Of a stretch of 64,000 nucleotides of DNA, positions 1-64,000 are shown piece by piece. This DNA comes from Gammaproteobacteria bacterium (GTDB lineage Bacteria; Pseudomonadota; Gammaproteobacteria; Arenicellales; UBA868). The DNA is taken from contig JAKUQS010000006.1 of assembly GCA_022451485.1 (NCBI GenBank), forward strand, positions 87,648 to 151,647, in the 5' to 3' direction. The position numbers and the translations under genes are program-made. The notes under the pieces were generated by a model. It saw nothing but the letters and a program-made list of their open reading frames with translations. It did no database searches and was not told the DNA's origin. Position 1 is the stretch's first letter. Every line of letters begins with the position of its first letter.

Positions 1-729
1 AAGTCAGTTGGCCGCCTATCCTGGGGCCAGTACGGTACGCGTAAGGGAGTGCCACGCATCCTTGATGTGCTATCCAAACATGACATTTCTGCAACGTTTT
101 TCGTACCGGCAGTCGCCGCCCTACTTCATCCCGACGAACAGCGCCGCGTCATCGATCAAGGTCATGAAATCGGCATCCATGGATGGATCCATGAATTGAA
201 TTCGGTTCTCCCGTACGAAACAGAGAAAGACTTAATGTTTCGGTCGGCTGAAACGCTTGAACAAATTACGGGCGTGAAACCGGTCGGCCTAAGAACTCCA
301 TCTTGGGATTTCAGCCCCAATACGCTACGAATCGAACGTGAACTAGAACTTTTGTATGACTCATCGTTGTTTGCTGACGACGACCCTTACGAACTCATTG
401 AACACGGTGAGCCCACAGGCATTATTGAATTACCAGTTGAATGGATCCGTGACGATGCTGTCTATTTCAACATGGCGCGATTTGGTGGGCTGCGACCTTA
501 TACGCCTCCCGCTGCGGTTTTTGATATCTTTAAGCGGGAGTTCGATGGGGCGAAGGCGGAATCGGGGCTGTTTGTTCTTACGATGCATCCCCATGTGATT
601 GGCTATCGCTCACGCATCTGGATTCTTGACGAGCTGATAACCCACATGAAGGCATCAGGCAACGTATGGTTTGCAACTCATGCTGACATTGCCCGCTACA
701 TTAAGGAGGCCAGCGGACTTACAGGCTAA
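1..729 (+). CDS. Polysaccharide deacetylase / cyclic imidase-like protein (5' end missing)
   Basis: The frame is open from the first base, and the upstream codons (SWGQYGTRKGVPRIL) match the family, so the gene starts outside the window; the GTG at 49 is probably internal. NodB-fold metal-dependent amide hydrolase: the HGxxHE metal motif is seen in GIHGWIHE, and a late MHPH motif follows. The catalytic Asp near the N terminus is not in the window. The sequence is closer to the PuuE allantoinase / Helicobacter PgdA branch, some of whose members open cyclic imides, than to chitin deacetylases. No signal peptide can be judged. With hydantoinase and amidase genes nearby, I infer a cytosolic C-N hydrolase acting on a ring amide. 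Confidence 0.85.
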   Translation, partial: KSVGRLSWGQYGTRKGVPRILDVLSKHDISATFFVPAVAALLHPDEQRRVIDQGHEIGIHGWIHELNSVLPYETEKDLMFRSAETLEQITGVKPVGLRTPSWDFSPNTLRIERELELLYDSSLFADDDPYELIEHGEPTGIIELPVEWIRDDAVYFNMARFGGLRPYTPPAAVFDIFKREFDGAKAESGLFVLTMHPHVIGYRSRIWILDELITHMKASGNVWFATHADIARYIKEASGLTG

Positions 730-748
730 GTCATCTGCCGATCCCAAA

Positions 749-1684
749 TCACTGTCCAGTAACGTTAGGATTCGTACGTTTACCCCTGACATTCAATACA
801 TTCCCGCAGACAATGATCATTGCGCCAATAAAAACGAACGGATCGAGCGCTTCGTTGTAAAGGAACCAGGCAACTACCGCAATAAGTGGCAATCGAAAGA
901 AATCAAACGGGACCACTAGCGAAGCATCAGCATAAACCAGCGCTTTTGAGATGGAATAATGGATGCCAAATCCCGCCACTCCAACCAGCAACACCCACGG
1001 GATCAGTGGTGTTGATGGCCAGGTCCAGTCGGGTATAGCAAACGTCAAAGAAATCGGCAGTTGTACCAAATTCATCCAGAACAGTATCGTCCATGGTGAA
1101 TCATATGCAATGACGCTTTTCGTCAATACATACATCGTCGCTAGCATAATTGCCGACCCGATCACGGCAAAGGCCGCGGGATGGATCATGGCAATCCCCG
1201 GGCGCAATATTACGAGCACGCCAACAAACCCCAATAGAGTGCCTATAACCCGCCACGTTCCAAACCGTTCGCGCAGGAAAACCGCAGCCAAAATCGCCGT
1301 CCATAACGGCGTGGTGAATTCCAAAGCAAATACCTCTGCCATTGGAATTGAGACAATGCCAAAAAACCATAAGTAAGTTGCAAGAAAATGAATGATGTTG
1401 CGTATCACATGACGACCGACAAATTGAGTTCGAATCGTGTCCCATCCGATAAAAAACATTGCGCATATTGTGGCTATGAGACACACGAAATTACGGCAAA
1501 ACATCAGCTGAAACAACGACATCTCTGACGATAATTCTCGACCTGAGACTCCGATTAATATCGAAAATACGCTAGTACCCAACATCCAGAAGAACGCAAG
1601 ACGAGCTGACGGGTTTACTTTCAAATAAATACCTGATTGGCCTGTGTAGTCAATTTCACGCGTCGACTGTACCTTCTTTATCAA
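749..1684 (-). CDS. EamA/DMT-family membrane transporter
   Basis: Inner-membrane protein of about 310 residues with ten predicted hydrophobic segments in two five-helix halves, the usual EamA (drug/metabolite transporter) layout. Family members export amino acids or small metabolites; the substrate cannot be told here. The start is unsure: the longest frame opens with TTG, a second in-frame TTG lies about 20 codons later behind a weak AGGT, and the first membrane segment begins near residue 29. It is divergent from the livK gene at 1829, so the two share a 144-base regulatory region. It ends 19 bases from the convergent deacetylase gene. Confidence 0.85.
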   Translation of the reverse strand: MIKKVQSTREIDYTGQSGIYLKVNPSARLAFFWMLGTSVFSILIGVSGRELSSEMSLFQLMFCRNFVCLIATICAMFFIGWDTIRTQFVGRHVIRNIIHFLATYLWFFGIVSIPMAEVFALEFTTPLWTAILAAVFLRERFGTWRVIGTLLGFVGVLVILRPGIAMIHPAAFAVIGSAIMLATMYVLTKSVIAYDSPWTILFWMNLVQLPISLTFAIPDWTWPSTPLIPWVLLVGVAGFGIHYSISKALVYADASLVVPFDFFRLPLIAVVAWFLYNEALDPFVFIGAMIIVCGNVLNVRGKRTNPNVTGQ

Positions 1685-1705
1685 TTACGCTTTGATAATC
1701 CCACG

Positions 1706-1721
1706 AAATCCATCGGGATTT
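1706..1721. promoter_or_regulatory. Inverted repeat in divergent EamA/livK intergenic region
   Basis: AAATCC-ATCG-GGATTT is a perfect 6-bp inverted repeat with a 4-base spacer, between the divergent transporter and livK starts. Its place fits an operator, but no regulator gene is nearby and one short palindrome is weak evidence. Confidence 0.3.
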
Positions 1722-1812
1722 GGTTGCAATGACTTGCCTCTTCATTGATGATTAGAGCCAGCGCCAGCGGCTTGTCTAATGACAGTCGCCGTGCCTTAAT
1801 CATAGCTCACGT

Positions 1813-1820
1813 AAAGGAGG
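1813..1820 (+). promoter_or_regulatory. Strong RBS deciding the livK start
   Basis: AAAGGAGG lies 8 bases before ATG 1829. It fixes the start there, giving a normal signal peptide, rather than at the ATG 28 codons upstream. Confidence 0.8.
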
Positions 1821-1828
1821 ATAACCTG

Positions 1829-3052
1829 ATGACTTCTTTCAAAAGAAAGATTTCCACAGTCGCGCTAGCAGCGAGTATTGCCTTAATCTCGGGCACCGCT
1901 GCCGCCGAACGCGGTGTAACTGACACTTCGATAAAAATTGGGAACATTGGCCCTTTCTCCGGAAAGGCCGCTATGTTCAATCCCTTAAATTATGGATCAG
2001 TCGCCTACATGCGTTACATCAACGACATGGGCGGCGTGTATGGCCGCAAGTTCGATATTAAACTTGGCGACACAGCATGTGCGCAGGCAAAAGGTATTGC
2101 TGCTGCAAAAAAGATGGTCTACGACGAAAAGGTTTTCATGATTACGGTTAACCCGTGTAGCGGTGTTGCCATGGCGGTGAAACCCACCCTGGAGAAAGAA
2201 GGTGTGCCATGGAGTGGTGTGTCGGCTAACCCCAAAATTACGGGTTCTATTGGCTCTGGCGGCAAAGGTATGCCACCGAAGTACATGTTTCATGTCACAC
2301 CGAACGGGTACTTTAGCGGCGTGACAATGGGCAAATTCATCATGACAAAGCCCAACGCCAAGAAGATCGCGATCGTTGCCCATACTAACGATTGGGCCCG
2401 CGGCTACTGTGATCCTGCTAAGGACTACATTGAATCCCAAGGCGGAGAAGTTGTTCTGGATACCGCAATGGAACGCGGCTCGACCGATGCGACAGCCCAG
2501 GTGCTTCAAATCAAGTCTAAAGGCGTCGATGGTGTCCTAGGCTGCCTATACCAACCTGAGCTGGTGGTGTTACTGAAAGCAGCACACAAATACAAACTCA
2601 ACACCCCCATCATTGGTGCATTAGGCGCTGACTTCGGACAGGTCATACAACAAGTGGGTAACCCCGCAGCCGTGAATGGTGTCTTTTTTCAGGGCCACCT
2701 CTACAAAGACAAGATTGGCTCACCGGCACTGGAATGGGGCAAACAAATCCTACTCAAATACCTTACCAAGGATGAACTGCCGAAAACTGGTGATCCCACT
2801 CATTTCTATTATTTCGGACTGTTCAACGGAATCGGAGTGGTCGAAGGCTTCCGTCGCGCGGGCCGCGATCTGACAAGGGATACCTATATTGCAGCGATAG
2901 AGACCTTGCGAGACTTTGACAACAATATCTCGGCTGGACGAGTCACTATCACCCCTGAACAACACGTCGGCATCAGTGACATGTACTTCAATGGTCTGGA
3001 TAACGACGGTAACGAGGTGATCTTTAAGGCGTGGGGACAAACCCTACACTAG
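1829..3052 (+). CDS. ABC importer periplasmic substrate-binding protein (LivK/Peripla_BP_6 type)
   Basis: Periplasmic type I binding protein of 407 residues that delivers ligand to the permease encoded just downstream. Residues 1-26 form a Sec signal peptide (MTSFKRK, hydrophobic core, cleavage near GTAAAE). The mature protein begins with the family's IKIGNIGPFSGKAA strand-loop and keeps the GVxGRKFDIKLGD segment. The start at 1829 is chosen for its AAAGGAGG site. The family binds branched-chain amino acids, amides, urea or aromatic acids; the ligand is not readable. First gene of a livKHMGF-order operon, separated from livH by a stem-loop terminator at 3107 that likely lets only part of transcription through, so the binding protein is made in excess. 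Confidence 0.92.
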   Translation: MTSFKRKISTVALAASIALISGTAAAERGVTDTSIKIGNIGPFSGKAAMFNPLNYGSVAYMRYINDMGGVYGRKFDIKLGDTACAQAKGIAAAKKMVYDEKVFMITVNPCSGVAMAVKPTLEKEGVPWSGVSANPKITGSIGSGGKGMPPKYMFHVTPNGYFSGVTMGKFIMTKPNAKKIAIVAHTNDWARGYCDPAKDYIESQGGEVVLDTAMERGSTDATAQVLQIKSKGVDGVLGCLYQPELVVLLKAAHKYKLNTPIIGALGADFGQVIQQVGNPAAVNGVFFQGHLYKDKIGSPALEWGKQILLKYLTKDELPKTGDPTHFYYFGLFNGIGVVEGFRRAGRDLTRDTYIAAIETLRDFDNNISAGRVTITPEQHVGISDMYFNGLDNDGNEVIFKAWGQTLH

Positions 3053-3106
3053 AATATTGATTGATTTCGAATAATTTAATCAGTATGTGTTAAAGAAATT
3101 GGAAGA

Positions 3107-3151
3107 AGGCCGACGGCGCACTACATCGTGCGCCTGTCGGCCTAATTTTTT
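3107..3151 (+). terminator. Stem-loop with T tract between livK and livH
   Basis: Arms at 3107-3120 and 3129-3143 pair over 14 bp with one bulged base, around an 8-base loop, and are followed by six Ts (3146-3151). This is a canonical intrinsic terminator. As the permease genes follow on the same strand, partial read-through (attenuation) is the likely purpose. Confidence 0.85.
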
Positions 3152-3207
3152 GGCAAAATAGTCAAGCCTATAAAATAGTGGTCAAATAATATCCCGCTAG
3201 AAAACGC

Positions 3208-4194
3208 ATGATTGAATACATTCAGTCCACCTTAAGCACTTGGCCACATTTGTTGCCAATGCTGCCACAACTGATCGTCAGCGGCATCGCTATCGGTATG
3301 CTCTATGCCTTGATCGCGCTATCCATGACGATCCTCTATCGCGCCACCACGGTAGTTAATTTTGGTCACGGCGACCTTGTCATGTTAGGCGCCTATGCAT
3401 TATTTATTCTATTGCCGATGGTGACTTTTAACGTAGCGCTGGAATCATCGGCACTGCACACATTAACCTCCTTCGTCCCACCCTATCTAATAGCCCTACT
3501 GCTGGCGCTTGCCGTGTTGTTCGCTATTGGATACATCCTTCATCGAGTTTTTATCTGGCCCATCCTTAAAGGCCCTCATCTCAGCCTCGCTCTGATGGCG
3601 ATCGCCGTCGGGTATGCACTGCGAGGAGTAATTCGAAAAGAATATGGGAAAGAGATCCTACAAATGCCACGGCCATTTGAGGACCACGCCTATGAGGTGA
3701 TGAATATTAATGGTATGGGCACCTATTTGACCCTAGATGAAATCACGTTCTGTGGTGTTGTACTCGTCATGCTGTTAGTGAGCTATATCGTGTTTACAAA
3801 AACGCGCTTCGGGCAGATTGTTCAAGCGATGTTTCAAACGCAACGCGGATCCTCACTCGTTGGGATCAATGTGATGTACTACAACAACCTGATCTGGGGG
3901 GTTGGTTGTTCATTGGGTGCTCTCGGCGGCGTAATGCTAGGCCTCACGCTAGTCCTTGATCCTGATGTCGGTGTATGGACGCTTCTTCGCGGCTTTGCAG
4001 CTATGACCCTGGGGGGATTCGGTTCGCTCTACGGAGCAGTAATCGGAGGCTTGATCATCGGCATCTTAGAAAAAGTACTAGGTGTTTTTATTTCAACTGC
4101 CTTGGTTGAAATTACCTGCTATCTCGTAATCATTCTTGTGTTGCTCATTCGACCGAAAGGCCTATTTGGGCAACATGCCACGTTGAAAATTTGA
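3208..4194 (+). CDS. Branched-chain-amino-acid-type ABC permease, LivH family
   Basis: Inner-membrane permease half of 328 residues with many hydrophobic segments, opening with the LivH-type stretch GIAIGMLYALIALSMTILYR and the NFGHGDLVMLGAY motif typical of LivH. The C-terminal GGFGSLYGAVIGGLIIGILE motif is the cytoplasmic coupling segment seen in this family. It pairs with the LivM-type protein encoded at 4249 to form the channel. No strong ribosome site is visible before ATG 3208. It follows the livK terminator hairpin and is the first of four transport genes running without further breaks. Confidence 0.92.
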   Translation: MIEYIQSTLSTWPHLLPMLPQLIVSGIAIGMLYALIALSMTILYRATTVVNFGHGDLVMLGAYALFILLPMVTFNVALESSALHTLTSFVPPYLIALLLALAVLFAIGYILHRVFIWPILKGPHLSLALMAIAVGYALRGVIRKEYGKEILQMPRPFEDHAYEVMNINGMGTYLTLDEITFCGVVLVMLLVSYIVFTKTRFGQIVQAMFQTQRGSSLVGINVMYYNNLIWGVGCSLGALGGVMLGLTLVLDPDVGVWTLLRGFAAMTLGGFGSLYGAVIGGLIIGILEKVLGVFISTALVEITCYLVIILVLLIRPKGLFGQHATLKI

Positions 4195-4248
4195 CTCGAG
4201 TTCCAATCGGCATCAATTCATCAGTACAACAGACCCTCTTCTTTCAAA

Positions 4249-5217
4249 ATGACCCTAAATCGCAACGTATTTTGGATTATTCCGTTATTACTACTAGCGT
4301 TGCCTCTAGTACTCAATCAGTACCTGCAGTATGTAGTTAACCTCATCTTGGTCTACATTCTGGTCGGAGTGGGTTTCAACATCGTTGTTGGTAATCTGGG
4401 TCAATTGGCGTTCTCGAATGTTGCCTTCTTCGGTATTGGAGCCTATGCCTCGGGAATGCTTACCTATCACTTAGGTTGGCCATGGTGGACTACTGTCATT
4501 CCCGCCGGCCTGTTCGGCGCACTCGCCGGCTGTGCGGCAAGCATTCCGGCTTTGCGCGGGGTTCGTCTGTTTTATCTGGCAATTATGACGTTGGCATTCG
4601 GAGAACTGATGCGGTGGGCGTACATCAGAGTACCCGGCACCGGTGGATCCATGGGCCTCGCCGTACCCGAACCCGTAGGATTTGGCCTAGGTGATTCTGC
4701 CTGGGTAATGACGACCGAATATCAAAAGTTTTACGTGTTTTTGTTTATAGTGGTCGTCGTTGTAATCGCTGCAAGTCGATTGCTCGAGTCTCGCTTCGGC
4801 AGAGCATTCCTGGCGATTAAGAACGACGAATTGGCGGCCGCGGCAATGGGGATCCCTACTGGCAAGTACTTTTTGCTGGCGTTTGCCCTAAGCGGCTTTA
4901 TCGTTGGGATCGGCGGCGCAATGTATGCCGCACTTGGGCTCCATTTATCTCCAGAAGACTTTGACCTCATTCAAGTCATTCTCCACTTTGCGATCATCAT
5001 GGTTGGAGGAATAGGAAGCCTGATCGGTTCAATTCTTGGGTCCAGTTTAATCGTTGCGGTCCCTGAAGTGATTCGGCACTTTGAATGGCTCGTTGGATCG
5101 GAAGAATGGATCTTTGGTGTTGCCATCATCGCGGTGATCCTATTCCTGCCGCGCGGCCTATCAAGCTTGCTGGCAAAACTCCATCCTATCTTCAAAGATC
5201 GTTACTACCGAAAGTAA
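4249..5217 (+). CDS. Branched-chain-amino-acid-type ABC permease, LivM family
   Basis: Second permease half, 322 residues, largely hydrophobic. Family markers are GVGFNIVVGNLGQLAFSN near residue 41, the FLAIKNDELAAAAMGI cytoplasmic loop near residue 190 (the stretch that couples to the ATPases), and the closing GGIGSLIGSILGSSL and FLPRGL segments. It lies 54 bases after livH and 4 bases before livG, so one transcript and coupled translation are likely. With the LivH-type partner it should form the membrane channel of this importer. Confidence 0.92.
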   Translation: MTLNRNVFWIIPLLLLALPLVLNQYLQYVVNLILVYILVGVGFNIVVGNLGQLAFSNVAFFGIGAYASGMLTYHLGWPWWTTVIPAGLFGALAGCAASIPALRGVRLFYLAIMTLAFGELMRWAYIRVPGTGGSMGLAVPEPVGFGLGDSAWVMTTEYQKFYVFLFIVVVVVIAASRLLESRFGRAFLAIKNDELAAAAMGIPTGKYFLLAFALSGFIVGIGGAMYAALGLHLSPEDFDLIQVILHFAIIMVGGIGSLIGSILGSSLIVAVPEVIRHFEWLVGSEEWIFGVAIIAVILFLPRGLSSLLAKLHPIFKDRYYRK

Positions 5218-5221
5218 TACG

Positions 5222-5980
5222 ATGACACTCTTAACCGTGACTGACGCAACCGTTCGCTTTGGTGGACTGGTGGCTGTTAACAACGTTAGTTTCGAGACTG
5301 AGCCTGGGAAAGTAAGGGCATTAATTGGCCCAAACGGGGCTGGAAAAACAACCCTGTTTAAAGCAATAGCCGGCGAAGAAGAGCTTGAGTCAGGCACCAT
5401 TAGATTTCAAGACCAGGAAATTCAAACGCTAACACCCCATGAAATCTCCGAACGCGGCGTTCGACGGACCTTTCAAACAGGCGGTCTGTTTGGTGAGTTG
5501 ACCGCGCTGGAGAACGTACTGGCCGGCCTGCACACCCAGGTGCCCAGTTCATTAGGTGGTCTTCTAATAAATTCCAAACATGCTAAGCAGGTGGAGAAAG
5601 AAGCCACAGAGAAAGCGCATCATCTGCTCGAGATGATGGGCATTCCCCACGTCGCGGAACAATGGGCCCGCGACTTGTCCGGTGGACAGCAACGAATGGT
5701 AGAAATCGTAAGGGCCTTAGCAACAGATCCACCTCTATTGTTGCTTGATGAGCCCGCGGTAGGGCTCGCACCACCGGTGCGACTTGAACTCCTGAAAATC
5801 ATTCGTCGACTTGTTGAGGAAGAAAACATCGGTGTTATTCTTATCGAACATGCCATTGAATTTGTCATGACCGTATCGGACACCATTATGGTGCTTAATA
5901 ATGGTGAGGTGATCGCCGACGGTGCGCCTGAAGAAATTCGCCAAGATAAAGAAGTCCTTGAAGCATACCTTGGTCGCTAA
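5222..5980 (+). CDS. ABC importer ATPase, LivG family
   Basis: Cytosolic ATPase of 252 residues powering the importer. Walker A is GPNGAGKTT (about residues 36-44), the signature is LSGGQQRM, and Walker B with the catalytic Glu is LLLLDEPAVGL, followed by the switch His in LIEHAIEF. The RRTFQTGGLFGELTALENVL segment is typical of LivG. It starts 4 bases after livM and is followed one base after its stop by the LivF-type gene. All nucleotide-binding residues are intact, so an active heterodimeric ATPase with the next gene product is expected. Confidence 0.93.
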   Translation: MTLLTVTDATVRFGGLVAVNNVSFETEPGKVRALIGPNGAGKTTLFKAIAGEEELESGTIRFQDQEIQTLTPHEISERGVRRTFQTGGLFGELTALENVLAGLHTQVPSSLGGLLINSKHAKQVEKEATEKAHHLLEMMGIPHVAEQWARDLSGGQQRMVEIVRALATDPPLLLLDEPAVGLAPPVRLELLKIIRRLVEEENIGVILIEHAIEFVMTVSDTIMVLNNGEVIADGAPEEIRQDKEVLEAYLGR

Positions 5981-5981
5981 G

Positions 5982-6707
5982 ATGAACACCCAGACATCCA
6001 CCACTAAGGCCCGATTACGAATATCAAATCTAGTAGCGGGTTATGGTCATAACGTGGTGCTGCGTGGGGTCGATCTGCACGTCAATCAGGGTGAAATCGT
6101 TACACTTCTCGGCGCAAACGGGAGTGGCAAATCAACGGTTCTCAATACCATTAGTGGCTTTCTGTCACCTACGGAAGGGACGGTTCAACTCGACGACACG
6201 GCTATTACCGGTATACCGCCACACAAAAGTTTTCGTGCGGGCGTCGTCCAGGTATCCCAAGCACGCGATCTATTTGGCGATCTGACCGTAGAAGAGAATC
6301 TTAAACTCGGCTCCATTATTCAGGGTGACGAAAGCCTTGGACTCAAACAAGCCTTCGATTACTTTCCTCGATTATCAGATCGCTATGATCAACAGGTCAG
6401 TACAATGTCTGGTGGTGAACAGCAAATGGTTGCAGTAGGCCGTGCGCTCATGAGTCAACCACGCATTCTCCTGATGGACGAACCATCCGGCGGCCTGTCT
6501 CCCCTTTTCGTGAAAGAAATTGGCGAAATCACTGTCCGCATGAAAGCGGATGGAGTCACAATGTTGCTGGTTGAGCAAAACCTGCGACTCGCGCTCGAAA
6601 TCAGTGATCGGTACCTTATCCTGCGCGATGGAAAAGTGATCGATGGCGGCAGTACCGACAACCTTGAAGGGTCACACGACGATATTGTCCGCACGATCTA
6701 TTTATAA
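5982..6707 (+). CDS. ABC importer ATPase, LivF family
   Basis: Partner ATPase of 241 residues. Walker A GANGSGKST, signature MSGGEQQMVAVGRALM and Walker B ILLMDEPSGGL are all intact, and LLVEQN is the LivF-type switch segment. A longer in-frame start at 5922 would overlap livG by 59 bases and add a lysine-rich tail not usual in the family. ATG 5982, one base after the livG stop, is chosen. Last of the five transport genes; the next gene is 89 bases downstream with its own ribosome site. Confidence 0.93.
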   Translation: MNTQTSTTKARLRISNLVAGYGHNVVLRGVDLHVNQGEIVTLLGANGSGKSTVLNTISGFLSPTEGTVQLDDTAITGIPPHKSFRAGVVQVSQARDLFGDLTVEENLKLGSIIQGDESLGLKQAFDYFPRLSDRYDQQVSTMSGGEQQMVAVGRALMSQPRILLMDEPSGGLSPLFVKEIGEITVRMKADGVTMLLVEQNLRLALEISDRYLILRDGKVIDGGSTDNLEGSHDDIVRTIYL

Positions 6708-6796
6708 ACCCGTTGTGGAACGGCTTCGATCTCCTTCGAGAAGCTGTCATATCATTGTCTGTCCCGATCAAACACTACTGAAACAAGGGGGTTTCA

Positions 6797-7303
6797 ATGG
6801 ACAGCCTTGAGGAACGTATCATCAGGCTCGAAGCCATAGAGGCAATTAAACAGCTTAAATCACACTACGCGCTCTGTGCTGATGCCAAATATACCGAGGA
6901 CCATCAACGTAAACCACAAGAAGAAATTGACAAGATCGCCTGGGACCAAGTCTCCGGATTCACCGAAGACGCCTTCTGGGATAACGGACTGTTTGGCGCC
7001 TTTGATGGCAAAACCGCAATCTGGGAATTTCTTCGCGCTACCCCCTGGAAATTTTCCGTCCACATGTACATGAATCCGCTCATTACCATCGAAGACGGAA
7101 AGGCAAAAGGCTCGTGGGTTATTTGGGAAGTTGCAACCCTGGCTGAATCTAACCAGGCCGTTTTCTTGTCGGCAACGCTAGAGGATGATTATGTCTGTGT
7201 AGACGGTATTTGGTATACAAAAGCGGTAAGGATGACCAATCGGTTTATGACTCCCTTTCAGGAACCTTGGACGATCAGGCAGAATCAGCCCTACACTCCG
7301 TGA
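6797..7303 (+). CDS. SnoaL-like / NTF2-fold domain protein
   Basis: Small soluble protein of 168 residues. The start LEERIIRLEAIEAIKQLKSHYALCAD is the typical first helix of SnoaL-like (NTF2-fold) proteins, followed by an FxxDAFWDNG-type strand and a C-terminal sheet. The fold is used by dehydratases, isomerases and ring-cleaving hydrolases as well as by non-catalytic proteins, so the reaction is unknown. It has a clear AAGGGGG ribosome site 6 bases before ATG 6797. It follows the liv operon on the same strand and may act on the imported compound; that is inference from position. Confidence 0.75.
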   Translation: MDSLEERIIRLEAIEAIKQLKSHYALCADAKYTEDHQRKPQEEIDKIAWDQVSGFTEDAFWDNGLFGAFDGKTAIWEFLRATPWKFSVHMYMNPLITIEDGKAKGSWVIWEVATLAESNQAVFLSATLEDDYVCVDGIWYTKAVRMTNRFMTPFQEPWTIRQNQPYTP

Positions 7304-7370
7304 CCACCTGCCTATGGCTGCGCTTAATCTTGCAACCAAATCACCTTTACAAGATAACCCCACAGCTCAA

Positions 7371-8390
7371 TTACTGACAGCGATTTAGGAGAACCGCGAA
7401 GGTTTCATCAGACATATCACGAACTCCATCCTCGATATCATGAATCAAATCAATGATAGTCGTAATCAGAGGAACGTCGTATTCAACCTCGTTGGCCAAT
7501 TTAACCAGTACGCCCAGCTGCTCGGTTACCTCGGTTTTTCTTTTCCGAACCGCTAAATCCCTCCAAATACCAGAGTGGGTTTTTGCGGAACCCCGGTTGA
7601 ATTCCGCCATCTCTTCGATACTGGCCTGAGCTTCCAGATCACTAGCACCCGGCAAATACGCCATTGGATTAAACCCATTAAACCCCACTGGCTGTATCCC
7701 TCTTTTTGTCGCAAGTCCCATGACTTCACGACCTATTGCAACCCAAAGTTCTGAGCGACTCGGATTCGCAAAGTTATCCGCCATAGAGTCATTGTTAATT
7801 GCCGTAGCAAATAACATTGCGCCATAAGCTAATTTGCCCCACAGATAGCCCCAAATATTATCTGTTAAGACAGCGTCTGGTTCAAAAACCTGCAACAGCT
7901 GGTGCATCTCTTCGGTGCGACCACCAACCGTTCCGTCGATTTCCCCTACGACCACAGCACCGCGATTACCAAATAAGACCTGGCCCGGCCCATGCCAATC
8001 TGCACCGAAATTGACAAAAGCTCCTATCGTGGCTCCCTTCCCTACTACCTCAGAAATAGTTAATTCATTCAATCCATTTTGAGCCGAAACTACAAAACCG
8101 TCTGCAGTCAAATGCGGTCTAATCATCTCGATAGCAGCTCGGGTATGTTGCGCCTTAACCGCAAGGATCACACGACTAAAACGTCCCAACACTTCGTCTG
8201 GTGTCACCGCTGGTATTCGCACGACGAATTCATCCACCGGGCCGGAAATCTCCAATCCGCTACTCCGGCAAGTCGTCACATGATCACTTTCGATATCTAC
8301 CAAAAGGACATCGATACCAGCCCGTGCCCAGTAGGCAGCTATCGTGCCGCCGATGGCACCGCCACCCCAGACCAATATAGACTCAGTCAC
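7371..8390 (-). CDS. Ketopantoate reductase (PanE/ApbA)-family oxidoreductase
   Basis: NAD(P)H-dependent 2-ketoacid reductase fold of 339 residues. The nucleotide site is GGGAIGGTIAAYWARAG (residues 9-25), with the family's VKAQHT Lys segment near residue 100 and AQNGLNE near 124. The C-terminal helical domain holds KLAYGAMLFATAINN, where the general-acid Lys of the family is expected. It is a GTG start; GAGGAG sits rather far (about 13 bases) upstream. Members include true ketopantoate reductase and many uncharacterised 2-hydroxyacid dehydrogenases. Standing alone among catabolic genes, not beside panB or panC, it is more likely a catabolic paralogue. Confidence 0.82.
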   Translation of the reverse strand: MTESILVWGGGAIGGTIAAYWARAGIDVLLVDIESDHVTTCRSSGLEISGPVDEFVVRIPAVTPDEVLGRFSRVILAVKAQHTRAAIEMIRPHLTADGFVVSAQNGLNELTISEVVGKGATIGAFVNFGADWHGPGQVLFGNRGAVVVGEIDGTVGGRTEEMHQLLQVFEPDAVLTDNIWGYLWGKLAYGAMLFATAINNDSMADNFANPSRSELWVAIGREVMGLATKRGIQPVGFNGFNPMAYLPGASDLEAQASIEEMAEFNRGSAKTHSGIWRDLAVRKRKTEVTEQLGVLVKLANEVEYDVPLITTIIDLIHDIEDGVRDMSDETFAVLLNRCQ

Positions 8391-8755
8391 TTTCCAATGC
8401 TCTCCTCTCTAGCAATTGCAGCGGTCACGTTATTGACCCACAAACTGGCCGTAAAGACTCGTCGATTCGTTCGACCGGAACTTTCCGGCGGTCCCGCGAT
8501 TCTATCTGAATCATTGCTGTTCATGGATTTTCTGTTGCCATGGAAAAGGGGCAGATAGTCCGGGCATAACCGGCCCAAGTACGACTATTGGTTCGAAATA
8601 CGGTATCCGGTTGTGACCATTGGCTCTGCCAACCTACCCCCCCTGGCTGCAATCACTACGGCCAGAAACAAATCGTCTGCACAATCATTGTGCTGCTGGT
8701 ATACACTGCGCAGCAATTTTTGGTTGTATCCCTATCAAAGCTATTTGCCAACCGT
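8391..8755. other. Intergenic stretch upstream of EamA transporter
   Basis: 365 bases between the GTG start of the PanE-family gene and the likely start of the next transporter, so a divergent control region. A frame joined to the transporter is open from 8588, but it encodes a Cys/His/Pro-rich run unlike the family and has no ribosome site. I see a short CCGGA/TCCGG inverted repeat near 8480 and no convincing promoter or RNA gene. Confidence 0.5.
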
Positions 8756-9661
8756 ATGCGCGCGAAATTGATACCAATAATTCTGTTACTTTTTCTTGGC
8801 TTGGTTTGGGGCCTCTCATTCTCTTTAGCGCGCATGTCAACCGAAGATGGCCTTCATCCCCTAGCGATCAACTATTGGAGCTGTCTGCTTGCTGCGGCGG
8901 TATTATGTCTATTTTGTCTGGTCACAAAACAACGAGTTCCGCTAACAAAGCCTTTTCCTTTTATTTATATTTCATGCGGTATTTTGGGAACCATCGTGCC
9001 CGGCACTCTATATTTTTACGCTGCGTCTCACCTCCCAGCCGGCATTCTTTCCATTACGGTCGCAACGGTTCCATTAATTACTTTTGGGCTAGCGACCGCC
9101 CTTCGAATGGAAAGGTTTTCCTACTTGCGATTAATTGGAGTACTTCTCGGTATCGTTTCGATCAGCATGCTAGTGCTTCCTAACGAAAGCCTGCCGGAAA
9201 CTACCGACGCCTACTGGGTGCTATTAATGATCGTTGCCTCTGCGGCCTACTCGGCAGAAACTCTAATCGTGGATGCCCAGACGCCTCCAGACATTAATCC
9301 ATTCATCGTAGTGACCGGAATGCTTGTCGCATCGAGTGTTATCATGACGCCATTGGTTTGGCTAACAGGGACATTTGACATGCTACCTTGGCCCCCGACT
9401 CGCGGGACAATCGCGATCATCGGTATGGCCGTCATCACCGCTACAGCAGTGGGTATTTTTTATCATCTGATCGTGACCACTGGACCAACTTTTGCTGCTC
9501 AGGCAGCGTACTTGGTTACATTGGCCGGCGTGATGTGGGGTATTGTAATTTTTGGAGAAGAACACTCTGTATGGATCTGGTGGGCCCTCGTCATAATGAT
9601 GGCCGCACTTTTTCTAGTCCAGCCACGTGACGGCTCTAATCGTGTAACACCTACCGCCTAG
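8756..9661 (+). CDS. EamA/DMT-family membrane transporter
   Basis: Inner-membrane protein of 301 residues from ATG 8756, ten hydrophobic segments in two repeated halves. The first helix carries LLFLGLVWGLSFSLARM, a standard EamA opening, and the second half repeats the pattern from about residue 150. The frame is open to 8588 but the extra 56 residues do not look like this family. Substrate unknown; members commonly export amino acids or purine-like metabolites. It is followed 49 bases later on the same strand by the carbamoyltransferase gene, so a joint transcript is possible. Confidence 0.85.
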   Translation: MRAKLIPIILLLFLGLVWGLSFSLARMSTEDGLHPLAINYWSCLLAAAVLCLFCLVTKQRVPLTKPFPFIYISCGILGTIVPGTLYFYAASHLPAGILSITVATVPLITFGLATALRMERFSYLRLIGVLLGIVSISMLVLPNESLPETTDAYWVLLMIVASAAYSAETLIVDAQTPPDINPFIVVTGMLVASSVIMTPLVWLTGTFDMLPWPPTRGTIAIIGMAVITATAVGIFYHLIVTTGPTFAAQAAYLVTLAGVMWGIVIFGEEHSVWIWWALVIMMAALFLVQPRDGSNRVTPTA

Positions 9662-9710
9662 GCTAAACTCAGACATAGAACGTGTTCCCCTTTAAAGCGC
9701 GCATGAAGCA

Positions 9711-10772
9711 ATGAGTACATTAGATCTGCCCGACGAGTGGGCTATTCGACGCGATCAACTTCGCAACAAGCGTCCACCCCAGAACCTGCAGCCACTGTTT
9801 CACCTTTTGCATCCGAAACAGTTTGATCGGCAGTTTCTGGATCAAATGTGCGATCTAACAACTGATATTCGTACGTTGGCAAAAACACAGCATGGTCTCG
9901 CTCGCCTGCAGGGTTTGCTAAGCCATAAACGGGCAATGCTTTATTTCACACAGCCCTCCACGCGGACCTTTCTTTCTTTCAACAATGCGTGCCACATATT
10001 AGGCATCAAGACGAGCGAAATTCGTGATTCTGCGACCTCCTCAGAGGTCAAGGGTGAAACGCTTGAAGATAGTATTCGCACTTTCAGCTCCTATGTCGAT
10101 GTCATCATTATGCGGACGCTGGGCAAGGGACTCGCAGAAAAATCAGCCAGCCTGATGGATTCGATTTCCCGCCCGATCCCGATAATCAATGCAGGTAGCG
10201 GCAAGGACCAACATCCCACACAAGCGTTACTCGACATTTATACTTTGGAAAGGAGCCTGGCACATCGTGGAGGCATCGATCATAAAGTCATCGGAATGAT
10301 GGGAGATTTATCTCGTGGCCGAACCGCACGTTCTCTCGCGTATCTGATGAAAAATTACCAGGGCGTCGAACTGGTTTTCATTGCTCCAGACCGTTTTACA
10401 ATGGAACCCGACATCCTGGATTACCTTACCCGACATAATATACGGCATTCCCAAACTGCAGAACTCACCCGAGTTATTTCTGAGTTGGACGCGATTTATG
10501 TCACTCGGATACAAAGTGAGCATGATGCATCGGACGGATCGCGAGACATCAACCTGGCTGACTACACGGTTGACCTATCAAATATTGATCTAATGAAGGA
10601 AGATGCGGTGATCATGCACCCCCTGCCACGAGGAGCAGAACTGTCCCCGGGAATCGATGATGATCCACGTGCAAAATACTGGAGACAAGAACGCAACGGC
10701 ATGTGGATGCGGGCAGCACTACTGACACGAATTTTTGGCGCGGAAGATACCTTATATGAAATCGCGCGATAA
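9711..10772 (+). CDS. Aspartate carbamoyltransferase-like enzyme (PyrB family)
   Basis: Carbamoyl-phosphate-dependent transferase of 353 residues. The active-site motifs of ATCase are all visible: STRT (83-86), KGE (114-116), R135, HPTQ (168-171), GRT with R204, TRIQ (R266, Q268) and HPLPR (303-307). About 30 residues precede the normal ATCase start. The aspartate-site residues (KGE, TRIQ, HPLPR) favour aspartate over ornithine as partner. It is not beside pyrC, pyrI or other pyrimidine genes; it lies between an EamA exporter and the convergent hydantoinase pair. It could be the cell's only PyrB or a catabolic paralogue run towards carbamoyl phosphate. The family call is firm, the role is not. 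Confidence 0.88.
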   Translation: MSTLDLPDEWAIRRDQLRNKRPPQNLQPLFHLLHPKQFDRQFLDQMCDLTTDIRTLAKTQHGLARLQGLLSHKRAMLYFTQPSTRTFLSFNNACHILGIKTSEIRDSATSSEVKGETLEDSIRTFSSYVDVIIMRTLGKGLAEKSASLMDSISRPIPIINAGSGKDQHPTQALLDIYTLERSLAHRGGIDHKVIGMMGDLSRGRTARSLAYLMKNYQGVELVFIAPDRFTMEPDILDYLTRHNIRHSQTAELTRVISELDAIYVTRIQSEHDASDGSRDINLADYTVDLSNIDLMKEDAVIMHPLPRGAELSPGIDDDPRAKYWRQERNGMWMRAALLTRIFGAEDTLYEIAR

Positions 10773-10807
10773 ACCTCTTAACTGCGGTCTTTGATCTCTG
10801 CACCCCA

Positions 10808-12829
10808 TTATGAAGTATTCAGTTCGACTATTTGCTGATCGAACTCACTGCCTGCCCCCTCACATTCATCTAGCAGTGTGCAGAAGTCGTATCGCCGCGA
10901 AGTCGCGGGCACCAAAAGGCGGCTATCTATGGTCCCGAAAACTTTATTGCGGACCCTTTGGCGCCTGGCAGGCGGATGCTTCTCTAACGCATCAGTCAAG
11001 GAACATACGCGTTCATCACTAAACACATCCTCCCACGCCATCCGTTCCTTGCCAAATCCGTTTTGACTGACGCTTGCTATCCCCGGCTGCGCACGTAAAG
11101 CCGACGTGGCGGGCATATCCACGTTTCCATCCATTATGACCACGCCATAATCTCGAGCAGCACCTTCGAGGGTCACTACCCCGGTCTCTACATCCCGTAA
11201 GACGTTTAGGGGTTCTCGTTTGAAGGCATGGCCGTATCCACCGGCGCCGGACATATAGGCCGTCACCGTATCACCCTCTGATAACTCAATCATATCGATT
11301 TTTCCCAACTCAACCTCGCCATCCTCTCCTTCATTTAGAATCATTCTCGTCACAGTACTGCTGCCACCACCGGCAACACCCCAGGGCGGAAACCTCAGTC
11401 GCTCCAACCCACGAGCCAGTAGCTGGCAGCCATCCTTTAGCACTCGAAAACTTATCGATTGTCCTGCGCCTCCCCGCCATTGGCCGGGACCACCGGAATC
11501 TGGCCGCAGACCATAATAAAGGACTTCGACACTGGCCTCGGCTTCGACCGTTTCAATAGGATTGTTGGCCATATTGCTGAAACTCGGATCACGTCCATCT
11601 ACCCCGTCCGCGCCTTTCCGTGCACCAAGCGCCCCAACCAGGAATTGCACCACCGTCACGGCACTGTGGCCCGCATCTGCAGGCTCGACCAACACGACAG
11701 GCACAATGTTCCCCCCGGAAGCCGCCGGCATAAATTCAGGCAACGCTTTTCCCAACACGCCATTCAAGACGTCATAACACCGTGCACCCGCGGCAGTCCT
11801 AATACCGGATGCAGCAGGAAACTCCGGATTCAAAACGCTTCCAGGCGGCAGAGTGACCGTCACATTCTTAAACACACCCGAATTCACCGGACAGCTTGGA
11901 TCTCTGCTAATCGCATAATGTAACAAGCGCAATGTTACCCAGGGATGTGACCGCCCTAAGGTGACAATATTAAATGGGCCTAAGGTCTGTGCGTCAGTTC
12001 CTCGGTAATCAAGATGTATAAGGCCGTCGTCTACCAGCATTCGAAGTCTGATGCGAACCGGTACCTGAGTGAATGAATCGTCATCAAGATAATCCCAAAA
12101 GTCGTACTCTCCATTTGGAATCTGTCGAAACGCTTCCCGGGCCTTTAAACGCCCATAATCAATTAGCGCTGATTGCATCGACAGAAAACAATCCAAACCA
12201 TACTGCTCAATCATCTCGACGACCCGTCGCTGCCCAACATCGAGCGCAGCCAACATCGCCTTGATATCGCCAATATTCAGGTCCGGGGTTCTGACGTTAT
12301 GTCGAAATATTTGCAGAAGATCAGGATTAAAGTCTCCCGCTTGGACAATCTTCATCGGTGGAATCAATAAGCCTTCCTGAAAAGCTTCGCTGTTGGTCGG
12401 CGAAACACTGCTCGGGACCTTCCCTCCAACATCGGCCGCGTGCAGGAATGACCAACCGTACCCAACAACCTGGTCTTGATAAAAATACGGCCGCACTAAA
12501 TTTAGGTCTGGAGTATGCGTACACAAACCGCCAGAGGCATAAGGATGATTCGTCATAATCACATCCCCGGGCACCAAATTACTGACCGCATCGATGGCAG
12601 GTTTACAGTCAAGATCAACAAATCCTGCCACCCCGATACCCACCGGAAAAGCAAAAAACTTGCCTTCCAAATTAGCGATTGCCGTTCCGAAATCAGCCGT
12701 CTCTTTTACGTATAGCGTGCGGCCCGTTCGTTGCAAAGTAATGCCCATTTCTTCGGTAACGGCAGTGACTTTGTGCCTCAGGATTTCCAATAAAACGGGA
12801 TCTAGGTCAACCATAACGGTTCTATCCAT
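10808..12829 (-). CDS. Hydantoinase B / 5-oxoprolinase beta-type subunit (pair 1)
   Basis: Large subunit of an ATP-dependent C-N hydrolase, 673 residues. The N-terminal stretch DPVLLEILRHKVTAVTEEMG and the motifs FLHAADVGGKVP, SVSPTNSEAFQEG and GGYGHAF are typical HyuB. HyuB carries the amide-opening step once HyuA has phosphorylated the substrate. Its ATG overlaps the HyuA stop by 8 bases (ATGGATAG), so the two are translationally coupled. A C-terminal extension of roughly 80 residues (with GFGKERMAWEDVF) is shared with pair 2 but absent from pair 3. Substrate is unknown: hydantoin, 5-oxoproline, lactam or other cyclic amide. Alternative ATG at 12814. Confidence 0.9.
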   Translation of the reverse strand: MDRTVMVDLDPVLLEILRHKVTAVTEEMGITLQRTGRTLYVKETADFGTAIANLEGKFFAFPVGIGVAGFVDLDCKPAIDAVSNLVPGDVIMTNHPYASGGLCTHTPDLNLVRPYFYQDQVVGYGWSFLHAADVGGKVPSSVSPTNSEAFQEGLLIPPMKIVQAGDFNPDLLQIFRHNVRTPDLNIGDIKAMLAALDVGQRRVVEMIEQYGLDCFLSMQSALIDYGRLKAREAFRQIPNGEYDFWDYLDDDSFTQVPVRIRLRMLVDDGLIHLDYRGTDAQTLGPFNIVTLGRSHPWVTLRLLHYAISRDPSCPVNSGVFKNVTVTLPPGSVLNPEFPAASGIRTAAGARCYDVLNGVLGKALPEFMPAASGGNIVPVVLVEPADAGHSAVTVVQFLVGALGARKGADGVDGRDPSFSNMANNPIETVEAEASVEVLYYGLRPDSGGPGQWRGGAGQSISFRVLKDGCQLLARGLERLRFPPWGVAGGGSSTVTRMILNEGEDGEVELGKIDMIELSEGDTVTAYMSGAGGYGHAFKREPLNVLRDVETGVVTLEGAARDYGVVIMDGNVDMPATSALRAQPGIASVSQNGFGKERMAWEDVFSDERVCSLTDALEKHPPARRQRVRNKVFGTIDSRLLVPATSRRYDFCTLLDECEGAGSEFDQQIVELNTS

Positions 12830-14897
12830 CCTTATCCTGTGGTGCCGGCTGAAGCCGCAGGCTTCCAGACTTCAGCACTTGCCCACTCCATTGCGGGGAT
12901 AACCATGTTGTCGTGTCTTGTTGCTCAACAATTGCCGGCCCCATGATCGTATGGCCCGCTCTCATATCGGCTCGCGAGAAAACAGCTGCCTCAACCCTTT
13001 CATCATTCCAGAACACTGGTCGTTTGCCGACCGGCTCAAGCTTATCGGCCGCGGTTTCCACCACATGTACAGGAAGCGTGGGTAACTGTCGGACAACACT
13101 TAATCGAATATTCATGATCTCCACGCTGCTTTCGTTATCAGGAAATCCATAAGCCTGGGTATGTGCTGCATGAAATAAAGCCGACAAATGTTCTGCCCTA
13201 CGTTCGCTCCCTAATTGTGACAGCTCAATCTCCAATTCATATGCCTGACCAACATACCGCATATCGGCCGCAACCCACACCACGGCATCGGTAAGTTCGT
13301 CGCCCTGAGCGCTGGCCCAAGTTTCCGCTTCTGCACGCATCTCTCGAATAGCGGTCTCTACGGAATCAACTTCCATCAGTCCCTCGGGCACTCGGGTCCG
13401 AACGCTGCGAATAAAGTCCCGTCTGACCTGACTCGTAATTGCCCCATAGGCGCAGAGCGTTCCCGGGCTCATCGGCACCAGAACTCCACCCAATTTTGCT
13501 TCATGAGCTAGCGGTGCCGCTAATGTGGGCCCTGCTCCACCATAAGCCATGAGATAACGACCACGGGGGTCAACGCCCCGTTGCGCTAATTCCTTATAGA
13601 GCTCAGAGGACATCATCGCAATAGCCACTCGTAATGCTGAGTCCGCTACTTTGAGTGCCGAATCAGATCCTTTAAATCCCAGACCTTCCGACAACGTATC
13701 GAGCGCCTCAACAGCAGCTGAACGATCCAGCTGCATACGGCCCCCAAGAAACGCCTGTGGATCAATTAACCCCATCGCCAGAAAACAATCAGTGATCGTC
13801 GGCTGAACTCCACCCCGCCCGTAGGATGCCGGCCCCGGCTCTGCCCCGGCACTGTGTGGCCCCACCTTCAAAATATTTTGATTGTCGAGCCACAGAATCG
13901 ACCCCCCACCAGCCCCGATGGCAGACACATCAACAGTGGGAGAAATCAAGGGATACCCACCGGCTTTGGCGCTCGTCGTTAACACCGGCTGGCCGTTCCT
14001 AGTGATTGACATATCACAGCTTGTTCCACCCATATCAATCGCCACTAACTCATCATGATGATCATCAGCACCTAAGGCACAGGTAGCAACAACACCTGAC
14101 GCCGGCCCTGACAACAACGTGTCGACCGGCCTCTCGCGTGCAGACTCCACACTCAACGTACCACCATTGGAAGCCGTGATATAGAGACTAGCCTCGAGAC
14201 CTAGCGCTTTTAGTCGACGTGCCAAACTATCGTAGTATGCATCGAGCAATGGATGAATATATGCGTTCATTACAGCGAGCATCGCTCGCTCATACTCACG
14301 TATCTCGGGCCACACTCTTGTAGACGGTGTTATCGTGATTGTTGGCAGTCGTTTTGCCAATTCATTTGATACTTCATCCTCTAATTGAGCATCAAGATAA
14401 GAATTAATCAACGTGACTGCTACTGAACGCACGCCCAGCGCCTGAATCTGTTCAGCCAAACTATCGAGTTCAATTTTATCTGGCCTACTAATGACAGCAC
14501 CTGTCGCGGAAGATCTCGCTCCAACCTCTAAAACCCGATCCCGTGGTATGAGCGGCTCATCCCGCGGCAATAAGAAATTGTACGGGGAAGGCATTCTTCC
14601 TCTCGCAAGTTCGAGCACATCTTTATTCCCGTTGGAGACAACCAACGCAGTTTCACTTCCCTTCTTTTGGAGAATCGCATTCAACCCGAGTGTCGTCCCG
14701 TGAACGACGACAGAAATACCTGAAGGCGAAAGCGTCTGGTCAGAGAACAGCTCACGAAGTCCGCTCTCAACGGCCAGTGACGGATCCTGCGGAGTACTCG
14801 CCTCTTTGTGTGTAATTCGGAGATTACTTTCGCCAGACACCAAGACGAAATCAGTAAAGGTTCCACCTACGTCAATGCCGATCCTTATGTCTTTCAT
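12822..14897 (-). CDS. Hydantoinase A / 5-oxoprolinase alpha-type subunit (pair 1)
   Basis: ATP-binding subunit of 691 residues. It starts with the actin/hexokinase-type phosphate loop IGIDVGGTFTDF (residues 5-16) and later shows VVHGTTLGLNAI, the second-domain AIDMGGTSCDMS, and SAIGAGGGSILW, all HyuA hallmarks. It should phosphorylate the ring amide with ATP before HyuB opens it. It is first in its two-gene unit. Upstream lies a 153-base gap holding a hairpin, then the second pair, transcribed in the same direction, so the two pairs may share transcription or be split by that hairpin. Confidence 0.9.
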   Translation of the reverse strand: MKDIRIGIDVGGTFTDFVLVSGESNLRITHKEASTPQDPSLAVESGLRELFSDQTLSPSGISVVVHGTTLGLNAILQKKGSETALVVSNGNKDVLELARGRMPSPYNFLLPRDEPLIPRDRVLEVGARSSATGAVISRPDKIELDSLAEQIQALGVRSVAVTLINSYLDAQLEDEVSNELAKRLPTITITPSTRVWPEIREYERAMLAVMNAYIHPLLDAYYDSLARRLKALGLEASLYITASNGGTLSVESARERPVDTLLSGPASGVVATCALGADDHHDELVAIDMGGTSCDMSITRNGQPVLTTSAKAGGYPLISPTVDVSAIGAGGGSILWLDNQNILKVGPHSAGAEPGPASYGRGGVQPTITDCFLAMGLIDPQAFLGGRMQLDRSAAVEALDTLSEGLGFKGSDSALKVADSALRVAIAMMSSELYKELAQRGVDPRGRYLMAYGGAGPTLAAPLAHEAKLGGVLVPMSPGTLCAYGAITSQVRRDFIRSVRTRVPEGLMEVDSVETAIREMRAEAETWASAQGDELTDAVVWVAADMRYVGQAYELEIELSQLGSERRAEHLSALFHAAHTQAYGFPDNESSVEIMNIRLSVVRQLPTLPVHVVETAADKLEPVGKRPVFWNDERVEAAVFSRADMRAGHTIMGPAIVEQQDTTTWLSPQWSGQVLKSGSLRLQPAPQDKDG

Positions 14898-14943
14898 TTG
14901 CGGTTATTCAGCAAATCACTTTAGGCCAGACGGCAGACGCAAA

Positions 14944-14987
14944 ATAACTTCACCCAACCTTTTGGTTGGGCGTTGCGGTGAAGTTAT
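14944..14987 (-). terminator. Two-tier hairpin between hydantoinase pairs 2 and 1
   Basis: Outer arms 14944-14953 and 14978-14987 pair over 10 bp; an inner hairpin (14953-14959 with 14964-14970, TTTT loop in + orientation) sits inside. On the minus strand the structure is followed by only three or four Ts. It lies just after the pair 2 stop, so a weak terminator or an RNA-stabilising structure is likely. Confidence 0.5.
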
Positions 14988-15050
14988 CGACAACAACACA
15001 CTGCAATTCCACCAAGTCACCTACGGTTCTACCAGGGTTGTTCATAAGGC

Positions 15051-17057
15051 TTAGCGGAGCACGTCAGCGATATCTGGATACTCTTCAGCTAGACCCCGCA
15101 GTATCGTCATTACCTCGCTACCATCGCCTATACGCGAATGATCATCCAACAATTGGATACGACTAAAAACCTGATGCTTCACAAAAAATCTCCAGTCCAC
15201 GGGCAAACGCGAAATAGCCTTAGTTAAGGCTGAGTAATTAGCCAGCGTCCACATTTCCTCAAACTCACGCCTGTATTGATTAAACCCAAATCCACCATTG
15301 CCGTTAGGTTCGGGGGCGTTTTGCCTGGCTTTCTTGCGCAATGCGCAGGTTTCATCAACTACGACCTCATCGTTTCGAATGACGACTTGGTAATCGGTCT
15401 TCGCGTTCTCCAGACTAATAAATCCACACCTCACGTCGCTTAATACCCGTTCTGGATCTCTCTCTAACGGGTCACCCCAACCACCAGCCCCTGAAGACGC
15501 TATTCGAATAATATCCCCGGGATCTATGGTCACTACGTCCGTATTGCCCAAATTGATTTCCCGGTCAGTACCCGGGTTCAAAAAGAATGAGGACGCTGCC
15601 CCGGCAGCGCCTCCTTGCGCCCCCCAGGATGTGAAATGAGAGCGATCACGGTTACGCGCAGTAATCGTCGTGTTCGGTGAAAAAGTCTGAAATTCCAGCA
15701 TTGTGCCGTTCCCACCCCGCCACTTTCCTGCACCGCAAGAATCACGCTCCAACCCGTATCTAAGAATCTTAACGGGAACCTCTGCCTCATTAATCTCAAC
15801 TGGGGTATTCTTTAAGAATCCAAAATATGCACCGGATCCCTCCGTCCCATCGCGAAACGCCGTCGCACCCGCACCACCAGTAATAGGGTTCAAATTTGCC
15901 ATCAACTTGCGACCGGTTTTGACGTCAGTTGTACGGACATTGATCAGTGGTCCGCCGTCACCTTGGCCAGCTGGAATCAAGTCAGGTAAGGCCTGCGAAA
16001 ATGCCCCCATCAGACAGGACTGAAGACGCATGACACCGAGACTTCGCATACCAACCGCGGCAGGATATTTCGGATTAACCAGCGACCCCTCTGGAATAAT
16101 TGAACTCGCCGGCCGCAACAACCCATAGTTAAGGAACACCGTCGGATCCATGGTGTAAAGAACATATTGATATGGAATCATTAACAGTACATGCCGCGGA
16201 TTTCCACCGGTGGGAATATTCAGTGACGCTGTAACTTGTGGGTCCGATTCTGAAAAATCAAAAATAATCTCCTCATCTTTAACAACCATATTCACAGCAA
16301 TTCTGCAGGGATAACCATCAACTGAATCTTCGTCCATATAATCCGCGAAAAAATACTCACCATTAGGGATTTTTCGAATGAGACGTCTCGCTTGTTTTTC
16401 TGCATGATCCAGGAGCATTTCAGTCCCTTCGCGAAAAACATCAATTCCAAATCGCTCAATCATTTCTTTGACTTTTCTTGCGCCGGTCCGCACTGAGGCT
16501 ATTTGCGCTTTGAGATCACCCCAATTTTGTTCCGGCATACGTACATTCATCAGGATCACATCTACTAATTCCTGATTGAGTTTTCCGGCGCGATAGAGCT
16601 TACTAGGTGGAACTCTTACCCCTTCTTGAAATACTTCTACGTTCGCTCGTGACAGACTCGCTGGCACGGCACCCCCGACATCAGTGTTATGCACATGCCC
16701 GACTGCAAAACAAACGACCTCTCCATCGTGGAAAATAGGATGCCATATGTGCAAATCTGGAGAATGGGTACAAACAAATCCACTATACGGGTCATTGGTC
16801 ATGCACACATCACCTTCCTCATAACTCTCGACCAATTTCAATGCCCGCTCATAATCGAGCCCAATAAACCAGGTCGCTCCGAGATCGAAAGGCGATGCAA
16901 ACGTCTTCCCAGCAACAGTTGTCAGACCGGTTGTGAAGTCTTCCGTCTCTTTCACAAATGTCGAGTGTGCTGTCCGAACCAGTGTATGGGCCATGCTCTC
17001 AGTAGCTGCAGCGCAATGATTGGCTAGAATTTGAAGTGTTACTCCATCTATCGCCAT
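15051..17057 (-). CDS. Hydantoinase B / 5-oxoprolinase beta-type subunit (pair 2)
   Basis: HyuB-family subunit of 668 residues. It shows the N-terminal DGVTLQILANHCAAATESMAH helix, AVGHVHNTDVGGAVP, SLSRANVEVFQEGVR and SGAGGWGDP. ATG 17057 has AAGGAA 8 bases upstream. It lies 25 bases after the HyuA stop, so it is co-transcribed with the gene at 17083. The last 80 or so residues (GFGFNQYRREFEEMW, then RLPVDWRFFVKHQVF) resemble the C-terminal extension of pair 1. Overall it is clearly diverged from pair 1 rather than a recent copy, which argues for a different substrate. Confidence 0.9.
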   Translation of the reverse strand: MAIDGVTLQILANHCAAATESMAHTLVRTAHSTFVKETEDFTTGLTTVAGKTFASPFDLGATWFIGLDYERALKLVESYEEGDVCMTNDPYSGFVCTHSPDLHIWHPIFHDGEVVCFAVGHVHNTDVGGAVPASLSRANVEVFQEGVRVPPSKLYRAGKLNQELVDVILMNVRMPEQNWGDLKAQIASVRTGARKVKEMIERFGIDVFREGTEMLLDHAEKQARRLIRKIPNGEYFFADYMDEDSVDGYPCRIAVNMVVKDEEIIFDFSESDPQVTASLNIPTGGNPRHVLLMIPYQYVLYTMDPTVFLNYGLLRPASSIIPEGSLVNPKYPAAVGMRSLGVMRLQSCLMGAFSQALPDLIPAGQGDGGPLINVRTTDVKTGRKLMANLNPITGGAGATAFRDGTEGSGAYFGFLKNTPVEINEAEVPVKILRYGLERDSCGAGKWRGGNGTMLEFQTFSPNTTITARNRDRSHFTSWGAQGGAAGAASSFFLNPGTDREINLGNTDVVTIDPGDIIRIASSGAGGWGDPLERDPERVLSDVRCGFISLENAKTDYQVVIRNDEVVVDETCALRKKARQNAPEPNGNGGFGFNQYRREFEEMWTLANYSALTKAISRLPVDWRFFVKHQVFSRIQLLDDHSRIGDGSEVMTILRGLAEEYPDIADVLR

Positions 17058-17082
17058 ATCGAAATTCCTTTTTATGTAAGGC

Positions 17083-19125
17083 TCAATGATTAACGTGTAG
17101 GACTAAGTTACCGTAGACATCCACGTCACCGGATAGTCCTTCTGGAACACAAGAAGTACAGTCGCTTTGTACAATGATGGCAGGGCCCTCGAAGGTAAAC
17201 CCAGGGCGCAGCGCTTCACGGCGAAAAAGTGATACTGATCTCAATTGGCCACCGGTAAAAACCTCGACCGATCGTTCGGGCGTTGCCGGCTCCACTGTCA
17301 GATTATGTTTGGGGAAGGTCGGCTTGGGACTCATTCCCACAATAACCAAACGTAAATTGACGATCTGGACCGCAGCCTCGCGATCACAGTGTTCATAAAC
17401 CAACTCATGCTCCCGATGGAAAGCCTCTGCCATAGCAGAAACATTGCCAGAAGCTACATCCGCTGCCGATAGAATGGCTTCTATTTCAAATGCTTGGCCA
17501 CGATAGCGCATGTCTGCTGAATAAATTAGCCGATAGTCTCCCTTGTACGCTTGCTCCTCCCGAAGCCACCGTAAAGCCTGGTCCTCTAATCCTTTGTATT
17601 CTTCTTGAATAAATGCCGTTTCAGTTGGACCCAATTCAATAAATACTGTTTTAATAAAATCGTTCTTGATGTCCGCTATCAGCCCTCCCAAGGCACTTAA
17701 GACTCCCGGTGCAGTTGGGATAATGACCGTCTCCATACCTAATTCTTTTGCAACAAAACACGCCATCATCGGTCCGGCGCCACCGAATGCCTGCAACGCA
17801 AATTCCCGGGGGTCCACCGCGTAACGGGATATTAATTTACTAATTTCCATGTACATGCCTGATACGGCAATATCAACGATGGCCTGCGCAGTTTCTTCAG
17901 TACTTTTTGCGATTTTCTCAGCCAAGACGTTAACAGCACTGCGGGCTTTGCTTGCATCAATTTCAATAGCGCTGTAACCCAAATCAAACTGGCCGATGTA
18001 GCCCAGCACTACAAAAGCATCGGTAATAGTTGCGCTTTCACCTCCGTTTCCATAGCACGCGGGCCCGGGTTTAGAACCTGCACTCTCAGGACCTACTCGA
18101 AGAATGCCGAGCTCATCCACCCATGCAATAGAGCCACCGCCAGCGCCAATCGATGTCACCGCCACACTAGGAATAAAAATCGGAAACTCTCCGATAACCT
18201 CGCCTACACCAAACTGCGGTTGCTCGTCACGAATAAACGCTACATCGGCACTGGTACCGCCGATATCGAGGCTCATCGTGTTAGGATAACCGGACAATTT
18301 AGAGACATAACTGGCCCCGATAACTCCAGCTGCGGTTCCCGATAAAATCATCTGAGCACACGCTGTCCGACCAAGTTCCGCCGACATCACACCACCATTC
18401 GACTTCGTAACCTGCGGTATCGCACTAACTTCCACATCGAGTAGTGCTTGCTGTAACGACTCCAAGTATTGACTGACCCGCGGCTGTACATAGCCGTGGA
18501 TGACACCTGTCACCGTACGTTCATACTCTCGAATAATTGGCCAAACGTCGGTCGAGCAAAATACCGGGAGGCCTGGTGACAGCTGTTGAATCATTGTCTT
18601 CACAGCTTGTTCATTGTGCGAGTTGCGGTAACTATTGATCAGAGCGATAACAACCCCTTCGCAGCCTGCGGTCTTCAGATCCGCCAACGCGCTTTCTACA
18701 GTTGCTGGATCAACCTCCTGTTCGACAGAGCCATCCGCCCGTATGCGTTCGCTAATCTCACCTATACGATCTTTGGTCACTAATGCCTCTGGTCGGACGG
18801 ATAACAAACTATACATATCCGGCATCTTCAAACGGGCAAGTTCAAGTACATCCGTGAAATTTCTGGTAACCAATAAGCCAAGGCGAATGCCTTTGCGCTG
18901 AATCACCGTATTTACACCAACCGTCGTGCCATGAGTGAAGTACACGACATCAGACGGGGATACACCGTAACGCACACCCAGCGCCTTGATTCCCTCTATT
19001 ACTTCAGAGCCAGGCCTATCGGGAGACGACAGGACCTTTAACGTATGAATCGTATTCGTTTCATCATTAAATGCACAAAAATCAGTAAATGTTCCGCCAA
19101 TATCAACACCAACACGATATGCCAT
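17083..19125 (-). CDS. Hydantoinase A / 5-oxoprolinase alpha-type subunit (pair 2)
   Basis: HyuA-family ATP-binding subunit, 680 residues. The phosphate loop is VGVDIGGTFTDF (residues 5-16); YFTHGTTVGVNTVIQRKG, SLDIGGTSADVAF and TSIGAGGGSIAWVDE follow at family spacing. It forms the working enzyme with the HyuB subunit encoded 25 bases downstream. The gene is divergent from osmC at 19408, and the 282-base gap between them should hold the promoter for this pair. ATP-dependent ring opening of a cyclic amide is expected; which ring is unknown. Confidence 0.9.
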   Translation of the reverse strand: MAYRVGVDIGGTFTDFCAFNDETNTIHTLKVLSSPDRPGSEVIEGIKALGVRYGVSPSDVVYFTHGTTVGVNTVIQRKGIRLGLLVTRNFTDVLELARLKMPDMYSLLSVRPEALVTKDRIGEISERIRADGSVEQEVDPATVESALADLKTAGCEGVVIALINSYRNSHNEQAVKTMIQQLSPGLPVFCSTDVWPIIREYERTVTGVIHGYVQPRVSQYLESLQQALLDVEVSAIPQVTKSNGGVMSAELGRTACAQMILSGTAAGVIGASYVSKLSGYPNTMSLDIGGTSADVAFIRDEQPQFGVGEVIGEFPIFIPSVAVTSIGAGGGSIAWVDELGILRVGPESAGSKPGPACYGNGGESATITDAFVVLGYIGQFDLGYSAIEIDASKARSAVNVLAEKIAKSTEETAQAIVDIAVSGMYMEISKLISRYAVDPREFALQAFGGAGPMMACFVAKELGMETVIIPTAPGVLSALGGLIADIKNDFIKTVFIELGPTETAFIQEEYKGLEDQALRWLREEQAYKGDYRLIYSADMRYRGQAFEIEAILSAADVASGNVSAMAEAFHREHELVYEHCDREAAVQIVNLRLVIVGMSPKPTFPKHNLTVEPATPERSVEVFTGGQLRSVSLFRREALRPGFTFEGPAIIVQSDCTSCVPEGLSGDVDVYGNLVLHVNH

Positions 19126-19407
19126 TAAGTGCTCACTTTAAGAAAATTTCGGACATCCATTATCAAAACCATGTCTTGTTGCGCCAGCCAAATGGTTATA
19201 GATCTTCTGCATTACTCTAAGAGAGATGGGTCGTATAGAATGATGAATTAATCGTTTGGCGGGCAACCTTCAATATTAAGTATATAGTGCTGTTTAGCAA
19301 AATCCCCTACCGTTACTAGAGAATATCGCGAGTAATGGCGATGCGCGGGCAAACGGCAATCAGGAAAGTGACTACTAACACCCGTTTCTACCTAAAGGAT
19401 TAATCAC
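19126..19407. other. Divergent intergenic region, hyuA (pair 2) / osmC
   Basis: 282 bases, visibly AT-richer than the flanking genes, between two divergent starts, so both promoters should lie here. A TTGGCG at about 19256 and TATATA about 19 bases later could be a + strand promoter, but the spacing is poor and I do not claim it. No ORF or RNA gene is seen. Confidence 0.5.
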
Positions 19408-19914
19408 GTGACCCCTACCACCGCCGACGATGTGACTGTCGATCAACGGCTCCAGCCAATTACAGTAGAAACCCAGTATCGTGGAGGCTACCAAAGCGAA
19501 GTTCGCATCCGTGATCTCGATACTTATTACTTAGATGAGCCCGAAGATTTAGGCGGGCAGAATAAAGGACCTACACCCCTCGAAAACGTGCTGGCCTCGC
19601 TCTGCAGCTGTACATCCATGATCGTACATATTATGCAACGCGAGATGAACTTTGAGCTTGACACAATGCGGTCAAACGCGAAAGGCACTGTCGATGTGCG
19701 GCGAGTGGAGATGAAACGAACTGGGAAAAAATACTCCGAGGTGGAGCCGTTAAGCTACCACTTCTATGAAGTACATCAGGAAATCTATATATCGACCAAC
19801 GAAAGTGATGAACGATTGGAGGAACTGAAATTACATGTCGCTAAACTCTGCCCTGTCAGTCGACTACTGGAAGATGCGGGGGTCTCCTTCCGCGTAGACT
19901 GGATACGTGAGTAA
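19408..19914 (+). CDS. OsmC-family protein
   Basis: 168-residue OsmC/Ohr-fold protein. Two conserved cysteines of the family are present: C68 in the CSCTSMIV helix start (C66 precedes it) and C148 in KLCPVSRLLEDAG. The family reduces organic or fatty-acid hydroperoxides with this Cys pair, though the YhfA/OsmC-like branch to which the GPTPLENVLASL segment is closer is less well defined. GTG start with AAAGGA about 9 bases upstream. It is followed 64 bases later by an amidase, suggesting a unit running from here to 23554. Confidence 0.85.
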   Translation: MTPTTADDVTVDQRLQPITVETQYRGGYQSEVRIRDLDTYYLDEPEDLGGQNKGPTPLENVLASLCSCTSMIVHIMQREMNFELDTMRSNAKGTVDVRRVEMKRTGKKYSEVEPLSYHFYEVHQEIYISTNESDERLEELKLHVAKLCPVSRLLEDAGVSFRVDWIRE

Positions 19915-19978
19915 CACAGTCCCTTATAGGTTCCCATCACACGAGAGTGCTTATGAAAGCAAGAAGTGAAACATCATC

Positions 19979-21415
19979 ATGAATGATCTTTGCTCCCTAT
20001 CGGCCCGTGAAGCGCTTCGTAAGATCAGGATCAAGGAAATATCGCCGCTTGAATTAGTCGACGCCTGCATCGCACGTATAGAAAACGCAAATCACTCAGT
20101 AAACGCAATAGTAGCGACTTGCTACGAACGAGCTCGAGATGAAGCACGGCTCGCTGAAAACGCCGTGATGACCGGTGCCGAACTAGGCGCGTTGCATGGA
20201 ATCCCACTGGGAGTCAAAGACCTCGATGTAACCAAAGATCTACGGACAACGTTCGGATCGGAACTCCACGCAGACTGGATCCCGCAATTTGATGAGCGAA
20301 TTATTGCGGCGTTACGGGCTGAGGGGGCCATCGTTCTTGGGAAAACCAATACACCTGAATTTGGTGCTGGTGCAAATACGACTAATCGGGTCTATGGCGC
20401 GACCGGTAACCCTTTCGATATCACTCGCACCTGCGGCGGTTCGTCCGGCGGCTCAGCCGTTGCATTGGCTTGCGGCATGGTGCCCCTCGCGACCGGTTCA
20501 GATACGGGCGGCAGCCTGAGGACGCCCGCCTCCTTCTGCGGCATTACCTCTCATCGCGGCACTCCCGGCCTAGTCCCCTCAGACAGAAGGACAATTGGGC
20601 TGAGCACTTACAGTGTTCAGGGACCTATGGCCCGCACAGTAGACGATGCAGCGCTTATGTTATCCGTGATGGCAGGCGACTCAAGTATTGATCCGTTATC
20701 TGGACCGGTGGATGCGTCTTCCTTTGCGGACTTGCCTGCTGTTGATTTAAGTCAACTGAAAGTAGCATGGTCTACCGATCTCGGCGTCGCGCCAGTGGAT
20801 CAGAAAATAGCGGAAATATTCCGCGCACGAATGAGTACATTGGGCTCATCCTTCGCAAGTTTCACAGAGCACAATCCGAGATTAGAAACAGCATTAGAGA
20901 CATTCTGGATCATCAGGGGAGTCCACTTTCTCGCATCCCACCTTGATGCATACAAAAAAACGCCTGAGAAGTTGGGACCCAACGTCACGAGCAACGTTGA
21001 GGCAGCACTTGAGATGACTTCTAGCGATGTCGGCTGGGCGATGGCGGAACAAACCCGCCTGTATCGCGGCTTTCAAAGTTTTTTTGAGGACTATGATCTA
21101 CTACTTTGCCCGGGCAATGCCGTATCCCCTTTCCCACTCGAAACGCTTTACTGCGACGAAATTAATGGAAAGAAACTTTCGAATTACATCGAGTGGCTGG
21201 GAATCGCATCGGCCGTGACACTCACTGGACACCCAGTGACAATGCTCCCTATCGGCCTCGACCATGCCGGGCTACCGATTGGAGTTCAAGTCGTGGGCCC
21301 GAGTCGCCACAGAGACGCTTATACCTTGGCCTGCGCCGCTGAAATCGAGAAGACTCTACAGGCCCATCCATCAACCAAACGTCCCATTCCAAATTGGGAG
21401 CACTTGGCCACATAG
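19979..21415 (+). CDS. Amidase (amidase signature family)
   Basis: 478-residue serine amidase with the Ser-cisSer-Lys triad in place: K80 (GVKDL), cis-Ser S155 (GGSSGG) and nucleophile S179 (TGSDTGGSLRTPA). It cleaves a linear amide to acid plus ammonia or amine. It does not sit with gatB or gatC, so transamidosome use is unlikely and a catabolic role fits better. With ATP-dependent ring-opening hydantoinases encoded next door but no separate N-carbamoylase, this amidase is a candidate for cutting the opened carbamoyl or amide product; that link is inference. Confidence 0.88.
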   Translation: MNDLCSLSAREALRKIRIKEISPLELVDACIARIENANHSVNAIVATCYERARDEARLAENAVMTGAELGALHGIPLGVKDLDVTKDLRTTFGSELHADWIPQFDERIIAALRAEGAIVLGKTNTPEFGAGANTTNRVYGATGNPFDITRTCGGSSGGSAVALACGMVPLATGSDTGGSLRTPASFCGITSHRGTPGLVPSDRRTIGLSTYSVQGPMARTVDDAALMLSVMAGDSSIDPLSGPVDASSFADLPAVDLSQLKVAWSTDLGVAPVDQKIAEIFRARMSTLGSSFASFTEHNPRLETALETFWIIRGVHFLASHLDAYKKTPEKLGPNVTSNVEAALEMTSSDVGWAMAEQTRLYRGFQSFFEDYDLLLCPGNAVSPFPLETLYCDEINGKKLSNYIEWLGIASAVTLTGHPVTMLPIGLDHAGLPIGVQVVGPSRHRDAYTLACAAEIEKTLQAHPSTKRPIPNWEHLAT

Positions 21416-21500
21416 CATCGATTTGACCACAAGCGGGGCGGGTCAGCGGCTGAACATAGGTTACGAACTGACTTTTGAATGAGGGTCTGCAGACATCATT

Positions 21501-22235
21501 ATGGATAAATCACTTCACGATTATGCGGCACTTACATTTGATTGTTATGGCACGTTGATCGACTGGGAAACCGGAATCTGGGCCGCCCTTCAGCCCCTCC
21601 TGAAAACACACAACACCCCTAATATCACTCGATCGCTTGGCCTACAGGCGTTTGCGGAAACAGAAGCCATACAAGAATCGGAAACGCCGAATATGGCCTA
21701 CCCTTTGTTGCTTTCCCACGTCCACAAACGTATCGCCAGCAAGTTAGGAATCTCCACCACACCAGAGCTTGACCGGAACTTTGGCGAATCGGTTCCACTC
21801 TGGCCGGTATTTTCTGATTCGGTACGCGCATTAAAAATACTTAAGCAGCATTACAAATTGATCGTGTTATCCAATGTACATACCGCAGGCTTCGCCGCTT
21901 CTAACGAAAAACTCAAAGTTGAGTTTGATGGAATTTATACTGCCGAGATGATAGGAACGTATAAGCCCGATATTGCAAACTTTGAATATATGCTTAACCG
22001 CTTAAAAGAAGACCACCAAATACAACCAAGTCAGGTCTTACATACCGCGCAATCGCTCCATCACGATCATGTACCCGCGAAGAGGATCGGGTTAGCAAAC
22101 GCATGGATTGACCGGCAGCGCTTGTCCGAAACTGGTGACTGGGGCGCAACCGCCAAAGTTGAGACTCCACCCAAGACAGACTTTATATTTTTTTCGTTGC
22201 AGGAAATGGCAGAAGCGGTCACAAGCCGTAACTAA
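21501..22235 (+). CDS. HAD-superfamily hydrolase, haloacid dehalogenase type II-like
   Basis: 244-residue HAD hydrolase. The nucleophile motif is LTFDCYGTLIDWETGI (D18 nucleophile), motif II Ser/Thr lies in IVLSNVHTAGF, and motif III/IV in TYKPDIANFEY. The DCYGTLIDWE form is typical of type II L-2-haloacid dehalogenase-like proteins, which attack C-halogen or phosphoester bonds through an aspartyl ester. Whether the substrate is a haloacid or a phosphate ester is not decidable by eye. It lies 85 bases after the amidase and 86 before the MFS gene on the same strand. Confidence 0.82.
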   Translation: MDKSLHDYAALTFDCYGTLIDWETGIWAALQPLLKTHNTPNITRSLGLQAFAETEAIQESETPNMAYPLLLSHVHKRIASKLGISTTPELDRNFGESVPLWPVFSDSVRALKILKQHYKLIVLSNVHTAGFAASNEKLKVEFDGIYTAEMIGTYKPDIANFEYMLNRLKEDHQIQPSQVLHTAQSLHHDHVPAKRIGLANAWIDRQRLSETGDWGATAKVETPPKTDFIFFSLQEMAEAVTSRN

Positions 22236-22321
22236 AGCCGCTTAACTTCAAATAACCTGTCTTCGCTAGCGGTCTCCAATCGCTCCTATGGAGTTTCATC
22301 AGGTAAGACCCTGATTATCCA

Positions 22322-23554
22322 ATGTTAAGTCCAGCTAAGGCGACACACCGCGCTGCGTTAGCCGTCGTCGTCCTCACATTCATCCTTAACCTCATGTCGA
22401 GGATGGGGGAAACATTTGCCGTATTCCTGCTCCCCATCGAGGCGGAATTTGAATGGAATCGAGCAACATTATCCACCGTTTACGGTTTGTACATGGGCGC
22501 ACACGGCGTAAGCGGCATACTGATCGGCGCCCTGGTTGATCGAGTTGGCCCTCGACTGGTTTATACCCTAGGACTCTTGCTCTATTCGACTGCCTTCTTC
22601 CTCGCACAATTCGCGAACGCCCCGTGGCATTTATTTCTAACAACGGGTGTACTCGCTGGTATTGCCATGACATCCATTGGGATGACGACTGCGACTGTCC
22701 TTCTTACTGGATGGTACCGCGGTGACTTGGAACGTTGGCGGCCCATAGCCATTTCAGTCACCTATTCCGGACTGGGCGCTGGGGTAATCTTATGGGTACC
22801 GATCGCACATATACTCATTGAGAATTTCGGGTGGCGAACAGCCTACCTGTGGTTGAGTATTTCCACCCTTTGTCTCGCCGCCATCGTCTACTTACTTCCA
22901 TGGAATCGTTTCTGTAGCCCACTGTTGGCGAGAACTGGGTCCACACAAACATCACCCCCCCTTAAACGATTAGGGATCTTGACCGTTACTGCCCAACCAA
23001 CGTTTTGGCCATTGTTCGCGGTGTTATTTCTCACTGCGATTGCTATATTTTCAATCGCTCCACAGTTGGTGGCTTACCTCGTTGCAATGGGTTTCGGAAA
23101 GGGTACCGCGACCATTGCGTATAGCGTCAATGGCATGATGGCCCTATTTGGGATAACAGCCACTGGTTGGCTAGTCAGTCGCTTTGGCAGTCGGCGTGCC
23201 GCGACAGTCACTTATATGATGACAATCGCGGGGCTTGTTGCGTTGTCGCTCCTTATTTACTCTCCACAACTGGTATTGCTCTCTATTGCGATTTTAGTGG
23301 GTGGATTGAGTCAGGGCTCAAGAGGACCCATCGTATCCACGTTAGTGTCACGGCTTTATCCGGCAACGACCTTGGGTCTTGTGCATGGGGCCGTCACCAT
23401 GGGTATTGGCCTCGGTGGGATGATTGGCGCAGCACTATCCGGGCTTCTCGTTGATCTGACGGGTGGATATGGTGGAAGCTTTACCGTCGCAGTAATCGCA
23501 GCCGGACTCGCCTGTTCTCTATTTTGGTCGGTTAAAGAACTACGGAACGGCTAA
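22322..23554 (+). CDS. MFS transporter
   Basis: 410-residue major facilitator with about 12 membrane segments. Motif A is seen after the second helix (GALVDRVGPRLVYTLG) and repeated in the second half (GWLVSRFGSRRAATVTY). The overall pattern is like monocarboxylate or oxalate/formate-type transporters (MCT/OFA group). Likely brings in or removes an organic acid handled by the enzymes around it. Ends 10 bases before the convergent TauD gene, so it closes the + strand unit that begins with osmC. Confidence 0.85.
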   Translation: MLSPAKATHRAALAVVVLTFILNLMSRMGETFAVFLLPIEAEFEWNRATLSTVYGLYMGAHGVSGILIGALVDRVGPRLVYTLGLLLYSTAFFLAQFANAPWHLFLTTGVLAGIAMTSIGMTTATVLLTGWYRGDLERWRPIAISVTYSGLGAGVILWVPIAHILIENFGWRTAYLWLSISTLCLAAIVYLLPWNRFCSPLLARTGSTQTSPPLKRLGILTVTAQPTFWPLFAVLFLTAIAIFSIAPQLVAYLVAMGFGKGTATIAYSVNGMMALFGITATGWLVSRFGSRRAATVTYMMTIAGLVALSLLIYSPQLVLLSIAILVGGLSQGSRGPIVSTLVSRLYPATTLGLVHGAVTMGIGLGGMIGAALSGLLVDLTGGYGGSFTVAVIAAGLACSLFWSVKELRNG

Positions 23555-23564
23555 TCCAACTAAA

Positions 23565-24389
23565 TTACATTGGCCTTTCACCTTCAATAGTCATTCGATG
23601 CATTACGCGGCCCTTTCTCGGGTCGTAATCTCTCGCAGCCTTATGCAAACACGCCCGGTTATCTATCAGCACCAGGTCGCCTGGTTGCCACTTATGTCGA
23701 TAAATCTCTGTCGAATCGATCGATTCCGCCAACAAGCCGTTAATGAGGTCATCGCTTTCCGCTACCGTCATCCCCTCAATCGACACCATCTTCAGCGGGT
23801 GAATGTACAAAGCGCGACGACCAGTCTCTGGATGGGTTCGAACAAGCGGGTGTCTTGACGGTATGGAGAAGCTGTCTCGATCGGCTTCTCGAAACTTGAG
23901 GTGGCGATCTGCACCGTAAATGACCTGTAAGTCAGCAATAGTTTCCCGGCTGCTGGGCGCCAAACGGTCATACAAACGATACGCGTTGACAAATTCTGTA
24001 TCACCCCCGTTTTCGGGAAGCTGAACCGCAAAAAGTGACGTTATTTTCGGCGGTCTCTCAAGATGAGTATGATCGGTATGCCAACATTCCGACCCGAACA
24101 CCATTCGCTCCCCGGCCGTGTTGATTTCTGAATTTCGGCTATCGATCACCCAGATTTCTGGGTGATCCGGATGGAACTCCTCCGAATGGCTCTGCTTTCC
24201 TGGAGCACCAAATTGACGCATCGCCCCTACATATTCTTTTGAACTCATGGTTTGGCCTCTAACCACCACAACGATATGTTCAAGCAATGCATCGTTAATT
24301 GCCGTGTACACCTGAGGTGACTGCGTACTGCTAAGGTCTACCTCGAAAACTTCCGCTCCCAGGCATGGAGACAATGGTATTACTTTCAT
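23565..24389 (-). CDS. TauD/TfdA-family Fe(II)/2-oxoglutarate dioxygenase
   Basis: 274-residue oxygenase with a complete facial triad: H104 and D106 in ECWHTDHTH, and H249 in LIDNRACLHKA, plus the 2-oxoglutarate-binding R265 in VMHRM. It hydroxylates a C-H bond while decarboxylating 2-oxoglutarate; in TauD and TfdA this releases sulfite or an aryl ether product. The length is usual. It is read away from the Hyi-like gene 43 bases upstream on the same strand, so the two likely form a unit. A second TauD-family gene lies at 38897 but is clearly different in sequence. Confidence 0.9.
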   Translation of the reverse strand: MKVIPLSPCLGAEVFEVDLSSTQSPQVYTAINDALLEHIVVVVRGQTMSSKEYVGAMRQFGAPGKQSHSEEFHPDHPEIWVIDSRNSEINTAGERMVFGSECWHTDHTHLERPPKITSLFAVQLPENGGDTEFVNAYRLYDRLAPSSRETIADLQVIYGADRHLKFREADRDSFSIPSRHPLVRTHPETGRRALYIHPLKMVSIEGMTVAESDDLINGLLAESIDSTEIYRHKWQPGDLVLIDNRACLHKAARDYDPRKGRVMHRMTIEGERPM

Positions 24390-24432
24390 TATCCATTCAT
24401 TCCGTAATTAGGATGTCGCAATTACCTGTGGA

Positions 24433-25221
24433 TCAACCCGCCGGCGTGTCCAACCATCGTTTCAACGAGCCAATGCCCTCTCTCGTCGTACTCATCGGAT
24501 GGTACTCACAACCAACATAACCCGCATAACCAGCGGCATCAATGTGATCAAATATAAACTGATAATTAATTTCGCCGACGTTGAGCTCATGACGTCCAGG
24601 CACACCAGCTGCCTGAACGTGGCCCACTAATGGAAAGTATCGATCAAAGTTCTCCGTCAAGCGTCCGTGCGTCATCTGACAATGATAAAAATCGAATTGT
24701 AATCGGACATTGGAATAATCGACCGACTCAATAATAGATGCCGCCTGAGCGAGATTTGAAACGAAATAATGCGGCACATCAACGTTGTTTAGCGCCTCCA
24801 CCAAAACTACTTCCCCAGGGCGATTAAAACACTCTGCCGCATAACGCAAATTGTCCCTGAATACGGTACCCGGTGCCTGCCTTTGCTCATCGGCAAGGAT
24901 CCCTGCCATTAAATGAATTCTCTTACACGCTAACGTACGGGCATAAAGCACTGCTCGATCAATCGCCTCACGACACTCGTTTATTCTCTCCTCAAAGATG
25001 GCAATTCCACGTTCACCCGCCTCCATATCACCCGCAGGACAATTCAGGACAACCACTTCAACGCACGCTGATTGCACTGCCGACAACAATTCTTCAGGCG
25101 CATGGTCAAAGGCAAACTGAAACTCAACCGCATTGAAGCCATCCTGTGCGGCAGCGGAGAAACGGCCAAGAAACGCAGTTTCAGGATACAGCGTGGAAAT
25201 GTTAGCGGAAAGTTTGGGCAT
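24433..25221 (-). CDS. Hydroxypyruvate isomerase-like TIM-barrel protein
   Basis: 262-residue AP-endonuclease-2-type TIM barrel close to Hyi: it starts MPKLSANISTLYPE, carries the GFNAVEFQFAF motif, and ends with a YVGCEYHP strand holding the metal-binding Glu. Glutamates and histidines of the Hyi metal site are visible in VVLVEALNN and QFDFYHCQ. ATG 25221 has GGAGG 8 bases upstream; a longer start adds 11 residues without support. Hyi interconverts hydroxypyruvate and tartronate semialdehyde, but many relatives act on other sugars or ketoacids. It is divergent from the methyltransferase across a 101-base gap. Confidence 0.85.
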   Translation of the reverse strand: MPKLSANISTLYPETAFLGRFSAAAQDGFNAVEFQFAFDHAPEELLSAVQSACVEVVVLNCPAGDMEAGERGIAIFEERINECREAIDRAVLYARTLACKRIHLMAGILADEQRQAPGTVFRDNLRYAAECFNRPGEVVLVEALNNVDVPHYFVSNLAQAASIIESVDYSNVRLQFDFYHCQMTHGRLTENFDRYFPLVGHVQAAGVPGRHELNVGEINYQFIFDHIDAAGYAGYVGCEYHPMSTTREGIGSLKRWLDTPAG

Positions 25222-25229
25222 AAAAGCTT

Positions 25230-25234
25230 CCTCC
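25230..25234 (-). promoter_or_regulatory. RBS deciding the Hyi-like start
   Basis: GGAGG on the minus strand, 8 bases before ATG 25221. It selects this start over the one 33 bases upstream. Confidence 0.75.
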
Positions 25235-25322
25235 GAGTACATTGTCTCACGCAATCGTAAACGGGCGACAAATTACGATAAAGTGTAGTGTTTGGAGTTT
25301 CGTGGATAGAGAAAAACGAGCT

Positions 25323-26378
25323 ATGGACAAAAATAAAATCAAGGCGTTTGCAGACCACGTCGTAGGTGACATGGGTTCTGCTATGGGGGCAGGACTTGCG
25401 TACGTCGGTACCAAGGTAGGTCTTTTTCGTGCGATGGCAGGCGGCGGGCCCGTCACCCCCGAGGTGCTTGCGACGAAAACGGGGCTTCAGAAGCGCTATG
25501 TTACCGAATGGCTTAAGGGCATGGTCTGCGCAAAATATCTCGACTATGATCCTGAGACTCAAACTTATGAACTGCCCGATGAACATGCTTATCTAGTCGC
25601 GTCCGAGGGCACCGATCACTACGTTGGCGGTCTTTTTTACAGCGTCCCCATGATGTTAGGAATGGCGCCACGAGTTGCCGACGCGTTCATCCATGGCGGG
25701 GGGGTCCCTTTTTCTGACTATGGCTCTGAAGGCGTCTTGGCAATTGATCTGATGAATCGTGGCCTCTATGAGAAACGTTTCGCAAACTACTGGCTCACGA
25801 CCTGCCCGGCTATTCACGAGCGCTTAATCGCTGGCGGCCATGTCCTCGACTTCGGCTGTGGATCAGGCCGTGTATCCATTGCACTCGCAAAGGATTTTCC
25901 AAAGAGTTCATTCATTGGAATTGACACTGATTCAGCATCAATTGCAGCCGCCAAAGAGACAGCACTACAAGAGAACTTAACGAAACAGGTCCGCTTCGAG
26001 TGTGGAACAACCGAGGTGCTGCCAACCGATGAGTGCTACGACTTAATCACAATTTGTGACTGCATACACGATCTTAGCGATCCGCTCGGCATACTCACAA
26101 CACTACGTCCGTTGCTCACCAAAGGTGGCATTCTATTTATTATTGAGCCAAAAGCTGCAGACAAGCTTGAAGATAACATCCATTCAGTTGGGGCTATGTA
26201 TTATGGTATGAGTGTCTTTCATTGTATGACGCAATCTCTGGCGAGTGGCGGCCCAGGCCTTGGAACCTGCATGGGCCCTGCATCAATGGAAGCACTCACA
26301 CGCGAAGCAGGGTTCGGTCATTTTGAAATCCTCGATATCAAGAGTCAAACCAATATTTTCTATGCGGTGAGTCTTTAA
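25323..26378 (+). CDS. Class I SAM-dependent methyltransferase with N-terminal winged helix
   Basis: 351 residues from ATG 25323. The N-terminal part (about residues 10-90, with EVLATKTGLQKRYVTEWLKGM) is a winged-helix dimerisation domain as in Rv2258c-like and O-methyltransferase-like proteins. The catalytic Rossmann part carries motif I VLDFGCGSGR near residue 175 and the acidic GIDTDS at the end of the next strand. It transfers methyl from SAM to an unknown small molecule. The open frame extends 27 codons upstream with no ribosome site and overlaps the divergent promoter region, so the shorter start is used. Confidence 0.82.
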   Translation: MDKNKIKAFADHVVGDMGSAMGAGLAYVGTKVGLFRAMAGGGPVTPEVLATKTGLQKRYVTEWLKGMVCAKYLDYDPETQTYELPDEHAYLVASEGTDHYVGGLFYSVPMMLGMAPRVADAFIHGGGVPFSDYGSEGVLAIDLMNRGLYEKRFANYWLTTCPAIHERLIAGGHVLDFGCGSGRVSIALAKDFPKSSFIGIDTDSASIAAAKETALQENLTKQVRFECGTTEVLPTDECYDLITICDCIHDLSDPLGILTTLRPLLTKGGILFIIEPKAADKLEDNIHSVGAMYYGMSVFHCMTQSLASGGPGLGTCMGPASMEALTREAGFGHFEILDIKSQTNIFYAVSL

Positions 26379-26401
26379 CCCAAGACACAGACCTAATGTG
26401 G

Positions 26402-27943
26402 TCAAATCACCGCATCAATCAGAGTAGGGCCCGGGCGGGCAAATGACTGTCCTAATGCCTGATTAAACTCGTCAGCCGTGGTCGCTCGAACAGCTTCGAC
26501 ACCCAAACCACGCGCTAAGCCGAGCCAATCGAGCGTCGGTCGATCGAGGTCAAACATATCTTTCGCTTTCTGGCCTGGCTGGGCACCGACATTTCGGAGT
26601 TCGCCATGGAGAATGGCGTATGAACGGTTGTCGTAGATGACTGTCGTGACATCGAGGTTTTCTCTCGCCTGAGTCCACAATGCCTGCAACGTATACATAG
26701 CGCTACCATCTCCCGATAAACACAAAACCCGCCGATCGGGACAAGCGATCGCAGCACCAGTCGCTTCAGGTAACGCCCTGCCGATTGCGCCACCGGTACC
26801 GAATAACCAGTCGTGCGGAGGACAACCTCTGGTATAGGGATGTAACGCCCGCCCGGAGGTGACGGACTCATCCGAAATGATCGCATTCTCCGGGAGAAGA
26901 TGACCAATAGCCGCACCGATAGCATCAATATTCAATTCTCCGCCTTTCAGATCTGGCCGATCCAACTCCTGCTTGTCGCCCTTAGTCGGGGTGGCACCCA
27001 CTCGTTCGGCCAAGCGCGATACTGCGTCATGAATATTTTCGTGACTGCTGACAAGTCTATGCACCTTACAATCGTCAGGGATTAACAGGCTTGGTAGATT
27101 CGGATACGCAAAGAATGCAACCGGTGTCTTTCCACCAATAATAATCACGTGTTGCAGGTGTTTTGTCACTTCGAGGGCCTGCCCAACCACATACGGGATT
27201 CGCTCAACCGTGACTCGTCCTGCACCTCTCTCATGTCGCGCCGACGGAAAATCAGCACGGACCTCTACCCCGCACTGCCTTGCGATGGCACCAATATAAG
27301 CCAGTGCATCCGCTCGAAGCCCCTTGCCCCCAACCACAAGCATCGTCGGCTCATTAAGCTCCAGGACTCTCGCACACGCCTCGATGACCTCGTCACTGAC
27401 ACAGGCGGGCGCCTCCACTGCAAGTGGCTTAGCGACTGATAGCGTTTCGTTCCAAGCCGTATCAGCCGGCAGGATTAGCGTTGAAATACCGCCCGGTGGC
27501 TCCATCGCGGCGCGAACTGCCGCCGCTGCATCGTTGCCGATGTCATCCGCAGAACGGGACGTTCTGACCCAGTCGGAAACTGGACCGGCAATGCCTTCAA
27601 TATCTGCCGTTAGGGGTGCATCATGTTTCACATGGTATGTAGCATGTTCCCCGACAACATTAACGATAGGAGTATTCGCCTTACGCGCATTGTGAAGATT
27701 AGCCAACCCATTTCCGAGACCCGGACCCAGATGGAGCAACGTTGCTGCTGGGCGATCAAGCATGCGCCCATATCCGTCAGCGGCCCCAGTGACGACGCCC
27801 TCAAACAAACCCAAGACACATCGCATGCCATCTACTTGGTCGAGTGCAGCGCAAAAGTGCATCTCCGACGTCCCGGGGTTCGTGAAACACACGTCAACGT
27901 CGCAGGCCAACAAGCTACGCACCAATGATTCCGCCCCGTTCAT
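26402..27943 (-). CDS. Thiamine-diphosphate-dependent enzyme, acetolactate synthase-like
   Basis: 513-residue ThDP enzyme. The cofactor-activating Glu is in LGLFEGVVTGAADGYGRM, and the ThDP/Mg motif GDGSAMYTLQALWTQARENL...DNRSYAI gives the GDG-x-N pattern near residues 420-450. It matches the stand-alone 'acetolactate synthase large subunit-like' group, which also includes benzoylformate-decarboxylase-like 2-ketoacid decarboxylases. No small ilvN-type subunit is encoded next to it, so a 2-ketoacid decarboxylase or carboligase role in catabolism is more likely than isoleucine/valine synthesis. It is divergent from the SDR gene at 28100. Confidence 0.87.
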   Translation of the reverse strand: MNGAESLVRSLLACDVDVCFTNPGTSEMHFCAALDQVDGMRCVLGLFEGVVTGAADGYGRMLDRPAATLLHLGPGLGNGLANLHNARKANTPIVNVVGEHATYHVKHDAPLTADIEGIAGPVSDWVRTSRSADDIGNDAAAAVRAAMEPPGGISTLILPADTAWNETLSVAKPLAVEAPACVSDEVIEACARVLELNEPTMLVVGGKGLRADALAYIGAIARQCGVEVRADFPSARHERGAGRVTVERIPYVVGQALEVTKHLQHVIIIGGKTPVAFFAYPNLPSLLIPDDCKVHRLVSSHENIHDAVSRLAERVGATPTKGDKQELDRPDLKGGELNIDAIGAAIGHLLPENAIISDESVTSGRALHPYTRGCPPHDWLFGTGGAIGRALPEATGAAIACPDRRVLCLSGDGSAMYTLQALWTQARENLDVTTVIYDNRSYAILHGELRNVGAQPGQKAKDMFDLDRPTLDWLGLARGLGVEAVRATTADEFNQALGQSFARPGPTLIDAVI

Positions 27944-28099
27944 AGGCTCTTTTCCCTTAATGAATTAGTGATGTGGGTCATTTTTTGCTATCCGATAGTC
28001 GACAGTGTTCTCGAAGGAAGCCGACGAGGTGTCCCGGTGTAGATTAATCAGCCTTTAGTCGGCACAATCGATTATAGGAAATGTTTTCGGGCTCATATT

Positions 28100-28801
28100 A
28101 TGACAAAACCCCTGTGCGTTGTTGTTGGCGTCGGACCTGGCAACGGCGCATCCTTTACCAGACGTTTCTTACGGGATGGTTATCGGGTTGCTGTGCTGGC
28201 TCGCGATTCAACTTACCTCGAGAGTTTGTCGACGTCTTTGTCAGAGTGTTATCCCTTTCCCTGCGATGTCCGTAATACGGAAGAACTTAACGGAACTCTC
28301 ACCAGCCTAACAGAACGTCTTGGACCCACTTCAGTCCTGATCTACAACGCTGGCGCGGGTGAATGGCGTTCGCCCGAAGAGACAACGGTCGAAGGCTTTG
28401 AATCATCTTGGCGAACAAATGCACTCGGCCTACTGGTTTGTTCCCAAGCTGTACTACAGGATATGAAGGCCCAAGGCCACGGGAATATTGTGGTAATAGG
28501 TGCCACGGCCTCGAAGCGGGGGGGCGCCACCTCAACCGCTTTTGCTTCAGCGAAGGCGGCACAACGGAGCCTGGCCCAGTCATTAGCCCGTCGACTAGGA
28601 CCCGCAGGCATACATGTCAGTCATCTTGTTATTGACGGCATCATCGACTTGCCCCGGACTCGCGCCAAACGGCCGGATACACCGGACGACTTCTATCTCC
28701 AACCCGATGACATTGCTGATACCGTTGCGCAAATTACACAACAACCCCGATCGGCGTGGACATTTGAGGTGGATCTAAGACCTTATAAGGAAAAATGGTG
28801 A
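28100..28801 (+). CDS. SDR-family protein with Phe in place of the catalytic Tyr
   Basis: 233-residue Rossmann protein of the short-chain dehydrogenase family. The nucleotide loop is VGVGPGNGASFTRRF (variant of GxxxGxG), NAG appears as YNAGAGEW, and the active-site strand is IGATASKRGG. The usual YxxxK reads F148-A-S-A-K152, so the proton-donating Tyr is missing while Lys stays. Related SDR-like proteins with FAxAK are common, and their chemistry is little known; redox activity should not be assumed. It lies 35 bases before an amidase on the same strand. No strong ribosome site is seen. Confidence 0.8.
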   Translation: MTKPLCVVVGVGPGNGASFTRRFLRDGYRVAVLARDSTYLESLSTSLSECYPFPCDVRNTEELNGTLTSLTERLGPTSVLIYNAGAGEWRSPEETTVEGFESSWRTNALGLLVCSQAVLQDMKAQGHGNIVVIGATASKRGGATSTAFASAKAAQRSLAQSLARRLGPAGIHVSHLVIDGIIDLPRTRAKRPDTPDDFYLQPDDIADTVAQITQQPRSAWTFEVDLRPYKEKW

Positions 28802-28836
28802 ACTAAAACATTGCCTCACCTCTTTACTGCATCAAG

Positions 28837-30297
28837 ATGACACGTCAATCCATACTGCTCAATACCGCGCTCGAACAGGGCGAACTGATTCGGTCTGGGC
28901 ATATCAGCGCAAGAGAATTGCTCGAATTGCATGTTCGACAATATGAAAACCACCATGAACGCATCAACGCAGTCGTCTTCACCTGCCTAGAGAAAGCGAG
29001 AGAAGTCGCTACCCGATTGGACGACGAACTCACACAGGGGCGCGTTCGCGGGCCCCTACATGGTGTCACCATGACGGTAAAAGACAGCTATGATCTGGTT
29101 GATACTCCTAGCACCTGGGGCATCCCCGAGCTCCGGGACAATCTTGCCAAATCGGATTCCATTGCAGTAGAGCGTCTGAAGAATGCGGGTTTGGTAATTT
29201 ATGGCAAAACAAACGTTCCGTACCGGATTGCTGACTGGCAATCCTTCAACGCCATTTATGGCACTACCAACAATCCTTGGAACCTCGAGCGCACTCCCGG
29301 GGGGTCCTCCGGGGGTGCCGCCGCGGCCCTCGCCACCTCAATGTCATCACTCGAGATTGGCAGCGATATTGGCGCCTCTATACGGAATCCAGCTCACTAT
29401 TGCGGACTGTTCGGACACAACCCATCATATGGAATCGTTCCCCTGCACGGACATCAACCACCGGGCAACGAAGCATTTCTTGATCTGCTCGTGGGTGGAC
29501 CGCTGGCCCGAAGCACAGCTGACCTGAAAGTAGCCCTCGACATCCTGGCTGGAGCAGGCGGCCATGACGCCAAAGCATGGCATCTCAAACTGCCGCCCGC
29601 CCGCAAAAATAACCTCAAAACGTTTCGCATTGCGGCAATGCTCGAAAGCCCGGTCTGCGCCCAGGACGATACGCTGACACAACAACTGCACTCGACATTA
29701 GACCGATTAAGGTCAGCAGGTGCCAATATCTCCGAAGTCGCACGACCCCATTTTGATTTCAAGGAATACCACGACCTCTATCTTTTATTACTACGAGCGG
29801 CAACCGGTACTGTATTGTCCGAGACTGAATTTCACGATCATCTCGAGGGAGCGCGTGTGCGTCCTGCGACAGACACTAGTTACCGCGCTCAAATAGAGCG
29901 TGGCGTCAGTCTTTACTATCGAAAATGGTGGCATCTTCATAATCAACGGGAAAAGCACCGCATTGAATGGAAACGTTTTTTTAGTGACTACGATATTCTA
30001 TTGTGTCCAGTGGCCGCATCAACGGCCTTTCCGCATGACCAAGAGGGAGAACGTCCGGATCGGACTATCATAATCAACGGAAAACCAGAAAGCGTCGTTG
30101 ACCAACTATTTTGGGCAGGCATTACTACGCTAGCCTATCTCCCCTCCACTGTTATCCCAACAGGCGTAGCTTCCGACGGTCTTCCGTGTGGCTTGCAAAT
30201 CATTACAGATTATCTTGAAGACCATACCGCATTGGAATTCGCTGGCCTCGCAGAACAAATTCTGGGCGGGTTCACTCCACCAAACGGCTACCACTAA
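28837..30297 (+). CDS. Amidase (amidase signature family)
   Basis: 486-residue amidase with K82 (MTVKDSYD), cis-Ser S157 (GGSSGG) and nucleophile S181 (GSDIGASIRNPA), the last with Ala replacing the usual first Gly of GGS. It hydrolyses a linear amide. It differs strongly from the amidase at 19979, so the two should have different substrates. It is likely co-transcribed with the SDR-like gene 35 bases upstream and ends 20 bases from the convergent enolase-superfamily gene. Confidence 0.88.
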   Translation: MTRQSILLNTALEQGELIRSGHISARELLELHVRQYENHHERINAVVFTCLEKAREVATRLDDELTQGRVRGPLHGVTMTVKDSYDLVDTPSTWGIPELRDNLAKSDSIAVERLKNAGLVIYGKTNVPYRIADWQSFNAIYGTTNNPWNLERTPGGSSGGAAAALATSMSSLEIGSDIGASIRNPAHYCGLFGHNPSYGIVPLHGHQPPGNEAFLDLLVGGPLARSTADLKVALDILAGAGGHDAKAWHLKLPPARKNNLKTFRIAAMLESPVCAQDDTLTQQLHSTLDRLRSAGANISEVARPHFDFKEYHDLYLLLLRAATGTVLSETEFHDHLEGARVRPATDTSYRAQIERGVSLYYRKWWHLHNQREKHRIEWKRFFSDYDILLCPVAASTAFPHDQEGERPDRTIIINGKPESVVDQLFWAGITTLAYLPSTVIPTGVASDGLPCGLQIITDYLEDHTALEFAGLAEQILGGFTPPNGYH

Positions 30298-30317
30298 ACT
30301 CGGGTTCGCCTAAATCA

Positions 30318-31526
30318 TCAACCCATGCCACGCCCATAACGTGGGTCGCTCTGATCTGTCGGAGGGTGCGCCGCGATAGCCTCTTCATTCAATTCCGCTC
30401 CCCAACCCGGTCCATCTGGGACGACTAGGCAACCATTTTTAATTTGCGGTGGAACAGTGACAAGGTCGTCCTTCCACGGCACGTCGTCAATATCGATCTC
30501 CATGATACGGAAGTTGGGTATGGCCGCGCAAAAATGGGCGCTCATTAACGTTGACAAATGCCCATAAAAATTATGAGGCGCAACATTAACCTCAAAACTC
30601 TCCGCCAAGGACGCAATCTTTAGAGACTGCCAGATTCCATTCCATGGCACATCAACAATTGCAACGTCCATGGCTTGCGCTTCAAAAAAAGGTCTATAGC
30701 CACGAAGTCCGAACAGCGATTCACATGACGCGATCGGAGTCTTTACACTACCTCTTATCAATGCGAGCGCCGCTGGATCGTATATGTCGATTTCGAACCA
30801 ACCCAGCCCAAGATCATCTAGCGCGCGAGTGACGGATAGGTAACCCTCCGTCTTATAGTTAAAATTGAGATCGAGCAAGATCATAGCGTCCTGCCCCGCC
30901 CCCTCGCGTAATGCTAATAATTGTTCCCGCAGGGCCTGACGAACCTGCCGTGTCGAGTTCAGTTCCGGCCACCCTTCCGTTCTTGCGAAGCCAGGTTGAT
31001 GCATGTGGGGCGCATCATCAAATACAAAAATATTTGTTTTAAGGGCCGAGAAACCACAAGACACAACTTCACGACCCAAATCAACCAGATCATCGAGATT
31101 TGTTATCGGCTCGACTGACATAAATTTCGCTGTATTCGGCAATCGATAACTACCGCAATGCGACCAATATAAATTTAACCGGTCTCGAACAGCGCCTCCT
31201 AGAAGTTCATACACCGGAACATCGAAGGATCGCGCCTTCATATCAACCAACGCATTCTCGATCGCGGCGAGCGCCTGCTGCGCGATACCGCCATGGGCCT
31301 GGCGTGTTCTGGCATATAGTTCTGACATCAAACGCTCATGCGCGAGCGGATTTTTTCCAAGCGCCCATTCCAGCACTCCTTCTATAACTCCACTGAGGCC
31401 TGGACTCCCGTAAGACTCGTTATATTCCGATATTCCAGTCGTTCCGTCCTCGGCTACTAACTTTAGAAAAGAAAATTTTCTCCAACCTGCATCACAATGA
31501 AGTATTTGATAAGCCTCTAGTTTCAT
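30318..31526 (-). CDS. Enolase-superfamily enzyme (mandelate racemase / muconate lactonizing family)
   Basis: 402-residue member with an N-terminal capping domain (KLEAYQI start, IENALVDMKA near residue 89) and a barrel with the Mg ligands D219 (LLDLNF), E245 (WFEIDIYD) and E269 (SCESL). K163 (LKTN) and H318 (APHNFYGH) are in the places of the acid/base residues. Such enzymes abstract the proton next to a carboxylate: sugar-acid dehydration, racemisation or cycloisomerisation. ATG 31526 is chosen because it gives the usual family N terminus; the longer frame adds 13 polar residues. It is divergent from the amidohydrolase at 31640. Confidence 0.87.
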   Translation of the reverse strand: MKLEAYQILHCDAGWRKFSFLKLVAEDGTTGISEYNESYGSPGLSGVIEGVLEWALGKNPLAHERLMSELYARTRQAHGGIAQQALAAIENALVDMKARSFDVPVYELLGGAVRDRLNLYWSHCGSYRLPNTAKFMSVEPITNLDDLVDLGREVVSCGFSALKTNIFVFDDAPHMHQPGFARTEGWPELNSTRQVRQALREQLLALREGAGQDAMILLDLNFNYKTEGYLSVTRALDDLGLGWFEIDIYDPAALALIRGSVKTPIASCESLFGLRGYRPFFEAQAMDVAIVDVPWNGIWQSLKIASLAESFEVNVAPHNFYGHLSTLMSAHFCAAIPNFRIMEIDIDDVPWKDDLVTVPPQIKNGCLVVPDGPGWGAELNEEAIAAHPPTDQSDPRYGRGMG

Positions 31527-31639
31527 TTGTTTACCTGTTTCCTTTTCATTCTGGTGTAGAACCACCCTGAGTTAAGCTGTTATCCTCAACGAATCCAATC
31601 GCTTACTGTACCCGACATCACTAAACGAGGCCTACCGTT

Positions 31640-32779
31640 ATGTACGATCTTCTTCTTCAATCCGGTCGAGTCATCGACCCCGCCAATCAACATGACGGGA
31701 TTATGGATATCGCAATCAAGGACGGCGCTATCGCTGCCGTCGGTGCCTCTATCGATGCGAGCGATGCCACAAACACGCAGGATCTTAGTGATTGTGTCCT
31801 TACACCGGGGCTGATTGACTTGCATACCCATGTTTACTGGGCGGGAACCTCAATCGGAGTTGAGCCTACGCTTTACGCTCATCAGGCCGGTACCACCACC
31901 TTAATCGATGCAGGGACCGCGGGTGCCGCGAACTTTCTTGGCTTTCGAAAACATGTGATTGAGCAGGCGCAGCCACGCATCCTGGCATTTCTCAACATCT
32001 CTTTTCCAGGTATTTACGCCTTCAGCGACTCTGTCATGGTCGGTGAGTGTTCTAATCTAGACTTACTCGAACCCAGGGAATGCCTGGCAATAGCCCGCGA
32101 ACATGCCGACCTCATCGTGGGAATCAAAGTACGGGTTGGACGCGGCGCCAGTGGAGAGCAAGGTATCGCGCCCCTTGATATCGCTTTAGAGGTCGCAGAT
32201 GAGTTAGGGATTCCGGTAATGTGCCATCTAGATCTGCCACCACCGAGTCGCCTAGATGTCGTCAGCCGCCTCAGACGAGGCGATATTCTTACCCACTGCT
32301 TTCGACCTTTTCCAAATTCACCCGCGCACTTACGCACCGCTACCGTACGAGAAGAGATCATTGCCGCCCGCGAACGCGGCGTAATTTTCGATATAGGACA
32401 CGGAAAAGGTTCCTTCGGCTACGCAACAGCCGAGGTCATGCTCCAATCCGGCTTTTCTCCAGACTGTATTTCCAGCGACGTTCACGTTCTAAGCATAGTA
32501 GGGCCTGCCCATGACCAGTTGGTGACCATGTCCAAGTTTCTAGCCCTTGGTATGTCCTTAAATCAGGTAATTACAGCGAGCACGAGTGAACCTGCGAAGG
32601 CCGTTGGGCATCCAGAATTGGGCCATCTGGGAGTGGGGACGCCGGCTGATATTAGTGTATTAAAACTCGAAGAAGGGGAATTCGAGTTTCTTGATGTTGA
32701 GGGAGAAACACGCACTGGCCAAACACAAATTCGCCCGCACCGTTTGATGGTCGGTGGAAAATGGTTAAAGGAGCCCTGA
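31640..32779 (+). CDS. Amidohydrolase/deacetylase-family metallohydrolase
   Basis: 379-residue amidohydrolase-superfamily enzyme related to dihydroorotases and D-aminoacylases. The metal site is visible: HxH at H62/H64 (GLIDLHTHVYW), likely carboxylated bridging K163 (VGIKVRVG), H196 (VMCHLDLP), H219 (LTHCF), and the catalytic Asp in SSDVHVLS. It should cleave an amide or cyclic ester/amide bond. The AGTTTLIDAGTAGAANF segment is typical of the EF_0837-type group, some of which hydrolyse acetyl-hydroxyacids. Divergent from the enolase-superfamily gene and convergent with the aminotransferase gene. Confidence 0.86.
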   Translation: MYDLLLQSGRVIDPANQHDGIMDIAIKDGAIAAVGASIDASDATNTQDLSDCVLTPGLIDLHTHVYWAGTSIGVEPTLYAHQAGTTTLIDAGTAGAANFLGFRKHVIEQAQPRILAFLNISFPGIYAFSDSVMVGECSNLDLLEPRECLAIAREHADLIVGIKVRVGRGASGEQGIAPLDIALEVADELGIPVMCHLDLPPPSRLDVVSRLRRGDILTHCFRPFPNSPAHLRTATVREEIIAARERGVIFDIGHGKGSFGYATAEVMLQSGFSPDCISSDVHVLSIVGPAHDQLVTMSKFLALGMSLNQVITASTSEPAKAVGHPELGHLGVGTPADISVLKLEEGEFEFLDVEGETRTGQTQIRPHRLMVGGKWLKEP

Positions 32780-32797
32780 GGGATATGCACCAGCCCT

Positions 32798-33973
32798 TTA
32801 ATCAGAAATGGCTGATTCCAAGCGGGTAAGCGCGTGATCCAAGGTGTCGATTTTGCTTGCGAAGCACAGGCGCAGCCAACCTTCTTGTTCCGCCCCAAAT
32901 GCACTTCCAGGCACCAGCCCCACCTTGGATGTCCTTACTAGATTTTGGCAAAAAGCAAGGTCATCTTCGATTCCCTCTATCGCGAAAAATGCATAAAACG
33001 CCCCCTTAGGGCATGCAACACGCATCTTCGAATGATGTACAAGCCGTTCGTAAACATAATCACGAGCCGCTTCGTAACGCGCCACCTGTTCCGAAATGAA
33101 ATCCTCGCCATCCCGCAAGGCCGTGATCCCCGCACGCTGCACAAACGTTGACGCACCCGCTACATTGAATTCATTCAGGATTTCTAAGCGTTCTCCCAAG
33201 TGACTCGGCGTCGTCAGCCAACCGAGACGCCACCCTGTCATCGCCCAGGGTTTTGAGAAACTATTAATGACAATCAGACGATCATTCGGTTTTGCATGCT
33301 CGAGAAAAGAAGGTGCATATGGCATGCCATACACAATGCGCGCATAAACTTCATCCGCAACCAACCATAACCCCTTCTGGCGGCAGTACTCGAGCAACTC
33401 CTCCTGTTGCTCGCTCGGCATGACCCACCCAGTTGGGTTACCTGGGGAATTGACAAATATCATTGTGGTATCGTCATCGACCGTATCAAACAAAGCATTC
33501 AGATCGAGTTCCCAGTCATCGTCGCTAAAGTGAAGCGGTACTGAACGAAAGTCGCCACCGAGAATATCTACGGTCCCCTTGACGTTTGGCCATTGAGGGG
33601 TGGGGCAAACAATATTACCCCCGGGCTCTACCAGAAGCTGGTGGGCCAACATCATCGCGCTCATACCGGAGGCGGTCACCGTTATACGATCCACCTCAAT
33701 TTCAACACCATAAAGCTCAGAATTATATTTAGCTAAGGCCTCTCGCAGCTCAGGCACGCCCCGATTCGGGGTATAGAACGTCTCACCATCGGCCAACGCC
33801 TGTACCGCAGCGTCGCGAATAAATTGTGGCGTCTCAACATCGGGCTCTCCAAACCACAACGGAATTACATCGGCTAATCCCATACTCTTATTCGCTACCT
33901 CTCGAATACGTGACACTGGCATTCGCTCGATGGCGGCACGTAACTCTAAATTAGTAGGCACTGTGTTATTCAC
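32798..33973 (-). CDS. PLP-dependent aminotransferase, class I/II
   Basis: Fold-type I aminotransferase of about 391 residues, with WFGEPDVETPQFI near the N terminus, NSPGNPTGWVMP (Asn contacting PLP), and the Schiff-base Lys in SFSKPWAMTGWRLGWL. It moves an amino group between an amino acid and a 2-ketoacid. The frame is open to 34069, but starts there overlap the PhyH gene by 100 bases. GTG 33973 overlaps the PhyH stop as GTGAATAA and is chosen; GTG 33961 is equally possible. It is the last gene of the lar operon by strand and spacing, so its ketoacid may come from the LarA substrate. Confidence 0.87.
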   Translation of the reverse strand: MNNTVPTNLELRAAIERMPVSRIREVANKSMGLADVIPLWFGEPDVETPQFIRDAAVQALADGETFYTPNRGVPELREALAKYNSELYGVEIEVDRITVTASGMSAMMLAHQLLVEPGGNIVCPTPQWPNVKGTVDILGGDFRSVPLHFSDDDWELDLNALFDTVDDDTTMIFVNSPGNPTGWVMPSEQQEELLEYCRQKGLWLVADEVYARIVYGMPYAPSFLEHAKPNDRLIVINSFSKPWAMTGWRLGWLTTPSHLGERLEILNEFNVAGASTFVQRAGITALRDGEDFISEQVARYEAARDYVYERLVHHSKMRVACPKGAFYAFFAIEGIEDDLAFCQNLVRTSKVGLVPGSAFGAEQEGWLRLCFASKIDTLDHALTRLESAISD

Positions 33974-34808
33974 CAGGTCTGGGTTGAGCCACACTCGTCC
34001 GTTTGGAGCCGTGCTGCGAGAAAAAATGTCGAGTGGCATCGGCATGTGTCGCAACCGCTTCTGCATCAAATGCTTTTACCGGCGGTCGCTCCTGCCGAAA
34101 ATGGCGATATTTATCCTCTCCACGCACCAAAGGCGCGCTCACCCGTTCCCCGTGGGTGCATTTAACGTGGGTGGGGATATAGCTAACACCAATACCTATA
34201 CGCCGTTCCTCACTCTTGTTAGGTGCCGATGCATGAACCAAATAGGTATCGTGCAAACTGAAATGTCCGGCGGGAACTTCGAGGAACTCCGCTCTTTTAT
34301 CAGCCCCAACATCAATGAACTGACCATTTGATAAGAGGTTATTTTTCGTCTCACCTTTCGCATGGTGAACCGCTCCCCTACGATGACTGCCGGGAATCAC
34401 CCGCATGCAGCCACTCTCCTCTGTCGCATCCGATAGAGCTATCCATGCCGTCACATGTTCCGGCGGGTCTAAAAAAAAATACGCCGCATCTTGATGCCAG
34501 GAGGTAAAGGACCCATCCCCGGGCTCTTTCAGCCAACAGGTTAAGTGATACACCAGTAAGTTGGGCCCAAGCAGACTTTCGACTGCGTCTAATACCGGTT
34601 CTAACCGAATCAGCTCCTGCATGAAAGGCAACAATAGATGGGTTTTCGCACGAACTTGCCCGGGCATTACCGACAGTAATGCGCCCTGTGATACTTCGAA
34701 ACCCTCAAGCTCTCCCCGAAACCGTAAGACCTCGGCTCCGCTAATGGCTGGAAACGGTCCACCGTAGCCGGCGTCGCGGTAGTCTTGAATCTCTTGTGAT
34801 GTAAGCAT
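33966..34808 (-). CDS. Phytanoyl-CoA dioxygenase (PhyH)-family oxygenase
   Basis: 280-residue Fe(II)/2-oxoglutarate oxygenase with H105 and D107 (SWHQDAAYF), H192 (YLVHASAPN) and the 2-oxoglutarate Arg R203 (ERRIGIG). It hydroxylates an unactivated carbon; PhyH relatives include ectoine hydroxylase and many bacterial enzymes of unknown substrate. It starts 42 bases after the larA stop and its stop overlaps the start of the aminotransferase, so it is placed firmly inside the lar transcript. A 2-hydroxyacid made or used by LarA is the natural candidate substrate or product; this is inference. Confidence 0.88.
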   Translation of the reverse strand: MLTSQEIQDYRDAGYGGPFPAISGAEVLRFRGELEGFEVSQGALLSVMPGQVRAKTHLLLPFMQELIRLEPVLDAVESLLGPNLLVYHLTCWLKEPGDGSFTSWHQDAAYFFLDPPEHVTAWIALSDATEESGCMRVIPGSHRRGAVHHAKGETKNNLLSNGQFIDVGADKRAEFLEVPAGHFSLHDTYLVHASAPNKSEERRIGIGVSYIPTHVKCTHGERVSAPLVRGEDKYRHFRQERPPVKAFDAEAVATHADATRHFFSQHGSKRTSVAQPRPGE

Positions 34809-34850
34809 CAGTTGTCTTTATTTAAAATTTCTGAACTGACTCACTGTAAG

Positions 34851-36158
34851 TCAGGCGGCCGCTTCTAACGTGTCTCGATTGCGATAAATCGGGACAACGT
34901 ACGGTCCCTCGGGAATGACGGCCACCGCCGGATCTCGAAGTTCAGAAACACTAGTCATGACCGCGTCTGTGATAGACCCAATTCGCTCGACACCCGTGAG
35001 GTCGGTGTCTTCTGCTCGAAGACCCGTTGAGTAAAGGCTGATGGAACCTTGCGCCATCGCCTTGAGCTGCATTTGGGTCTGCCACTCATCTACTCGGGCA
35101 CGCGTTTGTTTTCCAATCATTTCCATGAAAGCGTCAGCACCCATTTGTAACAGACGTCCTTGGGATTCAATATACTCGGGAGATCCCAACCCTTCGGATA
35201 TCTCAGAAACGATAATTAACCGCCCCCCCTTACGCAGTGCTCCCAAAGCACCCACCATTCCCTTCACCGTTTGGTAATACGTCTTGTCCAGCGGATATCC
35301 GGCCGAGGTCGTGACCACAGTCGAATACTGTTGATCCATTTCAATCTCGCAATACTTTCGAACAAAATTGACTGCATCTGCGTGGCTTTCCTCTATCTCA
35401 CCAAAATTGATGTACGACAGGCGTCTCGACTCATCAATCACTGTATTAACTGCGAGCGCCCCACCCAGCATTTCGATGATTTCAAGCTGTTCTTCATGAA
35501 GTGGATTACCCTCCAACCGGCAATTTTCAACAAGCGGGTCACCCATAAACCGTGCATTATGAAACGTAGTAATCGTCTCGGCGTGGGCCAAGCCCGGGGC
35601 AATTACTTTTCGGCCCCCCGAATATCCAGCCATGAAATGGGGTTCAACCAATCCTGAAACAATACGAAGATCAGCTTCGACAAATACTTTATCGAGCCTT
35701 ACGGGTGTATTGCGCTTTTTGGTATACCCCACCAATACATGTTGCTGATCGTCCCTCGCATCATGATTAATGATTTCTACGTTTTCCTCGATCCAGGAAT
35801 CACCAATAACCTCGCTAAGTTCACTGCCAATATTCGGCCGGTGCAACCCCGTCGCTATCAATATTTTGATTTGATTTAACTCGACTCCTGCCTGCATCAA
35901 GGTTTCGACTAAGGGTCTAAGAAATGCTCCATTGGGGACTGGTCGAGTGATGTCACAAACCGCGATTGCCACCGATTTAGCATTCCTCGCGATGTTCACA
36001 AGCGACCTGCATGCAATTGGCTCTGCCAACGCATTCGAAACAGCCTGTTCGATATCGTCTAACACCGGCATCACTGGTTTTCGAATAATCGTGGGTACGA
36101 TCGGTTCTGGAAGATTAATCCCAATACCGTTTCGCCCATATTGCAGGTGTATATCCAT
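34851..36158 (-). CDS. larA: Nickel-dependent lactate racemase family enzyme LarA
   Basis: 435-residue LarA. Residues that hold the nickel-pincer nucleotide are at the family positions: H106 (GLHRPN), H174 (EPHFMAGYS), K184 (GGRK, covalent link to the cofactor) and H200 (TTFHN). The DITRPVP motif near residue 69 matches the substrate-binding DxTRP loop. LarA interconverts the two forms of a 2-hydroxyacid (lactate in Lactobacillus; other members use malate, aryl-lactates, hydroxyglutarate or sugar acids). It follows larB by 9 bases at the end of larC-larE-larB, so cofactor and enzyme are made together. Which hydroxyacid it uses is unknown. Confidence 0.93.
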   Translation of the reverse strand: MDIHLQYGRNGIGINLPEPIVPTIIRKPVMPVLDDIEQAVSNALAEPIACRSLVNIARNAKSVAIAVCDITRPVPNGAFLRPLVETLMQAGVELNQIKILIATGLHRPNIGSELSEVIGDSWIEENVEIINHDARDDQQHVLVGYTKKRNTPVRLDKVFVEADLRIVSGLVEPHFMAGYSGGRKVIAPGLAHAETITTFHNARFMGDPLVENCRLEGNPLHEEQLEIIEMLGGALAVNTVIDESRRLSYINFGEIEESHADAVNFVRKYCEIEMDQQYSTVVTTSAGYPLDKTYYQTVKGMVGALGALRKGGRLIIVSEISEGLGSPEYIESQGRLLQMGADAFMEMIGKQTRARVDEWQTQMQLKAMAQGSISLYSTGLRAEDTDLTGVERIGSITDAVMTSVSELRDPAVAVIPEGPYVVPIYRNRDTLEAAA

Positions 36159-36167
36159 TCGATACCT

Positions 36168-36845
36168 TTAATCGTTAACCGCTTCCATCAATACCGCAGC
36201 GCGTAACGCACGGAGCGCAATACAGGCAGCTCCAAACCCATTATCTATGTTGGTGACGGCAACTCCCGGCGCACAGCTAACGAGCATTGAAGTCAGGGCC
36301 GACTCCCCATTACGACTTACCCCGTATCCTGTCGACGAGGGCACTCCAATTAACAGCCCAGAAACCAACCCCCCCAGCACCGTTGGCAACGCCGCATCCA
36401 TTCCCGCGACCACGATAATCACCGGATAACGTGAAAGTTCCGGCACACGTTGTTGGAGTCGCCAAAGTCCCGCGACGCCAACATCATGGATCTCAGTGGA
36501 GTTAACTTGGTGGTAAAACAACGTGCGCATAGCCTCCCGCGCAACGGGCACATCGGACGTACCCGCACTAACAATCGCTATCTTTGGGGCATCAGAAACG
36601 GTCGCAATCTCGCCGAAAATTCCCGTGCGTGACACGGAATCATAATCTAGTAACTGTTGCCACTGCGCTGAAAGTTCACCAAAAACATTAGGCGCAAGCC
36701 TCGTCAGTAATAATGTACGATCACTCTCTCGAGCAGAGTTTAGGATTAGTTCAATCTGCGCAATGTTTTTTCCTGCACACAAGATACCTTCATCGATGCC
36801 CACTCGATTGACACGGTCATCGTCCAATAAAACTTCATTGCTCAT
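36168..36845 (-). CDS. larB: Nickel-pincer cofactor biosynthesis protein LarB
   Basis: 225-residue LarB, which carboxylates and hydrolyses nicotinic acid adenine dinucleotide to the dicarboxylated mononucleotide, the first step to the NPN cofactor. The C-terminal half resembles PurE, with IAIVSAGTSDVPVAREA, the conserved DVGVAGLWRL, and VAGMDAALPTVLGGLV. Its ATG overlaps the larE stop by 4 bases (ATGA) and its stop is 9 bases from larA. It is about 20 residues shorter than Lactobacillus LarB at the N terminus, with the catalytic domain whole. Confidence 0.93.
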   Translation of the reverse strand: MSNEVLLDDDRVNRVGIDEGILCAGKNIAQIELILNSARESDRTLLLTRLAPNVFGELSAQWQQLLDYDSVSRTGIFGEIATVSDAPKIAIVSAGTSDVPVAREAMRTLFYHQVNSTEIHDVGVAGLWRLQQRVPELSRYPVIIVVAGMDAALPTVLGGLVSGLLIGVPSSTGYGVSRNGESALTSMLVSCAPGVAVTNIDNGFGAACIALRALRAAVLMEAVND

Positions 36846-37645
36846 GACGACGCCCTGATAAACGCACTACCTTGCCGATATATTCCCAACCGAACGGGTC
36901 GATTGATGTCAATCTCATAGAAACAATCAGCCACCGTCGACTCGAGCTCACGTTGTTGTCGATCATCAATGGTTGCTAACGTCTCGTCATCCAGCTCAAT
37001 CACAATATCCTCTGCCCGAACTCGACACCGAACCGTGGACGGCTTTAAGCTCTTTTGCATTAACTGTTCAACGCGGTGAATTGTCGCAAGGGTTGGAGCG
37101 TGAATGGGCAGACCTGTCTCGACTCGACTGGAGAGACAAGGCGCAGATGGTAAGACAGACAGATCATTCAAGCCGAGACTTTTTGCAATAGTACGTATGG
37201 CGTCTTTATCAATCTCGCATTCAACAAAAGGGTGACGTACACCGTATTTGGCAGCAGCTTTGAGTCCCGGGCGAAAATCACCAAGATCGTCTGTATTCGT
37301 CCCCGACAGCACCTGTATCCCTGCCGTCGATACAATCGTCTCGTACAAGTTATGTTTACAAAAGTAACACCGGTTAGCGGGATTCGCGACGTAGGCTTGG
37401 TCTTTAAATTCACCTGCGTCGATGATCTCTAACTTCCAGCCACGAGCCTCGCCATAGCGTTGGACACGGTCCGTGGCTTCAAACGGAACTGCTGGAGAGA
37501 CGGCGTGGTAGACAACAATACTGGTTACTTCATGCGCAACACAAGCGAGCGTCATACTGTCCACACCGCCGCTTACAGCGATGGCTACAGCGTCGAATTC
37601 GGAGAGATGTTGCCTCAGTCGATTATTGAGATCAGATGTCTTCAT
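36842..37645 (-). CDS. larE: ATP-dependent sacrificial sulfur transferase LarE
   Basis: 267-residue PP-loop enzyme that adenylates the pyridinium dicarboxylate made by LarB and inserts sulfur. The PP-loop is VSGGVDSMT (residues 24-32). NRCYFCKHNLY holds the conserved CxxC, and APCLSSR holds the Cys matching the sulfur-donating cysteine of Lactobacillus LarE. In that species the Cys is sacrificed; other LarE types carry an extra iron-sulfur cluster, and the class here cannot be settled by eye. Overlaps larC by 14 bases and larB by 4, so translation is coupled. Confidence 0.93.
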   Translation of the reverse strand: MKTSDLNNRLRQHLSEFDAVAIAVSGGVDSMTLACVAHEVTSIVVYHAVSPAVPFEATDRVQRYGEARGWKLEIIDAGEFKDQAYVANPANRCYFCKHNLYETIVSTAGIQVLSGTNTDDLGDFRPGLKAAAKYGVRHPFVECEIDKDAIRTIAKSLGLNDLSVLPSAPCLSSRVETGLPIHAPTLATIHRVEQLMQKSLKPSTVRCRVRAEDIVIELDDETLATIDDRQQRELESTVADCFYEIDINRPVRLGIYRQGSAFIRASS

Positions 37646-38828
37646 TTTCTAGCTCGCGCCTCAGTTTTTCACGAGCCGAATGGCCTCCTTCAATATCCTT
37701 AATCTCATCTATCTCCAGTTTTCGACTCGTCGTCCCGCCAGGTCGCCTGGTCTCCTTTATACGAAAAGTTTGACCGTCTCTCGTTACGGAATGTGGATTT
37801 CGAATCAAAACCTGCCGGCGAACATTCGACACTCGAAGTCCCAACGTTGTTGTCTCGGAGAAACACGTCCCAACGACCGTTTTCTCTACCGAGGGATCAA
37901 ACAATACTCGAATATGGGTCATCATGCGCATCTTCTTGCCGTAAACAGTTGACTGCAAAACGTCATAAACCCCCTCCAACTGACGGAGGTGCCCCAGCGC
38001 AACCGCCAGGTCTTCGCTGGTTTGATCATCTATCTCGCACTCACACACGCCCACCATTTCCTCTTGCCAGTCAGATTCTTCTTGATCACCATAACCCAGA
38101 ACCCGGAGGATATTTGAGCGACCCTCTAATTCTCGCGTTCCAAAACCAGTTCCCGTACCGCTCAGTATGCGCACGCGACCGTCTCCTACAAATGTCGGGC
38201 TGAGATGGGCAAGGATCGCGGCTCCGGTGGGAGTGATTCGCTCGCCGCTGACACCGTCATCAACCAACGGCATCCCGGCGAGCAACAATGTGGTCGCAGG
38301 CGTCGGCACAGGTAACGGACCATGTGCAGTCATCACCTCTCCCGACCCTTTGGGTAACGCGGAACAAGACCACGTTACAGGCGACAATCGGTCAACCAAC
38401 CAACCCGCTACGACAACATCCGCAATAGAATCCCATGCGCCCACTTCGTGAAAGCTCACTTCATCGGTTGGTTTTCCGTGGACACGTCCTTCCGCATCGG
38501 CCAACCGTGAGAACACATCGATAGCACATGATCGTGCGCCCTCAGAAAGATCCATCGAAGTAATCATCTCCCTGATTTCCCGCCAGGCTCGGTGATGATG
38601 TGCAGGAGCACTGACCGGTGCCACTCCTACACGGGAACCTGTAAGCATGCCATCGCTATGATCATGTCGTTGGATATCGACCATCTCGGTCAAGCCACTA
38701 ATCAACAACATATTGTCGACTTCATCCTGAAGTGAAGGCACAAGATCAAGAATCGCAGCGATGAACATATCACCCGCTATGCCGCCAACGACATCCAAAT
38801 GAATATGATTGAAATACGGAGGACTCAT
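37632..38828 (-). CDS. larC: Nickel insertion protein LarC (single unbroken frame)
   Basis: 398-residue LarC, the CTP-dependent enzyme that puts nickel into the pincer nucleotide. The N-terminal HLDVVGGIAGDMFIAAILDL is diagnostic, and GAWDSIADVV, SALPKGSGEV and the C-terminal TTTLGLRVSNVRR follow. In Lactobacillus plantarum larC is split and joined by a programmed frameshift; here both parts are one continuous frame. It is the first gene of the lar operon. Upstream, 68 bases separate it from the end of a TauD-family gene on the same strand, so it may also be read from that transcript. Confidence 0.93.
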   Translation of the reverse strand: MSPPYFNHIHLDVVGGIAGDMFIAAILDLVPSLQDEVDNMLLISGLTEMVDIQRHDHSDGMLTGSRVGVAPVSAPAHHHRAWREIREMITSMDLSEGARSCAIDVFSRLADAEGRVHGKPTDEVSFHEVGAWDSIADVVVAGWLVDRLSPVTWSCSALPKGSGEVMTAHGPLPVPTPATTLLLAGMPLVDDGVSGERITPTGAAILAHLSPTFVGDGRVRILSGTGTGFGTRELEGRSNILRVLGYGDQEESDWQEEMVGVCECEIDDQTSEDLAVALGHLRQLEGVYDVLQSTVYGKKMRMMTHIRVLFDPSVEKTVVGTCFSETTTLGLRVSNVRRQVLIRNPHSVTRDGQTFRIKETRRPGGTTSRKLEIDEIKDIEGGHSAREKLRRELENEDI

Positions 38829-38896
38829 GCTTTGTCAATGTTACCAAATAGAGGAAGGCCGTCGAACCCTAGGGCGTGTTATGACTCGGCCGAAAT

Positions 38897-39724
38897 TTAC
38901 CCTGAACCCGTATAACCCACAATCATTCGAAGCATTCGACGCGGTTCATCATAGTCATCGACCGCCTTATGCATTGTCGCCCGATTATCCAGGCCAAGTA
39001 GCATGCCCTTCTCCCACCGATGTCGATGCTGGTATTTCTCGTGCAAGCTGTGCGTAAACAAATCGCCGAGAAGCGCGTTACCCTCGACCTCGGGTAACTC
39101 ATTAATACACATTGTGTAACCGGGATTGACGAAAAGAATTTTCTCACCAGTTTTTGGGTGCTGGCGAACTACCGGATGAACAACCTCTGGGTGGGCGCGC
39201 TCCTGGGCACTCGTTAACTTGGGTGTACCCCCCCCGGTATTCCAACCAAATCGATGGGTCGCGGTTAGGTTTTTGATTTTCGCTTTAGTCGACTGCGGCA
39301 AATCAGCGTACGCAGCAGCCAGGTTTGCTACTAGCGTGTCACCACCTTGTAATGGAACATGGGTCGCATAAAGAAAGATAGCATCGGACGGTTGATCTTT
39401 GTAGCTCAGGTCCGTATGCCAAAATGATCCCGCGGGGGTTGGCGTCGTACGCGACGCAGGGCTATTCATGTTACGGGCAATGATTGAAACCTCATCGGTT
39501 TCTGGATGGTGATATTGATCCAGGATATGTGGCACTAACGGACCAAAATATCGACCCAGACGACGGAGCCAACCGACGTCTTCGTCAAGATCCCGTATAA
39601 CAATGGCACGGTGACTTAAAAGGGCATCAGTGAGGGCCACCAGTTCCCCGTCAGTCAATGCCTGTGAAGTACTTAGCCCACTAATTTCGGCCCCAAGTTG
39701 GCCAGGAGACACCGAGACTTTCAT
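38897..39724 (-). CDS. TauD/TfdA-family Fe(II)/2-oxoglutarate dioxygenase
   Basis: 275-residue oxygenase with H103 and D105 (SFWHTDLSY) and H252 (LDNRATMHKA), followed by RMLRM, where the 2-oxoglutarate Arg lies. The N-terminal VSPGQLGAEISGL is a standard TauD start. ATG 39724 begins 2 bases after the stop of the RutE-like gene and is preferred to a GTG 18 bases upstream. It closes the transcript that begins with the second liv importer. Substrate unknown; the set of enzymes before it suggests an aromatic or sulfonated/ether compound, as inference. Confidence 0.9.
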   Translation of the reverse strand: MKVSVSPGQLGAEISGLSTSQALTDGELVALTDALLSHRAIVIRDLDEDVGWLRRLGRYFGPLVPHILDQYHHPETDEVSIIARNMNSPASRTTPTPAGSFWHTDLSYKDQPSDAIFLYATHVPLQGGDTLVANLAAAYADLPQSTKAKIKNLTATHRFGWNTGGGTPKLTSAQERAHPEVVHPVVRQHPKTGEKILFVNPGYTMCINELPEVEGNALLGDLFTHSLHEKYQHRHRWEKGMLLGLDNRATMHKAVDDYDEPRRMLRMIVGYTGSG

Positions 39725-39726
39725 AT

Positions 39727-40386
39727 TCAAAGGATCTCGCACACCGTGTCGAAATCCAACCTTGGTGAGCGCTTTAACAGTCGATCAGCATCACCGTAGC
39801 CCAGATTACATAACAGATTTGACCTAATTGTGGTCCCTTCGAAGAACTCCCGATCAACAAGCGTGTTATCAAATCCCGACATGGGCCCGCAATCAAGATT
39901 GTGGGCCCGGGCAGCTACGATGAGATAGGCACCCTGCAACGAGCTATTACGAAAGGCAACGGTCTCGGATGCCTCAGGCATGTCCCGATAATTGGTCTGT
40001 ACCTCCGGTTTATGCGGAAACGTACTGTCTGCGTTGCGCCAAAATTCAATGTCGTAACCCAGTATTGCTGTTACAGGCGCGCTCATGGTTTTTTCGACGT
40101 TGCCCGGCGTTAACGCGGGCCTAAGTCTTTCCTTCGCCAGATCGCTTTTCAGAAAAATGATGCGCGCCGGTGATCCATTCGCACTGGTCGGCCCCATCTG
40201 CATTAAGTCAACAATCGATCGTAGCGTATCGTCGGACACGTCACGTTGGTGCCACACATTGTGCGTACGTGCCTCACCCAATAAACGTCTTACCGTATCG
40301 TTATCAATCTTGAGATTCCTGAGATGCTTAACCGCAGATTGCGCAGCTAAATCTTCATCATCGAGCGAAACCGACTGATCAGGCAT
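39727..40386 (-). CDS. Nitroreductase-family reductase, RutE-like (malonic semialdehyde reductase group)
   Basis: 219-residue FMN reductase. Long runs match E. coli RutE as I recall it: LLGEARTHNVW, MQMGPTSANGSPARIIF, RPALTPGNVEKTM, FRNSSLQGAYLIVAARA, CGPMSGFDN and NLLCNLGYGD. RutE reduces malonic semialdehyde to 3-hydroxypropionate in pyrimidine breakdown. No other rut genes are here; instead it lies 6 bases after an intradiol dioxygenase. A role reducing a ring-cleavage product or a nitro group is therefore as likely as the RutE reaction. An N-terminal extension of about 25 residues is present. Confidence 0.87.
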   Translation of the reverse strand: MPDQSVSLDDEDLAAQSAVKHLRNLKIDNDTVRRLLGEARTHNVWHQRDVSDDTLRSIVDLMQMGPTSANGSPARIIFLKSDLAKERLRPALTPGNVEKTMSAPVTAILGYDIEFWRNADSTFPHKPEVQTNYRDMPEASETVAFRNSSLQGAYLIVAARAHNLDCGPMSGFDNTLVDREFFEGTTIRSNLLCNLGYGDADRLLKRSPRLDFDTVCEIL

Positions 40387-40392
40387 TATTAC

Positions 40393-41250
40393 TCAACTGA
40401 TTGGCGAAAGGACAAATTGATGATCAAGCTTAAAATAAGGCACCGGTAAATTAAACCGGGCGGCTTCCTCAGAATCATCACATTCTGTGAAATCGACGAT
40501 CAGACTTTCTTTGACAGCTTGCACAACATCACCCTCCAGATATTCGCTCCCCGCAACGAAAAGGTGCGTCGTGACGGACTGAAAGCCTGCCGCGGTGATA
40601 ATAAAGTGAAGGTGCGCTGGCCGCCATGCGTGCCGTCCCGTGGCCAGCAACATTCGCCCTACCGGCCCATCAGTAGGTACCGGGTAAGGAGCGGGCTTCA
40701 CGGTACAGAACGCAAAGTGACCGGTTTCGGTCGTCTCAAAAACTCCTCGCAAATTGCCTTCGGCGAACTCGTCGGGTTTTTGTACGTCATAAAACCCATC
40801 CGGTCCCGCCTGCCACACATCCAGTCGGGCCTTGCCGATCGGTTTCCCATCCAATCCTGTCACCGAACCCGTCACCAGGGTCGACTCACCCCCTCTACCT
40901 TTGGAAATGTTAGCCCCATAGGAAAACGACTCTGCACCGTCAACAAAGAATGGTCCGAGAACCGTGGTCTCGGTAGCACCTTCCGGCATCTGGTGACAAA
41001 TGGCATCCACCAACATGGTGACGCCAAGTGTATCTGACAAAATAATAAATTCCTGGCGTTTCTCATCACTCCAGTGACCAACGTCGGTTAGGAAGTCGAT
41101 GGCCTTGCGCCACTCCTCCATACTCGGCTTAACCTCACGCACAATCTCGTGTACGTGCTCTATCACTGAAGTCATAACCTCCCGCAATCTCGAATCGTCA
41201 CATTCAGACAAACGCTCAAGCGCTTCAGCAGTAATTCGACGATTATCCAT
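40393..41250 (-). CDS. Intradiol ring-cleavage dioxygenase (catechol/hydroxyquinol 1,2-dioxygenase type)
   Basis: 285-residue enzyme with the usual N-terminal helical dimer domain (residues 1-95) and catalytic beta domain. The Fe(III) ligands are visible: Y154 (GFYDVQ), Y189 (APYPVP), H213 and H215 (RPAHLHF). TTVLGPFFVDGAE fits the hydroxyquinol 1,2-dioxygenase branch better than classical CatA. It opens a catechol-type ring between the two hydroxyls. It lies 27 bases after the DapA-like gene and 6 before the RutE-like gene. No maleylacetate reductase of the usual kind is nearby, so the RutE-like enzyme may take the next step. Confidence 0.92.
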   Translation of the reverse strand: MDNRRITAEALERLSECDDSRLREVMTSVIEHVHEIVREVKPSMEEWRKAIDFLTDVGHWSDEKRQEFIILSDTLGVTMLVDAICHQMPEGATETTVLGPFFVDGAESFSYGANISKGRGGESTLVTGSVTGLDGKPIGKARLDVWQAGPDGFYDVQKPDEFAEGNLRGVFETTETGHFAFCTVKPAPYPVPTDGPVGRMLLATGRHAWRPAHLHFIITAAGFQSVTTHLFVAGSEYLEGDVVQAVKESLIVDFTECDDSEEAARFNLPVPYFKLDHQFVLSPIS

Positions 41251-41277
41251 CGCCTGGCGTCCTCAATTGTCCGATTT

Positions 41278-42240
41278 TTATGCCGCTTCGCGGACGGCAC
41301 CCTCTGCAACAATACCTGCTTGTGCCATTGCTTCACTAATTTTTGTAACCTCGTCTGACGACGGTGTGACAAGCGGTGGACGAACGGCGGAACAGGGAAT
41401 ACGCCCCAACGACACCAGCGCCACCTTCATACGGTTATGCATATCGACAAACGGGTCTGCGTAAAACACTTCAGCAGTTGTGCGGATTCGATCATTCAGG
41501 CGCTTTGCGAGCCCAAGATTTCCGTCTCGAACCGCAGAGAACAGCAGAGATTGGAGGTCGGCGATGACACTACCGGAGCCTGACAACAGCCCCTTACAAC
41601 CAAGAACCAGCGAACTTAACAGCCAGGCACTATGTGTTGTCAAAACATTAACTGGCCGTGTTAACGATTGTAGTACCTGAATATGTCGTTCGTGTTGTTG
41701 GACGTTATTACACCAATCCTTGATCGCACAGACGTTTGGTACTGTTTCACAAATCTGCACCAACGTATCAAGCGGATAACCTTGACCGGTCGCAAGAGGA
41801 TACTGAAAAACGATGACAGGAAGATCTGTTGCATCCGCAATGGTCTTAAAATGCGTGACCGCCATTTCCGGTCGTGACTGCGCACCGAGGGTAAATGGGT
41901 TGGGTGGAAACACCAACAACGCCGAAGCGCCACCAGATTCTGCCATTCTGGCAATTCTGGCTGCCTCTAGACTCCCGTCTGCATACACTCCATTGATAAC
42001 AGGGACCGCGTGTCCAATTTCCTGCATCGTCAGATCCAAAATCTGCACTTGTTCTTCTAACGTGCAGGATGCAACCTCCGACGCGTGTGCGTTAGTTGTA
42101 ATTCCAGTAATGCCGGGAGTTTCAGCAACGTGGCGCAGATGGCTTCGATATGATTTCTCATCAATGCTCAGGTCATCAAAAAACGGCAGGAGAACTGCTG
42201 GAATTACGCCCTCTGGAGTGAACTTTGGCTTGACTGACAT
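41278..42240 (-). CDS. Dihydrodipicolinate synthase-family aldolase/lyase (DapA-like)
   Basis: 320-residue class I aldolase-type TIM barrel. The Schiff-base Lys is K174 (VCAIKDWCNN), the Tyr of the proton relay is Y147 (FQYPL), and the TTN loop (residues 48-50) takes the place of the usual GTTGE. That changed loop, and the setting, argue against lysine biosynthesis. Relatives cleave or condense 2-ketoacids (N-acetylneuraminate lyase, hydroxybenzylidenepyruvate aldolase, ketodeoxyglucarate dehydratase). It follows livF by 37 bases in the second importer transcript. Confidence 0.87.
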   Translation of the reverse strand: MSVKPKFTPEGVIPAVLLPFFDDLSIDEKSYRSHLRHVAETPGITGITTNAHASEVASCTLEEQVQILDLTMQEIGHAVPVINGVYADGSLEAARIARMAESGGASALLVFPPNPFTLGAQSRPEMAVTHFKTIADATDLPVIVFQYPLATGQGYPLDTLVQICETVPNVCAIKDWCNNVQQHERHIQVLQSLTRPVNVLTTHSAWLLSSLVLGCKGLLSGSGSVIADLQSLLFSAVRDGNLGLAKRLNDRIRTTAEVFYADPFVDMHNRMKVALVSLGRIPCSAVRPPLVTPSSDEVTKISEAMAQAGIVAEGAVREAA

Positions 42241-42277
42241 GGTCCCGGACTCCTACCTTGTTTTCTGAAACACTAAT

Positions 42278-42925
42278 TCAACGGTTCTCAATAATATTAC
42301 CCCGTTCGATGACAAAAGTTCTGTCAAGGAGATGAGCGATATGGACATCATTTGATTCTGATACCAAAACTGCCTGGCCCTCGGCTTTTAGATTCTGGAG
42401 TATTTCAATCATGCGTTTCGCAAAGACTGGCGCGATACCTTCACTGGGTTCGTCCAAAAGCAACAATCTAACGCCCGCCATTAACGCCCGCGCAAACGCC
42501 ACAAATTTTTGTTGACCACCCGACAATTCAGAACCACGCCGATGCCGAAACTCCTCGACTTCCGGCATTAGTTGAAATATCCACCGTAGCCGACTATCCG
42601 AGTTGTCCGCTTTGGTTGCCCACACAGGTAACAGGATATTCTCTTCCGTGGTCAACTGTGGTACGAGACGACGATCCTCCGGCATATAACCGATTCCAAG
42701 GTGCGCCCGTTTGTATCCATCAATTCGAACCAAGTCCTCTCCATCCAGCAGTATCGTTCCGTTCCGTGCCGTAAGAAGTCCCATGATTGTGCGCATTACC
42801 GTTGTCTTGCCCGCTCCGTTACGGCCGATCAATCCACACATACTGCCAGCGGTTACATTCAAGTTAACTGACCTCAGAATCTGGGTCGGGCCAATATCAG
42901 CGTCTATATTATTAACTTCAAGCAT
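42278..42925 (-). CDS. ABC importer ATPase, LivF family (second system)
   Basis: 215-residue ATPase: Walker A GRNGAGKTT, signature LSGGQQKFVAFARALM, Walker B LLLLDEPSEGI. ATG 42925 overlaps the LivG stop by 8 bases (ATGCTTGA); a TTG 15 bases upstream is less likely. It pairs with the LivG-type ATPase encoded just upstream. The system is distinct from the one at 1829-6707, so two different ligands are expected. The next gene downstream, DapA-like, is 37 bases away, tying the importer to ring-cleavage enzymes. Confidence 0.93.
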   Translation of the reverse strand: MLEVNNIDADIGPTQILRSVNLNVTAGSMCGLIGRNGAGKTTVMRTIMGLLTARNGTILLDGEDLVRIDGYKRAHLGIGYMPEDRRLVPQLTTEENILLPVWATKADNSDSRLRWIFQLMPEVEEFRHRRGSELSGGQQKFVAFARALMAGVRLLLLDEPSEGIAPVFAKRMIEILQNLKAEGQAVLVSESNDVHIAHLLDRTFVIERGNIIENR

Positions 42926-43688
42926 CGTCTCGATGTCCAACGTGATATTCCTGGCCTAAAACAAATTCAACGACCTTGGCATCGACCATGGCTTCGGCGG
43001 TCGGCGCATCACAGATGATCTCACCCTGAGAGAACGCAAGGACTCGCTCAACATGTCGTTGCACAATTTCCATATCGTGTTCAATGAACATCACCGTGGT
43101 CTGCTCCTCTCGTAGAGCCGCCATAATAATTTCCATCAGGTCAAATTTCTCTTCCGCACTAATACCGCTGGTAGGCTCATCGAGCATTAACAGCTGGGGG
43201 CTCCTAACTGTCGCCATCGCAATATCCAACAGTTTACGAATGCCCTGCGACAACGCGCTCGCTGGCGTATTGGTATGCTGATCAATTTGATAACGTACCA
43301 GATGTTCCCTAACTCGGGCTTCTCGTCCTGCATTTCGCAGAGGACGTAGCATACTTAATCCGGACTCTTCGGAAATTCCGTACGCCATCAGAACGTTGTC
43401 GAAGACCGATTCTGACAAGAATACCTGTGGGACCTGAAACGAACGACAAAGACCGAGTTCGGTAATTTTTCTGGGCGGCAGCCCCACAATATTAGCGCCT
43501 AGGAACTCGATAGTGCCGGCAGTGGGGGGCAGATGCCCAGTCACCATATTGACGAATGTTGTTTTACCGGCCCCGTTCGCCCCGATAATTCCTATTGCCT
43601 CACCAGCTGATACGGTCACCCCAACATTTTGCGCGGCAATTACACCCCCAAAACTTTTCTCTAGCCCCTTGACTTGAAGAATAGTCAT
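42918..43688 (-). CDS. ABC importer ATPase, LivG family (second system)
   Basis: 256-residue ATPase from ATG 43688, which overlaps the livM stop by 4 bases (ATGA). The longest frame adds 42 residues that lie over livM and do not resemble the family. Walker A is GANGAGKTT, Walker B LLMLDEPTSGI and switch FIEHDMEI. The signature reads LSQGIRK, a variant of LSGGQ of the kind often seen in LivG. The LCRSFQVPQVFLSESVFDNVL stretch is also usual for LivG. Confidence 0.93.
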   Translation of the reverse strand: MTILQVKGLEKSFGGVIAAQNVGVTVSAGEAIGIIGANGAGKTTFVNMVTGHLPPTAGTIEFLGANIVGLPPRKITELGLCRSFQVPQVFLSESVFDNVLMAYGISEESGLSMLRPLRNAGREARVREHLVRYQIDQHTNTPASALSQGIRKLLDIAMATVRSPQLLMLDEPTSGISAEEKFDLMEIIMAALREEQTTVMFIEHDMEIVQRHVERVLAFSQGEIICDAPTAEAMVDAKVVEFVLGQEYHVGHRDDA

Positions 43689-44635
43689 GTTGCCTTTCCT
43701 TTGCGCTTCGAGACACGTTGTAGCAGTGACCATATCCCATCTGGCATAAACATGATGATCGCCAACAAGAAGCTGCCCATGATCAACTGCCACAGATTGG
43801 CTCCATGCTCCCATGCAAAATGCCGAATCACCTCGAATACCACCGCACCCAGAAAAGGTGCGGCAACGTTCCCGGTACCCGCAAGAATTGCAACAAAAAC
43901 AAACTCGCCTGAGGCACTCCAGTACACCATAGATTCTGGATCTACCTGCCCTACTGCCAGTGCCATGATGGCGCCACCGAAACCGGCAAGCAGGCCGGAG
44001 ATAACATATTTAACATGGATAACGCGCTCGACCGAATAACCTAGATACTCGACACGAATTTCATTTTCCCGAACGGCCATGGTCATTTGCCCCAGAACCG
44101 AACCCAGATAGAGTTGTACGCCCAGGATCAAGACATAAATCACCAGCAAACAAAACAGGAACAGTGTGATTTGCGCTGCCTGGTCGACCGGCGCATAGCC
44201 TAAAAATGTCGGTGGATGTACGTTAAGTCCGTCCGTACTGCCGAACCGCTCTGTTTTGGCCAGGACACCGTAGAGAATCATCGAAAATGCCATCGTTAAA
44301 AGCGCAAAGAAAATTGCGCGATAGCGTCTTACAAGGAATCCAAGCCCCCAGGCCAGCAATCCGGAAGCTGCGGCAGACACAATTACCAACACAAAGGCAT
44401 CTCGAATGCCAAGATAGTTCAACAGTGCTACTCCGTAGGCACTGAAACCGTAAAATAGAGCATGCCCGAACGAAATCAAGCCGGAGCGCCAGAGAACTAA
44501 AAGCCCTAGCGCGACTGACCCAATCGCCATGCTAAGTAAGCCTATCTGACGAATCCAATCGGGCACCAGGAAGTTTGCAACAGCAATCAATACAACCCCG
44601 ATCGTCACGCCAACTATCGTTCGATCAGCCCACAT
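43685..44635 (-). CDS. Branched-chain-amino-acid-type ABC permease, LivM family (second system)
   Basis: 316-residue membrane permease half with SGLISFGHALFYGFSAYG near residue 51, a cytoplasmic coupling loop around VRENEIRVEYLGY, and GTGNVAAPFLGAVVFEVIR near the end, all LivM-type. Its ATG shares one base with the livH stop (TAATG) and its stop overlaps the livG start, so translation of the four genes is coupled. It forms the channel together with the LivH-type protein at 44635. Confidence 0.92.
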   Translation of the reverse strand: MWADRTIVGVTIGVVLIAVANFLVPDWIRQIGLLSMAIGSVALGLLVLWRSGLISFGHALFYGFSAYGVALLNYLGIRDAFVLVIVSAAASGLLAWGLGFLVRRYRAIFFALLTMAFSMILYGVLAKTERFGSTDGLNVHPPTFLGYAPVDQAAQITLFLFCLLVIYVLILGVQLYLGSVLGQMTMAVRENEIRVEYLGYSVERVIHVKYVISGLLAGFGGAIMALAVGQVDPESMVYWSASGEFVFVAILAGTGNVAAPFLGAVVFEVIRHFAWEHGANLWQLIMGSFLLAIIMFMPDGIWSLLQRVSKRKGKAT

Positions 44636-45534
44636 TAGATTTTCCTGACCGCTGGCGGCGCGAACAACCCTTCTGGGCGAAAAACCAAGACAATTGCCAT
44701 GATTGCATAGATAACAAACATCTCCGCATGCGGAAACTCATGCACAGCTGCGGCACGGACAACACCCACCAACACGGAACCAATTAAGGCCCCTGGAATA
44801 CTTCCCATACCACCAATCACTACGACCGCAAAAGCGAGCACGATGACTTCGACACCAATTCCCGGCAAAACTGAAATAGTCGGCGCTATCGCTGCACCAC
44901 TCAACGCCCCTAGCGTTGTTCCCAAAATAAACGTTCCCAGGAACACAGCGGTGACGTTGATGCCCATCGCCTGACTGACCTCACGATCAAAGATGACGGC
45001 CTGCAACATCCGTCCCCATATCGTTCTACTGAGAAAATACCAGATAGCAACGGAAATCAATAAAGCCAAAACAATTAATGAAAGATTGTAGTAGTCATAG
45101 GTCATTCCTACGACCTCGACAAAGCCCAGCATCGCCTGTGGTTGGTAAAAGAAATACGGATCTGTACCCCAAATAAATAATCCGACACCTTCTAGCGCCA
45201 AAAACGCTGCGAATGTCGCCAACACCACAATATGTTCATCTTTGCCATATAAGTGTTTCAACAATCCACGCTCAATCAGGATGCCAAAAAATACACCCAC
45301 TACAATCGCCACCAAAAAGATAATGACGAAACCGCCAAAATCGGGAAGTTCATTTTCGTACCAGATCCCCCCAAGATAGGCGGCTAAATACGCCCCAAAC
45401 GCATAGAACGATCCGTGCGTAACATTCAGCACCCGTTGGACCCCAAAAATAACAGTCATCCCAACGGCGACGATAAACAGGTATGAACCGTAAATTAAAC
45501 CATCGACAAGAATCGTAAAAAGCAGTTGAAGCAT
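44635..45534 (-). CDS. Branched-chain-amino-acid-type ABC permease, LivH family (second system)
   Basis: 299-residue membrane permease half. It opens with DGLIYGSYLFIVAVGMTVIFGVQRVLNVTHGSFYAFGAY, here split as the LivH-type first helix, the VLNVTHGSFY motif and the following helix; GGMGSIPGALIGSVLVG closes the coupling region. It lies 105 bases after livK, with a stem-loop in that gap, as in the first importer. Overlaps the LivM-type gene by one base. Confidence 0.92.
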   Translation of the reverse strand: MLQLLFTILVDGLIYGSYLFIVAVGMTVIFGVQRVLNVTHGSFYAFGAYLAAYLGGIWYENELPDFGGFVIIFLVAIVVGVFFGILIERGLLKHLYGKDEHIVVLATFAAFLALEGVGLFIWGTDPYFFYQPQAMLGFVEVVGMTYDYYNLSLIVLALLISVAIWYFLSRTIWGRMLQAVIFDREVSQAMGINVTAVFLGTFILGTTLGALSGAAIAPTISVLPGIGVEVIVLAFAVVVIGGMGSIPGALIGSVLVGVVRAAAVHEFPHAEMFVIYAIMAIVLVFRPEGLFAPPAVRKI

Positions 45535-45591
45535 GATTTAAGTAAGACCTAACTCGGAGAATTCAGCAACCAAAAGCGCTGCGTGTATAGA

Positions 45592-45628
45592 TGTAATCCG
45601 GGATGACGAAACATCACCCCGGATTACA
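45592..45628 (-). other. Stem-loop between second livK and livH
   Basis: Perfect 11-bp arms (45592-45602 with 45618-45628), with an inner 3-bp extension after one mismatch. No T run follows on the minus strand, so it is more likely an RNA-stabilising or attenuating structure than a full terminator. It is in the same place as the terminator of the first importer. Confidence 0.65.
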
Positions 45629-45639
45629 AATGATCTACA

Positions 45640-46965
45640 CTAATCGCACTTGGCACCTTTCATGCCACCTTTTAGCCAACTGACACTATCGGTGCCATCT
45701 GGCGGCATAATGCAATCGCCTTTAAAGTGCATGACATCACTGACAACAGGTAAGCCAAGCTCTTTATCAAAGCTTGCGACGCCCCATGCGTGATCCGTTA
45801 CACCCTGATGCCCATTACTCCGCGCCATGCGCACTTCCGTAGCAACACCCTGAAACGTTGCTCCCTCTAACGCGGCAATCACCTGATCAGTCGATGGCCA
45901 TTTCCCACCATTTGCTGCTGCCGCTTTCTCGTATGCAAATTTTGCCCCAAGAATAGCCTGAGCATACTGATAACTTGGCTGAGTAGGTTGGGTTCCATAG
46001 CGATCGACATAGGTGCTATTGAACCATTTAACCATCGGCGTATCGGTTAACTGGTTAGCGTATATACCGTAAGGGCCTCTCGATCCCAAGACAATCCCTG
46101 ACGGCAACTTCTTACCCAATCGATAAGCCGCAGTGCCGGCCACAGACATTAGAAACTTTTTCTTCTTGAACAAGCCCCTAGCTAAACCCTGGAAGATAAA
46201 CGCCTCAAGATCACCTCCCCAGAAACTGGTATGGACTAGGTCCTCTGGCGATTTCAATAAGGCTGAAATTTCTGCACCGTAACGACCGGCGAAAATCTTC
46301 GGCCATTGCGCATTATCAGAAGCCTTGATGTTGGGTGCGAGAACCTTCATCGCCAAGTCGAAATCGCGCCACGAATCTTGTCCCCATGCATAGTTCTGAT
46401 TGATGCCCGTATAGCCGTTGGCTGATCCAAATTTCGTCGCAACGTAATGAGCCAAAGCGACGCCGTCAGCCGTGGCATGGCTCATTGTCCGAAAAACGTA
46501 TTTCGGATTCTTATCCAACTCCTCAAACACTCGCGGAGTACCACATGTGGCATACAGAGTGAGCGTCTTCAACTCTTCAGCCACCGGTGTAATCGCAGCA
46601 CAAGTCCCTGAGGACACAAAACCCGCAAACAGGTCAACACCCAACTTCTGGACTTTATTTCTGTACTCCGTTACCTGCTTCGCACCCCCGCCGGATTCAT
46701 CATAGATAATCGCTTCTACTTGAGCCCCAGCGATCCCCTTGGTGTTGTACGGTGCGGGGACCTGGCCTTTATTGATTGCCTGAATAATCAATTCAGTCCC
46801 ATTTCGGGCCGGGATACCAAATGCTGGTGCACCACCTCCCGTCAGGAACGTCGGCACAGCAATAACGAGTTTATCTTTCGCAACAGCGTTCCCGACGGCT
46901 ACGCTGAGGGTTGTTATGACTGCTACAGCCCCCATGGTCGCAAGTTTTATAACTTTGCGTTTCAT
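45640..46965 (-). CDS. ABC importer periplasmic substrate-binding protein (second system)
   Basis: 441-residue periplasmic binding protein. Residues 1-29 are a signal peptide (MKRKVIKLATMGAVAVITTL, cleavage near GNAVAKDK). The mature part starts KDKLVIAVPTFLTGGGAP and keeps the type I two-lobe pattern, but it differs strongly from the first LivK, so a different ligand is expected. ATG 46965 has GGAGG 8 bases upstream; the longest frame would add 17 residues before the signal peptide. The C terminus has a Cys pair (DCIMPPD and the final KCD) that could form a disulfide. First gene of the transcript that runs into ring-cleavage genes. Confidence 0.92.
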   Translation of the reverse strand: MKRKVIKLATMGAVAVITTLSVAVGNAVAKDKLVIAVPTFLTGGGAPAFGIPARNGTELIIQAINKGQVPAPYNTKGIAGAQVEAIIYDESGGGAKQVTEYRNKVQKLGVDLFAGFVSSGTCAAITPVAEELKTLTLYATCGTPRVFEELDKNPKYVFRTMSHATADGVALAHYVATKFGSANGYTGINQNYAWGQDSWRDFDLAMKVLAPNIKASDNAQWPKIFAGRYGAEISALLKSPEDLVHTSFWGGDLEAFIFQGLARGLFKKKKFLMSVAGTAAYRLGKKLPSGIVLGSRGPYGIYANQLTDTPMVKWFNSTYVDRYGTQPTQPSYQYAQAILGAKFAYEKAAAANGGKWPSTDQVIAALEGATFQGVATEVRMARSNGHQGVTDHAWGVASFDKELGLPVVSDVMHFKGDCIMPPDGTDSVSWLKGGMKGAKCD

Positions 46966-46973
46966 GTTCCTAT

Positions 46974-46978
46974 CCTCC
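46974..46978 (-). promoter_or_regulatory. RBS deciding the second livK start
   Basis: GGAGG, within GAGGAGGA on the minus strand, 8 bases before ATG 46965. It supports the start at the signal peptide. Confidence 0.8.
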
Positions 46979-47068
46979 TCAATAACGATGAATACGTCGT
47001 CGACCCAACAAACCACAGGCCAGTATAAACATTAATTCCAACCCTGTGGAAACTAAGGCGATACACTC

Positions 47069-47084
47069 ATTTCGTTAGCGAAAT
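47069..47084. promoter_or_regulatory. Inverted repeat upstream of the second livK
   Basis: ATTTCG-TTAG-CGAAAT, perfect 6-bp arms with a 4-base spacer, 104 bases before the livK start and 155 after the end of the third hyuB. The geometry (6+4+6) is the same as the palindrome before the first livK, though the bases differ. Possible operator; weak evidence. Confidence 0.3.
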
Positions 47085-47239
47085 CAGCCCTTTCTCCACA
47101 TTTTCAATGGCTTAGCATTCACTCCGGCACAGCGCGCCCCTGTCTATAGGAACACTGTCAACTGAAGTTCCCCTTATAACGAGTGGTCGAGTCATCGCCC
47201 GTAGTTGGAGCGTCTTAACAAATGCCTATCATCCTGATG

Positions 47240-48967
47240 CTACTTTCGTAGAGAGTCACGAAGGTCGGCTGTCCCGGCCACATCAAGTTCTCCTGTTACC
47301 TGATCGACAACGACCCCGTGTTCCTCTCTCGCATAAACGGCCGAAATTTTTTCATTCCACACGTCTGCGGCAACTCGACTAGGTTCACGGGTCATTGGAT
47401 CGCCGAAGCCACCACCACCCGGTTGAACATGATGAATCAACTCGCCTTCGTACATTGTTCGATTCACCTTGCTAGGTAATGACTCGACCTCGCCATTCGG
47501 TTGCACAAGAGTGTTTATCGCGCCCAGTGCTTCAGTCCCTCCTTGCAATCCATAGGGCCGAAACCTCATTCGGTCTGCCCGTAACTGCAATCCGGCCTCT
47601 TTGGAAAGAACACGATAGGAGCGGGACAATCCCAACCCGCCGCGCCAACGTCCTGCCCCGCAAGTATTGGGTACTAGTGCGTATTCTTCTACTCGGACGG
47701 GATGTTGAGACTCAAGCGTCTCCACCGGCGTGTTGGAGAGATTCTGAGAAGGGTTAGTCACCCCTTCAATTCCGTCCTTATTCGGACGACCACCCCAAGC
47801 CCCACAGATCATGTCGACAATGATGAACGGCGATTTATCATCCCGATAACCACCGAGACAAACTACCGTGTTTCCACCTTCCCCGGCCGCTGGTATCCGA
47901 TCCGGAACGATTTGTGCCAGCGCGCCAAACATTGTGTCCACTACTCGGTAACCAGTTAACGCCCGCGCTGCGCACGCCGCAGGTAGCACTGGGTTGAGAA
48001 TCGACGCCTCAGGGGCTCGGACTGTAATCGCCCTAAACACGCCCGCGTTGTTCGGAATATCTCCCTTAAGGGCACAGCGCACGGACAGGTAGGTACATGA
48101 GTTGGTATACGATTTGGTTGAATTTAGCGCAGCTGACACCTGAGGAGCTGACCCGCTGTAGTCAACCAACACTCCATCCCCTGCTACCGTAATGGCAACT
48201 CGTATTGGCAAAGGTTCGTCTGAGAAACCATCGTCATCAATATGGTCCTCAAAAGTGTAAGTGCCATCCTTCCAGGTCGCTATCTCCTCTCGAGTCATAC
48301 GCTCAGCGTAATCAAGCAACGCCAAAAAATACCCCTGAAGATCACCGACACCGTAACGATTTGCTAGCTTGACAAGCTCAAGGGATCCGGCTCGGCACGC
48401 CGCATATTGTGCTTTCAAATCTCCTATGACTCTATCGGGCAATCGCACATTCAACTCGATGAGCCGCATCAATGTGCGGTTGGGAACTCCGCCTTCAAAC
48501 AGCTTCAATGGCGCAATGCGAAGGCCTTCTTGAAATATTTCGGTCGAATCACTTGCATTTGAACCCGGCACACGCCCACCCACATCGGTGTGGTGGCAAA
48601 TTACCACCGCAAACGCCAGCAACTCATCCCCGGAGAACAAGGGCATAAACATAAAGATGTCAGGAAGATGCATTCCGCCTTGATAGGGATCATTTAAGAC
48701 GACGGCATCCCCCTCTCTCAAATTCCCTTTATATCTCTCCAACACTACCTGCATCGCCTCGGGTACAGCCCCGAGATGAAGTGCAATGGTTTTAGCCTGA
48801 GCAATCATTCGCCCTTCGCTATCGCAAATCGCTGCAGAGTAATCCATCACATCTTTGACAATTTCGGAGCGGGCAGTCCGTAACACGGTATACGCCATCT
48901 CATCGACGATCGCGTCCAATCCATGCTTAATTACCGCGAAGGTCACTGGGTCAACGTTTACAGTCAT
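47240..48967 (-). CDS. Hydantoinase B / N-methylhydantoinase B-type subunit (pair 3)
   Basis: 575-residue HyuB, about 95 residues shorter than the other two because it lacks their C-terminal extension; this is the usual length for N-methylhydantoinase B-type proteins. Motifs: DPVTFAVIKHGLDAIVDEMAY, VICHHTDVGGRVPGS, EIFQEGLRIAPL and PGGGGFGDPMTREP. Its ATG overlaps the HyuA stop by 4 bases (ATGA). It should open the ring or amide phosphorylated by HyuA. The second liv importer starts 275 bases downstream on the same strand. Confidence 0.91.
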   Translation of the reverse strand: MTVNVDPVTFAVIKHGLDAIVDEMAYTVLRTARSEIVKDVMDYSAAICDSEGRMIAQAKTIALHLGAVPEAMQVVLERYKGNLREGDAVVLNDPYQGGMHLPDIFMFMPLFSGDELLAFAVVICHHTDVGGRVPGSNASDSTEIFQEGLRIAPLKLFEGGVPNRTLMRLIELNVRLPDRVIGDLKAQYAACRAGSLELVKLANRYGVGDLQGYFLALLDYAERMTREEIATWKDGTYTFEDHIDDDGFSDEPLPIRVAITVAGDGVLVDYSGSAPQVSAALNSTKSYTNSCTYLSVRCALKGDIPNNAGVFRAITVRAPEASILNPVLPAACAARALTGYRVVDTMFGALAQIVPDRIPAAGEGGNTVVCLGGYRDDKSPFIIVDMICGAWGGRPNKDGIEGVTNPSQNLSNTPVETLESQHPVRVEEYALVPNTCGAGRWRGGLGLSRSYRVLSKEAGLQLRADRMRFRPYGLQGGTEALGAINTLVQPNGEVESLPSKVNRTMYEGELIHHVQPGGGGFGDPMTREPSRVAADVWNEKISAVYAREEHGVVVDQVTGELDVAGTADLRDSLRK

Positions 48968-51084
48968 GGGGTATCACCGACCAGTTCAGAAGGCACCGAA
49001 ATAACGACGCTACCACATTTGTCAGTCACCGCTCCGCATCCGGGCGGGACTACAATCGTAGTGTCATAGGATTCCAATATAGCCGGGCCTCGCACTTCAG
49101 TCCTTTCAATTGCCGATCGGGGATAGACGACCGTAGATATGAGCTCTCTAGTGGAGTCAAACCATACGTTTCGAAACGACTCAGGCACCTCCCCAGAAGT
49201 CACCCCGGATTGCCCTTCCGCAAACGCCACACGATGTCGTCGGATTCCGAAAGCACTCAACCGAATATTAACGAGCTCGACGGGTTCATTATTCTGATAC
49301 CCATATGTCTCTAAATAAGCCGCATGAAATGCCTTGGAGAGGCTTCCTAAGCCACCCTGTTCAATATCTTCCGGATTAAACGCAACATTTAACTCGGATG
49401 ATTGGCCGAAATAATGCAGGTCCGCGCTAAACTGCAGTTGTCGATCTACCTCACCAAACCCATCTTTTTGCAACCGTTCAGTACCACTCTCGCGCAGTCG
49501 TTCGATTACATCCATCAGATCCGACGCTTTGATTCGTTCTAACGGCCGGAATAGATTCTCTACAAAATTGTGTTCAACGTCGGCTCCCAGCATCCCTACC
49601 GCTGAAAACACTCCCGACATCACAGGAATGATTACTTTTGAAATACCAAGTAGCGCCGCGACATCAACTGCATGTGCTGGACCGGACCCTCCAAAGGCAA
49701 ACAGTGTCATATGACGTGGGTCGCGACCCCGCTCAATCGTCACTGAACGTATCGCGCGTGCCATCGCTACGTTGACAATCTGCCGAATACCCGCCGCCGC
49801 TTCGATGAGGCTTAAGTCCAACGGCTCAGCGATATGCCGGCGAATGGCCGTTGTTGCACTAACGGCATTAATCAAAACGCTTCCGCCCGCAAGGCTATCC
49901 TGATTCAGAATACCTAAGGCGACGTTAGCATCCGTTACGGTAGGACGTTCATTACCCAGTCCATAGCATACTGGTCCAGGCTCCGCGCCTGCCGAAATCG
50001 GACCGACCTGCAATAAACCACCCTCGTCTATCCACGCGATAGAGCCACCTCCTGCGCCAACCTCGGCAATATCGATGGCTGGGACCTTCAACATATATCC
50101 GCCGCCCTTTATAAAGCGGCTGGGTGTGGACATACCATCTCGAAATTCATATTCCGAGGTAATTGTCACGTCCCCGCTTTCTATGATGGAGGCTTTAGCG
50201 GTGGTGCCTCCCATATCGAAGGCAATAGCATCCAAGCAATCAATCTCACGTCCAAGCCGCATCGACCCAATCACCCCTCCGGCCGGGCCTGAGCCAACGG
50301 CGAAAACTGGCTTTTCCATGGCGGTTTCTATTTTCATCATGCCACCCGATGACGCAATCACCAGAATCGGCGCATCCATCCCGGCATCGGCTAGTTCTAT
50401 CGCCAATGACTCCAGATAGCGTTGCATACCTGGCAAGAGATACGCATTAACCACCGTCGTAGAAGTCCGTTCATATTCCTTAATTTCCGGTAATACGTCG
50501 CAGGATGCTGTAACCCGTAATTGAGGGAAAGCGCTCCGCAAAAGCGCCTGGGCCCGACGCTCATGTTCGGAATTGATACAGGAGTGGAGAAAACACACGG
50601 CCGCAGTCTCAACGCCTTCCTTCACGAGACGACTACCCGCAGCGATCACGCTTTCTTCATCTAGCGGAACGACAACCTCACCATTCGCGGCCATTCGTTC
50701 AGCAACCTCGACCCGGTAACGTCTCGGCACCAGCGGGCTGGGTTTATCCCAGGCAACATCAAACATGGTCGGCGTTCGAATGCGACCAATTTCTAAAACG
50801 TCTCGAAAGCCTGTTGTTGTAATAAGTCCAGTTTTACCACCCCGTTTCTGAAGAATGATGTTTGAACCGACAGTCGTTCCATGCACAACTTCCGTAATAT
50901 CCGAAAATGCCAGACCTAGGTCATCGAGCAGTTGCCGCAATCCCGTTACAACAGCAGCTCCGGGCAATGCCGGGGTGCTTGGGACCTTTCTGACATGTGC
51001 CTGCCCATCACTAACCTGTGCAACCAGATCAGTAAACGTGCCTCCGATATCACAGGCTATTTGAACAGTATATTTCCCGACCAT
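48964..51084 (-). CDS. Hydantoinase A / N-methylhydantoinase A-type subunit (pair 3)
   Basis: 706-residue ATP-binding subunit. The phosphate loop is IACDIGGTFTDL (about residues 8-19); EVVHGTTVGSNIILQKRGG, AFDMGGTTAKASI and AEVGAGGGSIAWIDE are all HyuA-type. It is overlapped by hyuB and starts 19 bases after the end of an EamA exporter gene, which may therefore be part of the same unit. An acetone carboxylase is unlikely because no gamma subunit is encoded nearby. Confidence 0.91.
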   Translation of the reverse strand: MVGKYTVQIACDIGGTFTDLVAQVSDGQAHVRKVPSTPALPGAAVVTGLRQLLDDLGLAFSDITEVVHGTTVGSNIILQKRGGKTGLITTTGFRDVLEIGRIRTPTMFDVAWDKPSPLVPRRYRVEVAERMAANGEVVVPLDEESVIAAGSRLVKEGVETAAVCFLHSCINSEHERRAQALLRSAFPQLRVTASCDVLPEIKEYERTSTTVVNAYLLPGMQRYLESLAIELADAGMDAPILVIASSGGMMKIETAMEKPVFAVGSGPAGGVIGSMRLGREIDCLDAIAFDMGGTTAKASIIESGDVTITSEYEFRDGMSTPSRFIKGGGYMLKVPAIDIAEVGAGGGSIAWIDEGGLLQVGPISAGAEPGPVCYGLGNERPTVTDANVALGILNQDSLAGGSVLINAVSATTAIRRHIAEPLDLSLIEAAAGIRQIVNVAMARAIRSVTIERGRDPRHMTLFAFGGSGPAHAVDVAALLGISKVIIPVMSGVFSAVGMLGADVEHNFVENLFRPLERIKASDLMDVIERLRESGTERLQKDGFGEVDRQLQFSADLHYFGQSSELNVAFNPEDIEQGGLGSLSKAFHAAYLETYGYQNNEPVELVNIRLSAFGIRRHRVAFAEGQSGVTSGEVPESFRNVWFDSTRELISTVVYPRSAIERTEVRGPAILESYDTTIVVPPGCGAVTDKCGSVVISVPSELVGDTP

Positions 51085-51103
51085 ATGCCCTGTTCATCCA
51101 TTC

Positions 51104-51991
51104 CTAACCACCAACCATCGCAATCACGACAACACCCGCCGTAACCATAAAAACGCCGGCCACCAATCGCCGGGACACTCGCTCTGCTCCCAAGATCCAC
51201 ACCGACAGCAAAGTAAATACCGGGTACGACGCGATAATAGGAGAAATTACCACTACGCGACCTATCATTAAGGCTCCGTACATACTGATAATAGCGAAGG
51301 CGATGAACAAACCGGAATAAAAGAAATGCTTAATACCATTAGTCGGGACGCTCCGAGGTAACTCGCCATAACGCACTCGAATAAATATCGTCATACATAC
51401 CATACCCACAGAAAATGCGACAAAAGTTGCCATAAATGGGTTGGGTAACAACTCTAAGCCCCATTTGCCAATTACGTGCGTCGATCCTCTGATTACCGCC
51501 GCGATACTGGCGAAAATCAGCGCAACGCGCATAATCCGGGCTAGTCGGTGACCATCAAAGGTTAAAACGATCACGCCGGCCACGATTGCGATCGTCGCTA
51601 ACCCGACCCCAATCGTAAGATTCTCTTGCAAGAACAGCACCGCGCCAAGCGTTGAAAAGAATGGGGCGGTAGCGGCGAGCGTCGAGGCAACGGTCGTACC
51701 GGCACGCTTTAATGCCTCAAGAGAGGCGTACATAGATAGATATGGGTGAATAAGACCCGCTAACGCAAATATCCAGAAACCCGCGGTAAACCAGTCTTCA
51801 GATCGCATCCATAGCGGACCCAGTAATAAGCACACCAACCAGGTTGTCGCCATCGTAATGAGACACCCAGTTTCCGCGTTAACAAACTGGAGACCACGTT
51901 TGGCCGGAAGCGCAGAAATTCCGAATAAAACCGCGGCCAGGACTCCCAACAGCGGCGCGCTGACATTACTCGATAAATTTAGGAGATTCAT
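51104..51991 (-). CDS. EamA/DMT-family membrane transporter
   Basis: 295-residue protein with about ten hydrophobic segments in two halves, first helix VLAAVLFGISALPAKRG. ATG 51991 gives a normal EamA N terminus; the frame is open for 10 more codons from a weak start. Third EamA gene in the window, and like the one at 8756 it is next to a hydantoinase pair. Probably exports an amino acid or waste metabolite made by the neighbouring enzymes; the substrate is unknown. Confidence 0.85.
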   Translation of the reverse strand: MNLLNLSSNVSAPLLGVLAAVLFGISALPAKRGLQFVNAETGCLITMATTWLVCLLLGPLWMRSEDWFTAGFWIFALAGLIHPYLSMYASLEALKRAGTTVASTLAATAPFFSTLGAVLFLQENLTIGVGLATIAIVAGVIVLTFDGHRLARIMRVALIFASIAAVIRGSTHVIGKWGLELLPNPFMATFVAFSVGMVCMTIFIRVRYGELPRSVPTNGIKHFFYSGLFIAFAIISMYGALMIGRVVVISPIIASYPVFTLLSVWILGAERVSRRLVAGVFMVTAGVVVIAMVGG

Positions 51992-52113
51992 GTCTACATC
52001 ACCCACCGCAGGGCAAGACAAACAAGAATCAAACCTGAATCAAAACGACGACACATTGAGACCCGTGTGGCCTTGCGCAACCACAAAGTGGGGATCAGAC
52101 CAATGATTCAGAC

Positions 52114-52737
52114 TTACCCGGAATAGATCTGAATCTGGACCGGGGTAGGCTCACCACCGGCGGCATTATTAAGCCGTTCCGGACAGTTAGATAAGACAGC
52201 CAGTACATCTTGATCAGCCATCAGACTTACATAATCACCCGCCTTGGAAAGGCCAGGAGATATACCCAGCGCACCGGACGCTTCAACGGGAACGTACATA
52301 AAAAAATTTATATTGGCAGCAACATCTTTCTCGTTGAGGCCGTGCTTCGATAGCTCCAACTCAAAGTTCCCCTGACAACCTTTGCCATTATTCTCCCCAA
52401 AGCGAACATCATCCACCTCTACAGAGCAACATCCGTAAATCGTATCGTGGGAACCGCACGTATCCTCAACAACGGTCATCAGTTTATTTGCTTTAACGGA
52501 CCACAGCCCAGCACCCTTACCGAGATAAATATTGCCATTCAATTTGATGGTATTGGCAGCGTTGTAACGGTCGGAACTGTCGTGTTCGTTATAACAAAGA
52601 AAATCAATAGCCTGTTGTCCATTCAGATCTATTAGGCGAAGAATTTCTCCGGACTTAATCACACCACTCCAGGGTTCACCCACTGGAACAACCGTATCTT
52701 CCCTAATAGCGCGGCCCGCAACCGCATTGTCATTCAT
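52114..52737 (-). CDS. DUF1989 / urea carboxylase-associated family protein
   Basis: 207-residue member of DUF1989 (urea carboxylase-associated) with VVPVGEPWSGVIKSGEILRLIDLNGQQAIDFLCYN near the start, here in family order, then GLWSVKANKLMTVVEDTCGSHDT and NINFFMYVPV. Known members CgdA and CgdB form carboxyguanidine deiminase with guanidine carboxylase. No carboxylase gene or second DUF1989 copy is near, so this is an orphan member whose substrate may be another amidine or carbamate. It follows the LarA-like gene by 15 bases. Confidence 0.88.
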   Translation of the reverse strand: MNDNAVAGRAIREDTVVPVGEPWSGVIKSGEILRLIDLNGQQAIDFLCYNEHDSSDRYNAANTIKLNGNIYLGKGAGLWSVKANKLMTVVEDTCGSHDTIYGCCSVEVDDVRFGENNGKGCQGNFELELSKHGLNEKDVAANINFFMYVPVEASGALGISPGLSKAGDYVSLMADQDVLAVLSNCPERLNNAAGGEPTPVQIQIYSG

Positions 52738-52752
52738 GTTTGACTGAACCCC

Positions 52753-54027
52753 TTAAACCTGTAGTTCCGTGACATCGGGAAGGTTCCCGGCGTTATCCAG
52801 AGGAAGTGGCCGTGGTTCACTGAGTATCTCGATTTCATTGCTTTGGCGTGCCTCATTCAGATACGCCACGGAACATTCCAGTTCAGACACCTCCAAAGTG
52901 TTATGAATCCACATCACCTTAGTATCTGGAACTGCCGTTAATCCCATTTCTGGCAATGTCGCTTCCAACACTTCCTTATCTGTTTGGTAATGCAAGGGGA
53001 TCATCGCGCCGGTCGGACTACCGCCAGTAATACAATTACGGCGTGTAATAGCGACATCCATCGCATCTACTGCCCTAGTTAAGGCAAATTCCGCCATACC
53101 AATGCCAGTCGCGTTACCATGTGTTTCCTCAGTCAGGCCACGTAGAAAAATGGTTCGTACTTTTGGCCACTCATCATCCCCCGCTCGGTGTTCCAGAAAC
53201 TTTCTTCCAACCACATTCGAATCCATTCCAGAGCCGCTAATATTCTTACCAATTTGGTCTACTACCAGCAGATCTGCCTGCTTGAAAGGCAAACGCGGCA
53301 TCCATTGCTTCGCAAGGACAAGCAATTCTTTTTCCCGCTCTTCAAATTCATTAGGCCCAACAGCCGTTATCCTGGCAGTTTCGTCATAACCATTCTCAAC
53401 AATGGCCAACCCTGCAACAATACGGCACTTCGACAAAACCTCTTTAGCTACGCTACGCACAATCTGTCCAAAACTGTGGTCTTTAATGGCTCGATGGTAA
53501 GTCTTGGCTCCCTCGTACTTACCTAAACCAATTAACATCATCTTCATTAGGCCGCTTTCAATATCTCCAACAAAAGTGGTGTGAGGTTTGACTCGGCCGC
53601 AAACGACGACGTGATCCGCTCCGTAGGCATTTTTATCAAAATGAACCGGAAATCCTTCCTTAGCATCGCAGACAATCACCGTCTCCATGCTTGAACGAAT
53701 AGGACACCCCACATAGTCCTCCGTTATCCCATAACCCTCAACGATGCCCTGCTGACCCTCGGCCGTCGCACCGCCGTGACTACCCATTGCCGGGACCACA
53801 AATGGCTCGGCACCCAATCCTTTCAAGTGATCAACAATCGACTTGATAATGATATGAATATTCGCGATACCACGACTGCCAGCTGTAATAGCGACAGATT
53901 GTCCAGGCTGAATAGTCGTATCCAAATTCAATCGTGACAATTCAGATGCAACCTCACTCGGGATATCCTCTACCACCGGACGATCGAACTTTTGACGAAT
54001 ACGAAAGATTTCAGGATATTCGGACAT
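52753..54027 (-). CDS. LarA-family (DUF2088) enzyme, second and diverged copy
   Basis: 424-residue LarA homologue. All four cofactor-site residues can be aligned by motif: H84 (GSHGG), H149 (VKPHTTF), K162 (SGLMKMM) and H178 (TYHRA). Distances H-to-H (65) and K-to-H (16) match the larA product at 34851 (68 and 16); the H-to-K gap is 13 against 10. The DxTRP loop is replaced by TAGSRG, pointing to another substrate. It needs the nickel-pincer cofactor, which only larBCE at 36168-38828 could supply in this window. GAGAGG lies 7 bases upstream of ATG 54027. Probably a racemase or epimerase of a 2-hydroxyacid other than that of the first LarA. Confidence 0.88.
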   Translation of the reverse strand: MSEYPEIFRIRQKFDRPVVEDIPSEVASELSRLNLDTTIQPGQSVAITAGSRGIANIHIIIKSIVDHLKGLGAEPFVVPAMGSHGGATAEGQQGIVEGYGITEDYVGCPIRSSMETVIVCDAKEGFPVHFDKNAYGADHVVVCGRVKPHTTFVGDIESGLMKMMLIGLGKYEGAKTYHRAIKDHSFGQIVRSVAKEVLSKCRIVAGLAIVENGYDETARITAVGPNEFEEREKELLVLAKQWMPRLPFKQADLLVVDQIGKNISGSGMDSNVVGRKFLEHRAGDDEWPKVRTIFLRGLTEETHGNATGIGMAEFALTRAVDAMDVAITRRNCITGGSPTGAMIPLHYQTDKEVLEATLPEMGLTAVPDTKVMWIHNTLEVSELECSVAYLNEARQSNEIEILSEPRPLPLDNAGNLPDVTELQV

Positions 54028-54146
54028 GCTAGCCTCTCTGCAGAATCTGGCGTTTTATGATCATTGGCCGGCTCTCTCTACCCTAAGTCAATAGCACTGC
54101 GGGTGGCCGGTGCAGTCATTATAGGCAAAATACGGACGTGTCGTAC

Positions 54147-54953
54147 TCATTCACTGGTACATTTCAGTGTCATTCCACCATCCACCACGATCTCGGCACC
54201 GGTAACATAACGTGCTTCATCAGAAGCCAAAAACACAACCGCGTTCGCTACGTCCCAAGCTGTTCCCATAAAACCCATTGGTATTCGGGCATTACGCTTC
54301 GAGATTAGCGCCTCAACATCGCCTCCAGTTTGCTGACCGGCGAGGTAAGCATGGACCATAGGTGTGTCCATTTGGCCAGGAATTACGGTATTACAGCGAA
54401 TCCCGCGGGAGGCAAATTCGAGCGCGACCGATTGGCTAAACCGGGAAATCGCCGCCTTAGCAGTTTGATAGGCGATCTGTTGCTGACCCGTAAAAGTCAA
54501 ACCCGAAGTTGATCCGATATTGATAATCGACCCGCCCTTGAAGCGGAGCATTTGTGCAATAACCTTACGTGTAACAAGGAAGACATGTTTCAGGTTGACG
54601 TTCATTTGGTCATCCCAGGCAGCTTCGTCTAACTCCATAATCCCTCCGGCTAACGCTGCACCTACATTGTTATACAACACGTCGACTTGACCGAATTCCT
54701 GACAACATTGGTTCACCATGGCATCCACAGACTCGGGGTCCGTCACATCCGCTTCATAAGCCAAACAACGTCCCCCCTCATTCTCAATAATCGTTTGTGT
54801 AACTCGCGCCGAGTTTAAATTTCTATCCACGGCAAAGACTTTCCCACCTTCGCGAGCAAAGAGCACCGCACTAGCTTTACCATTACCCCATCCAGACCCA
54901 ATTGATCCGGCACCGCTCACTAGAACAACTTTTCCCTCCATTCTTTTTCCCAT
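54147..54953 (-). CDS. Short-chain dehydrogenase/reductase
   Basis: 268-residue classical SDR with VSGAGSIGSGWGNG cofactor loop (a stretched TGxxxGxG), ADVTD near residue 68, NNVG at 95-98, catalytic Ser in INIGSTSG and Y162/K166 in AYQTAK. ATG 54953 has AGGAG 7 bases upstream. An NAD(P)-dependent alcohol dehydrogenase or keto reductase. It lies 119 bases before the LarA-like gene on the same strand, so oxidation of the hydroxyacid that LarA epimerises is one possible role (inference). Divergent from the MFS gene at 55081. Confidence 0.88.
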   Translation of the reverse strand: MGKRMEGKVVLVSGAGSIGSGWGNGKASAVLFAREGGKVFAVDRNLNSARVTQTIIENEGGRCLAYEADVTDPESVDAMVNQCCQEFGQVDVLYNNVGAALAGGIMELDEAAWDDQMNVNLKHVFLVTRKVIAQMLRFKGGSIINIGSTSGLTFTGQQQIAYQTAKAAISRFSQSVALEFASRGIRCNTVIPGQMDTPMVHAYLAGQQTGGDVEALISKRNARIPMGFMGTAWDVANAVVFLASDEARYVTGAEIVVDGGMTLKCTSE

Positions 54954-54960
54954 GGCAATT

Positions 54961-54965
54961 CTCCT
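54961..54965 (-). promoter_or_regulatory. RBS deciding the SDR start
   Basis: AGGAG on the minus strand, 7 bases before ATG 54953. Confidence 0.75.
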
Positions 54966-55080
54966 ATTCGATATTTGCAAATCGTTTCGTATATAGTGGG
55001 CCGAGCTACCGGAACCTCAATCCGAGTGAGCTCCGTGCCACCGTTGTAATCAGCACCTGTTTCGGATCACCGTACCCCTT

Positions 55081-56340
55081 ATGTCACACAAGCAGTTCTA
55101 CGGATACCATATCGTTACCGCGAGTAGCGTAATACAGTTAATGTATCTGGGCGGCGTGTTTACCTACGGCGTTTTGTTCCGACACCTAGAGGCTGAGTTT
55201 GCTTGGCTGCCCGGTAATCCGCATCCGCTTCCGGTGGCAGCGTTGATATCAGGCGCCGGTTCCATGATGTTCTTTTTTATGGGAACACTGAGCGCCGTAA
55301 TGGGTTTTCTTAGTGATCGACTGGGACCGAGGATAGTGATGACTGCTACCACCGCCTCGTTTGGCATCGGCTTTCTACTACTCTCGACGATATCCGCACC
55401 ATGGCAGCTTTACCTGTACTACGGGCTTTTGTGTGGCATCGGTATGGGGGCGCACGACGTTGTCCTTCTGTCTACAGTAGCCCGCTGGTTCACGAAATAT
55501 CGTGGCATCATGGCTGGGATCGTCAAAGCCGGCGCGGGTGTTGGACAAGTGCTTGTGCCCGTTGGCGCGGCATATTTAATCACGCGCTACGACTGGCGTG
55601 ATGCGGTGCTTATCATAGGCATTACCCTCTTGATCGGCATGGTACTAACATCCCAATTTCTTCGCCGGGATCCACGGATGTATTCCCAGCTGCCACTCGG
55701 GGAAGAAAACGATTCAGACACAGCACTGCCAAGTGAAACTGGGGCGACCGTTCGACAGGCCCTAGGACATTATCAATTTTGGTTGCTCTGCTTAGCTAAG
55801 TTGGCTGATTTCTACTGTGTTACAACCATCATGGTTCATATCGTTCGCTACGGCCAACTTGAAGGCCTGAGCCCTGGGGTCGCGGCCATATTGATTGCCT
55901 GTGTCGGAGGATTCAGCATCATCGGGCGCCTCGCGTTTGGCCTGTTATTCGACCGCCTCGGAACCCGTCTCTCTTTAAATATTTGCTTTAGTCTTCTGCT
56001 TTTTAGCGTTATGTTGCTGCACCAGATAGAGCGCCCTGAACTTCTTTTTGTCTTCACATTTTTTTACGGTATCCCCCATGGGGGCTTTTTCGTGATTGCC
56101 TCACCCAGTATCGCCGAATACTTTGGCACGCGCTCACACGGGTCTATTCTTGGTCTTGTATTCTTTGTTGGTACGGTGGGTGCTGTCGGCGGACCCATCG
56201 TCACCGGTTGGACCTATGATGTTACGCAAAGCTACGACGTCAGCATACTGTTACTCATCGGTTTAGCAGCTGTGGGGTTATTGCTCACGCTGTTTCTACG
56301 CCCTATCAAATCGAACTGGTCGACTACCGCTTCACCGTAA
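55081..56340 (+). CDS. MFS transporter (monocarboxylate / OFA-like)
   Basis: 419-residue major facilitator with 12 hydrophobic segments. GFLSDRLGPRIVMTATT (motif A) follows helix 2, and its counterpart FGLLFDRLGTRLSLNI lies in the second half; AGIVKAGAGVGQVLVPVGAAYLI is typical of the MCT/oxalate-formate group, so a carboxylic acid is a likely cargo. It is the first + strand gene in a long minus-strand stretch. Divergent from the SDR, convergent with the epimerase 23 bases later. Confidence 0.86.
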   Translation: MSHKQFYGYHIVTASSVIQLMYLGGVFTYGVLFRHLEAEFAWLPGNPHPLPVAALISGAGSMMFFFMGTLSAVMGFLSDRLGPRIVMTATTASFGIGFLLLSTISAPWQLYLYYGLLCGIGMGAHDVVLLSTVARWFTKYRGIMAGIVKAGAGVGQVLVPVGAAYLITRYDWRDAVLIIGITLLIGMVLTSQFLRRDPRMYSQLPLGEENDSDTALPSETGATVRQALGHYQFWLLCLAKLADFYCVTTIMVHIVRYGQLEGLSPGVAAILIACVGGFSIIGRLAFGLLFDRLGTRLSLNICFSLLLFSVMLLHQIERPELLFVFTFFYGIPHGGFFVIASPSIAEYFGTRSHGSILGLVFFVGTVGAVGGPIVTGWTYDVTQSYDVSILLLIGLAAVGLLLTLFLRPIKSNWSTTASP

Positions 56341-56363
56341 ATCATAGCCGCAGAACGTGACCG

Positions 56364-57287
56364 TCATACTGCTGCCATGGCCCGTCGTGATTTGAGATAG
56401 GTGGGCCAATCGTTACGCGGTCTCCAGCCCAGGAGTTCAAACGCTAACCGATTATCAAAGACACTTGCCCTGCTTTGTCTTGCATAGAAGGCTTCATCTA
56501 TTTCACTTGGCGAATCTCCAAACGTAGTCTTGATATAAGTCACGGTGTCATCAGCAATAAATGTATCGTCTGAACTTACGTTAAAGGTATGGAACCCAGG
56601 CAGCTCGGCCTTTAGTGCACAAAGAAAACACTCCGCAACGGATTCTGGATCAACCCAAGATCGTAGAATCGGCAATGGTTCTACCCACTCACTGGAATGT
56701 CGACGGTCTACCCGCTGCAAAAGGATATCTCGCTCTTGGTGCTCTGAAGTCATTTGCTCAAGCAAATTATCAAATGCCACGAAACAAGGCCGCAACACCG
56801 TTACCGATACGTCTCCCTTTCGACTGAACGCCTCCGCAATTAATTCCGTCACCTGTTTACTTAACCCATACGCGGTGCTCGGCTGGCAGCGCTGTGCTTC
56901 GGTAATCGGTAGGCTTTGCGGAGCCCCTAAACGACTGGATTGACTGAATCCGTAAACACTGCTGCTAGAACAAATCACGAACTGCCTGATTCCAGCTGAG
57001 TATCCGAGTTCCAGTACGTTCCATGCTGCCATGGTATTGGTTTCATAAAATGCGTGATCAGATGCATCAACAGAAGCATCAATCGCTGCGAGATGAATAA
57101 TGGCATCCTGTCCAACGAGCGCGTTGCTAAGCATTCCTCTGTCAAGAACATCAATCGGAACGTCATCACTACCGCCGCTACTCTGTTTGTCAATGATAGT
57201 TAGATCACAGCTATCTGATAACTTGTCTGCGATATGCCTTCCAAGGCGTCCTGCACCTCCTGTAATTGCGACCTGAGTACGTTTCAT
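56364..57287 (-). CDS. NAD-dependent epimerase/dehydratase-family (extended SDR) protein
   Basis: 307-residue extended SDR. GGAGRLGRHIAD (about residues 10-21) is the TGxxGxxG cofactor loop, LAAID follows near residue 68, the catalytic Ser is in ICSSSSVYG, and Tyr/Lys are in TAYGLSK. The family epimerises or dehydrates nucleotide sugars or oxidises aldoses such as uronic acids. ATG 57287 is preferred because GGGG lies upstream at suitable distance and the longer ATG 57299 adds MGSP only. The D-2-hydroxyacid dehydrogenase ends 36 bases before it on the same strand. Confidence 0.85.
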   Translation of the reverse strand: MKRTQVAITGGAGRLGRHIADKLSDSCDLTIIDKQSSGGSDDVPIDVLDRGMLSNALVGQDAIIHLAAIDASVDASDHAFYETNTMAAWNVLELGYSAGIRQFVICSSSSVYGFSQSSRLGAPQSLPITEAQRCQPSTAYGLSKQVTELIAEAFSRKGDVSVTVLRPCFVAFDNLLEQMTSEHQERDILLQRVDRRHSSEWVEPLPILRSWVDPESVAECFLCALKAELPGFHTFNVSSDDTFIADDTVTYIKTTFGDSPSEIDEAFYARQSRASVFDNRLAFELLGWRPRNDWPTYLKSRRAMAAV

Positions 57288-57323
57288 AGGAGACCCCATT
57301 AAGACGGCGACATAATAATCTTC

Positions 57324-58322
57324 TCAATATTGCAGTCGCCGACTTACTCTATTGTGTAACGGTTTACCTTGAATTAGTCGTCGCGCGTTTTCAAAAACCA
57401 AATCCAGCGTACGCGGGGTGTAATAACTCTCATCATCTGAGGAACAATGCGGCGTAATCAATAGATTTGACGCCTCCCACAGCAGAGAGTGCTTCGGCAA
57501 CGGTTCCGGCGTAAACACATCCAGGACCGCGCTTAGTTCTCCCTTATTAAGCCGAACTCGCAACGCTTCGTAGTCCACTAAACCGGCGCGGCTGTAGTTC
57601 ACCAATCCGGCACCCGCTTTCATCAAATCCAACTCGCCTGCCCCCATGAGCTGATCTGTTTCAGTGGTATGCGGCGCACTAATCAACACAAAATCGGCTC
57701 TCGGTAAAATAGTCTGCAACTCAGCGGCCGTATACATTTCATCTACCCAACGACGTGGTTTACCAGAACGCCGTATTCCAAGCACGTTTAAACCGACCGA
57801 CTTTGCCCAGCGGGCAACGGCGTGACCAATGTGTCCCACTCCTATAATCAAAAGTGTCTTTCCTGACAGAGAACTGCTGAAACACTGCGCCCAGCGTCCC
57901 CTGCGTTGATTAGTCACCATCTCGGGCAGCCGATTATTCAGCGCCAAAATTGCCATCATGACGTATTCGGTTGCCCTTTCACCGTGTACGCCCCGACTGT
58001 TTGTCAAAGTGATCTGTTTTGGCAGATCCTGTAAAGGCATCCAATGGTTGATCCCAGCGCCGTGTACGTGAATCCAGCGTAAATGCGGGGCTCGTTCGGA
58101 GAGCCGTTCACGCGGCAAGTCCCAACAAAACACTGCATCTGCGCTCTGAAGATGTTCATCAAGTCCACGTCCGTCATAACCGACGGTTACGCGGACTCGA
58201 TCAACCAAGTCCGGTGCTCGATTTAAAGCCGCCGTCACCCTATCACTAGATGCTTCAAAAACCGGGCCAAGAGTACTGGTGTTTTCCACATGCAAATGTA
58301 GCGACCTCGATTCCTGATCCAT
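57324..58322 (-). CDS. D-2-hydroxyacid dehydrogenase, NAD-binding
   Basis: 332-residue enzyme of the D-isomer 2-hydroxyacid dehydrogenase family. The N-terminal catalytic part is followed by the Rossmann loop GVGHIGHAVARW (near residue 160), the substrate Arg in NYSRAGLVD, Glu in VFTPEPLP and the catalytic His in ITPHCSSDD. It oxidises a D-2-hydroxyacid or reduces the 2-ketoacid. ATG 58322 has GGAGG 5 bases upstream. A natural partner for LarA-type racemases, which could supply D-isomers from L; that link is inference. Divergent from the Rieske oxygenase. Confidence 0.9.
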   Translation of the reverse strand: MDQESRSLHLHVENTSTLGPVFEASSDRVTAALNRAPDLVDRVRVTVGYDGRGLDEHLQSADAVFCWDLPRERLSERAPHLRWIHVHGAGINHWMPLQDLPKQITLTNSRGVHGERATEYVMMAILALNNRLPEMVTNQRRGRWAQCFSSSLSGKTLLIIGVGHIGHAVARWAKSVGLNVLGIRRSGKPRRWVDEMYTAAELQTILPRADFVLISAPHTTETDQLMGAGELDLMKAGAGLVNYSRAGLVDYEALRVRLNKGELSAVLDVFTPEPLPKHSLLWEASNLLITPHCSSDDESYYTPRTLDLVFENARRLIQGKPLHNRVSRRLQY

Positions 58323-58327
58323 TTCTT

Positions 58328-58332
58328 CCTCC
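58328..58332 (-). promoter_or_regulatory. RBS deciding the D-2-hydroxyacid dehydrogenase start
   Basis: GGAGG on the minus strand, 5 bases before ATG 58322. It rules out the TTG four codons upstream, with which it overlaps. Confidence 0.75.
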
Positions 58333-58417
58333 AAGTTTTCGTGTTTTTTGTTTCACCCCTCTTGTTGTAACATTAATTATCGGAAACACCCACACCATTA
58401 CCCAGAACAACCTGCAA

Positions 58418-59551
58418 ATGCACCCTATTGATCTATTCAACCCCGATCATTATGTTGACGTGCGCCGCCCTCTCACAGAAGCATCGACGTTGCCGTCCTG
58501 GTGCTATACCAACGTTGAGTTCTACCAGAGAGAAGTCGAAACCATTTTTCTGAAACACTGGAATTTTGCTGGACGGTTAGACCAATTACCGAATATTGGT
58601 GACTTCATCACCATTGATTTCTTTGGCGAATCAGTGATCGTAATTCGTGGAAAAGATGACGTTGTTCGATCTTTTGCCAACGTTTGTCGTCACCGTTCAG
58701 CCCGACTATTAAACGGAAACGGTCATTGCAGGACCATCGTCTGTCCCTACCATTCCTGGGTCTACGGATTGGACGGTCGCCTTATCCGAATGAAAGGAAT
58801 GGAGGGAACAGTCAATTTTAATCCGGAGGAAAACAGTCTTCGAGAATTAAAGACTGAAATATGGGCTGGATTTATTTTTATCACGTTTTCTCCCGAGATT
58901 GGCCCGCTCGTAGAGTATTTAGGCGATCTTGCTGAACACTTTGAACCATATCAGTTCTCTTCCATGCGATGCGTTCGACAAAAACGGTACGATCTAGAGT
59001 GCAACTGGAAACTCTATATAGAAAACGCGATGGAGGATTACCATACCGCTACGGTCCATAGAGGCTCAATAGGAAATCAGGACTGCGTTCCCGTAGACAC
59101 GCATGGGCAATGGAACGCTATACACCTAGAGGCCCCTGCAACCATCGCCGTATTACCCGAAGACAATACCAGCCTGCCTCACATCGAAGGTCTATATGGA
59201 CTAGCGGAGCAAGGCACTTACTTTTCCGTCATTTATCCCGCCACCTTTTTTGCAACCCACCAGGACTGCATGTGGTGGCTGCAATTACTACCCCAAGCGG
59301 TAGATCGCACAACGGTTGTTATCGGTTCCTGTTTCCCCGAATCGACAGTCGAGCGCCCAGATTTTGAATCTGAAGTACAAAAATACTATAGACGTTGGGA
59401 TAAAGCTTTGTCTGAAGATAATGCGGTGTCCGAATGGCAACAGAGGGGCCTTAGTTCATCAATGAGCCGCCCCGGCCGATTATCCGACTATGAGCCTGGA
59501 GTGCACTGGATAGCAAACTGGGTGCTGGATCGAGTACTAGCCGCTACTTAA
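58418..59551 (+). CDS. Rieske non-heme iron oxygenase, alpha subunit
   Basis: 377-residue oxygenase from ATG 58418. The Rieske 2Fe-2S ligands are C90, H92, C109 and H112 (CRHRSARLL and CPYHSWVYGLDG). The mononuclear iron site is H207 and H212 in NAMEDYHTATVH. The residue three before H207, which bridges the two sites, is Glu (E204) where naphthalene-dioxygenase types have Asp; Glu is known in the choline/carnitine/betaine oxygenase branch, so N-demethylation or cleavage of a quaternary amine is a real option. No ferredoxin or reductase gene is nearby. The longer frame from 58250 overlaps the divergent gene and is not used. Confidence 0.9.
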   Translation: MHPIDLFNPDHYVDVRRPLTEASTLPSWCYTNVEFYQREVETIFLKHWNFAGRLDQLPNIGDFITIDFFGESVIVIRGKDDVVRSFANVCRHRSARLLNGNGHCRTIVCPYHSWVYGLDGRLIRMKGMEGTVNFNPEENSLRELKTEIWAGFIFITFSPEIGPLVEYLGDLAEHFEPYQFSSMRCVRQKRYDLECNWKLYIENAMEDYHTATVHRGSIGNQDCVPVDTHGQWNAIHLEAPATIAVLPEDNTSLPHIEGLYGLAEQGTYFSVIYPATFFATHQDCMWWLQLLPQAVDRTTVVIGSCFPESTVERPDFESEVQKYYRRWDKALSEDNAVSEWQQRGLSSSMSRPGRLSDYEPGVHWIANWVLDRVLAAT

Positions 59552-59560
59552 CACCGCGGT

Positions 59561-60802
59561 TTAGGATACGTATCTCTCTCGGTAGGCTGCGACAGCTTGT
59601 TGAAAACACTCCACCGGAGCTGTCAAGACCCCTGCCCCGATTTGGCCTCCATCTTTCCCAGCAACTCCGATATCCATTACCGGGCTCTGTCCGCTTTCAA
59701 CGACACGAAAAATGTCAATTCCAGTCGGTGTTCCACGGTAGGAAAAATATGGAATTCGATACTCTGGATGTTCCCCCAATGTGATCTGATACATAGCGAG
59801 ATTCATCTGAATCATGTGGTCGACACTCCCACCCTGATATTCTTGTAAAGGAAAAGCCGCAGCCTGAGCGAAGCCCCCCAACCCTGCAGTTTCATTGATG
59901 GTGCTTTCACCTCCCATAAACTCAATTTCACTGTCATCGTGATTAGGAAACAGTTTCGCTGCGACCGGCGGCAATTTGGCAGAAAACCAATCATCGCCAA
60001 GGCCACTGACTCGAATCGAAAAATCGTGGCAATTAAATGCCATGGCGGTCACCATACTTGATCCTTCTACTCCATGAGCGGAATCACTCGCCGCCTTCGA
60101 CGCTGCCATAGACAAGCGCAAGAAGAAGTAGTCACCTCCACTAAGATATTCATACAATTTATTAGCTGAAGTCTCGGCGGCCTTGGTCTCTTTCATCAAA
60201 GCTGGAAAAACTTTTTGATTAAATAAAAGGGTAGCCGCCGTATTTCTGCTGTGTAACTCATCTCCCATATGTAAAGCACGCTTGATAATGGGACTTAACT
60301 CCACACCACCGGACGCTCTGATTACCCGACCCAATATTGGCGCAATCTCGTCCTGCAAATAAATCAAATTGTCCCTGACCTTTTGATTGTAAACACCATA
60401 ATTCAAGCGAAACGGTGATTTACCCTCGAATAAGTTGCAGAAACTTCGATTGCCCGATACCGGATTATCAACAACAAACACCGGCATCGATGCCGTGTAG
60501 ATACCGGCAAGCGATCCCACACAACCATAATCATGGCAGCCAGCGACAACAATTTCACCACTACGGATTTTCTCTTCAGCAGCCAACGGATTCGACGCTA
60601 AGCCCTCATACTCCGCAGCTCCTAGCACCGCGGCCCGCTGTCCCCCGTAATACCGTTCCCATGGCATGGACGCGCCGGAAGTTAATATGATATTCCGAGC
60701 CATTCCCGGCACGACATCAATTGCCGGCTGAACATCGATGACGACAGGTGCGGCGCCACTGATCTTGGCAAAAGCTTTCCTGTTGGCGGATTCTCTCATC
60801 AC
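59561..60802 (-). CDS. DUF1116 protein, YlbE/AllG-like (oxamate carbamoyltransferase subunit family)
   Basis: 413-residue DUF1116 protein: QPAIDVVPGMARNIILTSGA, CHDYGCVGSLAGI, MPVFVVDN, GNRSFCNLFEG and HMGDELHSRNTAATLLF are family segments. E. coli AllG works with AllF (FdrA) and AllH as oxamate carbamoyltransferase at the end of allantoin breakdown. Neither AllF nor AllH is encoded in the window, so a stand-alone or different partner must be assumed. GTG 60802 has AGGAG 8 bases upstream; ATG follows one codon later. It lies 36 bases after the glutamine-synthetase-like gene on the same strand. Confidence 0.83.
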   Translation of the reverse strand: MMRESANRKAFAKISGAAPVVIDVQPAIDVVPGMARNIILTSGASMPWERYYGGQRAAVLGAAEYEGLASNPLAAEEKIRSGEIVVAGCHDYGCVGSLAGIYTASMPVFVVDNPVSGNRSFCNLFEGKSPFRLNYGVYNQKVRDNLIYLQDEIAPILGRVIRASGGVELSPIIKRALHMGDELHSRNTAATLLFNQKVFPALMKETKAAETSANKLYEYLSGGDYFFLRLSMAASKAASDSAHGVEGSSMVTAMAFNCHDFSIRVSGLGDDWFSAKLPPVAAKLFPNHDDSEIEFMGGESTINETAGLGGFAQAAAFPLQEYQGGSVDHMIQMNLAMYQITLGEHPEYRIPYFSYRGTPTGIDIFRVVESGQSPVMDIGVAGKDGGQIGAGVLTAPVECFQQAVAAYRERYVS

Positions 60803-60838
60803 ACCGAACGCTCCTGAGTCGCTGACCTCAAGCTACCG

Positions 60839-62197
60839 TTAAAACATGGTCCCATAACGTTCTCGCTCCCAATCAGAAACATGATTATGGTATGCATTCC
60901 ATTCATTCCGCTTGAAGTCGACAAACGCTTCATACATGGATGTTCCAAATGTTTCCTGGCTCAGCGAATCGGCAGCGAATGCTTCGACAGCTTCCAACAG
61001 TGTTCGTGGGAGGACATCAATCGCTAGCTTATTAAGCTCTTCCGGCGACCGTTCATACATGTTTTCGAAATGCGGTTCACCTGGGTCCAGCTCTTCGCGA
61101 ATACCCTCCAGACCAGCTCGTAACATCATCGCGGCCGCCAGATAAAGATTACACGCGATGTCGGGCGCACGGCATTCCACTCGGTTTCCCTGCGACGGGA
61201 TACGAAACATATTCGTACGATTATTGCCCCCGTAACAAATATATATAGGTGCCCACGTGAACCCCGACATACTGCCCTGAATAACAAGGCGTTTGTAACT
61301 ATTGACCAGTGGCGCGGCGACTGCACAAATCGCCTTCGCGTGCCGCAGGGCACCGGAAATAAACTGGTATCCCAAAGTCGAAAGGCCACATCCGCGGGGA
61401 TCGTTCGCATCCTCAAACAGATTAGTTCCAGTTTGGCTATCGGCTAGAGACATATTGAAATGCGCCGCACTCCCCGTACGGTCACTCATCGGTTTAGGCA
61501 TGAAACAGACAACCGCATCGTGTTTTCTCGCGATCTCATGAACCATATACCGAAAGAAGGTAAAGCGATCAGCCATTTCCAAGGCCTCAGTATATGCAAA
61601 GTCAGTTTCAAACTGCCCGGTCCCATCTTCATGATCGAATGAATAAACGTCCCACCCGAGCTTATTCATCGCGGTTACGATTTCATCGATGATCGGGTAA
61701 TAGTCCAACAGAGTCCGAACGTCATAGGCGGACTTATCAAGCGCATCACGATCACTCACCGGAGAAAAGGAACCATCTGATGTGCGTCGAAAAATAAAAA
61801 ACTCCGTTTCGATCCCTAGATTAAAGCGAAAGCCCATTTCGGCCGCGTCTTTTAACGCCCGTCTTAATATGTTTCGACTGCAAGCTTCAAATGGAGCGCC
61901 CTTTAAATAGAGATCACTCGCAAACCACGCTACCTCATGATTCCAAGGCAATATGAGCCCGGAGGCCATATCAGGCTGTGCGTTGACCTCATCTTCATTA
62001 ACACCTTGCGGCACGCCATCCAGCGCGGCTCCAGTGAACATCTCTGAGCCTGCTAACATTTGTTGCAGATGATCGATCGGTACGGCCTTGGCCTTGGGTA
62101 TTCCGTGCAGATCGACAAAACTCGCAAGCCCATACTTGACCCCTGACTCCTTCAGTTTGGCCGTCAAAACATCGGGGGAATCACCATTCTTGAACAT
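60839..62197 (-). CDS. Type III glutamine synthetase-like ligase (GlnT/GmaS group)
   Basis: 452-residue ATP-dependent glutamate-amine ligase. It starts with KYGLASFVDLHGIPKAKAVP, the beta-grasp domain, and has LPWNHEVAWFASDLY, the metal-binding Glu in NLGIETEFFIF, and GSAAHFNMSL where ammonia/glutamate binding residues lie. It matches the GlnT/TIGR03105 group, which includes gamma-glutamylmethylamide synthetase, rather than housekeeping GlnA. ATG 62197 with GGAGAG 9 bases upstream is preferred to a GTG 45 bases earlier. Co-transcribed with the DUF1116 gene. It may ligate an amine released by a nearby oxygenase or amidase (inference). Confidence 0.88.
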   Translation of the reverse strand: MFKNGDSPDVLTAKLKESGVKYGLASFVDLHGIPKAKAVPIDHLQQMLAGSEMFTGAALDGVPQGVNEDEVNAQPDMASGLILPWNHEVAWFASDLYLKGAPFEACSRNILRRALKDAAEMGFRFNLGIETEFFIFRRTSDGSFSPVSDRDALDKSAYDVRTLLDYYPIIDEIVTAMNKLGWDVYSFDHEDGTGQFETDFAYTEALEMADRFTFFRYMVHEIARKHDAVVCFMPKPMSDRTGSAAHFNMSLADSQTGTNLFEDANDPRGCGLSTLGYQFISGALRHAKAICAVAAPLVNSYKRLVIQGSMSGFTWAPIYICYGGNNRTNMFRIPSQGNRVECRAPDIACNLYLAAAMMLRAGLEGIREELDPGEPHFENMYERSPEELNKLAIDVLPRTLLEAVEAFAADSLSQETFGTSMYEAFVDFKRNEWNAYHNHVSDWERERYGTMF

Positions 62198-62206
62198 ATG
62201 GATTCT

Positions 62207-62212
62207 CTCTCC
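62207..62212 (-). promoter_or_regulatory. RBS deciding the glutamine-synthetase-like start
   Basis: GGAGAG on the minus strand, 9 bases before ATG 62197. Confidence 0.65.
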
Positions 62213-62364
62213 AATAGTTAATTTATCGAACGTTCTAACCACATGGTGGATGTAGGATTAGAAGAATAGGAACGCGACCCACCACCATAACGTCCACCAC
62301 GACGCTCTCGCCTTATCCAAAAGATACCATGCCTACACCGGAAACTAACCATAGTGACTGCGGG

Positions 62365-63246
62365 TTAATATCGATAAATGTCGCCAGCCCCACTCTCAGT
62401 AATCACCATTTCACCTTTGGGGGAAAACGTCAGATTTGTCACGTGCTCACCGCCACACATTACGCGATGGGTAGGTATCCCCAAACGGTCGAAGGACCAA
62501 ACACACCCGTTCCCAACATGCGCTACATGAATGGTGTCATTAACGCCACGCTCCATTCCATCCGGACCGCCTAAACCACCCGAGAGCTGTATAAATATTC
62601 CGACTTTGGAGACTGTGCCATCACTCATTAGGGGTAAGCGCCAAATAGCATTGGCCCTAGTCATTGCAACATACAGAAGCGACTCCGGTTCATTTAACAT
62701 CAATCCATTCGGGCTAGGGCCTGTATCGATCAATAAATCCAATTTTTGGTCCAAAAGATCATATCGATACACACGGCCATTTGGCATCTGCATGCCCGAC
62801 TGACCCTGATCAGTGAAATACAGATGGCTTCCGGCCCTGTTAACGATGACATCATTACATCCCCTGAAATGCTCGCTATGACGACCCCTAACTAAAGATG
62901 AAATAACCAAGGTCTTAGGATCAAGCACCAGGATACCTTGCCGATAGTCCGCAATGAAAATACGTCCGTCGGGGTGGACAGCCAACCCGTTAGGCCAACC
63001 GTCATATTCCGCCATCAACTCCCAGACCCCTGCTGGGGTGATTCTAAAGATGCGGCCGTAAGGAATATCCGTTAACCACAGATGTCCTGTGTTATCAAAC
63101 ACCGGACCCTCGAGAAAGCAGTCTGTCGCCCGCCCCCCTCGATTGGCATCACTCCACTCAGGAACAGTCTCCCGTTTCCTTAGCGCAGAAGGAACAGTCA
63201 GCCACCGCTTGGCGTAGACCACCTCCGGAGTTGGATAGAGTGACAC
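62365..63246 (-). CDS. SMP-30/gluconolactonase-family protein
   Basis: 293-residue six-bladed propeller. The metal ligands expected in the family are visible: Glu in DCFLEGPVF, Asn in GCNDVIVN and Asp in GGLGGPDGM. Repeats of the xxPDGRIFIADYR type mark the blades. Members hydrolyse sugar lactones or organophosphates; a lactone formed in hydroxyacid or sugar-acid catabolism is the likely substrate. GTG start; no strong ribosome site. It is followed by a 167-base gap before the glutamine-synthetase-like gene, in which I see nothing. Confidence 0.87.
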   Translation of the reverse strand: MSLYPTPEVVYAKRWLTVPSALRKRETVPEWSDANRGGRATDCFLEGPVFDNTGHLWLTDIPYGRIFRITPAGVWELMAEYDGWPNGLAVHPDGRIFIADYRQGILVLDPKTLVISSLVRGRHSEHFRGCNDVIVNRAGSHLYFTDQGQSGMQMPNGRVYRYDLLDQKLDLLIDTGPSPNGLMLNEPESLLYVAMTRANAIWRLPLMSDGTVSKVGIFIQLSGGLGGPDGMERGVNDTIHVAHVGNGCVWSFDRLGIPTHRVMCGGEHVTNLTFSPKGEMVITESGAGDIYRY

Positions 63247-63292
63247 CTGGAACCGACTGCGAGCAAACTCAATGAATGCGTTCTACCGACGC

Positions 63293-63320
63293 AAAAAGGG
63301 CGGGGTCGCCCCCGCCCTTT
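63293..63320 (-). terminator. Intrinsic terminator after the rhodanese gene
   Basis: Perfect 11-bp GC-rich arms (63295-63305 with 63310-63320), a 4-base loop, then a run of Ts on the minus strand (A run 63293-63297 on +). Lies 35 bases after the rhodanese stop and reads in its direction. Confidence 0.88.
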
Positions 63321-63354
63321 CTGTGGTCCGACAACGCATCGCGCTGATTCTTAT

Positions 63355-64000
63355 CTAAGGTTTGACCGTAGATAGGCCAAGAATTTCCCAATCCTGCATA
63401 CCACCGCGATACCATTTGATCTTATGAGCGGGATAACCCACTTTCAGTAAGTTCTTAATGTTATTCGGTGACTGTCCGCACCACATGCCATTACAAAAAA
63501 GGACCGCTGTCTTCGCTTCACTAAAATCGAACAAACCCTCACTTTCCTTCACGTTGAAAACATCCTGAAGAATTTCAGCGATTTCGATAGGGCTTGCTCC
63601 TTTTGCGGGGTTAAGCTTCGTCCACGGAACATTAATCGCACTAGCAATCGATCCGCGCTCCACCCAATTAGGTGTTCGAGAATCAACGAGTACAATGGAG
63701 CTATCCCCACCGCTCATTCGTGCCGCGTAATCCATGATTTCACGTTCCGCGATTGTTTCAACGCCTGGAGCCAAAATAGATGGTTGAATACAGAACGGCG
63801 GGCACGGTCTTGAGGTTTTTGCGAAAGCCGGGATAACTGTGTTCTTATTATCCTGATTCCGAGAAATCTCCACCGTCGCACCATTGTGTTTAACGCTAAC
63901 TGACATTTGCCCCGGGGCAATGTTCACAGGCTTACCGGCATTAGCCGCAACCGGCAACGTGATAGTGACCGCAATCGCGGCCGCACTTAAGACTTTCAAA
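63355..64000 (-). CDS. Exported rhodanese-like protein (5' end probably missing)
   Basis: About 214 residues to the window edge. Residues 1-21 look like the core and cleavage site of a Sec signal peptide (ITLPVAANAG). The first codon in the window is TTG, so the true start may lie outside. The rhodanese domain fills the C-terminal half: MSGGDSSIVLVDSRTPNWVERGSI, here in family order, and the active loop CNGMWCGQS with the sulfur-carrying Cys first and a second Cys five residues on. WYRGGMQDWEILGL closes it. A periplasmic sulfur carrier or structural rhodanese. No link to the lactonase-like gene beyond strand. Confidence 0.85.
   Translation of the reverse strand, partial: LKVLSAAAIAVTITLPVAANAGKPVNIAPGQMSVSVKHNGATVEISRNQDNKNTVIPAFAKTSRPCPPFCIQPSILAPGVETIAEREIMDYAARMSGGDSSIVLVDSRTPNWVERGSIASAINVPWTKLNPAKGASPIEIAEILQDVFNVKESEGLFDFSEAKTAVLFCNGMWCGQSPNNIKNLLKVGYPAHKIKWYRGGMQDWEILGLSTVKP

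Follow-up and report, generated by a model that had tools for sequence, protein, structure and literature searches.

The larA22 locus and its family assignment

The window, i.e. the whole stretch of 64,000 nucleotides of gammaproteobacterial DNA that was analysed, contains two genes encoding homologues of LarA: one of the classical type next to larB, larE and larC, and a diverged one, here called larA22 (Table 1). The larA22 open reading frame is intact, with no internal stop in its 424 codons. In the window, the SDR, larA22, DUF1989, EamA and hydantoinase A/B genes all lie on one strand, an arrangement that three genomes of the genus preserve. The AllG-type protein and the hydantoinase subunits around larA22 hint at a nearby pathway for the breakdown of ureides or cyclic amides, and an amidohydrolase of the EF_0837/PRK09237 type is encoded at 31640-32779, close to the first larA cluster.

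Table 1. Features of the window around the two larA homologues (positions are those of the window)
Feature	Position	Strand	Remarks
First LarA homologue, classical type	34851..36158	-	Has both Lar_N and LarA_C; among solved structures closest to 9EIA/9EID (I. pallida LarA)
larB, biosynthesis of the nickel-pincer nucleotide (NPN)	36168..36845	-	NF033503, 234 bits; only LarB over the cut-off in the genome
larE, sulfur transferase of NPN biosynthesis	36842..37645	-	TIGR00268, 233 bits; only LarE over the cut-off in the genome
larC, nickel insertion	37632..38828	-	TIGR00299, 178 bits; NF052512, 95 bits; only LarC in the genome
Hydantoinase A/B subunits	47240-51084		Flank the larA22 region
EamA-type transporter	51104..52021	-	Same run of genes as larA22
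DUF1989 protein	52114..52737	-	Follows larA22 after a gap of 15 bp; conservation limited to the genus
larA22, group-22 LarA homologue	52753..54027	-	NF052515, 424 aa; C-terminal domain diverged from LarA_C
SDR dehydrogenase	54147..54980	-	Precedes larA22 with a gap of 119 bp; same gene order throughout the genus members compared
MFS transporter	55081..56340	+	Nearest L-lactate/oxalate-formate family models, under their cut-offs
D-2-hydroxyacid dehydrogenase family protein	57324..58334	-	Family recurs beside larA22 in several lineages
AllG-type protein (oxamate carbamoyltransferase subunit)	59561-60802		Flanks the larA22 region

In profile searches, the larA22 protein matches over its full length the NCBIfam model NF052515, "nickel pincer cofactor-dependent isomerase, group 22", with 510.3 bits (E 3e-153; curated full-length cut-off 400 bits), and the Pfam model Lar_N weakly, with 36 bits, yet above its cut-off of 23.3. 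The same searches returned no match to the classical lactate racemase model NF033504 or to LarA_C (PF21113), and the classical LarA, malate racemase and LarAH10 models either scored far under their cut-offs or did not match. As these equivalog models fail by far, an identity as lactate or malate racemase was dropped. The publications consulted on LarA homologues report an activity for no group-22 member, and those pairing lactate racemase with Haloferax or with erythronate hold nothing on group 22. The larA22 product is an ordinary member of an already named, biochemically uncharacterised family, an assignment that is well supported.

Predicted fold and active-site residues

An AlphaFold (AF2) model of the larA22 protein, computed from an input of 76 sequences, has a pLDDT of 93.9; a single-sequence model of the first LarA reached a pLDDT of only 34 and was not used. 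The larA22 model superimposes on the structures of LarA, Mar2, the T. maritima protein 4NAR and the single-His LarAs with Z scores of 18.6-20.2 over 303-329 residues, against a Z of 6 for the next unrelated fold, and Foldseek relates it to the LarA and Mar2 structures with E values of ~1e-12. The modelled protein has the two-domain LarA fold. When the PDB sequences were searched with the larA22 protein, by phmmer and by profile, LarA did not emerge at a significant level; therefore, the residue mapping rests on structure and on profile-profile comparison.

The original prediction had paired H84, H149, K162 and H178 of this protein with H106, H174, K184 and H200 of the first LarA, at near-equal spacings (65/13/16 against 68/10/16). 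The profile-profile alignment by hhalign (E 1.3e-6; residues 11-256 against 25-281 of the first LarA) agrees with each of these pairs, and the spacings are as stated there. It also aligns R52, in the motif AGSRGI, with R72 of the first LarA, equivalent to R75 of L. plantarum LarA. All five residues (R52, H84, H149, K162 and H178) are invariant in 106 of 106 group-22 sequences, which come from Pseudomonadota, Planctomycetota, Latescibacterota, Poribacteria, one Rubrobacter plasmid and haloarchaeal plasmids. Together with the NF052515, Lar_N and Foldseek scores, this invariance shows that the resemblance is no coincidence. Published assignments for LarA make the first two His the acid/base pair and give NPN binding to the Arg, the Lys and the last His, with the Arg in contact with the substrate carboxylate as well (PMC7583248; PMC11851776).

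The proposal that the DxTRP motif has been replaced holds for its Asp but not for its Arg, which is retained as R52. Nor does the reading of this motif as a substrate loop agree with the literature, in which the Arg is a ligand of NPN and of the carboxylate and the Asp is catalytic rather than part of a specificity loop; Asp72 is listed among the catalytic residues of LarA, Mar2 and GntE2 (PMC7583248). The equivalent of this Asp is absent from group 22, where the column holds A, V, G or C in all 106 sequences. Furthermore, at the two positions directly behind the second His, where LarA has a bulky pair that touches the substrate side chain, the larA22 protein has T150-T151. The suggestion that the two LarA homologues of the window act on different substrates fits the loss of both the LarA_C signature and this hydrophobic loop.

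Global hhalign comparison of the C-terminal domains of larA22 and LarA gave no alignment, so that no equivalent of LarA Lys298 is claimed; K261, which is invariant in the 106 sequences, may be regarded only as a candidate. The loss of the Asp and a C-terminal half that profiles fail to align, as if the domain had been rebuilt, could mean that the protein binds NPN and carries out some other hydride-transfer reaction, such as a one-way epimerisation or a hydride shift, instead of a reversible racemisation at C2, and the literature does expect different reactions where catalytic residues are missing. We consider this improbable: both catalytic His are invariant, unlike in the single-His subfamily, and conserved polar residues of the group-22 C-terminal domain (K261, D269, N305 and N331) may stand in for what was lost.

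Cofactor genes and the probable use of NPN by group 22

In the host genome (92.7% complete), larB, larC and larE each have a single representative over the cut-off, and all three lie at 36168-38828 of the window; the end of larC is 13.9 kb from larA22, and that of the first larA 16.6 kb. This singularity supports the original prediction that one larBCE set serves both LarA homologues; the group-22 protein would share its cofactor with the first LarA. A single larC together with 2-9 Lar_N matches is common among the genomes compared, and one larBCE set for several LarA homologues is an ordinary arrangement.

Among genomes encoding group 22, LarB was found in 50 of 50, LarC in 47 of 50 and LarE in 24 of the 25 tested. 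Group 22 is rare in the phylum (2 of 299 genomes; LarC in 48 of the 299). In one family of the same class, of which 201 genomes were sampled, LarC occurs in 19 genomes and a Lar_N match in the same 19. Group 22 is present in eight genomes of this family and is the sole Lar_N match in six of them; all eight encode LarC, compared with 11 of the 193 genomes without group 22 (Fisher 1.3e-9, a nominal value as the genomes are related and represent five genera). In each of the eight, larBCE lies within ~10 kb of larA22, in operons of two types, and the six genomes that combine linked larBCE with group 22 as sole Lar_N match are near-complete. In the control genome of Haloferax volcanii, group 22 and LarC are present and a Lar_N match is absent. 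Another genome (G353) has, in a larBEC operon at L112:6237-7625 (-), a LarA homologue in which neither the NPN lysine nor the second catalytic His is present (VSATYVGGYSGTGAVTG); of the two Lar_N proteins of this genome, only the group-22 one, encoded elsewhere, therefore has an intact cofactor Lys.

It could be argued that group 22 is a LarA-fold family that no longer uses NPN and works cofactor-free or with another cofactor, since larBCE genes are absent from the surroundings of larA22 in its closest relatives within the family (80 loci, mostly from Planctomycetota), and larA22 of the window has no cofactor genes of its own. This is very improbable in view of the six near-complete genomes, of the invariant K162 and H178 and of the occurrence of LarB in all 50 group-22 genomes tested. 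The predicted dependence on NPN is well supported by group membership, invariant cofactor residues, fold and the larBCE operons beside group 22 as sole LarA, and the latter genomes, together with the Roseobacter plasmids described below, make the use of NPN by group 22 very likely.

The larA22 product is a group-22 LarA homologue that very probably takes NPN from the single LarB/LarC/LarE set of the genome and inverts C2 of a 2-hydroxy acid. In such an enzyme, NPN would be tethered through K162, H178 would ligate the nickel, and R52 would hold the cofactor and/or the substrate carboxylate. With H84 and H149 alternating as acid and base, a hydride would pass from the substrate to NPN and then return to the opposite face of the 2-oxo intermediate; the inverted product may feed a D-2-hydroxyacid dehydrogenase or similar enzyme.

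Gene neighbourhoods and candidate substrates

The type I operon comprises genes for a HupE/UreJ-family protein, an RraA-like protein, an IlvD/Edd dehydratase, an HpcH/HpaI aldolase, LarB, LarE, LarC and a GntR regulator, and a divergent part with larA22, a D-2-hydroxyacid dehydrogenase, a TAXI-TRAP transporter, a TPP enzyme, an FAD-linked oxidase and an SDR. Its HupE/UreJ-family gene counts in favour of the reading given above. In the type II operon, larA22 is accompanied by a D-2-hydroxyacid dehydrogenase, a PdxA-family protein (344 bits against the D-threonate 4-phosphate dehydrogenase model, under its cut-off of 583), a kinase of the D-threonate kinase type (182 bits against that model, under its cut-off of 450), a DapA-family protein, larC, larB and larE. 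On plasmids of the Roseobacter genera Sulfitobacter and Pseudosulfitobacter, larA22 stands between an altronate dehydratase gene (uxaA) and larC, which it abuts. In Rubrobacter and haloarchaea, a four-carbon acid sugar kinase is encoded near larA22 together with PdxA, as are dehydratases of the UxaA type and members of the glycerate-kinase family (DUF4147) and of the enolase superfamily. Acid-sugar genes (DUF1537-type kinase, PdxA, IlvD/Edd, UxaA and glycerate-kinase family) thus adjoin larA22 in many lineages, and no context is shared by the neighbourhoods of the 80 homologues, mostly from Planctomycetota, Latescibacterota and Poribacteria. In six Latescibacterota/Gemmatimonadota loci (L042, L045, L047, L048, L049 and L050), a dehydrogenase gene, whose product resembles the iron-dependent alcohol dehydrogenase type, lies directly upstream of larA22, and a dihydroorotase-like gene directly downstream.

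Acid-sugar kinase, PdxA and aldonate dehydratases as neighbours indicate polar sugar-acid substrates, and we give about an even chance to small polar 2-hydroxy acids (acid sugars) as the substrate class of group 22. D-erythronate and D-threonate are C2 epimers; therefore, it would be reasonable for an epimerase to precede PdxA and a kinase of four-carbon acid sugars. The 4-deoxy analogues of these acids are substrates of other LarA homologues (PMC11770544). A tentative and more specific possibility is that group 22 epimerises acid sugars, those with four carbons among them, at C2 with the help of NPN, as a LarA variant without the catalytic Asp. Such an enzyme would interconvert, for example, D-erythronate and D-threonate before a DUF1537-type kinase and a PdxA-type dehydrogenase act on them.

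Against the main reading, group 22 lacks the Asp72 equivalent, its C-terminal domain escapes profile alignment, and the window neighbours (SDR, DUF1989 and hydantoinase subunits) form no obvious sugar-acid pathway. Taken for the window alone, the proximity of a D-2-hydroxyacid dehydrogenase gene to larA22 says little, because the host genome has 24 matches to this domain, some of them not full genes. A narrower form of that reading would tie larA22 to the adjacent SDR and DUF1989 proteins in one pathway. The linkage originally noted between these genes stands within the genus, where the three same-strand genes keep their order; outside it, DUF1989 is near none of the 80 homologues and an SDR near only four, at <= ~36% identity. 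Since operon-like neighbours can also be incidental, a common pathway seems rather unlikely. Within the genus, larA22 is 95% identical, compared with 81-82% for the SDR and 92% for DUF1989, and this better conservation argues for a function of larA22.

Origin and significance of larA22

A tree of 69 sequences places the larA22 protein within those of planctomycetes (SH-aLRT 97); it is 74% identical to its nearest planctomycete relatives and only 39-40% to the group-22 proteins of its own order. This points to a likely horizontal transfer of the gene.

Group 22 is a group of the LarA superfamily for which the publications consulted report no substrate. Where it is the sole LarA homologue of a genome and has its own larBCE and acid-sugar genes alongside, it offers a clear host and a short list of substrates, and a way to learn if an enzyme of this kind can do without the Asp of the classical catalytic set.

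Comparison with known systems

The larA22 protein belongs to the NF052515 family (for the grouping of the LarA superfamily, see Desguin et al. 2020, PMC7583248) and has the same residues, with no difference found. With the LarAs of L. plantarum (5HUQ/6C1W) and I. pallida (9EIA) it has in common the fold (Z ~19-20), the Arg, the two catalytic His, the NPN Lys and the Ni-ligating His, at 13-16% identity over the structural alignment; it differs from them in the loss of Asp72, in T150-T151 at the position of F175/F176 and in leaving the LarA_C model unmatched. GntE2, the D-gluconate 2-epimerase of T. maritima, which is probably the protein of structure 4NAR, resembles it in fold (Z 19.1), in sugar-acid context and in that the second His is followed by small or polar residues, whereas sequence searches do not recognise the relationship and GntE2 keeps Asp72 (PMC7583248). 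Finally, the single-His subfamily of LarA_Bw and LarA_Sp (9Q3J, 9Q3K; PMC12611868) has the fold, the NPN Lys, the Ni-ligating His and a carbohydrate-metabolism context in common with larA22, but an Asn replaces its second His, while group 22 has His at this position (H149) and never Asn in all 106 sequences.
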